From positions 1 through 45,804 of the forward strand of contig CANQST010000007.1 of the NCBI GenBank assembly GCA_947626595.1: 45,804 bases of DNA, in the 5' to 3' direction. Each line of letters opens with the position of its first letter. Position 1 is the first letter of the stretch. The stretch comes from an uncultured Bacilli bacterium. GTDB taxonomy: Bacteria > Bacillota_I > Bacilli_A > RF39 > UBA660. Positions 1-45,804 of the stretch are shown here, one piece after another. The notes beneath the pieces were generated by a model. It had not been told where the DNA came from. It made no database searches and saw only the letters and a list, made by a program, of their open reading frames with translations. Both the position numbers and the translations under genes were made by a program.

Positions 1-56
1 GCCCGTTTTCAACGAGCATTTAGTTCCTTATTATCGATTTTTTCTTCTTACGAGAA

Positions 57-512
57 TTAAATTTTTAATTCAACGTTATTTATAAAGTTTTTAAGTTTAC
101 TAGGTAGTAAATTATAATTAGATAAATCTTTTAAATCTAGCCATGTAAAGTGATGAAAGATATCACTGTAAGGTCCTTTTTCCATTCGTTCTTGAGGAAT
201 TTTTTCATAATCATTAGATGGTAAGATAGTGTAATAGTATAAGACAATATCATGAGTTTTTTCGCCTTTCTTATTGATAAAGAAGTCTTCACTAATTCCA
301 GCAAACTTTTCTATAGAAAAAGTTAGGCCTAACTCTTCTTGTAATTCTCTTATTAGAGCATCTTTACTTTCTTCTCCTACTTCAACGTATCCTCCGGGTA
401 AAGTATAGGAATTTTTTTCATAAGTTTCAACTAAAAGTCTTTCTTTATTACAAATAATAGCCGCTACGCGTAACTTAAATTTTATATTATTATCAATTAT
501 TTTTATATCCAT
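57..512 (-). CDS. NUDIX hydrolase
   Basis: NUDIX box GGYVEVGEESKDALIRELQEELGL; start trimmed to MDIKIIDN. Confidence 0.85.
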   Translation of the reverse strand: MDIKIIDNNIKFKLRVAAIICNKERLLVETYEKNSYTLPGGYVEVGEESKDALIRELQEELGLTFSIEKFAGISEDFFINKKGEKTHDIVLYYYTILPSNDYEKIPQERMEKGPYSDIFHHFTWLDLKDLSNYNLLPSKLKNFINNVELKI

Positions 513-559
513 AATTTCTCCTTTAGAAAAAGACAAGAAGTTCTTGTTTAAGTTCTTGT

Positions 560-1660
560 CTATACATTAAATCTAAAATAACAAATATCTCCATCTTGCA
601 TTAAGTAGTCTTTTCCTTCTATTCTGGCACGACCAGCTTCTTTTACTTTTAATTCACTACCATATTTTATTAAATCTTCATAAGAAGTTACTTCGGCTCT
701 AATAAAGCCTTTTTCAAAATCAGTATGAATTATACCAGCACATTCTTTAGCATTCATTCCTTCTTTAAATGTCCAAGCTCTTACTTCGTCTTTACCAGTA
801 GTAAAAAATGTTCTTAGACCTAAAATTTCATAGGTAGCTTTAATTAGTTTATCTAGACCACTAGCATCTAGTCCTAAACCTTCTAGCATTTCTTCTTTAT
901 CAGCTTTATCTAATTCACTTAGTTCTTCTTCTACTTTAGCACATAAACTTACTACTTTAGCATTTTCTTTAGTAGCATAGTCTTTTACTTGTTTTACAAA
1001 GTTATTATCTTCTTTTCCTAAGTCTTCTTCCTTGATATTAGCAAGATAGATAATAGGTTTTAAAGTTAAAAAACTATATGATTTTAGAATTTTTTGTTCT
1101 TCTTCGTTTAGATTTAACTGACGTAATGGCTTATTTTCTTCTAAGGCTTTTTTACATTTTTCTAGTATTTCTACTTCTAATAAATCATTTTTATCTTTAG
1201 TGGTACGTGCTTTTTTAGAAACTTTTTCTAAACGATTATTAACAATATCTAAGTCCGCTATAGTTAGTTCTAGATTAATTGTTTCAATATCTCTAATAGG
1301 ATCAATATTTCCTTCAACGTGAATTATTTTGCCATCGTCAAAGCATCTTACTACTTCAACTATAGCGTCTACTTCTCTAATGTGAGATAAGAATTTATTA
1401 CCTAAACCTTCGCCGTGAGAGGCTCCTTTTACTAAACCGGCTATATCAGTAAATTCATAAGCTGTTGGGATAAAACGATTAGGTTCGTACATTTCTTTTA
1501 ATTTATCCATTCTCTCATCGGGAACAGTTACTACACCAACATTAGGTTCAATAGTAGCGAATGGATAGTTTTCAGCTAAGATTTTTTGATTAGTTATGGC
1601 ATTAAAAAGAGTTGATTTTCCAACGTTAGGAAGACCCACTATTCCTGCTTTTAAACTCAT
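560..1660 (-). CDS. ychF: Redox-regulated ATPase/GTP-binding protein YchF
   Basis: GLPNVGKSTLFNAIT, NYPFATIEPNVGVV, C-terminal TGS region AGIIHTDFEKGFIRAEV. Confidence 0.97.
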   Translation of the reverse strand: MSLKAGIVGLPNVGKSTLFNAITNQKILAENYPFATIEPNVGVVTVPDERMDKLKEMYEPNRFIPTAYEFTDIAGLVKGASHGEGLGNKFLSHIREVDAIVEVVRCFDDGKIIHVEGNIDPIRDIETINLELTIADLDIVNNRLEKVSKKARTTKDKNDLLEVEILEKCKKALEENKPLRQLNLNEEEQKILKSYSFLTLKPIIYLANIKEEDLGKEDNNFVKQVKDYATKENAKVVSLCAKVEEELSELDKADKEEMLEGLGLDASGLDKLIKATYEILGLRTFFTTGKDEVRAWTFKEGMNAKECAGIIHTDFEKGFIRAEVTSYEDLIKYGSELKVKEAGRARIEGKDYLMQDGDICYFRFNV

Positions 1661-1664
1661 AATA

Positions 1665-2252
1665 TTACCTCTTTTCTAACATTTTTGTTAATCTTTTATA
1701 ATCATTTGATTTTAAAAAAGCTTGATAATTTAATATTTCTTTTCTATTTTCTTCATCTATTTCACTAATAATTGAATTATAATTAAATAATTTAGTAGAT
1801 AAAGGTTTTTGATTGTTTTTCTCTAAAGGTAAAAAATACTTAGAAAATTTAGTATTTATAAAACCATTCTTTTCAAAAAAAATTTGTGCAGGAGTTAAAC
1901 ATTGTAGAGAAATATCACAGTTTTCTCTCTTAGCAACAGACTTTATATAGTTTAAAAGAATGGTTCCATAACCTTCATTTCTTTTATCTTCACTTATTAA
2001 AAATTGACTTATATGAATTAGATTTTGACTTGGTCTTGTAAGTAAGGAATAACCTACTTGTTTATTATCTTCTTCAATAATTAGTATTTTAGCTTGATTA
2101 GTTTCATGTAAAATTATTTTTCTTAGTATTTCTATTTCTTCTTGATAGGATGTTTGTTGATTAGAAAACATTCCTATAGCATTAAAGTTTTCTAAGTCAA
2201 ATAGATTTATACAAAAAGGGATATCTTTTTTTGTTATGTTTCTTATGTTCAT
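1665..2252 (-). CDS. GNAT-family N-acetyltransferase
   Basis: ISEDKRNEGYGTILLNYIKSVAKRENCDISLQC acetyl-CoA binding pattern; start trimmed to MNIRNITKKDI. Confidence 0.75.
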   Translation of the reverse strand: MNIRNITKKDIPFCINLFDLENFNAIGMFSNQQTSYQEEIEILRKIILHETNQAKILIIEEDNKQVGYSLLTRPSQNLIHISQFLISEDKRNEGYGTILLNYIKSVAKRENCDISLQCLTPAQIFFEKNGFINTKFSKYFLPLEKNNQKPLSTKLFNYNSIISEIDEENRKEILNYQAFLKSNDYKRLTKMLEKR

Positions 2253-2347
2253 TGTAATCGTCCTTTCCTTACATATTATATATTTTTTTGATAGTAAAAG
2301 CAAGCAAAGAAAAAATATGAATTAATCATACTTTTCTTAGTAATTTA

Positions 2348-3943
2348 CTAAATAGTTGGATAAACTCCTAGTCCAATAGGTAGTCCAATTAAGTACCAAA
2401 GGACTACTACTAATATCCAAGTTAAGGATATTAATAAGAAATATGGGGTTATTAACTTTAAGGAATTCCTTATAGTATAAGGTCTTTCTTTATGAAGGTT
2501 ATAAATATTTAAGTAACCAATAAAGATAACAAAAGACGCTAGTAAAGGAGTAAATCCTTTAGTCATGGAGTCACCAGCACGCATTACTATTTGAGCAAAT
2601 TGCGGAGATATATTAGATTGCATAAACATTGGAACAACTACAGGGGCAAAGATATACCATTTATTAGCAGGACTTGTTAAGAATAGATTAGATATAGCGA
2701 TTAATAATAGCGTTATTAGTATTAAAGGTATTCCTGTTACATCGATGTAGTTTAATGTATTAGCAAGCCAAGCAGTTATTACTAGACCAATGTTGCTTTT
2801 TCTAAAGATAGCGATAAATTGGGAAACAACAAAGATTAGGATAAAGATACTTCCTAGTTTAGAGAAGTTTTTACTAGATTTTTCAATTAGTTCTTTATCA
2901 TTTTTAATAGATTTACTTCCTATTCCATAAGCAATACCGGCTGTTATGAAAAGGATTGCGACTAGGTATGAAAAACCATCTTGAAAGTAGGAATTACTTC
3001 CAAATAATTGATTAACATAAGTATCTTCACTCATGTCTAGAAGCATTCCAGAATAAGGTAAGTTTGGTATAAGAGAATAGATAAAGATAAATAAAACTAT
3101 TATGGAAACAACTAAGGCTAGACGAAGGCCTTTCTTTTCATTTTTATCTTTCTCAATTTGTTGTTGCTCCAAAAGGTCGGTATCGATAATACTATATTGT
3201 TCAGTACGAGAAAAACCATCGTCTTTTTTATATTTACCTATTTTAGGGGCAATTATTTTTTCAATAATGATAGTTCCTACTATTGATAAAATTATAGATG
3301 TTGCGATAATAAAGATTAGATTAGAGCTTAGAGCTATATGAATATTTTCATCTATTAATAAAGCGGCTTGTTTAGTGTAATCCATAAGGGATACTTCCAT
3401 GGAACCAATGAATAGTGATACGCCATAGCTAAAGGCTACTCCACAGAAAGCGGTTGTTATTCCTAATATTGGGTTACGACCATTAATGAAGTAGATTAAA
3501 GCAGCAAGGGGAATAAGAATAGCATAGCCTACTTCGTTTATTAATGAAGATGTTGTCGCGATAAAAAGGACTAGAAATGTTAGGGTTGTTTTGGGTATTT
3601 TACTTAGATGTCTTCTAGTTAGGGTTTCAATAAAGCCAGATCCTTCAGCAATGGTTATTCCTAATAGAGATATTAGAAGAGTTCCTAAAGGACCAAAACT
3701 TAAAAAGTTTTTAGCGGCATTACTTATTATATATTTTAAGCCATCAAAGCTAAAGAGATTTTCAACGGCTACTAAGGTAGGTTCTAAGTCTTTAGCGTTG
3801 CTACTTACGGTATTATAAGTGGCTTGCATTTCAAAGGCTGATAATATTCCACTTAATATCATAACTATTAATATTAAGAAAAGAAATACTGTTATTGGAT
3901 GCAAATAAAATTTTTTTAGTTTTAATTTTCTTTTGTCTTTCAT
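2348..3943 (-). CDS. AbgT-family transporter (p-aminobenzoyl-glutamate transporter-like)
   Basis: Multi-TM; LHPITVFLFLILIVMILSGILS, GITIAEGSGFIETLTRR. Confidence 0.8.
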   Translation of the reverse strand: MKDKRKLKLKKFYLHPITVFLFLILIVMILSGILSAFEMQATYNTVSSNAKDLEPTLVAVENLFSFDGLKYIISNAAKNFLSFGPLGTLLISLLGITIAEGSGFIETLTRRHLSKIPKTTLTFLVLFIATTSSLINEVGYAILIPLAALIYFINGRNPILGITTAFCGVAFSYGVSLFIGSMEVSLMDYTKQAALLIDENIHIALSSNLIFIIATSIILSIVGTIIIEKIIAPKIGKYKKDDGFSRTEQYSIIDTDLLEQQQIEKDKNEKKGLRLALVVSIIVLFIFIYSLIPNLPYSGMLLDMSEDTYVNQLFGSNSYFQDGFSYLVAILFITAGIAYGIGSKSIKNDKELIEKSSKNFSKLGSIFILIFVVSQFIAIFRKSNIGLVITAWLANTLNYIDVTGIPLILITLLLIAISNLFLTSPANKWYIFAPVVVPMFMQSNISPQFAQIVMRAGDSMTKGFTPLLASFVIFIGYLNIYNLHKERPYTIRNSLKLITPYFLLISLTWILVVVLWYLIGLPIGLGVYPTI

Positions 3944-3956
3944 AAGTTATCCCTTT

Positions 3957-4142
3957 CTAATCAATTATTTTTTTTAGTTTTTTATTAAATTCAATGCGTG
4001 GTAAGAGTATTGTTCTACCGCAATGTAGACATTTTATTTTGATATCAGCACCTAGTCTTACTACTTCCCATTCGTTAGTTCCACATGGATGCTGCTTTTT
4101 CATAATAACTTTACTTCCTATTTGATAATTATTTTTTTCCAT
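3957..4142 (-). CDS. DUF951 (YyzM-like) small protein
   Basis: 61 aa; MKKQHPCGTNEWEVVRLGADIKIKCLHCGRTILLPR typical of the family. Confidence 0.85.
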   Translation of the reverse strand: MEKNNYQIGSKVIMKKQHPCGTNEWEVVRLGADIKIKCLHCGRTILLPRIEFNKKLKKIID

Positions 4143-4947
4143 TATGCACCTCTATTTGTGGGTATGGTATTTTAATACCTGCCTCATCAAAAGCAATTTT
4201 TATTTCTTTACGAAGAAGTCTTTCAACATTAAATTGTTGCATTGGTTCTACTTCTACAGCTATTTTATAAGTAACATTACTGTCAGCTAGAGCTTCTATT
4301 CCTAGTATTTGATAGTCTCCTTTTACAGCAGGAATTGTTCCTTGTAATTTTTTAAATAGTTTATTTAGAACTTCTTCTACTTCTTTAGGAGAATGGTCAT
4401 AAGATACGCCTACTTCTAGGACGGCTAAGGAATTATTTAGACTGTAATTAATAATTTTATCCATATTACGATTAGATATGATTTTTACAGCGCCTTTGTA
4501 GTTCTTGATCTTGGTTGTCTTTAGTCCAACGGCTATTACTTCTCCCATAAAACCATCTATTTCGATAGTGTCGCCTACTTCATATTGGTTTTCAGTAATA
4601 ATAAATACTCCTGCTATTATGTCTTTAGCTAGGTCTTGAAAAGCAAGTCCTATAATAGCGGTTCCGATACCTAAACCAGCAAGAATAGATTTTACATTTA
4701 CTCCATAAAGAGATAATATAGCAAGAAGAACAAAGATGGTTATTAAATATTTTGATATGTTTAGAGTAATTATTTGAATAGTTTTTACTTTTTGATTTTG
4801 TTCTTTATTAAGATGTTTTTTACGAAAGATGGTAGCTTTATTTACAAAGTGTCTTATTATTGAATAAATAACTATTCCTATTATAATGTATAAAGCAGAT
4901 ATTAGAATATTCTTTATATTTATTGATATACCTAGTATATTTAACAT
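4129..4947 (-). CDS. Small-conductance mechanosensitive channel family (MscS/YkuT-like)
   Basis: GIGTAIIGLAFQDLAKDIIAGVFIITENQYEVGDTIEIDGFMGEV MscS core. Confidence 0.93.
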   Translation of the reverse strand: MLNILGISINIKNILISALYIIIGIVIYSIIRHFVNKATIFRKKHLNKEQNQKVKTIQIITLNISKYLITIFVLLAILSLYGVNVKSILAGLGIGTAIIGLAFQDLAKDIIAGVFIITENQYEVGDTIEIDGFMGEVIAVGLKTTKIKNYKGAVKIISNRNMDKIINYSLNNSLAVLEVGVSYDHSPKEVEEVLNKLFKKLQGTIPAVKGDYQILGIEALADSNVTYKIAVEVEPMQQFNVERLLRKEIKIAFDEAGIKIPYPQIEVHNGKK

Positions 4948-4949
4948 AA

Positions 4950-5843
4950 TTAGCTCCTATCTAAAGACATTATTTCAAGTAAACGATTTAAGTCATTAGT
5001 ATTGGTAAAAGTTATTTCTATTTTGTTATTTTTAATTTTTACTTTAGTTCCAAGTTTTTCGCATAGTTCTTCTTCAATATATTTATATTCATTTGATGGT
5101 TTATGTTTGGTTAATTGATGGGTTCTAGCAAACTCGTCTTTAGATGTAGTTAAATCTTCAAGACTACGAACACTTAAGCCTTCTTCTATGACTTTGGTTG
5201 CTAAATCTTGTTGCTGTTTTTCGTCGTCTAATTTGCTTAGAACACGGGCATGGCCCATGGAAAGCTTTTTAGTAGCGACTTCGTCTTGAATGGCTTTTGG
5301 TAGAGTTAGTAGGCCTAACATGTTGGTTATGTGGCTACGGCTTTTACCAAGTCTTTGAGAAAGCTCTTCTTGAGTTAAGGCAAGGGTCTCTTGAAGTTTT
5401 TTATAGGCATTTGCTTCTTCGATAGCGTTTAGATTTTCTCTTTGAAGGTTTTCTAGTAAGGCAATTTCCATCATTTCAGTATCATTGAAGTCTCTAACTA
5501 TAGCTGGTATAGAAGATAGGCCTGCTAAAAGAGAGGCTTTGACGCGGCGTTCACCGGCAATTATTTCATAACCTTTAATGCTCTTTTTAACAATAATGGG
5601 CTGAAAAACGCCATGTTCTTTGATAGATGCTGCTAGTTCTTCTAGGGCTTTTTGATCAAAGACTTTTCTTGGTTGATAGGGGTTGGCTCTTAGGTCTTTT
5701 AATTTTACTTGAATTATTCCTTCTTTTGGCGTTTCGTTAATGATTTTTTCTTCGACACGACTGTAGTCTAGAACTTCATTTGTGAATAATTCTTCAAGTC
5801 CTCGACCTAGGGCTCTTCTTTTAGGGGTACTATTGGTTTCCAT
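4950..5843 (-). CDS. parB: Chromosome partitioning protein ParB/Spo0J
   Basis: ALGRGLEELF N-terminus, GERRVKASLLAGLSSIPAIVRD CTPase region, HTH LSQRLGKSRSHITNMLGLLTLP. Confidence 0.97.
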   Translation of the reverse strand: METNSTPKRRALGRGLEELFTNEVLDYSRVEEKIINETPKEGIIQVKLKDLRANPYQPRKVFDQKALEELAASIKEHGVFQPIIVKKSIKGYEIIAGERRVKASLLAGLSSIPAIVRDFNDTEMMEIALLENLQRENLNAIEEANAYKKLQETLALTQEELSQRLGKSRSHITNMLGLLTLPKAIQDEVATKKLSMGHARVLSKLDDEKQQQDLATKVIEEGLSVRSLEDLTTSKDEFARTHQLTKHKPSNEYKYIEEELCEKLGTKVKIKNNKIEITFTNTNDLNRLLEIMSLDRS

Positions 5844-6618
5844 TACGAGAAATCACTTCCTTTGCTAGATTTATATAGGCTTCTGAGCCTCTACTTTTAG
5901 GGTCATATACGACTATTGGTTCACCATGTGATGGGGCTTCTGTTAATTTTATTAATCTTGGAATAATAGTATTATAAACTTTTTCTTTAAAGAATTTTCT
6001 GATATCGTCTACTACTTCGAAACCTAGGTTGGTACGAGAGTCCAACATTGTTAGTAGGACACCTTCGATATCTAGGGTTGGATTTAGTTGTTTTTGAGCA
6101 AGCATGATAGTTTTTAGTAATTGTGTAATTCCTTCTAGAGCAAAGAATTCACATTGAACAGGAATGATAACAGAGTTGGATGCGACTAAAGCGTTGGTGG
6201 TAATTATTCCTAAAGATGGTGGGCAATCTAGAATTATGTAGTCAAAATTGTCTTTGATGGTTGCTAAATGATTTTTTAGTTGAGTTAACTTGTCAAAGTC
6301 TTTTTCTTCACGACTTTTTTCAACTAGCTCGATGTCTAGTCCAGCTAAGTTGATACTTGCTGGTATGACTGATAGGTTTTTGTATTTTGTTTTAATGATG
6401 GCATCACTAATGGGCTTTTCTCCGGCAAATACTTCATAAATACTTACATCGATATCACCTTTATTGATACCTACTCCTGTTGATGTATTTCCCTGAGGGT
6501 CTAAATCTATTAACAAAACTTTTTGACCTAATACTGCTAGGGATGCTGAAAGGTTTATACATGTTGTTGTCTTACCTACTCCACCTTTTTGATTAACTAA
6601 TGCTATTACTTTTCCCAT
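5830..6618 (-). CDS. parA: Chromosome partitioning ATPase ParA/Soj
   Basis: NQKGGVGKTTTCINLSASLA deviant Walker A, LLIDLDPQGNTSTG, DCPPSLGIITTNAL. Confidence 0.97.
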   Translation of the reverse strand: MGKVIALVNQKGGVGKTTTCINLSASLAVLGQKVLLIDLDPQGNTSTGVGINKGDIDVSIYEVFAGEKPISDAIIKTKYKNLSVIPASINLAGLDIELVEKSREEKDFDKLTQLKNHLATIKDNFDYIILDCPPSLGIITTNALVASNSVIIPVQCEFFALEGITQLLKTIMLAQKQLNPTLDIEGVLLTMLDSRTNLGFEVVDDIRKFFKEKVYNTIIPRLIKLTEAPSHGEPIVVYDPKSRGSEAYINLAKEVISRNGNQ

Positions 6619-6802
6619 TTTATCACCTGTTTTCTATATATTTTGTTTATTACCATAAAAGTATTATGATAGGTATATGTACGTTTAAAATTATATCATT
6701 TATTGTCTAATTTTGAAATATATTTAGTTTAAAATTTCTTTTTATTTAGAAGTTAGAGGTTACTTACAAGTTTATTGTACCATACTTTTTAGCTTTTTTT
6801 CG

Positions 6803-6830
6803 AAAAAAAAGAGAAGATGTTACTCTTCTA
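6803..6830 (-). terminator. Rho-independent terminator downstream of the 6852-7607 gene
   Basis: - strand GAAGAGTAACATCTTCTC followed by TTTTTTTT. Confidence 0.65.
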
Positions 6831-6851
6831 TTTGAATGATAGGCATCTGCT

Positions 6852-7607
6852 TTAGTAATTACCTGTAGCGCTTAAAACTTGTGAAAGGTCATAGAATGTT
6901 CCATCACTTTTGATAGCTAAGGTAGTAACTCCACCAGTAGTACTTGCTGTTACGAATTTAGTGACATCAGTTATTCCAGCAAGCTGTCCATACGATACAA
7001 CTGCTCCTTGAACATGATTAAACATGTGAACAATAGGAATATATTCTACGGTACCGTCTTCTAATAGTATAAATAATGTATCTCCTGTATTACTTTGTCC
7101 CATTCCTCCAAAATAAACATCAACTATTTTTTTATCAAATTTAATTGGATTGCTTGCTACATCATTTTTAGTACTTGTCCAATTTAATGGGTACTCTTCT
7201 ACTACTTTGGTTGGGGTAAAGCTGAAAGTTATTTGTTGTTGAGTAGCATCTACTGTAATCCATATTCCAGCACGTCCTTGACATGATAAAGTATAATTTT
7301 TCTCAGAACTATTAAGAACTTTAGTGCTATCAAAAGGAATTACTGAATTGGATTTAACTTCTTCTACTGGTGTTAGGTCTTCTTCATTTGAACTAGTGTT
7401 TTTTTCAGTTTCATTGGTTGTTTTATCTTTTTCTTCTTTACTTATTTGATTATTATTTGTATTACTAAAGATAACTCCTTTATCAATTCCAATATAAATA
7501 ACTAGTCCTAATATTACTAGTACAAGTAATACTATTATTACAATAAACTTTGTGTTCTTTTTCTTTGATGTTGGTTTTTCTTCTAAAACTTCTACTTCTT
7601 TTTCCAT
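6852..7607 (-). CDS. Single-pass membrane-anchored hypothetical protein
   Basis: Cytoplasmic Lys-rich N-terminus, one TM (FIVIIVLLVLVILGLVIYIGI), Ser/Thr/Glu linker, beta-rich ectodomain. Confidence 0.75.
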   Translation of the reverse strand: MEKEVEVLEEKPTSKKKNTKFIVIIVLLVLVILGLVIYIGIDKGVIFSNTNNNQISKEEKDKTTNETEKNTSSNEEDLTPVEEVKSNSVIPFDSTKVLNSSEKNYTLSCQGRAGIWITVDATQQQITFSFTPTKVVEEYPLNWTSTKNDVASNPIKFDKKIVDVYFGGMGQSNTGDTLFILLEDGTVEYIPIVHMFNHVQGAVVSYGQLAGITDVTKFVTASTTGGVTTLAIKSDGTFYDLSQVLSATGNY

Positions 7608-7702
7608 TTTCTCCTCCTATTTTAAGAATAAGGAAGTTTTGGATTTTTTTCAATGATTATTTGGAAAAAGTGAGGCGATTTACAATAAATTTTACAAGGT
7701 GA

Positions 7703-8446
7703 TTATTTAGTTCTTTTCCACATATAAACGGTTATGTAAGGATCTAATGTACTAAAGGATGTTCCTTTACCAGTTGAACCGCTTGTTAATGAAGAAGATT
7801 TTGTAGTCAACTCTGGTATTGTTACCGTTCCAGTTACTGTATGAGTATGCTCACCACCTATTGGTGTCGTTGCCCAATCTCCTGATAAAGGGCCTTGTAA
7901 ATGAACATAATCTCCACTTTGCCAAGAACTACCCATGTTAAAAGTAAATTTATGAGTATGAGCACTGCCTTCAGCATTAGCCGTTAAATTCATTGTAGAT
8001 GTTGTCGTAGAAATAGTAGTATGAGTATGACTAATATCGTGAGTATGTGCTGGTAAATTATCTTCTGTTAAAGTTACAGTTTTACTTCCTCCTGTTTGCC
8101 CCAATGTTTTAAATTCAGTCGAACTTGTATCTATTCCTACTAAGGTTTGTCCTTTTCCAAATACTTCCCATACTCCACCAAATAATGTTGATGGATTTGT
8201 ATTACTATAACTTATATAAATACTTCCTATTGGATATACTTTTAAAAGAAAGTTTTGTAATTCACTACTAAACTTAGTGCAAGTTCCATCTATGGCATTT
8301 TGTACATTAGTCGCCCCTAACTTAGAATTATCTACATAAGAAACATTTTTACTTTCTATTAAAGTTTCTGCTAAAGTACTTGTCATAATAGAAATAAATA
8401 TTCCTAAAAGAATACTTAATAAGACTTTTTTATCTAATTTTTTCAT
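7703..8446 (-). CDS. Exported phage tail/baseplate-like (Gp10/collar-like) protein
   Basis: Signal sequence MKKLDKKVLLSILLGIFISIMTSTLAET; YPIGSIYISYSNTNPSTLFGGVWEVFGKGQTLVGID...LPAHTHDISHTH...FSTLDPYITVYMWKRT typical of phage tail structural proteins. Confidence 0.8.
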   Translation of the reverse strand: MKKLDKKVLLSILLGIFISIMTSTLAETLIESKNVSYVDNSKLGATNVQNAIDGTCTKFSSELQNFLLKVYPIGSIYISYSNTNPSTLFGGVWEVFGKGQTLVGIDTSSTEFKTLGQTGGSKTVTLTEDNLPAHTHDISHTHTTISTTTSTMNLTANAEGSAHTHKFTFNMGSSWQSGDYVHLQGPLSGDWATTPIGGEHTHTVTGTVTIPELTTKSSSLTSGSTGKGTSFSTLDPYITVYMWKRTK

Positions 8447-8462
8447 TAATTACCCCTCTTTT

Positions 8463-8702
8463 CTATTTATTAATACTTTTATTTATGTGTGTATACTCAC
8501 ATATTTTCTTAAAAAAAATATAGCTATCTGCTTTATAATAATTTAATAATTTTTCTAATGTTTCTAAAGTAATTATCTTTTGATTATCTTCATATTTTTG
8601 GAGATTTTTTGCTGATATATTATTGTCTTTAGCAACTTCTTTTAAATCTAAGTTGTTTTTTATTCTAATATTTTTTAATTCTTCAGCCACTAGTAAATTC
8701 AT
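8463..8702 (-). CDS. Xre-family helix-turn-helix regulator
   Basis: LKNIRIKNNLDLKEVAKDNNISAKNLQKYEDNQKIITLETLEKLLNYY; start trimmed to MNLLVAEELKN. Confidence 0.75.
   Translation of the reverse strand: MNLLVAEELKNIRIKNNLDLKEVAKDNNISAKNLQKYEDNQKIITLETLEKLLNYYKADSYIFFKKICEYTHINKSINK
8485..8502. promoter_or_regulatory. Near-palindromic operator-like site 1 (ATGTGTGTATACTCACAT), inside the 3' end of the xre CDS
   Basis: 9+9 bp near-perfect inverted repeat around GTATAC; shares core with site 2. Confidence 0.5.
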
Positions 8703-8733
8703 TTTATTCCCCTCACTAACTATTTTTATTATA

Positions 8734-8751
8734 TCGTGCGTATACTCACTT
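8734..8751. promoter_or_regulatory. Operator-like site 2 (TCGTGCGTATACTCACTT) in the divergent xre intergenic region
   Basis: Shares GTATACTCAC with site 1; imperfect inverted repeat. Confidence 0.5.
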
Positions 8752-8762
8752 GTCAATATTAA

Positions 8763-8780
8763 ATGTGAGTAAATACACTT
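8763..8780. promoter_or_regulatory. Operator-like site 3 (ATGTGAGTAAATACACTT)
   Basis: ATGTGAGTA half-site equals the reverse complement of the right half of site 1. Confidence 0.4.
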
Positions 8781-8843
8781 TTATTGTTGATTAATACTTC
8801 TTTCATGTAGTATAATGTATTTGTATTTTGAGGTGATGAAACA

Positions 8844-9113
8844 ATGGCAAGATTTTTTAATAAAAATCTTAAATATATTAGAAAAATGAAGAAGATTTCG
8901 CAACAGGAGCTAGCTACTAAAATTAAAGTTGATAGGTCTAGTATATCAAGATGGGAAAATAATGAGATGGAAGCTACAGTTGATAAAGCTATTGAAATTG
9001 CGAAAGCTTTAGATGTTCCTACTGCTACATTTCTAGCAACTGATATGACTAATTTAGATATAAAAGTAATTGAAACAATGAAATTTGATTTAGAAAAAAA
9101 GGAAAACTCATAG
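8844..9113 (+). CDS. Xre-family helix-turn-helix regulator
   Basis: LKYIRKMKKISQQELATKIKVDRSSISRWENNEMEATVDKAIEIAKALDV. Confidence 0.92.
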   Translation: MARFFNKNLKYIRKMKKISQQELATKIKVDRSSISRWENNEMEATVDKAIEIAKALDVPTATFLATDMTNLDIKVIETMKFDLEKKENS

Positions 9114-9127
9114 CAAGTTTCCTTTTC

Positions 9128-9745
9128 TTATTCTTCCTCTTTTGGTTTTATAACAACATATCTATTAGGTTCTTCCCCTACACTTTCAGTATAGACTTTT
9201 TTATGATTTCCTAAAGCATTATGAATTATTCTTCTTTCATATGAATTCATTGGATCAAGTTTAGCTTCTACTTTTGTTGTTGCGACTTCTCTAGCAATGT
9301 TTCTTGCTAAGCGTTCTAATGATTTATCATGTTTTTCTTTATAATCGTTGATATCTAATATAAATTTAAATGGTTTACCTAACTCTTTACTTATATGTTG
9401 ATTTAGTACTATTTGTAAGGCTTTTAAGTTTTTACCATTACGTCCTATTAAAATTGAATTATTTTCAGAGTAGATGGTATAAGTAGGTACTTCTTCTTTA
9501 TTTTTTATTTCTATATTAGCACTTACTCCCATATTTTTTAGTAATTTTAGAGTATAATCTTTGATGTATTTTACTACTTCTCTTCTTTCTACTACTTCTA
9601 TTTCTACTTTTTTACTTTTAAATAGACCACCTTTTACTTCACTTAATTCTTTAATAATAAGGTTTTCTTGTGTTTCTTGTAAGTCTATAGTTGCATTATT
9701 AATTGCTTCTTCTATTGTTTTTCCACTGTAATTATGCTTTTCCAT
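9128..9745 (-). CDS. jag: RNA-binding protein KhpB/Jag (SpoIIIJ-associated)
   Basis: Jag_N-like MEKHNYSGKTIEEAI, KH domain IGRNGKNLKALQ, R3H domain MNSYERRIIHNALGNHKKVYTESVGEEPNRYVVIKP. Confidence 0.95.
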   Translation of the reverse strand: MEKHNYSGKTIEEAINNATIDLQETQENLIIKELSEVKGGLFKSKKVEIEVVERREVVKYIKDYTLKLLKNMGVSANIEIKNKEEVPTYTIYSENNSILIGRNGKNLKALQIVLNQHISKELGKPFKFILDINDYKEKHDKSLERLARNIAREVATTKVEAKLDPMNSYERRIIHNALGNHKKVYTESVGEEPNRYVVIKPKEEE

Positions 9746-10664
9746 ATACTTCTTTACTCCTTTTAACTAATATATTTTGTATTATTGTAAAGACATTAGA
9801 TGTTACCCAATATATACCTAAGCCTGATGGCATAAATATGGCTGTTATTACTATGATACCACCCATCATTAGAGGCATCATTTTCATTGATGGATCTTGC
9901 ATATTACCAGTTGAGTTCATTTTAAATGAATAGAATGTTGTTGCGGCTATTAATATCATTAATATTAAATAAGCATAGAATGTTGCGGAAGTTATACCTA
10001 CAGCTGGTGTTGTTCCTAATTCTAGACCTAACATTGTATCTTCGAATATAGCTGGTGTTCTTTGAATAGCTTCTAGGAACGCTATAAATAAAGGTAATTG
10101 TAGGAAAGCAAATAGACAACCAGATAGGGGATTAATATTATATTTTTTATAAACCATTAACATTTCTTGATTTTGCCTTATCATTGACTCTTGGTCTTCT
10201 TTACCACGATATTTATTTTGAATTTTATCTAATTCAGGTTGAGCTTTTTTTATTAATTCACTTTGCATAGCAGTCTTTTTTGTTACTGGGAATGCTATTA
10301 ATCTGATAACTAATGTTACTGTTATTACTGATAAAGCATAATTATGCATTAATTTTCCTATTAAAATAAGAATGAAAGCTAGTGGCTTTACAAAGATAGT
10401 AGTCCATAGTCCTTCATATTTTCCAGATGTTATTTTGAAATCGTCACAGTCTGGTAATTTTTCTATATTTACTTTATTTTTTTCATAGGTCTTTAGACTT
10501 TCTTTATTAGTTGGTTTACATAATATATTTTCAGTTAGATTTTGACCAGTTAATTCATTTTTTACTGGCTTATTATTTTTATCTACTAATACTTTAGTAC
10601 AACCTGTTGTTAATAGGAAGAGTAGTAATACTAGTAAAATTTTAAATTTATTGTTTTTCTTCAT
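9732..10664 (-). CDS. yidC: Membrane protein insertase YidC/OxaA/SpoIIIJ
   Basis: Lipoprotein signal LLTTGCTK; NQEMLMVYKKYNINPLSGCLFAFLQLPLFIAFLEAI. Confidence 0.96.
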   Translation of the reverse strand: MKKNNKFKILLVLLLFLLTTGCTKVLVDKNNKPVKNELTGQNLTENILCKPTNKESLKTYEKNKVNIEKLPDCDDFKITSGKYEGLWTTIFVKPLAFILILIGKLMHNYALSVITVTLVIRLIAFPVTKKTAMQSELIKKAQPELDKIQNKYRGKEDQESMIRQNQEMLMVYKKYNINPLSGCLFAFLQLPLFIAFLEAIQRTPAIFEDTMLGLELGTTPAVGITSATFYAYLILMILIAATTFYSFKMNSTGNMQDPSMKMMPLMMGGIIVITAIFMPSGLGIYWVTSNVFTIIQNILVKRSKEVYGKA

Positions 10665-10665
10665 A

Positions 10666-11001
10666 TTAGTTGTCCTTTCTTTTTTGTTTCATGAGACTTA
10701 GAAAATCTTCTTGTAATTGTTGAAATGTCTTATCAATTGCCCCTTTTCTTAATATTATAATATAATCTTTGCTATTATTGTAGTTTTTTTTGTAATTATC
10801 TATGATTGCTCTTATTTTTCTTTTATATTTATTACGGAAAACAGCATTTCCTAATTTTTTACTTACTGATACTCCAAAACGGTCATAGGGGAGATTATTT
10901 TTTTTTTGATAGATAATGAAGCTTTTATTTTTAGTAAAATTTTTGTTAGATATTATTTTTTCAAAGTCTTCATTTGCTTTTACTATATATAATTTTCGCA
11001 T
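10666..11001 (-). CDS. rnpA: Ribonuclease P protein component
   Basis: RFGVSVSKKLGNAVFRNKYKRKIRAIIDNY. Confidence 0.95.
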   Translation of the reverse strand: MRKLYIVKANEDFEKIISNKNFTKNKSFIIYQKKNNLPYDRFGVSVSKKLGNAVFRNKYKRKIRAIIDNYKKNYNNSKDYIIILRKGAIDKTFQQLQEDFLSLMKQKRKDN

Positions 11002-11051
11002 AATACTCCTCCTATTTTTAGTTTAAAAAACCACTGGTTAGACAGCGGTAT

Positions 11052-11174
11052 TTAAGCGCAAAGTTTCTTACGACCTTTACGGCGACGACGATTTAAGACA
11101 TTTGTTTTTTTACGTGCAAAGAAACCTAATTTCTTAGATTTTTTATGATTATTTGGTTGATATGTTCTTTTCAT
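11052..11174 (-). CDS. rpmH: 50S ribosomal protein L34 (40 aa)
   Basis: [40 protein letters not shown]; supplied ORF is N-terminally over-extended. Confidence 0.95.
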   Translation of the reverse strand: [40 protein letters not shown]

Positions 11175-11234
11175 TAGTTCCACCTCCAGACATAAATCTA
11201 CATTATTATAATAAGAAGTAGGGCATTTTGTCAA

Positions 11235-11743
11235 TTAAAAATCTTGTTTTTGTTGAGGAAAACTTATAATTTTGGAAAATTATGGTTGGAGTTTTTATAA
11301 AATACAGGTAATTATTTTAGGTAAAGGAGAGGTCAATAGATAAATTTTTACTGTATTTATTATAAGAAAGAAGGAAGAAATATTAAATATTTTAATTGAA
11401 AAATATAATTTGCACAGATAATGGGAATAATTTTTTTGATAAAATGTTTTTTCAACAGAGTTTTGTGGATAACTAGTTCTTTTTTTTCTTTTGTTTATAA
11501 GTGTTTTAGAAGTTATTAACAATTTGAACATGCCATGTTTAAAATTTTTTCCATATATGTTTAGAAAAATTTGTGGAAAATGTGGAAAAGTCTATTATTT
11601 ATTGATATATAAAGATATTGATTGTTGAAAAAATTGTGGATTTCTTGTTGAAAAAAATTTTTTTAAAATTACTGTTTATTTTTTTTTAAAATTGGTTTAT
11701 AGTAGACATAACTTGAATTTATTCTTAGTGGGGAGATGGTAGA
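11235..11743. other. oriC: oriC region (rpmH-dnaA intergenic) with DnaA-box-like sites and AT-rich unwinding candidate
   Basis: TGTGGATAA 11464-11472, tandem TGTGGAAAA 11572-11580 and 11581-11589, TGTGGATTT 11635-11643, then a very AT-rich stretch 11644-11700; strand polarity of genes switches here. Confidence 0.85.
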
Positions 11744-13135
11744 ATGAATGTCGATATTTTATGGTCTAAATTTTTAAATTCCATTAAAGAAGATTTAACA
11801 TCACTATCTTTTACCACTTGGTTTCAAGATACTAAGCTTTACCGATTAGAAGAGGGCAATGCTTATGTTATTGTACCAATGCCTATTCATAAGAAACATT
11901 TAATGGATAATTATTCAGAAATGATTAGTAATAGATTATTTGATATAACGGGTAGTAGATATGAGTTAGTCTTTATACTAGAAGAAGAAATTAGTGGGTT
12001 AGAGTTTGAAGAAAAGGATAAAACGTGGAAAGTTGATGGAGTAATTAAGGTAGAACAAGCGGAAGATAATTATAGTTCTACTAATTTACTTAAGAAGTAT
12101 GTATTTGATAATTTTATAGTTGGAAATAGTAATAAGTTTGCTCATGCAGCAGCGTTATCAGTTGCGGAAAATCCTGGTAAAATGTATAATCCTTTATTTT
12201 TATATGGTAATAGTGGACTGGGAAAAACTCATTTGATGCATGCGATTGGGAATTATATTGTGGAAAACTCTAATAATAAAGTTTTATATGTTCCGAGTGA
12301 TCAATTTATTCAAGACTTTGTTAGTATAAATAGGAAAGACGAAAATGATACTAATTTCAATTATGTGGAATTTTTTAAAAATAAATATAGAAGTGTTGAT
12401 GTTTTATTAATTGACGATATTCAATTTTTAGGAGGAGCTTCTAAATCACAGCAAGAATTTTTTAATACATTTAATACTTTATATAATGATGGAAAACAAA
12501 TAATTATTTCTTCAGATAGGTCACCAGATGATTTGAAACTACTTGAGGACCGTTTAAGAACAAGGTTTTGTTGGGGATTAACTGCTGATATAGTTCCTCC
12601 TGATTATACTTTAAAAATGGAAATTATTAAGAAAAAGATAATTGCTGGTAATTTTGAAAAAGAAATACCTGAGGATGTTGTTGAATATATTGCATCTAAC
12701 ATTGGACCAGATGTTAGGCAACTGGAGGGTTCTATTACTAGGTTAATTGCTTATTCTACAATAATGGGTGGTGCTGAAATTAATCTTGATTTAGCAATAG
12801 AAGCATTAAAAGACTTTATTAGTAAAGGTCTTGGGGAAAAGAATGATATTCATAGAGTACAAAAAATTGTCGCGGAATATTTTCAAATTTCTGTTGAAGA
12901 TATAAGGAGTAAAAAGAGGAGTTCTAATATTTCTTTTCCAAGGCAGATTGCTATGTACTTATGTAGAACAATCATAAATGAGTCTTTTCCTAAGATTGGA
13001 ACAGAATTTGGTGGCAAAGATCATTCAACTGTAATGCATTCCGTTGAGAAGATTGAAAAAGAAATAAAAGTTAATAAGGATTTAAATAATATTATTGAAA
13101 AATTAAAGAAAGATATAGGCATTGTGCAAAAGTAG
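11744..13135 (+). CDS. dnaA: Chromosomal replication initiator DnaA
   Basis: GNSGLGKTHLMHAIGN, LLIDDIQFLGG, C-terminal FGGKDHSTVMHSVEKIE. Confidence 0.98.
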   Translation: MNVDILWSKFLNSIKEDLTSLSFTTWFQDTKLYRLEEGNAYVIVPMPIHKKHLMDNYSEMISNRLFDITGSRYELVFILEEEISGLEFEEKDKTWKVDGVIKVEQAEDNYSSTNLLKKYVFDNFIVGNSNKFAHAAALSVAENPGKMYNPLFLYGNSGLGKTHLMHAIGNYIVENSNNKVLYVPSDQFIQDFVSINRKDENDTNFNYVEFFKNKYRSVDVLLIDDIQFLGGASKSQQEFFNTFNTLYNDGKQIIISSDRSPDDLKLLEDRLRTRFCWGLTADIVPPDYTLKMEIIKKKIIAGNFEKEIPEDVVEYIASNIGPDVRQLEGSITRLIAYSTIMGGAEINLDLAIEALKDFISKGLGEKNDIHRVQKIVAEYFQISVEDIRSKKRSSNISFPRQIAMYLCRTIINESFPKIGTEFGGKDHSTVMHSVEKIEKEIKVNKDLNNIIEKLKKDIGIVQK

Positions 13136-13258
13136 GAGATTTTAAAAATACTTTCCACAGTTGAAAAATTGCAAAAAACGTTGTAAAATAAAGAAAAAAA
13201 GTAATTTTAAACATTTTCCACTGTAATAATAAAAATAAATTAGAAAGAAGGAATAATT
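13136..13258. promoter_or_regulatory. dnaA-dnaN intergenic region with DnaA-box-like sites
   Basis: TTTCCACAG at 13152-13160 and a second TTTTCCACT-like site. Confidence 0.5.
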
Positions 13259-14383
13259 ATGAAATTAACAATTAAGAAAGAAATTTTACTTGATGCTTTA
13301 AATAAAGTAGGAAAGGCTATATCAACTAAAAACTTAATTCCTGTTTTAGCTGGAATAAAGTTTGAATTAAAAAAGAAGAGACTTACTTTAACAGCTAGTG
13401 ATAATGATATTACTATTCAAACAGCAATTGATGCAGTTAATGATGATTTTAAAATTGAAAAAGAGGGTAGTATTATTATACAAGGAAAGTATATTTTGGA
13501 TATTGTTAGAAAATTAGATGATGAGTTTATTAATATTGAAGTAGTAGACGATTTAAAAATACTTATTTATACTGAAAATAGTGAATTTAATTTAAATGGT
13601 ATTAGTGAAAGTGAATATCCTAATATAGGACTTGAAGAGAGTAAGAAAAAAGTAGAAGTTAAAGCTGGTATTTTTAAGAGTATTATTAGTCAAACGGCTT
13701 TTGCTGCTTCAAATGAAGAAAGTAAACCCGTTTTAACAGGAATAAATTTCAATATAGTAGGTGATGTATTAGAGTGTAATTCAACAGATTCTTATCGTTT
13801 AGCACGAAAAATAGTAAAATTAGATAAGGCTAGTGAAGAAAATTATAATATAATAATTCCAAGTCATAATGTTATTGAATTTTCAAAAATTTTGAGTGAT
13901 GACGAAGAAATGGTTGAAATACATATTTTTGGTAATAAAGTATTATTTAAAGTTGGAAATTTAAAATTTGAGTCTCGTTTAATTAATGGAACTTATCCTA
14001 ATACTTCTAATTTATTACCTGATGACGATTTAATGGTTATTAGTACAAATCTAAATGAATTTTATAATGTTATTGATAGAGTTAGTATTTTGACAAGTGA
14101 TAAAGAAAATAATATTGTAACTCTTGAAACTGATGGAAATACGCTTATTTTAAAGAGTAGTTCAGTTGAAGTTGGTAGAGTAGAGGAAAAAATGAATGTA
14201 ACTAAAAATAATGAAGAAAATATAAGAATATCTTTTAGTGCTAAATACATGATGGATGCTTTGAAAAGTTTTTCCACAGAAACTGTTGATATTCATTTTG
14301 TAGGAGAAATAAAACCTATTTTAATAAAGTCTAAGGAAGAAGAAACTTTAACTCAATTGGTTTTACCAATAAGAACTTATTAA
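13259..14383 (+). CDS. dnaN: DNA polymerase III beta clamp
   Basis: MKLTIKKEILLDALNKVGKAISTKNLIPVLAGI...C-terminal QLVLPIRTY. Confidence 0.98.
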   Translation: MKLTIKKEILLDALNKVGKAISTKNLIPVLAGIKFELKKKRLTLTASDNDITIQTAIDAVNDDFKIEKEGSIIIQGKYILDIVRKLDDEFINIEVVDDLKILIYTENSEFNLNGISESEYPNIGLEESKKKVEVKAGIFKSIISQTAFAASNEESKPVLTGINFNIVGDVLECNSTDSYRLARKIVKLDKASEENYNIIIPSHNVIEFSKILSDDEEMVEIHIFGNKVLFKVGNLKFESRLINGTYPNTSNLLPDDDLMVISTNLNEFYNVIDRVSILTSDKENNIVTLETDGNTLILKSSSVEVGRVEEKMNVTKNNEENIRISFSAKYMMDALKSFSTETVDIHFVGEIKPILIKSKEEETLTQLVLPIRTY

Positions 14384-14403
14384 AAAAGATAAATTTAAAT
14401 GTA

Positions 14404-14440
14404 AAAAGGAAGAAAAAATAAAAAATTTCTTCTTTTTTTT
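14404..14440 (+). terminator. Terminator-like hairpin after dnaN
   Basis: GGAAGAAA...TTTCTTC followed by T8. Confidence 0.6.
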
Positions 14441-14542
14441 CGTAATTTTTTAAATTTTTGGATAATAATATAGGTGAAAAAGAAATTTTTTAGTTTTTTC
14501 GACAAAAATAGATAAATTTCGACAATTTATTTTGATATATTG

Positions 14543-14571
14543 GTTATGAAAACGAAGCCATAACGTTTTCA
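14543..14571 (+). promoter_or_regulatory. Interleaved complementary segments in the comK leader (possible pseudoknot or alternative hairpins)
   Basis: GTTATG 14543-14548 complements CATAAC 14559-14564; TGAAAACG 14547-14554 complements CGTTTTCA 14564-14571. Confidence 0.5.
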
Positions 14572-14588
14572 AAATGGGGGGATTTGAT

Positions 14589-15050
14589 ATGAGATATGAA
14601 GTAAATTATGGTACATTGGCTATAGTGCCAAATACAAAGAAAAATAGTTTAATCTACGAGGACGAAAATAGGTACATTGTAGAGGAAACACCATTTGAAA
14701 TAATGGAAGATAGTTGTAGGTATTTTGGTAGTACTTATGATGGAAGGAAAGACAGCGCTAAAGATATTTTAGGTTCAGAATATAAGATACCTATTATTGT
14801 TGAAGATACTAATAATTTAATAGTTTTTCCAACAACTTCGCCACAAGCATCAGATTGTGCATGGGTTTCATTAAATAGAATAAAATCTTTTGAAGCAGTA
14901 GATGCTAAAAATACAAGGATTATTTTTGATAATAACAAAGAGCTTATTGTTCCAACTGCTTATCGAAGTATAGAAAATCAGATTTCTAGAGCAATAAAAT
15001 TAGATTATGTTATTAGAAGAAGAAAAAATATATCAGATAAAAATAGTTAG
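14589..15050 (+). CDS. comK: ComK-family competence transcription factor
   Basis: EIMEDSCRYFGSTYDGRKDSAKDI, IIVEDTNNLIVFPTTSPQASDCAWVSLNRIKSFEA, TAYRSIENQISRAIKL match ComK; GGGGGG RBS precedes ATG at 14589. Confidence 0.9.
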   Translation: MRYEVNYGTLAIVPNTKKNSLIYEDENRYIVEETPFEIMEDSCRYFGSTYDGRKDSAKDILGSEYKIPIIVEDTNNLIVFPTTSPQASDCAWVSLNRIKSFEAVDAKNTRIIFDNNKELIVPTAYRSIENQISRAIKLDYVIRRRKNISDKNS

Positions 15051-15140
15051 AAAAAACTATTTTTTTATGTTTTAAAGGCATTTTTATGGTATAATAGGTA
15101 CGTACGTATAGTAATACTGTAATAGGGGAAAGGTGATTAT

Positions 15141-15167
15141 ATGGGTGTTAAAAGGGTAAATAAATGA
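15141..15167 (+). CDS. Possible 8-codon leader ORF (MGVKRVNK) overlapping recF start by ATGA
   Basis: GGGGAAAGGTG upstream of ATG; TGA overlaps recF ATG. Confidence 0.25.
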   Translation: MGVKRVNK

Positions 15168-16282
15168 AAATCACTAAATTAAATCTTATTAATTTTAGAA
15201 ATTATGCTAATATGAATATTGAGCTTAATGATGGTATGAATATTTTTATTGGTGATAATGCACAAGGTAAGACAAATATATTAGAAGCTATTGAAATACT
15301 TGCTTTAACTAAATCACATCGAGCTATTTATAATCCTAATTTAATTCAGTTTAATAAAAAAAAAGCTACAATTAAAGGAAATATAAAAAAAGATCAGATT
15401 GTTTCTAGATTAGAAATAGAACTTACGGAAGATGTTAAAAAGTTTAAAGTAAATAGGACAGAAATAAGAAAAATAGCTGATTATATATCTTATTTAAGTG
15501 TAATTATATTTACTCCTGATGATTTAGAAATAATTAAGTCTTCTCCTAATGTAAGAAGAAATTTGCTTAATATTCAATTATCACAAATTTCTAAGAATTA
15601 TCTTAATACTTATAATCAGTATAATAGAATTTTAAAGACTAGAAATGAGTATTTAAAAATTTTATTTAATAATAATAGTACTGATACTAGTTATTTAGAT
15701 ATTTTAACTGATAAGTTAATAGAGAAGGCTATTATTATATATCAACAAAGACATGAATATTTGGAACTTATTAATAATAATATTAATGATTACTATGGTG
15801 AAATAGCAAAAGATGGAGAATTAGAAGTTGTATACTTACCTAATGTAGAGATTAATGATTATGATAGTGAAAGTATTCGTAAGGCTTTGAAGCATAAGTA
15901 TAAGAAGTATTATATGAAAGAATTAAATTATGGTATGACTATATATGGTCCACATAGAGATGATTTTTTATTTAAATTTAAAAAAGAGGATAAAGATTTA
16001 CGTCTTTTTGGATCTCAAGGACAACAAAGGCTTGCGATTATATCGTTTAAATTAGCTGAAATAGAAATATTTAAAGAAAAATGTGGAAGTTATCCTGTTT
16101 TGCTTTTGGATGATATTTTTAGTGAACTTGATATAAGTAAGCGTAATAAAATTTTAAAAATCGTTGGAAATTATGATATTCAAAGTATTATTACGACAAC
16201 TGATTTGAAGAATATTAGAAAAAATTTTTGTAAAGATGCTTTTATTTTTGAGGTTAAAGCAGGGAATGTAGAAAGAAAGTAG
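15164..16282 (+). CDS. recF: DNA replication and repair protein RecF
   Basis: [38 protein letters not shown]. Confidence 0.97.
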
Positions 16283-16290
16283 GTATAAGC

Positions 16291-18216
16291 ATGAATGATG
16301 AAAAAGTTAATGTAAATTATGATTCGTCAGCTATTCAAGTTTTAGAGGGTTTGGAAGCTGTTAGAAAAAGACCTGGTATGTATATTGGAACTACGAGTTC
16401 AAGGGGATTACATCATTTAGTATGGGAAATAGTTGATAATGCAATTGATGAGGCTTTAGCTGGATATTGTAGTCATATTGAAGTTATTGTTGGTAAAGAT
16501 AATAGTATCACTGTAAAAGATGATGGTCGTGGTATTCCTGTTGATATTCATCCTAAGACTGGTAAGAGTACAGTTGAGACAGTTTATACAGTTTTGCATG
16601 CTGGTGGAAAGTTTGGTGGCGGTGGCTACAAGGTTTCTGGTGGTTTGCATGGTGTAGGAGCAAGTGTTGTTAATGCTTTGAGTGATTGGCTTGAGGTACG
16701 TGTTTATAAAAATGGTAATGTTTATTATCAACGTTTTAGTAAGGGTGGACATCCTGAGGATGATTTGAAAATAGTAGATAAATGTGATGAGGATAGAACT
16801 GGTACGACGGTGCATTTTTTACCAGATGACCAGATTTTTACAGAAACTACTGTTTATGATTATGATATATTAAAGACAAGATTGAAGGAATTGGCATTTT
16901 TAAATAAGGGACTTAGAATTTCTTTATATGACGATAGGGAGCCTGATAAGAAAGATTCATTTTATTATGAAGGCGGTATTATTGAGTATGTTCAAATGAT
17001 TAATAAAAATAAGGGACCAATTCATGATAGTATTATTTATGTTGAAGGGGAAGAAAAGGATATTAAAGTTGAAGTAGCTTTGCAATACAATGAGACGTAT
17101 AATTCAAGTATTTATTCTTTCGTTAATAATATAACGACACCTGAGGGTGGTACTCATGAGGATGGTGTAAGAACAGCTCTTACTAGGATTTTAAATAAGT
17201 ATGCGGTTAGTGCTAATTTAATGAAAGAAAAGGATGATTCTTTGACTGGTGACGATGTTCGTGAGGGTATTACTATGATTATTTCTATTAAGCATCCTAA
17301 TCCTCAATTTGAAGGTCAGACTAAGACTAAACTTGGTAATAGTGAGGTTAGGGGTATTGCTGGAAAGATTTTTTCGGAGGCTTTTGAGAGATTTTTAATG
17401 GAACATCCAGATGAGGCTAGAATTATTCTTGATAAATCTATGACGGCTAGTCGAGCTAGGGTTGCTGCTAAGAAGGCTAGGGAACTTACAAGACGTAAGG
17501 GTGATTTGGATATTACTAATTTTTATGGTAAGTTATCTGATTGTAAGAGTAAAAATGCTGAAGAGAGTGAAATTTTCTTAGTTGAGGGTGACTCTGCAGG
17601 TGGTTCTGCTATTAAAGGAAGGGATAGTATGACGCAGGCTATTCTTCCATTACGTGGTAAAATTTTGAATGTTGAAAAGGCTCGTCTTGATAGGGCTTTA
17701 TCTAATGAAGAAATTAGGACTATTATTACGGCTTTTGGTACTGGTATTGGTGAGGAATTTGATTTGTCTAAGTTACGTTATCATAAGATAATTATTATGA
17801 CTGATGCTGATGTTGATGGAAGTCATATTAGAGTATTGTTACTTACTTTATTTTATAGATTTTTTAAGCCAATAGTAGAGGCTGGTCATGTTTATGCGGC
17901 TCAACCACCTTTATATAGAATTACGCATGGTAAGACTAGAAAGTATGTCTTGGATGATGCTGAAAGAGATGAGTATTTAGCTAGTTTGGGTCCTAATGTT
18001 AAGTATGAAATTGCTCGTATGAAAGGACTTGGAGAAATGGATGCTGAAGAGTTAAATGAGACAACTATGGACATTAAGGAGCGTGTATTAAGAAAAATTA
18101 CAGTGGAAGATGCTATGGCAGCTGACGAAGTTTTTTCTAAGTTAATGGGTGAAGAGGTTGAACCTCGTAGGGAATTCATTGAACAAAATGCAACTTATGC
18201 TAATTTGGATGTTTAG
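16291..18216 (+). CDS. gyrB: DNA gyrase subunit B
   Basis: [59 protein letters not shown]. Confidence 0.99.
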
Positions 18217-18228
18217 GAGGTTTTGGAA

Positions 18229-20724
18229 ATGGATAGATTAGAAAAAAATAATATTGTTAAAGAGGTACAAGATTCGTTTTTAGATTATTCAATGAGTGTT
18301 ATAACGGCTCGTGCTATTCCAGATTTAAGGGATGGTTTGAAACCGGTTCATCGTCGTATTTTGTATTCGATGTTTGTTTCGGGATATACTCCTGATAAGC
18401 CTCACAGGAAGAGTGCTAAGACGGTTGGTGAGGTTATGGGTAATTTCCATCCTCATGGTGATTCTTCTATTTATGAAGCTATGGTTAGGATGGCACAAGA
18501 TTTTTCGTATCGTTATATGTTAATTGATGGTCATGGAAATTTTGGTAATATTGAGGGATATGGTGCTGCTGCTATGCGTTATACTGAATCTCGCTTATCA
18601 AAAATTTCTTTGGAATTACTTAGAAATATTAATAAGGATACAGTTGATTTTATTCCCAACTTTGATGAAAGTGAGAAAGAGCCAACGGTTTTACCTTCAA
18701 GATTTCCTAATATTTTGGTAAATGGTACTACTGGTATTGCTGTTGGTATGGCTACTAATATTCCTCCTCATAATTTGGGAGAGGTTATAGATGGTTGTGT
18801 TGCTTATATTGATAATCCTGATATTGATTTGGATGGTTTAATGAAGTATATTAAGGGACCAGATTTTCCTACGGGGGCAATTATTCTTGGTAATAGTGGT
18901 ATTCGTAAGGCTTATGAAACGGGTAGGGGTACAATTACTATTCGAAGTAAGGCCCAGATTGAGGAAAAGAATGGCAGACAGTATATTATAATTGACGAGG
19001 TTCCTTATGGTGTTAATACTTTGGAGCTTAAGAATAAGGTAGCTGAGCTTGTTCACAATAAGGTTATTGATGGAATTAGTGATTATCATTCTGATTTGAA
19101 GGATGGAATAAAGATTACTATTACTTTGAAAAAGGATGCTAATGCACAGGTTGTTTTGAATAAGTTGTATAAGCATACGGCTTTTCAAACTAGTTATGGT
19201 ATAATTTTCTTAATGCTTGATCAGGGTGTACCTAAGACACTTGGACTTAAGGATATTATCATTAAGTATATTGATTATCAAAGGGAAGTTATTATTAGAA
19301 GAACTAAGTTTGATTTGGATGTTGCTCAGAAGCGTGTTCATATTTTAGAGGGCTTGAAAATTGCTTTGGATAATATTGATGCGGTAATTAAGTTAATTCG
19401 TGGTTCTGATTCTGATGATGATGCTCGTGCTGGGTTGATGGATAACTTTAAGTTAACGGAAATTCAAGCTAATGCTATTTTGGAAATGAGATTACGTCGT
19501 TTGACTGGTTTGGAACGTGAAAAGATAGAGAATGAACTTAAGGATTTACTTAAAACTATTGATGAGTTGAATGCTATTTTGGCTAGTGATGCTAAGATAT
19601 TAGAAGTTATTAAGAATGAATTACTTGAGATTAAGTCTAAGTATGGTGATGAGAGACGTACTAATATTGACATGACTGCTATTGAGTATATTGAGGATGA
19701 GTCTTTGATACCTGAGGAAGATATTATTATTACTTTAACTAATAATGGTTATATAAAGAGATTACGTAGTGATACTTATCGTACTCAAAACCGTGGTGGT
19801 GTTGGTATTAAGGGAATGTCTACTAATGAAGAGGATTTTGCTAAGCATTTAGTTTCTATGAAAACGCATGATTATATATTATTCTTCTCTAATAAGGGTA
19901 GAGTATATCGTATGAAGGGTTATGAAGTTCCTGAGTTTTCTAGACAGTCTAAGGGATTACCTATTGTTAATTTATTACCACTTGAGAAAGATGAGAACAT
20001 TAGTTCTATAGTTGATTTGAAGGCTAATAATGATGATTTTACTAAGTATTTAATGTTTGCTACTAAGGATGGTATTGTTAAGAGAACGGCTATTGAGGAG
20101 TTTGATAACATTAGAAAGAGTGGTAAAATTGCTATTGTTCTTAAGGAAAATGACGAGCTTATTAGTGTTCGTAAGACTTGTGGAAAAAATGAAATTATAA
20201 TTGGAGCAAGTAATGGTCGCATGGTTCGTTTTGATGAAAATGAAATTCGTTCTATGGGAAGAAGTAGTTCTGGTGTTAAGGGTATTGACCTGGACGGTAG
20301 TATGGTTGTAGGTGCTGAGGTTGTTCAACCTGGTGAGTATGTATTAATTGTTACTGAGCGTGGTTATGGTAAGAAGAGTTTAATTGATGAGTATCGTTTA
20401 ACGCATAGAGGTAGCAAGGGTGTTAAGGCTTATAACATTACTGATAAGAATGGTGTTATGGTAGCTTTGAAAACGTTTAATGGTAATTTTGAAAATGAAT
20501 TGGATGTTATTGTAGTTACGGATAGTGGGGTATTTATGAAAATGCCTTTGGATCAAATTTCTACTTTGAAACGTGCTACTCAGGGCGTAAGGTTAATTAA
20601 TTTGAAGGATGACCAACTTGTTTCTACTGTTACTATTGTTAAGAAGGAAGAAGACAATAGTGAAGATAGCGATAGTCCAGATGTGGATGTATCTAATAAT
20701 GTGAGTGAAGAGGTAAGCAATTAG
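18229..20724 (+). CDS. gyrA: DNA gyrase subunit A
   Basis: [45 protein letters not shown]; start assigned at MDRLEKNN. Confidence 0.99.
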
Positions 20725-20815
20725 TTTACTTCTTTTTTTGTAAATTATTTTTGTTATTTATGTAAAAAAGTGTCTGTGGAAAAAATATTTTTGGTTCTGC
20801 AGATATTTTTTTGGA

Positions 20816-20839
20816 AAATTATTTCCCGGGAAATAATTT
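20816..20839. promoter_or_regulatory. Perfect 24-bp palindrome AAATTATTTCCCGGGAAATAATTT (Noc-binding-site-like), copy A
   Basis: Contains ATTTCCCGGGAAAT; identical to four other copies in window. Confidence 0.85.
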
Positions 20840-20936
20840 GAGTTGTGGAATTTTATAGAATTGTGTTTATATTTTATTAATTTTTGGCTTTTGGTATATA
20901 AATTTGCTTATTATGTTTAGAAAGGTATAATAACAA

Positions 20937-20952
20937 TGTTTCACGTGAAACA
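20937..20952. promoter_or_regulatory. parS: parS site 1 (TGTTTCACGTGAAACA)
   Basis: Perfect 16-bp palindrome matching parS; symmetry extends to 22 bp (20934-20955). Confidence 0.95.
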
Positions 20953-21193
20953 TTGAAATATTATTTAAAATATTAATTTAAAGTGATCTGCTTAGTATTT
21001 TTTTTATTATATATAAAAATAAAATGGACGACTTGTTGAAAAAATTATATTTTTGTTAATTAAAATATAGTTGATATATAGTTGTCGTTTTGTTTATTAA
21101 TTATATATGAATGTGATAAATATATATAATTTCATTTTATTTTAGTTATATATTTTTATTAGGAATGCCTTGTGCATAACAGTAGAATTGTTT

Positions 21194-21217
21194 AAATTAT
21201 TTCCCGGGAAATAATTT
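21194..21217. promoter_or_regulatory. Noc-binding-site-like palindrome, copy B
   Basis: AAATTATTTCCCGGGAAATAATTT. Confidence 0.85.
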
Positions 21218-21263
21218 AGTTGCGATATTTTTAATGGTAAATTTGAGTTATATACTTATTTAA

Positions 21264-21279
21264 TGTTTCACGTGAAACA
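21264..21279. promoter_or_regulatory. parS: parS site 2 (TGTTTCACGTGAAACA)
   Basis: Perfect parS palindrome. Confidence 0.95.
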
Positions 21280-21356
21280 TATATGTTGAAAATTGAATTT
21301 TTATATTTATTATTTGTGATTGTTTTAATTTTGAACTTTTTTAATTATTATTTTAA

Positions 21357-21372
21357 TGTTCTACGTGGAACA
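21357..21372. promoter_or_regulatory. parS: parS-like site 3 (TGTTCTACGTGGAACA)
   Basis: One mismatch to the palindrome TGTTCCACGTGGAACA. Confidence 0.75.
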
Positions 21373-21380
21373 TATGGTTA

Positions 21381-21404
21381 AAATTATTTCCCGGGAAATA
21401 ATTT
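21381..21404. promoter_or_regulatory. Noc-binding-site-like palindrome, copy C
   Basis: AAATTATTTCCCGGGAAATAATTT, symmetry extends to 26 bp. Confidence 0.85.
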
Positions 21405-21449
21405 TGTTGAGTATGTTTAAAAATAAATTTAAGTATATAATTAATCTAA

Positions 21450-21465
21450 TGTTTCACGTGAAACA
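21450..21465. promoter_or_regulatory. parS: parS site 4 (TGTTTCACGTGAAACA)
   Basis: Perfect parS palindrome. Confidence 0.95.
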
Positions 21466-21545
21466 TATATGTTGATATTTGAAACTCTATATTTTTTCCT
21501 TTCTATTATTATATTCATTGTTATGGATTGATTTTATTATTTCAA

Positions 21546-21561
21546 TGTTCCACGTGGAACA
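21546..21561. promoter_or_regulatory. parS: parS site 5 (TGTTCCACGTGGAACA)
   Basis: Perfect palindrome, alternative parS variant. Confidence 0.88.
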
Positions 21562-21567
21562 TATGGG

Positions 21568-21591
21568 AAATTATTTCCCGGGAAATAATTT
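21568..21591. promoter_or_regulatory. Noc-binding-site-like palindrome, copy D
   Basis: AAATTATTTCCCGGGAAATAATTT. Confidence 0.85.
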
Positions 21592-21608
21592 GAGTGGTTG
21601 TATGTTAA

Positions 21609-21624
21609 TGTTTCACGTGAAACA
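21609..21624. promoter_or_regulatory. parS: parS site 6 (TGTTTCACGTGAAACA)
   Basis: Perfect parS palindrome. Confidence 0.95.
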
Positions 21625-21670
21625 TTGTTTTTTTATTTACTTTTTTTTTAAGTTATAATAAAATATATTC

Positions 21671-21741
21671 GTGCAATGAAAGTGATTGAACCAGGTCAGG
21701 ATTGGAAAATAGCAGCCTTAAGGTCCTCCTTTCATGTGCAC
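21671..21741 (+). ncRNA. ffs: Small bacterial SRP RNA (4.5S-like)
   Basis: ACCAGGTCAGGATTGGAAAATAGCAGCC conserved domain IV; GTGCAATGAAAG...CTTTCATGTGCAC closing stem; T-run follows; TATAAT at 21654-21659. Confidence 0.92.
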
Positions 21742-21763
21742 TTTTTATTTGGAGTTGAAATTT

Positions 21764-22207
21764 ATGAATGATAGTTTTTTTGATTTAGCTTTTGAGGAGG
21801 CTCAAAAGGCTTTAAAGAAAAATGAGGTTCCAATTGGTGCTGTTATTGTTAAGGATGGCAAGGTTTTAGCTAGAAAACATAATATTAAGGAAACTGAAAA
21901 GTGTGCTACTTGTCATGCGGAAATTTTAGCAATCAATGAGGCTTCTAGTGTTCTTGGTAATTGGCGTTTAGATGGTTGTGATATTTATGTAACTTTGAAT
22001 CCATGTCCTATGTGTGCTAGTGCAATACGACAGGCTAGAATTAGTAATGTTTATTCGGCTTTGGAAAATTTAAATGATAATAATAAAAAAATTATTGATA
22101 GTATTTTTAATGTTGAGGAGATTAATCCTTCTTTGAATTTTATTTCTAATTTAAATGTTGACCGTTCTAAGGAATTATTACAATCTTTTTTTAAAAATAA
22201 AAGATAA
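21764..22207 (+). CDS. tadA: tRNA(adenine34) deaminase
   Basis: CHAEILAINEA and NPCPMCASAIRQARI zinc deaminase motifs; start trimmed (supplied ORF start overlaps the SRP RNA). Confidence 0.95.
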   Translation: MNDSFFDLAFEEAQKALKKNEVPIGAVIVKDGKVLARKHNIKETEKCATCHAEILAINEASSVLGNWRLDGCDIYVTLNPCPMCASAIRQARISNVYSALENLNDNNKKIIDSIFNVEEINPSLNFISNLNVDRSKELLQSFFKNKR

Positions 22208-22250
22208 ATAGTGTGTTTTTTATGATAAAATAGTTATAGAGGTGTATTTT

Positions 22251-23948
22251 ATGTATCAAGCTTTATATAGAAAATATCGTCCTGTTGATTTTAATTCTGT
22301 TATTGGACAAAAAAGTATTATTAGGACTTTGAAAAATTCGATTGTTAATAAAACTTTTACGCATGCTTATATGTTTTTTGGGCCTAGGGGAACTGGTAAG
22401 ACTACTATTTCTAAGATTTTTGCTCGTAGTATAAATTGTTTGGAACCTGTAGATGGTATAGCTTGTGGAAAATGTAAAAATTGTTTGGAAGCTTTTAAGT
22501 CTTCTTGTGTTGATATTATTGAGATTGATGCGGCTTCTAATAATGGTGTTGACGAAATTAGAGAACTTAGGAGTAAAGTTGCTTTAGTTCCGGCTGAATT
22601 AAAGTTTAAGGTTTATATTATTGACGAGGTCCATATGCTTTCTATTGGTGCTTTTAATGCTTTACTTAAGACTTTGGAAGAACCTCCTGAGCATGTTGTA
22701 TTTATTTTGGCAACGACTGATCCACAAAAAGTTCCTGAAACTATAATTTCTAGGTGTCAATGTTTTTCTTTTAGAAGAATTTCGCAAAATGATATTGTGG
22801 AAAGATTAAAATTTATTTGTGAAAAGGAAAATATTAGTGTTGATACTGAAGTTTTGGACGAAATTGCTTTGGCATCTGATGGCGGAATGCGTGATGCTTT
22901 GGGTACTCTTGATAAGTTGGTATCATTTTGTTCTTCTAAGATTACAGTAGACGATTTTTATGAATTAAATGGTATGATTACTAGAAAAGATTTAAAGTTA
23001 TTTTATGATAAATTATTTAGTTTTGATATGTCTGGTATTTTAGAATTAATTAATGATTATAATATGAATGGCAAAAATTTAATTCAAATTTTTACGCAAA
23101 TAATGTTTTCTCTTAGAAATCAGCTTGTGGATTATTATGTTTCAAATGTTGAAAGTGATTATAATATTGATTTAGTTAATGAATTTGTCAATTTAATTAA
23201 CGAAAATATGTTCGATATTAAAAAGAGTGATAATCCTAAAATTTTTATTGAAATGTTATTAATGAAATTTATAAAAGCTCATAGTACTGAAAAAATTGAA
23301 AAAAAGCTTGTGGAAAAAAGTTCTGAATTTGCAGAGAAAGATATAAGGAATGAAAAAATTAGTGAAATTGATAATAAAAATAGTGAAATATTGCCAGTAG
23401 AGGATGAAAAAATTATTTCCCAAGGGGAATCTGATGGTGAAATTATTTCCCGGGAAATAATTTCTAATGATAATTTGATAAAAAATATTAATGAAATTAT
23501 GAATGTTCGTGTAAATAATGTTATGGCTCAGGCTGATAAAAATATTTTAAAGTTAGAAATACAAAAGTTTAATTTGTTAAATGAATTTACTTTTGATCAG
23601 GAAATTGGATATTTAGTTTGTAGTTTGTTGGATGCTAAAATTAGAGCTGCTAGTGAAAATGGTATAATTCTTAGTTATGAATATGACTCTAATGTCAAAC
23701 AAAATTTGGTTAATTTACATAAAATAATTGATGTTTATAATAAAATTACTAATTCTAATAAAATTATTGCGATAATTACTGACGAGCGTTGGGAAACAGA
23801 GAAAAATAAGTATATTAAGGCTTTAAAGGATGGAAAAAAGTATGAAATTTTAGAAGAGCCAGAAGAAATATTTGAGAAACAAGAAAATAATGATATAATA
23901 GGTAGTAGTGCAATTAATCTATTTGGAGATATTGTGGAAGTTGAATAG
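22251..23948 (+). CDS. dnaX: DNA polymerase III gamma/tau subunit
   Basis: MYQALYRKYRPVDFNSVIGQKSIIRTLKNSI; FGPRGTGKTTISKIFA; zinc-binding cysteines. Confidence 0.97.
   Translation: MYQALYRKYRPVDFNSVIGQKSIIRTLKNSIVNKTFTHAYMFFGPRGTGKTTISKIFARSINCLEPVDGIACGKCKNCLEAFKSSCVDIIEIDAASNNGVDEIRELRSKVALVPAELKFKVYIIDEVHMLSIGAFNALLKTLEEPPEHVVFILATTDPQKVPETIISRCQCFSFRRISQNDIVERLKFICEKENISVDTEVLDEIALASDGGMRDALGTLDKLVSFCSSKITVDDFYELNGMITRKDLKLFYDKLFSFDMSGILELINDYNMNGKNLIQIFTQIMFSLRNQLVDYYVSNVESDYNIDLVNEFVNLINENMFDIKKSDNPKIFIEMLLMKFIKAHSTEKIEKKLVEKSSEFAEKDIRNEKISEIDNKNSEILPVEDEKIISQGESDGEIISREIISNDNLIKNINEIMNVRVNNVMAQADKNILKLEIQKFNLLNEFTFDQEIGYLVCSLLDAKIRAASENGIILSYEYDSNVKQNLVNLHKIIDVYNKITNSNKIIAIITDERWETEKNKYIKALKDGKKYEILEEPEEIFEKQENNDIIGSSAINLFGDIVEVE
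23440..23463. promoter_or_regulatory. Noc-binding-site-like palindrome, copy E (within dnaX)
   Basis: Identical AAATTATTTCCCGGGAAATAATTT; symmetry extends to 26 bp (23439-23464). Confidence 0.8.
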
Positions 23949-23959
23949 GAGGAATGTTT

Positions 23960-24253
23960 ATGAATATGCAAGCTATGTTAAAACAAGCTCAAGCTTTACA
24001 AAAGGATATGTTGAAGGCAAAGGAAGAAATAGATAATACAGAGTTTGTTGGTGAAAGTTCTTTTGTTAAAGTTGTTATGATGGGGGATAAGTCTTTAAAA
24101 AGTGTTTCTATTAGTGCTGATACTTTAGATAAGGACGATATTGAAGCACTTCAAGATATGTTGGTTGTTGCGGTTAGTGGAGCTAACAAGAAAATAGACC
24201 AAGAAACAGAAAAGAAGATGGGAAAATTTGGAAATATTCCAGGTTTATTTTAG
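23960..24253 (+). CDS. YbaB/EbfC nucleoid-associated protein
   Basis: MNMQAMLKQAQALQKDMLKAKEEI...KKMGKFGNIPGLF. Confidence 0.95.
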   Translation: MNMQAMLKQAQALQKDMLKAKEEIDNTEFVGESSFVKVVMMGDKSLKSVSISADTLDKDDIEALQDMLVVAVSGANKKIDQETEKKMGKFGNIPGLF

Positions 24254-24261
24254 GTTGATTT

Positions 24262-24858
24262 ATGTATCCTGATAGTATAAGAAACTTAATTGAAGCATTT
24301 AAATATTTACCTGGTATTGGTGAGAAAACGGCTGAAAGGCTGGCTTTTTCTGTTTTAGATTTGGAACAGGAACAGGCTGATTTTTTTAGAAATAGTATTA
24401 AGGATGTTAAAGCTAAAGTTCGTAAATGCAGTAGATGTAATTCTTTAACTGAACAAGAAGAGTGTTCTATTTGTGTTGATAAGTCTCGAGATAATGGTGT
24501 TTTATGTGTTGTTGATGATGCTAGAAATGTTATTCTTTTTGAAAAATTAGGTGTTTTTCATGGAAAGTATCATGTTCTTAATGGTTTAATTTCCCCACTT
24601 GATGGTATAAATCCTGAAGATATTGGTCTTGATAATTTACTAGATAGAATTACTAATGAAAAATTTAAGGAAATAATTTTTGCTTTTAAACCTAGCATTG
24701 AGGGAGAAACAACTTCTTTATATATCAAAAAAATTCTTGATGGTTTGAATTTGAAGATTACTAGATTGGCTAGTGGTGTGCCAATGGGTGCTGATATGGA
24801 ATATTTGGATAGTTTAACATTAGAAAGAGCTATAAGTGATAGAAAAGAAATTGAATAA
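24262..24858 (+). CDS. recR: Recombination protein RecR
   Basis: LIEAFKYLPGIGEKTAERLAFSVL; CSRCNSLTEQEECSIC. Confidence 0.97.
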   Translation: MYPDSIRNLIEAFKYLPGIGEKTAERLAFSVLDLEQEQADFFRNSIKDVKAKVRKCSRCNSLTEQEECSICVDKSRDNGVLCVVDDARNVILFEKLGVFHGKYHVLNGLISPLDGINPEDIGLDNLLDRITNEKFKEIIFAFKPSIEGETTSLYIKKILDGLNLKITRLASGVPMGADMEYLDSLTLERAISDRKEIE

Positions 24859-24910
24859 TTAAAAAGATTTTTTCATACTCTTTATAAATGAATAAAAAAG
24901 GTGATAAGGT

Positions 24911-25096
24911 ATGAAAAAAATTTTAACTCTTTTAAAAAGATTTATATTAAGTGCTTTTGTTTTGTATGGCTATAATATATTTTCAGTAAATTTTAATATG
25001 ATTATTCCAATTAATTTTATTACTTTAGGTGTTATTTTCTTTTTAGGATCTCCTGGTTTAATTGCTCTGGTTTTATTTAAAATAATTTTGTTATGA
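24911..25096 (+). CDS. bofA: BofA-like pro-sigmaK processing inhibitor
   Basis: PINFITLGVIFFLGSPGLIALVLFKIIL; position after recR as in Bacillus. Confidence 0.75.
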   Translation: MKKILTLLKRFILSAFVLYGYNIFSVNFNMIIPINFITLGVIFFLGSPGLIALVLFKIILL

Positions 25097-25107
25097 GGTA
25101 GATAGAT

Positions 25108-25959
25108 GTGGTTTTGAACTCAGTAGTAAAAAATAAATTTTTTGAAATAGTTGATAATTACATAAAAAATAATAAAATTTCACATGCTTATTTAATTGAA
25201 GTTGGAGATTATGAAAATGATTATTTGTGTGTGTTGGAATTTATTAAAATGATTTTATGTAATTGTACTAGAGAAAATTTGGATAAGTATAATGGTAATA
25301 TATGTAATCTAGTTGATAGTGGTAATTATCCTGATTTAAAAATAATTGAAGCAGATGGAGCATGGATAAAGAAACAGCAGTTACTTGATTTGATGGAAGA
25401 GTTTCAAAATAAATCATTACTTGATAATAAAAGAATTTATATTATTAAAGAAGCAGAAAAATTAAATAGTTCTTCAGCTAATACTATTTTAAAGTTTTTG
25501 GAAGAGCCTGAGGATGGAATAGTTGCTATTTTGCTTACGAAAAATAGGTTTCAAGTAATTGAGACTATTTTGTCTAGGTGTCAAATTTTGAATTTAAAGG
25601 ATGAAAAGGAAGTTTATACTTTATCAGAGGAAGCTTTGAAACTTTTGACTTTAGTATTGGAAAAGGAAAATTTATTTATAAATTTTTCTGATATATTGGA
25701 AAATGTTATTTCTGATAAAGTATCAGCTAAGAAAGTACTTACAGAAATAAGTGAAGTAATTATAAGTTATATGCATTATCTTTCTTTGGAAAAAATTGAT
25801 ATGGATAGTAGTATTATTCAAGTACTAGGTAATATGGATAATAATAGTTTAGTAAATATTCTTACAATTATAGAGGAAGAAATGAGAAAATTAGAGTATA
25901 ATATAAATTATAAATTGTGGCTTGATTGTTTATTTGCAAGAATAATTTTAGGAGGTTAA
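25108..25959 (+). CDS. holB: DNA polymerase III delta' subunit
   Basis: SHAYLIEVGDYENDY; SSANTILKFLEEPEDGIVAILLTKN; GTG start likely. Confidence 0.9.
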   Translation: MVLNSVVKNKFFEIVDNYIKNNKISHAYLIEVGDYENDYLCVLEFIKMILCNCTRENLDKYNGNICNLVDSGNYPDLKIIEADGAWIKKQQLLDLMEEFQNKSLLDNKRIYIIKEAEKLNSSSANTILKFLEEPEDGIVAILLTKNRFQVIETILSRCQILNLKDEKEVYTLSEEALKLLTLVLEKENLFINFSDILENVISDKVSAKKVLTEISEVIISYMHYLSLEKIDMDSSIIQVLGNMDNNSLVNILTIIEEEMRKLEYNINYKLWLDCLFARIILGG

Positions 25960-25961
25960 TT

Positions 25962-26750
25962 ATGGTAGATGTTGTAATTGTTAGTGTAAGACATACGGGG
26001 AACACTTATTATCTTTCACCAGGAAATTGGAATTTGAAGAAGAATGATATGGTGGTAATTGAGACGGAGAATGGTATTCAAATAGGTGTTGTTGTTAAGG
26101 CTAAATATAAGGAAAAATCAGATAATTTGGTATTACCATTGAAGAAAGTTATTAGAATTTGTACTGAAGAAGATAATCATAATAATGAGGCTAATACTAA
26201 ACAAGCACAAAATGCTTTAGAGTATGCTAAAAAGTATGAAAAAGAATTAAATCTTGATATGAATTTTGTGGATGCATTTTATAATTTAGATAAAACACAA
26301 TTAGTATTTTCTTTTGTTTCAGATAATAGAGTTGATTTTAGAGAATTGGCAAAGAAATTGGCAGCTCGTTATAAAACTAGAATAGAGTTAAGACAGATTG
26401 GTGTTAGAGATAAGGCTAAGCGAGTTGGCGGTCTTGGGCCTTGTGGTTTATTTTTATGTTGTAATACTTTTTTGACAGATTTTAATAGTGTGTCTATAAA
26501 TATGGCAAAAAATCAGTTGCTTGCTTTAAATCCTACTAAAATTAATGGAGTTTGTGGTCGTTTACTTTGCTGTTTAGGGTATGAGAATGATACTTATACA
26601 GAATTAAAAAAAGATTTACCTAAGATAGGTATGGTTGCGGATACTTCTATGGGAATGGGTCCTGTTGTAGATGTAGATATTTTTAAAAATACTTATAAGG
26701 TTGATTTAGGTGATAAGGGAATTATAAGTTTTTCTAAGGATGAAGAGTAA
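25962..26750 (+). CDS. ricT: PSP1-domain protein RicT/YaaT
   Basis: GGLGPCGLFLCCNTFLTDFNSVSINMAKNQ...KINGVCGRLLCCLGYE. Confidence 0.94.
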   Translation: MVDVVIVSVRHTGNTYYLSPGNWNLKKNDMVVIETENGIQIGVVVKAKYKEKSDNLVLPLKKVIRICTEEDNHNNEANTKQAQNALEYAKKYEKELNLDMNFVDAFYNLDKTQLVFSFVSDNRVDFRELAKKLAARYKTRIELRQIGVRDKAKRVGGLGPCGLFLCCNTFLTDFNSVSINMAKNQLLALNPTKINGVCGRLLCCLGYENDTYTELKKDLPKIGMVADTSMGMGPVVDVDIFKNTYKVDLGDKGIISFSKDEE

Positions 26751-27487
26751 TGGAAGTAATTAATGATATATTAGGTTATAAAGATAGAAAAATTTATCAA
26801 GATACTAATTATTTTAAATTTTCTTTAGATAGTGTTATGCTTGCTAATTTTGCGACAATAAGGGCAAGAGATAAAAATATTGTTGATTTAGGTTGTGGTA
26901 ATGCAGTAATTCCTCTTATTTTATCTCTTAGAACTGATAAGAAAATCTTGGGTGTGGAGTTGCAAGAGGAACTTTGTTCTTTGGCAGAAAAGTCTGTTAA
27001 AATTAATAATTTGGAGAAACAAATAGAAATAGAGCATGTTAATATAAAAGATTTTGCTAAAAATAATGATAATTGCAATAAATATGATTTGGTGGTTTGT
27101 AATCCTCCTTATTTTAAGGTTAATGAAGAGAAAAATTTTTTTAATATGGAAAAGCAAAAGGTTATTGCTCGTCATGAGGTAGAAATTACTTTGGAGGAAT
27201 TATTTGCTTCTGCTAGAAAAATACTTAGTAATGATGGAAATTTCGCAATAGTCCATCGACCAGAAAGATTACTTGAAATACTTGATTTGTATCGTAAAAA
27301 TAAAATAGAACCTAAAAGAATTAGATTTGTTTATGAAAATTTAGATAAGGGTTCTACTTTAGTTTTAGTGGAAGGTCAAATGAATGGTAAGTGTGGATTA
27401 AAAATAGAAAAACCTTTTGTTTTGTATAAAGAGGATGGTACTTATACAAGTGAGTATAAAAAGTTATTGGAAGAGGCGGTTAAATGA
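26750..27487 (+). CDS. tRNA1(Val) (adenine37-N6)-methyltransferase-like protein (YabB)
   Basis: IVDLGCGNAVIPLIL, DLVVCNPPYF. Confidence 0.9.
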   Translation: MEVINDILGYKDRKIYQDTNYFKFSLDSVMLANFATIRARDKNIVDLGCGNAVIPLILSLRTDKKILGVELQEELCSLAEKSVKINNLEKQIEIEHVNIKDFAKNNDNCNKYDLVVCNPPYFKVNEEKNFFNMEKQKVIARHEVEITLEELFASARKILSNDGNFAIVHRPERLLEILDLYRKNKIEPKRIRFVYENLDKGSTLVLVEGQMNGKCGLKIEKPFVLYKEDGTYTSEYKKLLEEAVK

Positions 27488-28329
27488 TACAGAAAAGTTT
27501 TGATAGAAAGGCTAGTTTATATTTGATACCAACTCCTATTGGTAATTTAGACGATATTACAATTAGAGCGTTAAAGACTTTGGAGATGGTTGATTTTATT
27601 TTATGTGAAGATACAAGAGAAACATTAAAATTACTTAATAAATATGAGATTAAGAAAAAATTAGTTAGTTGCCATGAATATAATGAGGAAAAAGTTAAAG
27701 AGTATGTCATTAGTGAATTGCAAAATGGTAAAAATATTGGTTTAGTTACTGACCAAGGGACACCTATTATAAGTGATCCTGGTTATATTGTGGTGAGAGA
27801 AGTTATTAAAAATAATTTTAATGTTATTAGCTTACCTGGTACAACTGCTTTTGTTCCTGCTTTAACGGCTTCGGGAATTGAGCCATCTAAATTTTTATTT
27901 TATGGTTTTTTGAATGCGAAAAGTTCTAAGCAAAAAAAAGAATTGGAAGATTTAAAAAAGATTAAGTATGCTTTAGTTTTTTATGAAAGTGTTCACCGAT
28001 TAGATACGACTTTGAAAAATATGTTAGAAGTTTTAGGCGATAGAAACATATGCCTTTGTCGAGAAATTTCTAAAATTCATGAAGAATTTATTAGAGGAAA
28101 TTTAAGTGAAGTTATTGGTGTTTCTAGTTCTTTAAAAGGTGAGTTTGTTATTGTAGTTGAAGGAAATAAGGAAGTTACAAATTATGACGAGCTTAGCATT
28201 TTGGAACATGTTCAATTGTATATTGGTGATGGTATGAGTGAAAAAGCCGCGATAAAAATGGTCGCAAGTGAGAGAAAAGTTCCAAAATCAACTATTTATA
28301 TGGAATATCATAATAATAAAAGGAAGTGA
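27484..28329 (+). CDS. rsmI: 16S rRNA (cytidine1402-2'-O)-methyltransferase RsmI
   Basis: LYLIPTPIGNLDDITIRALKTLE; LVTDQGTPIISDPG. Confidence 0.96.
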   Translation: MIQKSFDRKASLYLIPTPIGNLDDITIRALKTLEMVDFILCEDTRETLKLLNKYEIKKKLVSCHEYNEEKVKEYVISELQNGKNIGLVTDQGTPIISDPGYIVVREVIKNNFNVISLPGTTAFVPALTASGIEPSKFLFYGFLNAKSSKQKKELEDLKKIKYALVFYESVHRLDTTLKNMLEVLGDRNICLCREISKIHEEFIRGNLSEVIGVSSSLKGEFVIVVEGNKEVTNYDELSILEHVQLYIGDGMSEKAAIKMVASERKVPKSTIYMEYHNNKRK

Positions 28330-28904
28330 TTTATTTGAAACTAATTGTGGGACTAGGAAATCCTGGTAAGGAATATGAAAAGACAAGACACAATATTGGT
28401 TTTATGATGGTAGATAAATATTTATCTATAAAAAATATTAAAGATAAGTGGAAATCAAAATTTAATGGTTTATATATTGAAAAAGAATTGTTTAATGAGA
28501 AAGTTATTTTTTTAAAACCGCAAAGTTATATGAACCTTTCAGGAGAAGTTGTAGGTAAGTTTGTAAATTTTTATAAGATAAATATTGAAGATATTTTAGT
28601 TATATCAGACGATTTAGATTTAAATATTTCTAATTTTAAACTTAAAGATAAGGGTTCAAGTGGTGGCCATAATGGTCTAAAAAATATTGAATTAATACTT
28701 GGAACTAATCAGTATAAGAGATTAAAAATAGGTATAAATAATGATAAAAGCCTTGATACTAAAGATTATGTATTAGGAAAAATTGATAAGCAAACTTTAG
28801 AAGAATACGATAAGTTATTTAATGAACTTTCTTTAGTAATTGACGATTATTTTTCTCTTCCTTTTGTTGATTTAATGAATAAATATAACCGTAAGAATAG
28901 GTGA
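28326..28904 (+). CDS. pth: Peptidyl-tRNA hydrolase
   Basis: LIVGLGNPGKEYEKTRHNIGFMMVD; actual start may be TTG at 28335. Confidence 0.96.
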   Translation: MIYLKLIVGLGNPGKEYEKTRHNIGFMMVDKYLSIKNIKDKWKSKFNGLYIEKELFNEKVIFLKPQSYMNLSGEVVGKFVNFYKINIEDILVISDDLDLNISNFKLKDKGSSGGHNGLKNIELILGTNQYKRLKIGINNDKSLDTKDYVLGKIDKQTLEEYDKLFNELSLVIDDYFSLPFVDLMNKYNRKNR

Positions 28905-28908
28905 GGGT

Positions 28909-31900
28909 ATGAATTTTCTAAATGATTTTATTGATATAAGATTAGAAAAAGACATGGGTATGATTGGTCTTACCGATGGTTTTTTTGTTGCTTATCTTAA
29001 TAAAATGCTTGAAGAGGTTAATAAAAACATTTTAGTAGTTGTTTCTAGTTTGTATGAAGCTAATAAATTATATTCGTCTCTTAGTATGTATACAAATAAA
29101 GCTACTTTGTTTCCTATGGACGACTTTTTAACTAGTGAAGCTTTAGCAATATCGCCTGATTTACGTGTTTCTAGATTGGAGACTATTAATAGAGTAATTA
29201 GTGGAGAAAAGTGTATTGTAATTACTAATTTGATGGGCTATTTAAGATTTTTGCCAATTAAAGAAAATTATTTAGATTTTATTTTAAATTTAAAAGTAGG
29301 TGATTTATATGAGCCATCTTTATTGGTTAAAAAGCTAATTTCTTCTGGTTATGTACGTGATACTATTGTTAATAAGACGGGTGAAATTGGTGTAAGAGGT
29401 TATATTATTGATATTTTTCCGGTTGATGAGGAGAACCCTATTCGTATTGAATTTTTTGATAATGAAATAGAATCTATTAGATACTTTGATGCGGATACGC
29501 AGAAGTCGTTAAAAGAAATACAGGAAATAAGAATAAAACCATACTTTGAATTTTTAACAGAAAAAGAAGTAAGTGAAGAAGAGTTTGGAAAACAGAAGTA
29601 TTTACAAAAGTATGAAAAAGTTGCCAATATAAGTGAGTATTTGGGTGAACATATTACTTTTTTTAAAGATTATGAGCAATTAGATTTAAGTTATAAAAAT
29701 ATAATGGAAGAAGTTCTTACGTATAAAGAAGAAAAAGACAGGGATTTTTCTTATCAATATATGTTTAATTTTAATGAATTAGTAGAAATGTTTCCTGTTT
29801 ATTATATGAGTATTAATAATATTTCTTCTAAAAATATGTCTAAGGTAGTTGATTTTAAAGTTAGAAGTATTAATAATTTTTCTGAAAATGTTGATAATAT
29901 TAATAAATTCATTAGAATGGAATTACAAGAAGAAAAGACGGTTATTATTTGTTTAAAAAAATATCAATTGCAAAGTGTTTTGAAAAAATTAAATATGAAC
30001 GTTAATGATAAGGGTATTTTAAAAAATAAAGTTAATTTAATAGAGGGAGAAGTACCAGCTGGTTTTATTTATAAAGACATTGTTTTACTTAGTGCAGCAG
30101 AGCTTTTTAATGTGAAAGAGCAAAAGAAAAAGTATGTTACTAAGTATAAATATTCTTCTACTATTAAAGATATTTCTAAGTTAGAAGTTGGTGATTATGT
30201 TGTACATAATATTCACGGAATAGGGATTTATAATGGCATAAAGACTTTGACTTCTAATGGTATAAGTAGAGATTATATAGAGGTTTTATATCTTGGTACA
30301 GATAAAATTTATATTCCAGTTGAAAAGATAGATTTACTAACAAAATATTCTGGTAAAGAGGGTGCGGCACCTAAGATTAATAAACTTGGTGGATTAGAAT
30401 GGAAAAAGACAAAGGCTAGAGTAAAGGAAAAGGTAAAGGATGTTGCGGAGAAGCTTTTGAAACTTTATGCAGAAAGAGAAAAAAGAGTGGGCTTTGCTTT
30501 TTCTAAAAATAATGAAATGTTGGAAGACTTTGAGAAGGATTTTCCTTATGAACTTACGACTGACCAGAAGCAAGCTATTGCGGTAATAAAGAAAGATATG
30601 GAAACGCCGGTTCCTATGGATAGACTTTTGTGTGGTGATGTTGGTTTTGGGAAAACGGAAGTTGCTTTTGTAGCGGCTTTTAAGGCAGTACTTGACTCTA
30701 AGCAAGTTTTGTTTCTTTGTCCAACGACTATTCTTTCTAATCAACATTATGAAAATGCTCAAGAAAGATTTAAAAATTTCCCAGTATCAATAGGTATTTT
30801 AAATCGTTTTACGACTCCTAAAGAAGCTAAAAGAGTTTTGGAAGGATTAGCTAATGGAACAATTGATATAGTTTTTGGAACGCATAGATTGTTAAGTGAC
30901 GATGTTAAACCAAAAAATCTAGGTCTATTGATAATTGACGAGGAACAACGTTTTGGAGTTATGCATAAAGAAAAAATTAAGCAATATAAAACTAATATTG
31001 ATGTTTTAACTTTAACGGCTACGCCTATTCCTAGGACTTTGCAAATGTCTTTAGTTGGTATTAGAAGTTTATCTTTAATTGAAACACCACCTATGAATAG
31101 ATATCCAGTTCAGACTTATGTTTTGGAGGAGAATAAGCAAATTATAAGAGATGCCATATATAAAGAATTAGCTCGTGATGGACAAGTTTTTGTTTTATAT
31201 AATAAAGTTCTTTCAATTGAGGAGGAGGCAGTTAAAATTAAAAACTTAGTACCAGAGGCTAGGATTACGGTTGTTCATGGACAAATGACTAAGTTAGAAT
31301 TAGAAAGTAGAATTTTTGATTTTATAAATCATGAATATGATATTTTGCTTTGTACGACTATTATTGAGACAGGTATTGATATTCCTAATGTTAATACGCT
31401 TATTATAATGGATGCTGATAGATTTGGTTTAAGTCAACTTTATCAAATAAGAGGTCGTGTTGGTAGAAGTGATAAGTTTGCTTATGCCTATTTAATGTAT
31501 CAACCTTTTAAAATGCTTAATGATACGGCTATTAAGAGATTAAATGTTATTAAGGAATTTACAGAACTGGGAAGTGGTTTTTCTATTGCGACTAGGGATT
31601 TATCAATTCGCGGTGCTGGTGATATTTTAGGTAGTGAACAAGCTGGCTTTATTGATTCTGTAGGAATTGATTTGTATTTAAAAATGTTAAATGAAGAAGT
31701 TAATAAAGAGACTGATTTAACTTTAGAAGAGGAAAATAGTAAGCCATTACTTAATGTTGCGACACATATTGATGATGCTTATGTAAATGAAGATGAGCTT
31801 AAGATTTCTATTCACAGAATGATAAATGAAATTGAAGACGAAAAATCATTTAATAAAGTAAAAGAAGAATTGACTGATAGATTTGGTAAATTAAATGAAG

Positions 31901-32202
31901 ATATAATTATTTATATGTATGAAGAATGGTTTGAGAAGTTAGCAAGTAAATTAAAAATTAATAAAGTTAGACAGACAAGAAATTCTATTGAAATGGAGTT
32001 TCCTTTAGAAGTAGTTGCTAAATTTGATATGGAAGAAGTATTTATGGATGCCTTTTATGTAAGTAATATGTTTAGGTTTGTAAGTAAGCAAAATAGTCTT
32101 TTAATAATTTTAGATATAATTAAATTAGATAAGCATCCTGTTTACTATTTAGTATCTTTATTAGATAAAATTTGTAAAAAATATGGAAATTTACTTGACT
32201 AA
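28909..32202 (+). CDS. mfd: Transcription-repair coupling factor Mfd
   Basis: CGDVGFGKTEVAFVAAFKAV; DEEQRFGV; RGRVGRSDKFAYAYL. Confidence 0.98.
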   Translation: MNFLNDFIDIRLEKDMGMIGLTDGFFVAYLNKMLEEVNKNILVVVSSLYEANKLYSSLSMYTNKATLFPMDDFLTSEALAISPDLRVSRLETINRVISGEKCIVITNLMGYLRFLPIKENYLDFILNLKVGDLYEPSLLVKKLISSGYVRDTIVNKTGEIGVRGYIIDIFPVDEENPIRIEFFDNEIESIRYFDADTQKSLKEIQEIRIKPYFEFLTEKEVSEEEFGKQKYLQKYEKVANISEYLGEHITFFKDYEQLDLSYKNIMEEVLTYKEEKDRDFSYQYMFNFNELVEMFPVYYMSINNISSKNMSKVVDFKVRSINNFSENVDNINKFIRMELQEEKTVIICLKKYQLQSVLKKLNMNVNDKGILKNKVNLIEGEVPAGFIYKDIVLLSAAELFNVKEQKKKYVTKYKYSSTIKDISKLEVGDYVVHNIHGIGIYNGIKTLTSNGISRDYIEVLYLGTDKIYIPVEKIDLLTKYSGKEGAAPKINKLGGLEWKKTKARVKEKVKDVAEKLLKLYAEREKRVGFAFSKNNEMLEDFEKDFPYELTTDQKQAIAVIKKDMETPVPMDRLLCGDVGFGKTEVAFVAAFKAVLDSKQVLFLCPTTILSNQHYENAQERFKNFPVSIGILNRFTTPKEAKRVLEGLANGTIDIVFGTHRLLSDDVKPKNLGLLIIDEEQRFGVMHKEKIKQYKTNIDVLTLTATPIPRTLQMSLVGIRSLSLIETPPMNRYPVQTYVLEENKQIIRDAIYKELARDGQVFVLYNKVLSIEEEAVKIKNLVPEARITVVHGQMTKLELESRIFDFINHEYDILLCTTIIETGIDIPNVNTLIIMDADRFGLSQLYQIRGRVGRSDKFAYAYLMYQPFKMLNDTAIKRLNVIKEFTELGSGFSIATRDLSIRGAGDILGSEQAGFIDSVGIDLYLKMLNEEVNKETDLTLEEENSKPLLNVATHIDDAYVNEDELKISIHRMINEIEDEKSFNKVKEELTDRFGKLNEDIIIYMYEEWFEKLASKLKINKVRQTRNSIEMEFPLEVVAKFDMEEVFMDAFYVSNMFRFVSKQNSLLIILDIIKLDKHPVYYLVSLLDKICKKYGNLLD

Positions 32203-32243
32203 AGAGCTTTTACCTTGTAAATTTAAAGAGGCTAGGAGAGTGA

Positions 32244-32885
32244 ATGATGGAAACAGAAGATTTAAAAAAAATACATTTTGATAATTATAAGAATGCAATA
32301 ATTGAAAATATTAAGAGAAATACAAATACATTAGTTGAAGATATTAAGTCTTTAGCAGAAAAACCTCCTTTAGAGGCAATGGATGTAATTAGAGGAAAGT
32401 TTTTAGAAGTAGCGAAAAAAGAGGGAGAAGTTGTAAATATTGAAAAGCTTGATAAAATAGTTTCTTTATATAGAAGTAAAGTAGTTTCTTCTTTAGATGA
32501 TGTTGGTATTGAAAGAAATAAAGTTTTACTTGAATTAGTTGATAATTTTAAGTATGAAGATAATATTTTTAAACTTTCTAAGAAAAATTTAGCTACGGTT
32601 AATAAGAAAAATAAAACTTATATAAAAGATATTTTAAAGAGGGAAATAGAAGAGCTTATTAAAAATATAGATGGTGTTTTTAGAGAAAGTGATAAGAAAG
32701 AAAGATTAGAAAGTGATGTTTGTAAGTATTTAAGAGGTATTTATATAAGACAATGTATAGAAAATATGGAAGTAAAGGTTATAGTTAAAGATACTACTTT
32801 AATAAATGGTATTAAAGAATTAGCAGAGAGATATCTATTTACAATTAATAATTCAAGACTTTTAAAGGAAGATTTAGAAAATTAG
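32244..32885 (+). CDS. Hypothetical protein, highly charged, soluble
   Basis: 213 aa ORF in co-directional cluster between mfd and spoVT; no family recognised. Confidence 0.75.
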   Translation: MMETEDLKKIHFDNYKNAIIENIKRNTNTLVEDIKSLAEKPPLEAMDVIRGKFLEVAKKEGEVVNIEKLDKIVSLYRSKVVSSLDDVGIERNKVLLELVDNFKYEDNIFKLSKKNLATVNKKNKTYIKDILKREIEELIKNIDGVFRESDKKERLESDVCKYLRGIYIRQCIENMEVKVIVKDTTLINGIKELAERYLFTINNSRLLKEDLEN

Positions 32886-32934
32886 TATAAATCTTTTTTC
32901 TTTTTACAAACTAAATATGAAAAGGAGTTTTTTT

Positions 32935-33465
32935 ATGAAAGCAACAGGTATAGTAAGAAGAATAGACGAATTAGGGAGAATTGTTATTCCTAAAGAAATT
33001 AGAAGAAATTTAGGTATAAAAGCTAATGAACAATTAGAAATATTTGTAGATAATGATAGTATTATTTTAAAGAAGTTTTCAGATTTTACTAATTTAGGGA
33101 AGATTGCGAACTTTTTAGTTGAAATTATGGGGAGTTCTTTTGATAAGAATATAATGATAAGTGATAGGAGTAAAGTGCTTGCTGCTAGCAGTAAGTATAA
33201 GAAAGATTATGTAGGAGAAGCTTTATCTAGTTATGTAGAAGATATTATGAATGATAGGAAGAAGGTAATAGAAAGTAGTTTATCTAGAGTGGAGTTTATT
33301 AATAATACTGAGATAGTTACTTCTTATATAATTGCGCCAATTATAGTAAATAGTGATATTTTAGGAGCTATATTTTTACTTAATGATAAGGTATCTGTAA
33401 GTGAAGAGGATGAGAAAGTTGTTAATTTTATCGTAGATTTTTTAGAAAAAATAGTTGAAGAATAG
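32935..33465 (+). CDS. spoVT: Stage V sporulation protein T (AbrB-like N-terminus, GAF-like C-terminus)
   Basis: MKATGIVRRIDELGRIVIPKEIRRNLGIKANEQLEIFVD. Confidence 0.93.
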   Translation: MKATGIVRRIDELGRIVIPKEIRRNLGIKANEQLEIFVDNDSIILKKFSDFTNLGKIANFLVEIMGSSFDKNIMISDRSKVLAASSKYKKDYVGEALSSYVEDIMNDRKKVIESSLSRVEFINNTEIVTSYIIAPIIVNSDILGAIFLLNDKVSVSEEDEKVVNFIVDFLEKIVEE

Positions 33466-33479
33466 AAGATGGTTGTGCT

Positions 33480-33717
33480 ATAATAGGACCATAAATGTTG
33501 TGAAGAAGAGTTTTATGGTCAAATAACTAGTTAAGAGAACTTTTGGTTGGTGGGAAAAAGTATAGTTAGATTATAAAATATGGCTTTGGAGCTGTTATAT
33601 CGATATGTAGGTATAAACGTTAATAGGCGTTAACTATTTAAAGTGTATAATACAAGTTATTATAAAGTAAGGTGGTACCGCGAGTTTTCGTCCTTATATT
33701 TATAATAACTTTTTTTT
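33480..33717 (+). promoter_or_regulatory. T-box leader upstream of metS
   Basis: AAGGTGGTACCGCG antiterminator bulge motif; AAGTTATTATAAA...TTTATAATAACTTTTTTTT terminator stem. Confidence 0.92.
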
Positions 33718-33731
33718 GGAGGGAGAATTTT

Positions 33732-35261
33732 ATGGAAAAATATTATATTTCAACGGCTATTGCTTATACTTCAGGCAAGCCACATATTGGTAATACTTAT
33801 GAAGTTGTGTTGGCTGATGCTATTGCGAGATTTAAGAGATTACAGGGTTATGATGTTTATTTTCAAACTGGTACAGACGAGCATGGAGAAAAAATTGAGT
33901 TAAAAGCTAAAGAGGCTGGAGTATCACCACAGGAGTTTGTTGATAAAGTTGCGGCAGAGATTAGGCGTATTTGGGATATTATGGATACGAGCTATGATCG
34001 TTTTGTTAGAACAACAGATAAAAAGCATGAAGAAGTAGTTCAGCATATTTTTAAGTATATGTATGACAAAGGTGATATTTATAAAGGAGAGTATAAAGGT
34101 CTTTATTGTACGCCATGTGAGTCTTTTTGGACAGAAAGTCAATTAGTTGATGGTAAATGTCCAGATTGTGGAAGAGATGTTGTTTTTAAAGAAGAAGAGG
34201 CTTATTTCTTTAAGTTATCTAAATATCAAAAAGATTTAGAAGATTATATTGAAAAGCATCCAGAATTTATTCAACCAGTTGCGAGAAAAAATGAAATGAT
34301 AAATAATTTTATTAAACCTGGTTTACAAGATTTATGTGTTTCTAGGACTTCTTTTAAATGGGGAATACCAGTTGATTTTGATAATAAGCATGTTGTTTAT
34401 GTATGGCTTGATGCTTTAACTAATTATATTACTAATATAGGTTTTGATTTTGATAAGTCAACAGAAGAATTTAAGTATAAATGGCCAGCTGATTTACATT
34501 TAATTGGTAAAGATATTATAAGATTTCATACTATTTATTGGCCATGTTTCTTAATGAGTTTGGACTTGCCTTTACCTAAACAAGTATTTGGTCATCCGTG
34601 GTTATTAATGAATTCTGATAAAATGAGTAAGTCAAAAGGAAATATTATTTATGCGGATGATTTAGTAGAAAAGTTTGGTGTTGATGCAGTAAGATTTTAC
34701 TTGTTACATGAAATACCTTTTGCGAGTGATGGTAATATTAATTATGAATTAGTTATTGATAAAGTAAATAGTGAACTTGCGAATGTATTAGGAAATTTAG
34801 TTCAAAGAACTATTTCTATGGGACATAAGTATTTTAATGGAAAAATTAAGAATACTTTAGTAGAAGAAGATATTGATAAAGAGTTTATTAAGGGTATAAA
34901 TGAATTAAAAAATATTACTTTTGAAAAGATGGATAAATTACAAGTGAGTGACGCTATGACGGAGATATTTAATGTCCTTAGAAGTAGTAATAAATATATT
35001 GATGAGACAACTCCATGGGTTTTAGCGAAAGATGCAAATAAGACTGATAGACTTGAGACTGTTTTATATAATTTACTTGAAGCTATTAGAATTTGTGCTT
35101 TATTATTAGAGCCTTTTATGCCAAGTACTAGTAAAAATATTTTGAAACAGTTAAATAATATTGAAGATGCTCTTTTCTATGTTAGTGACAATACTTATGA
35201 GCTAGGTCAAGCAGAAATATTGTTCCAAAGAATAGATAAGAGTAAGTTTTTTGAGGAATAG
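33732..35261 (+). CDS. metS: Methionyl-tRNA synthetase
   Basis: YYISTAIAYTSGKPHIGNTYE; KMSKSKGN; start trimmed to MEKYYIST. Confidence 0.97.
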   Translation: MEKYYISTAIAYTSGKPHIGNTYEVVLADAIARFKRLQGYDVYFQTGTDEHGEKIELKAKEAGVSPQEFVDKVAAEIRRIWDIMDTSYDRFVRTTDKKHEEVVQHIFKYMYDKGDIYKGEYKGLYCTPCESFWTESQLVDGKCPDCGRDVVFKEEEAYFFKLSKYQKDLEDYIEKHPEFIQPVARKNEMINNFIKPGLQDLCVSRTSFKWGIPVDFDNKHVVYVWLDALTNYITNIGFDFDKSTEEFKYKWPADLHLIGKDIIRFHTIYWPCFLMSLDLPLPKQVFGHPWLLMNSDKMSKSKGNIIYADDLVEKFGVDAVRFYLLHEIPFASDGNINYELVIDKVNSELANVLGNLVQRTISMGHKYFNGKIKNTLVEEDIDKEFIKGINELKNITFEKMDKLQVSDAMTEIFNVLRSSNKYIDETTPWVLAKDANKTDRLETVLYNLLEAIRICALLLEPFMPSTSKNILKQLNNIEDALFYVSDNTYELGQAEILFQRIDKSKFFEE

Positions 35262-35264
35262 TTT

Positions 35265-36017
35265 ATGATTGATACACATTGTCATTTAAGTAATAGTTAC
35301 TATGAAAAAATAGAGGAAGTGCTTGAGGAAAATAGAAAGGCTGGAGTTGAAAAAATTATTATTAGTGGCTGTTCTAAAGAGGAAATAAAGGAAGCTATAG
35401 ATATAGCAAATACCCATCAAGATGTTTATGCAACGATTGGGTACCATCCTGAAGAAGTTAATAAGGTAACTGATAATGATTTAGAGGAATTAAAAAGTCT
35501 TATAAAAAGAGAAAGTAAAGTTGTAGGACTTGGGGAGATTGGCCTTGATTATTACTATGAAAAAGATAATAAGGATAAGCAAATAGCTTTATTTGAAAAG
35601 CAATTAAAAATAGCACAAGAGTTGGGTATTAGTGTTGTTATTCATAGTAGAGATGCGGTTAATGATACTATTAATGTTCTAAAGAAGTATAAAGTTAAGG
35701 GTGTTATTCATTGTTTTAGTGGTAGTTTGGAAGTCGCAAAAGAGTATATAAAAATGGGATTTATGCTTGGAATAGGTGGCGTTGTTACTTTTAAGAATAG
35801 TAAATTAGGTGAGGTTGTTTCTAAAATTGGTTTAGAAAATATTGTTTTAGAAACTGATAGTCCTTATCTTACACCACATCCTTTTAGGGGAGAAAAGAAT
35901 AGTTCTAAGTACCTAGTTTATGTTGTAGAAAAGATTGCTGAAGTAACGGGTAAATCAGTAGAAGAAGTAGAGCTTAAAACATCGAAGAATGCCCAAGTTC
36001 TATTTGACTTACAGTAG
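35265..36017 (+). CDS. tatD: TatD-family DNase
   Basis: MIDTHCHL; GLGEIGLDYYY; IHCFSGS; LETDSPYLTPHPFRG. Confidence 0.96.
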   Translation: MIDTHCHLSNSYYEKIEEVLEENRKAGVEKIIISGCSKEEIKEAIDIANTHQDVYATIGYHPEEVNKVTDNDLEELKSLIKRESKVVGLGEIGLDYYYEKDNKDKQIALFEKQLKIAQELGISVVIHSRDAVNDTINVLKKYKVKGVIHCFSGSLEVAKEYIKMGFMLGIGGVVTFKNSKLGEVVSKIGLENIVLETDSPYLTPHPFRGEKNSSKYLVYVVEKIAEVTGKSVEEVELKTSKNAQVLFDLQ

Positions 36018-36063
36018 TTTTTGTGATAACCTAGATTTAGGTAGGGGTTAGAGGAGGTAACTA

Positions 36064-36636
36064 GTGAGTAGTTCTGCTAAGAAATCAATTACTATTTTTT
36101 TAAGTATATCTTTTCTTATATTGGTTGGTGCGATAGTTTTAGGATTTTTCCTTTTTAAATCAATATTTAAAAGTAGTGGCGAAATAGAAGTAAATTATTC
36201 TTCTAGAATAGTTCATATTGATAATAGTTTACCTATGGGTGATGAGATGGGTAAAAAGCTAGATAGCAGTGATACTAAAGATGGTCTTTATGGTTATATA
36301 GAGTTTAGTATTAATGAAGTTAAGGGAAAGAAAACTAAATATGAAATTTACTTAGAAGAAGAAAAAGTGGATGCTAAAATTGATAGTAATTATATTAAAT
36401 TATATTTAACTGATATGAGTGATAAAGCTATTTCGGGATTTGAGGGGGGAGTTATTCCATCTTTTAAATCATTAAAAGTAGCGAGTGATAGACCATCAGG
36501 GAAAGTTTTATATAGAGGAAAGTTAAATGCTTATGAAGAGAAAAAATATAAGTTAAGAGTTTGGCTTTCTGATGCAAGTGCAATAGATAGTGAAAGAAAG
36601 GAATTTAAAAGTAAGCTAGGCGTTAGGGTCTACTAG
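36064..36636 (+). CDS. Membrane-anchored extracellular hypothetical protein, paralog 1
   Basis: N-terminal TM; LPMGDEMGKKLDSSD...YEIYLEE...YKLRVWLSDASAI shared with next ORF; GTG start. Confidence 0.8.
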   Translation: MSSSAKKSITIFLSISFLILVGAIVLGFFLFKSIFKSSGEIEVNYSSRIVHIDNSLPMGDEMGKKLDSSDTKDGLYGYIEFSINEVKGKKTKYEIYLEEEKVDAKIDSNYIKLYLTDMSDKAISGFEGGVIPSFKSLKVASDRPSGKVLYRGKLNAYEEKKYKLRVWLSDASAIDSERKEFKSKLGVRVY

Positions 36637-36645
36637 GAGGATGTT

Positions 36646-37248
36646 ATGAAGAATAAAAAGGGTGAGAAAGATTTTTCTGCTTTAATAGTTGGTATATGTG
36701 TTTTGTGTTTGACTATTTTGATTGCTAGTTGTGTAGTATTTTTTAATAGAAAAGAAGAGGTTCAAAAGGAAGAGAAAAAGGGTGGAAATGTTACATTATC
36801 TTATACTGATGATATAAATATTTTTAGTTTACCTAATCCATTACCATTAACGGATGCAGTAGGTAAAGCTTTAAATACAAGTGATATGTATTTTGATTTT
36901 ACAGTAGATGCTGAACTTGACGAAGCTGATACTATTGATTACGAAATTTATATTGAGAAGTATGGTAATACACCTACAGTAAATGACGAAGATATAAGAT
37001 TTTATTTGGAAAAGCAAAATAGTGGTAGTTTTGAAGAGGTATTAGAACCTACTAGTTTTAAGGGATTGACTGCTAAGAGTGAGTTAGGTTCACCACGTGG
37101 ATCAATGGTAATTTATAGTGATAGTACTAGTAAAGATAAAACAGAGAATTATCGCTTGAGAATGTGGATTGCAGATAGTGCTATTATTAATGAAGGAATG
37201 ACACCTAGTTATAATGTAAAAGTAAGTGTTACTGGTAAAGCTAAATAG
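36646..37248 (+). CDS. Membrane-anchored extracellular hypothetical protein, paralog 2
   Basis: N-terminal TM; LPLTDAVGKALNTSD...YEIYIEK...YRLRMWIADSAII. Confidence 0.8.
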   Translation: MKNKKGEKDFSALIVGICVLCLTILIASCVVFFNRKEEVQKEEKKGGNVTLSYTDDINIFSLPNPLPLTDAVGKALNTSDMYFDFTVDAELDEADTIDYEIYIEKYGNTPTVNDEDIRFYLEKQNSGSFEEVLEPTSFKGLTAKSELGSPRGSMVIYSDSTSKDKTENYRLRMWIADSAIINEGMTPSYNVKVSVTGKAK

Positions 37249-37417
37249 ATAGTTTATTAATTAAAAGATTTTCTTTTTTGGAAGGTCTTTTTCTTTGATA
37301 CTTTGTCTAAAAAAGTCAAATTATAAGTGTAAAGTTTAAAAATATCTAGTGTAAATTTAGATATTTTTTTGTCAATTTAATAGTCAAGTTAATATTTTTT
37401 TATTATAATTAAGTTAG

Positions 37418-38059
37418 GTGGTGGTAGAAATGAATACTTTAGTCCAAGATATTAGAGTAAACCTTGAAGATACTCAATATACTACTATAGAAAAGTTATA
37501 CTATTATACGCATTTCTTGACTAAGTCATTTTTACTTGCTGTTTTTGCGTTAATTATTTTAGTACTATTTTGTTTGACATTTTATTTTGGAGATTTAATG
37601 TATAGTGTTAAGAGTGGTAACTATAAAGGACCTATACTTAGTGCTTATGTAATTGCTTCTCCTAGTATGGTACCTACTATTAAGGTAAATGATGCAGTAA
37701 TTATTAAAAGAGTTAATAATGATTTATTAGAAGTAGGAGATATAATTACTTTTAAGAATGAAGATTTAAATGTTAATGGATATACAATTACTCATAGAAT
37801 TATAGGTAAAGAAATGACTTCTAATGGAGATTTTGTTTATTATACTAAGGGTGATAATAATACTAGTGAAGATAGAGGTATTGTTAAAGAAGAAGATATC
37901 TATGGAAAGGTAGTATTGAAGATACCTAAAATTGGTTTTATACAAAACTTCTTGGAAAAACCAATTGGTTTCTTTATAAGTATTTTAATACCAATGTTAG
38001 TTATTATTGGTGTTAAGGTATTTAAAGTTATGAAGAGTAATAAAGGACTTAGTGTTTAA
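37418..38059 (+). CDS. Signal peptidase I, SipW/ER-type
   Basis: IASPSMVPTIKVNDAVIIKRV; ITHRIIGKE; YTKGDNNTSEDRGIVKEEDIYGKVV. Confidence 0.88.
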   Translation: MVVEMNTLVQDIRVNLEDTQYTTIEKLYYYTHFLTKSFLLAVFALIILVLFCLTFYFGDLMYSVKSGNYKGPILSAYVIASPSMVPTIKVNDAVIIKRVNNDLLEVGDIITFKNEDLNVNGYTITHRIIGKEMTSNGDFVYYTKGDNNTSEDRGIVKEEDIYGKVVLKIPKIGFIQNFLEKPIGFFISILIPMLVIIGVKVFKVMKSNKGLSV

Positions 38060-38113
38060 GTTCTTTTTTCTTTTGAAAAAATTAGTTATAATAAATACAT
38101 AAGTGGTGATTTT

Positions 38114-38932
38114 GTGGAAAAGTATAATGTTAAGTTTAAAAAGAAATTGGGACAGAACTTTTTGAAAGATATGAGAGTTGTTTCAAAAATAGTAGATGTA
38201 GCTTCTTTAGATAATACTTCTTTAGTAATAGAAGTTGGACCAGGTGGCGCTATTATGACGAAGGAGTTAGCTAAAAGAAGTAAAAATGTTATGGCTTATG
38301 AGATAGATACGGATTTAAAGAGTGAGTTGGAGGAGAAATTAAAAGATTTTTCTAATGTGGAAATTTTATTTAAGGATTTTTTATTAGCTGATATAAGTAA
38401 AAATATAGAAAAATATGAATATGATAAATTATTTTTTATAAGTAATGTTCCTTACTATATAACGACACCTATTATTTTAAAGTTAATTAATAGTGGAATT
38501 TCTTTTGAAAAAATAGTTATGATGGTTCAAAAGGAAGTAGGAGATAGATTTTGTAGTAGTTGCGGAAGAAAAGAGTATGGTTCAATTAGTGTTTTATTAA
38601 ACTATTTTTATGATATAAAGAAAGAATTCTTTGTTTCAAGAAAAGAATTTGTACCGGAACCTAATGTTGATAGTATAGTTATTTCTTTTACGGAGAAGAA
38701 AGAAAAGCTAGAAGTAGCTGACTTTAGTTTCTTTGAAAGAATAGTAAGAGATAGTTTCCAATTTAAGAGAAAGAATATTAGAAATAATTTAAAAAGCTAT
38801 AATTTAAAAATAGTAGAAGAAGTTTTAAATAAATATAATTTTGATTTAAATGTTAGGGCTGAAGCTTTAAGTTATGAGATATTTGTTGATTTAGCTAATA
38901 GGTTATATTTTTCCTACAAGTTGAGGAATTGA
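38114..38932 (+). CDS. ksgA: 16S rRNA dimethyladenosine transferase RsmA/KsgA
   Basis: KKLGQNFLKDMRVVSKIVDVA; VIEVGPGGAIMTKELA; ISNVPYYITTPII. Confidence 0.97.
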   Translation: MEKYNVKFKKKLGQNFLKDMRVVSKIVDVASLDNTSLVIEVGPGGAIMTKELAKRSKNVMAYEIDTDLKSELEEKLKDFSNVEILFKDFLLADISKNIEKYEYDKLFFISNVPYYITTPIILKLINSGISFEKIVMMVQKEVGDRFCSSCGRKEYGSISVLLNYFYDIKKEFFVSRKEFVPEPNVDSIVISFTEKKEKLEVADFSFFERIVRDSFQFKRKNIRNNLKSYNLKIVEEVLNKYNFDLNVRAEALSYEIFVDLANRLYFSYKLRN

Positions 38933-39145
38933 TAAAAAATGGAATTAACATAGATACAAAAAGATTTAGTCAATATGCTGACATTTATTTTCAATAGTAA
39001 ATTATATAGTAAAAAATAAGAATAATATCAACAATCAAATGGCAATGAAGAAATTGTTAGATATGTTAGATAAAATGAACAGCAAATGGTTCTTTTTCTT
39101 TTGTCATAATTTTTTTCTTTTAACATAAACTTTATTGGTGATTTA

Positions 39146-39928
39146 ATGAATTTAAAAATAGGAGATTTAGTTACTAGAATATCTCATGAACATGATATTT
39201 TATTTAAGATACTTGAAATAAATGGTAATATTGCTTATTTAAAGGGAGTTGATTTAAGACTTTTAGCAGACAGTACTTTAGGAGATTTAGTTATTTCTAA
39301 ACAAGAAGAAGCTAGAGAAGATGGTAAGATTATAGAAGAAAATTTACGAGGATTAAATATTGATAGGAGTAAGTATTTTTATTTACCTGGAAAGATTTTA
39401 CATATTGATGGTGACGAAGAGTATCTTGATAGGTGTATGAGTTTTTATAAAAGGATGGGTGTTAAAGCTAATGGGCTTACTTTAGTAGAGTCATCTATTT
39501 CTTCTAAGATACTTGATTTAATTAAAGAATATCGTCCAGATATTATTGTTATTACGGGACATGATGCTTATTATGCGAAGAAAAATGATACTAAAAATTT
39601 AGATAATTATCAAAATACTAGTAATTTTATAGCTGCTATTAAAGAAGTAAGAAAGTACGAAAAAAGTCAGGATAAGTTAATCGTTATAGCAGGGGCTTGT
39701 CAGTCTAATTATGAGGAGTTGATTAAAGCTGGCGCTAATTTTGCATCTAGTCCTAAGAGAATAAATATTCATGCTTTGGATCCAGCTATTGTAGCAACAT
39801 CTTTGGCTTTATCAGATAGAAATAAAAGTATTGATTTAATTGGAGTAATTGAAAAGACTAAGTATGGTAGTGATGGTATGGGTGGTTTGATTACTAATGG
39901 TACTATGTATGTGGGGTATCCAAGATGA
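39146..39928 (+). CDS. yabG: Sporulation-specific protease YabG
   Basis: GDLVTRISHEHDILFKI; GKILHIDGDEEYLDRCM; PDIIVITGHDAYY; IAGACQSNYEELIKAGANFASSPKRINIHALDP. Confidence 0.94.
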   Translation: MNLKIGDLVTRISHEHDILFKILEINGNIAYLKGVDLRLLADSTLGDLVISKQEEAREDGKIIEENLRGLNIDRSKYFYLPGKILHIDGDEEYLDRCMSFYKRMGVKANGLTLVESSISSKILDLIKEYRPDIIVITGHDAYYAKKNDTKNLDNYQNTSNFIAAIKEVRKYEKSQDKLIVIAGACQSNYEELIKAGANFASSPKRINIHALDPAIVATSLALSDRNKSIDLIGVIEKTKYGSDGMGGLITNGTMYVGYPR

Positions 39929-40137
39929 CGATAGGTATGGCTAAGAAAGAGGTACTTAATAATAAAGGGAAAAAATGTTCTTTTATATTTAGAGGTTCAA
40001 GAAATCAAGTAGAAGAATTTAGTGGTGTTATTACGGAGATTTATCCTGCTATTTTTATTATAAAATTAGAAGAGGGAAGAGTAAAATCTTTTAGTTATAG
40101 TGATATATTAATTAATAATTTGAAAATTATTAATTAA
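39925..40137 (+). CDS. veg: Veg family protein
   Basis: GKKCSFIFRGSRNQVEEFSGVITEIYPAIFIIKLEEGRVKSFSYSDIL. Confidence 0.92.
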   Translation: MTIGMAKKEVLNNKGKKCSFIFRGSRNQVEEFSGVITEIYPAIFIIKLEEGRVKSFSYSDILINNLKIIN

Positions 40138-40256
40138 TAGTAATTTTCTTCTTTAGATATAATTAATTTATTACGATAAAGCACTTGCAATTTCTTTTAT
40201 ATTAGTATAAAATGTAGTTATAAAGTGCAATTACTTTATAAGGGAGGAATATTCGT

Positions 40257-40538
40257 ATGAAAATTACATCTGTAAATGTACGTAAAATCGAAAAAGAAGG
40301 TTCTCGTATGAAAGGAATAGCATCAGTTTTAATTGATGACAGTTTCGCTGTACACGATATTCGTGTTATTGAAGGTGACAATGGTTTATTTATTGCTATG
40401 CCTAGTAGGAAGACAGCAACTGGTGGTTATCGTGATATAGCTCACCCTATTAATCCTGAAGTTCGTTCTATGTTTGAAGAAGCTATTTTAGAAGCTTACG
40501 AAAATGCAGAAGATGCCCCTGCTGAAGAAGAGGAGTAG
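40257..40538 (+). CDS. spoVG: Septation regulator SpoVG
   Basis: [53 protein letters not shown]. Confidence 0.97.
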
Positions 40539-40544
40539 TATTTG

Positions 40545-40572
40545 AAAGCTACCTAGTTGGGTAGTTTTTTTT
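40545..40572 (+). terminator. Rho-independent terminator after spoVG
   Basis: AAAGCTACC-tagttg-GGTAGTTTTTTTT. Confidence 0.8.
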
Positions 40573-40618
40573 CGCATAAATTTCTTTTTTACAGCATATT
40601 ATTTTCTAGGAGGACTTT

Positions 40619-40909
40619 ATGGAAAAAGAAAATAATATAAGTAGTTATAATCATAGTATTAGTTTATTAGAAAGAAAAAACTTAGTTATTACAGGGGTTA
40701 AAAAAATCGATAATTTTGATAATAAAGAATTTCTTTTAGAGACAATTATGGGATACTTAATTGTTAAAGGAGATGGTTTAGAATTAGTTAAGCTTGATAC
40801 TTTAGCAGGTAATGTTACTATTAAAGGACTAATTAATTCTATTAATTATATGGAAGAAAATACAAAAAAGAATAAAGACGAAAGTATACTAAATAGACTG
40901 TTTAAATAA
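40619..40909 (+). CDS. yabP: Sporulation protein YabP
   Basis: HSISLLERKNLVITGVKKIDNFDNKEFLLETIMGYLIVKGDGLELVKLDTLAGNVTIKG. Confidence 0.92.
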   Translation: MEKENNISSYNHSISLLERKNLVITGVKKIDNFDNKEFLLETIMGYLIVKGDGLELVKLDTLAGNVTIKGLINSINYMEENTKKNKDESILNRLFK

Positions 40910-41175
40910 TGAATTTAAAAATACAGATTATAAGTATGCTTTTTTCTTTTCTTTTTGGTATTTTCTTATCTTTTTTAGTTAATTTGAATTATCGATTTCT
41001 TTTTTTAGGTAAATCTATTAGGAAATGTATTTGTAATTTAGTATTTTTTACTATGATGGGAGTAATATACTTTTTCATATTAAAAGGTATTAATGATGCA
41101 ATAATACATTATTATTTTTTACTTTTATTATTACTTGGTTTTTACTTATATTTTGCTTGGAAGAAAAATATGTAA
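40909..41175 (+). CDS. yabQ: Spore cortex biosynthesis protein YabQ
   Basis: Multi-TM, directly coupled to yabP and before divIC. Confidence 0.8.
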   Translation: MNLKIQIISMLFSFLFGIFLSFLVNLNYRFLFLGKSIRKCICNLVFFTMMGVIYFFILKGINDAIIHYYFLLLLLLGFYLYFAWKKNM

Positions 41176-41259
41176 ATATGTTGTAAAGAAAGGGAGAAAA
41201 AGGCTTTAAAAATAAGATAATTTTTAGTATAATGTACCTTGAATAGGTAGGTGAAAGTC

Positions 41260-41553
41260 ATGGCTAAAAAGCAGAAGAAAAAGAAAAGTCACTTTTTACT
41301 TTTAAGTTTTGTGTCTATTTTTGTTATTGTCATTATGACTTTTACTATTGGTAAGTATTGGGTAGAGATATTTGATAAGTACCAAGAGAAGAAAAGTTTA
41401 GAGAAAAAACTTGTTGATTTAAAAGAAGAGGAAGAAAGACTTAGAGTAGATGCTGATAAATTACAAGATCCTGATTATATCGCAAGATATGCTAGGGAAA
41501 AGTATTATTATTCAAAAGATGGAGAATATATTATTAAAATACCTGAAGAATAG
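41260..41553 (+). CDS. divIC: Septum formation initiator DivIC/FtsB
   Basis: Single TM, coiled coil, DPDYIARYAREKYYYSKDGEYIIKIPE. Confidence 0.9.
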   Translation: MAKKQKKKKSHFLLLSFVSIFVIVIMTFTIGKYWVEIFDKYQEKKSLEKKLVDLKEEEERLRVDADKLQDPDYIARYAREKYYYSKDGEYIIKIPEE

Positions 41554-41585
41554 TATTTTGGTTCTTCTTTTTTCTTCTAAGGGAA

Positions 41586-42908
41586 GTGATTTTAGTGATA
41601 AATATTGAAGATATTTTTTTATTTTCTAATAATGATAGAATTGTTGTTGGATGTTCGACAGGGCCAGACTCCATGGCTTTAGTAGATATGCTTTTAAAAA
41701 TAAGAGATAAGTATAATTTATATTTAGTAATAGCTCATGTTAATCATAATGTAAGAAAAGAAAGTGAAATAGAAGAGGAGTTTTTAAGAAATTACTGTTT
41801 AGAAAATAATTTGATTTTTGAAACTATGAAGATAGAAGAATATGGAGACGATAATTTCCATAATGAAGCTAGAAATATTAGATATAATTTCTTTGAAAGT
41901 TTAATACAAAAGTATGAAGCTAATTATTTAATGACAGCCCATCATGGTGATGACTTGATGGAGACAATTTTAATGAGGTTAGTTAGAGGCTCTAATTTGA
42001 ATGGTTATAGTGGTTTTAGAGAAGTTGTTGATATGGACGATTATAAGATTATTAGACTACTTATTAGATTTACTAAAGCTGAATTAGAAGAGTATGATAA
42101 GATAAATAATGTAAAATACTTTATAGATAGTTCTAATAGTAAAGATAAATATACAAGAAATAGATATAGGAAGTATCTTCTTCCTTTCTTAAAAGAAGAA
42201 GATAGTAAAGTACATTTAAAATTTTTAAAATTTAGTAATAATTTACATAATGCTTATAAGTTTATAGAAAAAGAAAGAGATAAGGCTTTAAATAGAGTTT
42301 TACAAGATGGGAAAATATTACTTGATAAGTTTCTTTTAGAGGAAGAGTTTATTCAAAGAGAAATAATATATTATATGTTAAATGAGTTTTATCAAGACGA
42401 TTTAATTTTACTTAATGATAAGCATATTGATTTAATATTTAGCTTAATTAATAGTAAAAAAGCTAATAGTTATGTTAATTTACCTAATGAAGTTATTGCC
42501 AGTAAGATGTATAATGTGTTAGAATTAAAACGTGATACATGTTGTATTACTAGTTATGAAATTGAACTTTCTACTTATTGTTTATTACCTAATAATAAAG
42601 TAATTGAAAGAATAAATGATACTACTGATAATAGTAATAATATATGTAGACTTGATAGTAGTGAGATTAGTTTACCTTTAATTGTTAGGTCTAGGAAATT
42701 AGGGGATAAGATTAAAGTAAAGGGATTAAATGGAACTAAGAAAGTAAAGGATATTTTTATTGATAAAAAGATTGCTTTAGAAAAAAGAGACAGTTGGCCT
42801 ATTGTAGTGGATTCCAAAGGAGAAGTTGTTTGGATTCCGGGGTTAAAGAAATCAAAATTTGACAAAAAGAGAAATGACAGTTATGATATAGTATTGAAAT
42901 ATGACTGA
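41586..42908 (+). CDS. tilS: tRNA(Ile)-lysidine synthetase
   Basis: VVGCSTGPDSMALVDML PP-loop; AHVNHNVRKESEIEEEFL; MTAHHGDDLMETILMRLVRGSNLNGYSGF. Confidence 0.95.
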   Translation: MILVINIEDIFLFSNNDRIVVGCSTGPDSMALVDMLLKIRDKYNLYLVIAHVNHNVRKESEIEEEFLRNYCLENNLIFETMKIEEYGDDNFHNEARNIRYNFFESLIQKYEANYLMTAHHGDDLMETILMRLVRGSNLNGYSGFREVVDMDDYKIIRLLIRFTKAELEEYDKINNVKYFIDSSNSKDKYTRNRYRKYLLPFLKEEDSKVHLKFLKFSNNLHNAYKFIEKERDKALNRVLQDGKILLDKFLLEEEFIQREIIYYMLNEFYQDDLILLNDKHIDLIFSLINSKKANSYVNLPNEVIASKMYNVLELKRDTCCITSYEIELSTYCLLPNNKVIERINDTTDNSNNICRLDSSEISLPLIVRSRKLGDKIKVKGLNGTKKVKDIFIDKKIALEKRDSWPIVVDSKGEVVWIPGLKKSKFDKKRNDSYDIVLKYD

Positions 42909-42922
42909 GGGAGGAATTTCTA

Positions 42923-44893
42923 ATGAATAGTGGTTTAGATAAGAAAAACATAAAGAAAGGGTTATTACCATATTTATTTTTAATAATTATAATGTTAGGT
43001 GTTTACTATACTTTTAGTATTTTAAATAATGATGTAAAAGTTCTAACATATGACGAATTTAATGAGAAATTAGAGAAAGAAAAAATTGAAGAATTAGAGA
43101 TAGTTACTAGAGGTAGTGCTTATACTTATGAAGTTAATGGTAAGCTAAAGGATTCTAAGAAAAATGAGTATTTTACGGCTAGACTTCCATTAAGTGAAGA
43201 GGTAATGAGAAGAATAGTTGAAGCTAGTGGAGAACAGGATTTTAAATTTACGGCTAAGGCTGATCCAGAATCTTCTTCATTTTGGTTACTTGTTATTAAT
43301 GTATTACCTATCTTATTAATAATTGGAGTTATTTTCTGGTTCTTTAATAAGCAACTAGCTGGTAATAAGAGTTCAATGGACTTTGGTAAAAGTAAAGCTA
43401 AATTAAATAGTGATAAAGATAAGGTAACATTTAAAGATGTTGCGGGATTAAAGGAAGAGAAAGAAGAAGTTAAAGAGTTAATTGATTTCTTGAAAAATCC
43501 TAAGAGGTTCCAAAAACTAGGTGCTAGAATACCTAAAGGTGTATTATTATTTGGACCTCCAGGAACTGGTAAAACTTTACTTGCTAAGGCTGTTGCTGGA
43601 GAAGCAAATGTTCCATTTTATTTTATAAGTGGTTCTGATTTCGTTGAGTTATTTGTTGGTGTTGGTGCTAGTCGTGTTAGAGATATGTTCCAACAAGCTA
43701 AGAGAAATGCTCCATGTTTAATATTTATTGATGAAATTGATGCTGTTGGTCGTCAAAGAGGTACTGGTTTAGGTGGAGGTCATGACGAACGTGAACAAAC
43801 ACTTAATCAGTTACTTACAGAGATGGATGGTTTTGGTGCTAATGAAGGTATCATTATAATTGCCGCAACAAATAGACCTGATGTTTTGGATCCAGCTCTT
43901 CTTAGACCAGGTAGATTTGATAGACAGGTTACTGTTAATTTACCAGATGTTAGAGGACGTGAGGAAATTTTGGCAGTACATGCTAGAAATAAGGTTTTAG
44001 CTGATGGAATTACTTTAGAGAATTTGGCTAAGAGAACACCAGGTTTCAGTGGTGCTGATTTGGAAAACTTATTAAATGAAGCTGCGCTTCTTGCTGTTAG
44101 AAGAAATAAGGATGTTATTACAATGAGTGAAATAGACGAGGCAACTGATAGGGTTTTGATGGGACCTGCTAAAACTTCACATAAATATAGTGAAAATGAT
44201 AGAAAGTTAGTTGCTTATCATGAAGCTGGACATGCTGTTATTGGATTAAAGCTTGCTAATGCAAGTGATGTTCAAAAAGTTACTATTATTCCAAGAGGTT
44301 CTGCTGGTGGATATAATATGATGGTTCCAAGTGAGGAAAAATTGTGCTCTACTAAGACTGATTTAATTGAACAAATAACAGGGTTACTTGGTGGTAGAAC
44401 AGCTGAGGAAGTAGTTTTTGGTGAGATAACAACTGGTGCTCATAATGACTTTGAAAAGGCAACTAAGATAGCTAGAGCTATGGTTACTGAGTATGGTATG
44501 AGTGATTTAGGACCTCTTCAATTTGAACAACAAGCAGGTAGTGTTTTCTTAGGAAGAGATTATAATAAGACACAGCATTTTTCTAATGAAGTTGCTAATG
44601 AAATTGATATGGAAATGCGTAAGATTATTAATGAATGTCATAAGAGTGCTACAGAAATTATTAAGAAGAATAGAGACTTACTTAAACTTATTGCTGATAG
44701 CTTATTAGAATATGAGACTTTAACTAAAGAACAAATTGATTATTTAGTTAAACATGGTAAGATGCCAGAAGAAAATGAGGATAATTTAGAGGCTTTATCA
44801 ATTACTAAGTTAAAGGAAATTGCTAAAGAAAGAGGTATTAAGAATTATTCTAAAATGACTAAAGCTGAATTATTAAAAGAATTGGACGTTTAA
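42923..44893 (+). CDS. ftsH: ATP-dependent zinc metalloprotease FtsH with C-terminal Rho_N-like motif
   Basis: [28 protein letters not shown]; tail [32 protein letters not shown]. Confidence 0.97.
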
Positions 44894-44896
44894 AGC

Positions 44897-45664
44897 TCAA
44901 TTCTTTTCTTTTACAAATATTTTTTGGTTTTTATTCAGATCATTTATTATTTCATTTCTAAATACATAATAAACTTCCAGTGGTACTGATTTTATTTTTT
45001 CTAAATAGCTTTGGTCTAGTAAGAGATCTTTACTAGTAATTGTTGAAATTGGTTTAGCATGTTGCATTAAGTAGTAACCTTCTTTATTAATGATAGCATT
45101 TAATGTACCATCAATTACATATTGTTTTCCTTTTATATTGGCTTCTACCCAACTATGAAGAAAATATGATTTATCGCTGTAGCCATATACGTAGCCTGTT
45201 ACTAATTTATTTGGTATTCCTAGATTTAGTGAAATTGTGTTAGCAAAGTCATAGCACTTTCCAAACCTTCCATCATTTTCAATAAAGGGGAAGGCTTCTT
45301 TAATGGTAGGAAAAAATTCTGATAATTTAATTACTTTTATGGTACCTAGGGTCGTTTCTATATTAAGTTCTGGTACATTTACTTCGCTATTTTCTTTTAT
45401 ATTTACATCTAAAATATATTTCTTTAGATTTTTTAATTCATTTAATAGTTTTAATTTTTTCCTATTTGATATAGTGTCTTTAGTCCACTCGCTAACACGA
45501 TATTTGATATGATAGTCGTCCATTAGAAGGGATGTTGCGCCAAGCTTTTTTAAAAAGCTTACAGCACTTTTTAAGCTTTCTCTATTATAAAGTTTGCAAA
45601 ATTCTTCGTCTATTTGTTGACTTTTATCAAATCTATAAGTAAATAATTCATTGTAGTTTTTCAT
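44897..45664 (-). CDS. Transglutaminase/papain-like fold protein
   Basis: Candidate Cys-His-Asp triad: GKCYDFANTISLNLG, LHSWVEANIKGKQY, VIDGTLN. Confidence 0.65.
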   Translation of the reverse strand: MKNYNELFTYRFDKSQQIDEEFCKLYNRESLKSAVSFLKKLGATSLLMDDYHIKYRVSEWTKDTISNRKKLKLLNELKNLKKYILDVNIKENSEVNVPELNIETTLGTIKVIKLSEFFPTIKEAFPFIENDGRFGKCYDFANTISLNLGIPNKLVTGYVYGYSDKSYFLHSWVEANIKGKQYVIDGTLNAIINKEGYYLMQHAKPISTITSKDLLLDQSYLEKIKSVPLEVYYVFRNEIINDLNKNQKIFVKEKN

Positions 45665-45770
45665 GTTTATCAGTTCCCCTTTAAAAGGATAACATATAAA
45701 ATATTAAAAAGTAAATAAATTTTTTCAAAGAAATCCACAGAAATTGTTGAAAAACTTTTTTTCTTTTCAC

Positions 45771-45802
45771 TTGACATAACCCTAGGGGGGGGGGGGTATA
45801 AT
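45771..45802 (+). promoter_or_regulatory. Candidate phase-variable promoter: TTGACA - 20-bp spacer containing G12 - TATAAT
   Basis: TTGACA 45771-45776, G12 45785-45796, TATAAT 45797-45802. Confidence 0.7.
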
Positions 45803-45804
45803 TT

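Follow-up and report, generated by a model that had tools for sequence, protein, structure and literature searches.

Genes and predicted binding sites at the locus

The window analyzed here is the whole 45,804-nt stretch of contig CANQST010000007.1. Between gyrA (18223–20724) and the gene for the bacterial small SRP RNA lies a composite array of 809 bp (20816–21624), in which four identical 24-bp CCCGGG palindromes (AAATTATTTCCCGGGAAATAATTT), resembling Noc-binding sites (NBS), alternate with six 16-mers that are parS or parS-like. The features of the locus are listed below; the binding sites carry no strand.

4950–5843, minus strand: ParB, 297 aa, with ParB_N, HTH_ParB, and ParB_C domains
5830–6618, minus strand: ParA/Soj-type ATPase, overlapping parB
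11744–13135, plus strand: dnaA, origin landmark (named by gene order; homologues in the same order in relatives)
20816–20839: NBS-like palindrome N1, AAATTATTTCCCGGGAAATAATTT
20937–20952: parS P1, exact, TGTTTCACGTGAAACA
21194–21217: NBS-like palindrome N2
21264–21279: parS P2, exact
21357–21372: parS-like P3, TGTTCTACGTGGAACA, one mismatch to TGTTNCACGTGNAACA
21381–21404: NBS-like palindrome N3
21450–21465: parS P4, exact
21546–21561: parS P5, TGTTCCACGTGGAACA
21568–21591: NBS-like palindrome N4
21609–21624: parS P6, exact
21660–21756: bacterial small SRP RNA (Rfam match)
23439–23464: fifth NBS, a 26-bp palindrome within the dnaX coding sequence, translated ISREI

The NBS-like cores of the array (ATTTCCCGGGAAAT) begin at 20821, 21199, 21386, and 21573, and each sits within a perfect palindrome of 24–26 bp, the 24-mer being common to all. 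Exact parS sequences (TGTTNCACGTGNAACA) begin at 20937, 21264, 21450, 21546, and 21609, and the sixth site, at 21357, departs from them at one position. The array is real: the four palindromes and six parS or parS-like sites reported in an earlier note on this DNA were found in the same interval and in the same order, N-P-N-P-P-N-P-P-N-P. The fifth NBS, with an exact 14-mer at 23445 inside dnaX, had been overlooked. The array starts approximately 7.7 kb past the 3' end of dnaA, and the six parS sites fall within 0.7 kb, about 8 kb past dnaA, and are thus clustered within about 10 kb of this gene. Elsewhere in the window, a T-box leader (33491–33698) was found just 5' of the methionyl-tRNA synthetase gene (33672–35261).

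When up to three mismatches were allowed, the window contained 12 strand-matches to parS against 0.8 expected by chance, and six matches to the NBS against 1.8 expected; none of the shuffled sequences attained the observed number of either. The whole source assembly (1.35 Mb in 68 contigs) was scanned for both motifs with up to two mismatches. The only exact NBS 14-mers were the four in the array and the one in dnaX, the only exact parS were P1, P2, P4, P5, and P6 of the array, and, apart from P3 with its one mismatch, all remaining matches had two mismatches. Exact NBS and parS therefore occur only within 2.8 kb past gyrA, with the five NBS in 2.7 kb. This result rules out an abundance of NBS throughout the genome without origin bias, and the claim of the earlier note that both site classes are co-packed near the origin holds, as no other exact copies exist in the assembly.

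Two ParB-family proteins

ParB and Noc, the classic example of paired CTP-switch clamps, were born of a gene duplication, one serving chromosome segregation and the other division-site control. Two proteins encoded in the source genome scored above the family cut-off for ParB_N. The ParB of the window has R, M, T, and G at the positions corresponding to 173, 179, 184, and 201 of Caulobacter ParB, which is specificity of the parS type, and carries a ParA-binding motif, LGRGL (KRRALGRGLEELF), as well as the CTP motifs GERR and ENLQR. The second protein, of 434 aa, is encoded on another contig (C3; loci L017 and L129) and has the Noc-type combination Q173-K179-S184-R201. The specificity positions were taken from a study in which R173 and G201 conferred parS binding, and Q173 and R201 conferred NBS binding given one lysine at 179 or 184 (PMC7383237). 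Q-K-x-R occurs without exception in the Noc-type proteins read from relatives, and R-x-x-G in almost all of those of the ParB type. Neither protein of the source genome has lost the CTP-pocket motifs GERR and ENLQR, which are invariant in the family alignment of Noc. In a phylogenetic tree, the Noc clade of the home family joined the Noc proteins of other Bacilli with a support of 0.998, ruling out that the Noc-type specificity arose through convergence; the nearest solved structures of the second protein are those of Noc (7nfu, E 4e-65), and a close Noc is encoded in a Candidatus Onthousia genome. By descent and by its predicted DNA recognition residues, the second protein is a Noc orthologue. 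The earlier note would have given up its idea if no ParB-family protein bound the CCCGGG palindrome, and the genome encodes a candidate for such binding.

The noc gene is found immediately 5' of parA-parB in most close relatives. In the source organism this link is broken: noc is on another contig, beside a mobile element, in a bin with 4.7% contamination, which counts against the reading proposed below. The region directly 3' of noc (positions 2218–7109 of L129) encodes a serine recombinase, a D5_N/DUF5906 protein (D5-type primase), and an SSB-like ORF and, judged from this gene content, is an integrated mobile element. In the window, a phage baseplate protein with a Gp10_C domain and two XRE-type repressors occupy positions 7703–9113 between jag and parA, the interval in which noc is found in most close relatives. 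Prophage debris may have separated noc from parA.

An N-terminal amphipathic helix is highly conserved in described Noc proteins and required for their function (PMC4331003; PMC8429893), and nucleoid occlusion in Bacillus subtilis depends on it (PMC4331003). This membrane helix is absent from the source Noc and from nearly all family members read: the N-terminus of the family Noc proteins leads straight into the CTP domain's first strand, with a median of 19 residues ahead of NRFQPR, and the hydrophobic moment of the first 14 residues was low in five of the six scanned. The Noc proteins of Bacilli families f6, f8, and f11 have a hydrophobic N-terminus. In family f9, the Noc-type proteins (L273 and L275; approximately 255 aa) likewise have no N-terminal helix, and therefore its absence is not unique to the home family. 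The source Noc has a linker of approximately 180 residues, mostly disordered in the structural model, which leads to a folded C-terminal dimerization domain and carries a few brief conserved stretches, among them KFINYGEI, FITPAEKI, and DYF..PDL. Its score against the NCBIfam Noc model TIGR04285 was 288 bits, below the curated cut-off of 315, and its five predicted sites all lie within 2.7 kb instead of being dispersed along at least the origin-proximal half of the chromosome. With no membrane helix, a score short of the curated cut-off, and no dispersed sites, the name nucleoid occlusion protein does not suit the second protein.

These features bear on the strongest alternative to the reading that we prefer, namely, that the locus serves ordinary nucleoid occlusion in a small genome, where a few sites at the origin would suffice for DNA–membrane contact and a block of FtsZ, the contact depending on a partner or on a different region of Noc. 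The orthology with Noc and the NBS specificity residues are in its favor, the Noc sites of Staphylococcus aureus and B. subtilis are also origin-biased (PMC5540599), and in B. subtilis the formation of midcell Z rings is delayed by Spo0J and Noc acting together (PMC6852036). However, the N-terminal helix needed for function (PMC4331003) is absent from nearly all family members read, and the sites number only a few per genome rather than dozens, those that were mapped clustering at the origin. We regard this explanation as unlikely, although it keeps a real share of our expectation.

Conservation of the sites across the family

The relatives compared were metagenome-assembled gut Bacilli. The 16-bp NBS core TATTTCCCGGGAAATA was present in 216 of 294 family genomes, and the reversed control pattern in none of the 294, which, with the shuffled sequences, rules out chance palindromes. 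The array was found in many genera and is neither private to a single strain nor an assembly artefact, so that its absence from relatives, which the earlier note had named as a ground for abandoning the idea, was not what we observed. The origin regions of 27 family genomes yielded 67 NBS cores with an assigned location, 38 of them in the gyrA–tadA intergenic region, 16 within dnaX, and 13 nearby; these regions were picked around the origin, and the shares are not genome-wide estimates. In an unbiased whole-genome scan of the source genus, all 24 NBS copies were near gyrA–dnaX, no farther than about 7 kb from gyrA in the cases that allowed a measurement. Between congeners whose gyrA genes are 88% identical in nucleotide sequence, essentially nothing of the intergenic region aligns apart from its first ~68 bp, the parS sites, and the NBS.

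Copies of the NBS within dnaX encode ISREI at more than one codon position and, from a different frame, YFPGN in another genus; recurrence at differing codons and in two frames therefore indicates selection on the DNA. The sites also turn over into the coding sequences of yaaK and mfd, and their distance to a promoter is not fixed. One genome (G030; L192, position 9162) has an NBS between dnaA and yidC, within what is likely the oriC region itself.

An NBS–parS composite (gap of at most ~63 bp) was found in 15 of 54 family genomes, compared with 1 of 343 genomes of other Bacilli. Some arrays consist of tandem composite units, such as a 66-bp N-P repeat in G011 and repeated P-N pairs in G021, and many family members have their NBS near the parS cluster yet outside it, a point against the fusion proposed below. 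G003 was dropped as an example of an NBS-only genome; it carries 14-bp parS variants (GTTTCACGTGAAAC) and is therefore composite too. G029 is a poor witness, as its bin contains two different gyrA genes and a third, ParC-like match. In G015 (L195), both site types have drifted together, with TATTTCCTGGGAAATA and TGTTTCACGTGAAACT alternating, and the ParB of this genome has Ser in place of Gly at position 201. One genome of another Bacilli family (G512, L262) has a single composite NBS–parS pair between gyrA and tadA, which possibly arose independently.

The palindromes might instead be operators through which Noc or another repressor controls gyrA, the SRP RNA gene, dnaX, or its own gene, as could be imagined from the NBS located a few hundred bases from noc in G010, G013, and G008, and from the one between dnaA and yidC in G030. 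The switching of the sites between intergenic and coding DNA (dnaX, yaaK, and mfd) at no constant distance from a promoter, and their co-occurrence with parS in tandem composite units (G011 and G021), make such a role improbable.

Co-occurrence and co-loss of NBS with Noc

In genomes of 90% or higher completeness, NBS were present in 153 of 193 Noc-positive genomes and in 2 of 15 Noc-negative genomes (Fisher test, kinship ignored; p 4e-7). When only Noc-negative genomes with an assembled parS array were considered, NBS occurred in 2 of 11 (p 5e-5). Against the reading proposed below, the exact core was missing in 40 of the 193 Noc-positive genomes, which may reflect degenerate sites, assembly gaps, or the use of other sites. 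In each of two genera (g112 and g146), noc was missing in both species examined, parS was kept between gyrA and dnaX, and no NBS was found in that interval. Lineages without Noc thus retain parS but mostly have no NBS. As for G248, one of the two Noc-negative genomes with NBS, its parB lies ~1.4 kb from a contig end, and noc was therefore probably merely unassembled.

That the palindromes are sites of an unrelated DNA-binding protein, transcription terminators, or repeat junk is barely credible: their perfect symmetry within AT-rich intergenic DNA and the clear tandem duplication of some arrays (G029 and G011) speak for it, but their presence tracks Noc, their core is invariant amid turnover of the surrounding DNA, they recur in coding sequence, and a loopless perfect palindrome makes a poor hairpin. 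Terminators in particular are ruled out, since the palindromes have no loop and occur within genes.

Proposed role of the locus

Taking together the sites, both proteins, their specificity residues, the conservation, the co-loss, and the origin restriction, all of which are read directly in the sequences, we consider it likely that in this uncultured gut species the chromosomal ParABS centromere has merged with a zone, confined to the origin, where a second clamp of the ParB family is loaded: Noc, the output of which would be origin-specific. ParB (4950–5843) would load at the six parS sites, and the Noc orthologue (C3, 434 aa, Q-K-S-R) at the CCCGGG palindromes. Because both proteins retain CTP-binding motifs, they would be expected to close into sliding clamps and to co-spread on the same origin-proximal DNA; for the same reason, the suggestion of the earlier note that two CTP-dependent clamps could be loaded on one stretch of DNA is a sound one. 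The Noc of S. aureus spreads across 8–10 kb (PMC5540599), and therefore the two clamps should overlap at the array if spreading here is similar.

The disordered linker is a likely docking place for a partner, which might act in division, in replication, or in anchoring. Replication initiation is restrained by Noc in S. aureus (PMC5540599), and in B. subtilis, Spo0J and Noc jointly delay midcell Z rings early in replication (PMC6852036). For an origin-centered Noc without the helix, an output reached through a partner at the linker appears to fit better than membrane occlusion. The link to division-site control that the earlier note had proposed is unsupported as stated where it would run by the known Noc route, given a Noc without the N-terminal amphipathic helix and sites confined to the origin; a link of the array to division control is nevertheless plausible.

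We also put forward, tentatively and short of calling it likely, a two-clamp centromere in which the Noc of this family, once a marker of the entire nucleoid, would now mark only the origin, with membrane occlusion dropped. Its linker would couple the segregating origin to replication initiation, anchoring, or division timing, and the ParB and Noc clamps would mix on centromeric DNA.

Comparison with known systems

No description of a composite NBS/parS locus was found in the open-access literature searched, and the interleaved arrangement of parS and Noc sites, kept family-wide, is apparently new to the literature. It offers a whole bacterial family in which the ParB and Noc loading sites are merged at the origin, and a natural setting in which to ask whether two kinds of sliding clamp coexist, obstruct each other, or sort themselves out along the same DNA. 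It is also an opening to ask how Noc functions without a membrane helix, and genera in which Noc and NBS are kept or lost together provide a ready comparative system.

With its parA-parB near dnaA, a ParA-binding motif, and clustered consensus parS, the locus resembles the Soj-Spo0J-parS system of B. subtilis and, on these predicted components, is a chromosomal ParABS centromere; unlike in that system, the parS sites are interleaved with those of a second ParB-family protein. With the Noc-NBS systems of B. subtilis and S. aureus it shares an orthologous protein, the specificity residues, the CCCGGG core, and the CTP motifs, whereas it differs in the missing N-terminal helix, the long disordered linker, the few origin-clustered sites, and the position of noc directly 5' of parA-parB in most close relatives. 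Finally, S. aureus Noc regulates replication initiation (PMC5540599), and the locus resembles it in having a Noc protein with a presumed effect at the origin; the sites of S. aureus Noc, at 41 loci, span the origin-proximal half of the chromosome (PMC5540599), whereas those described here are packed into the centromere.
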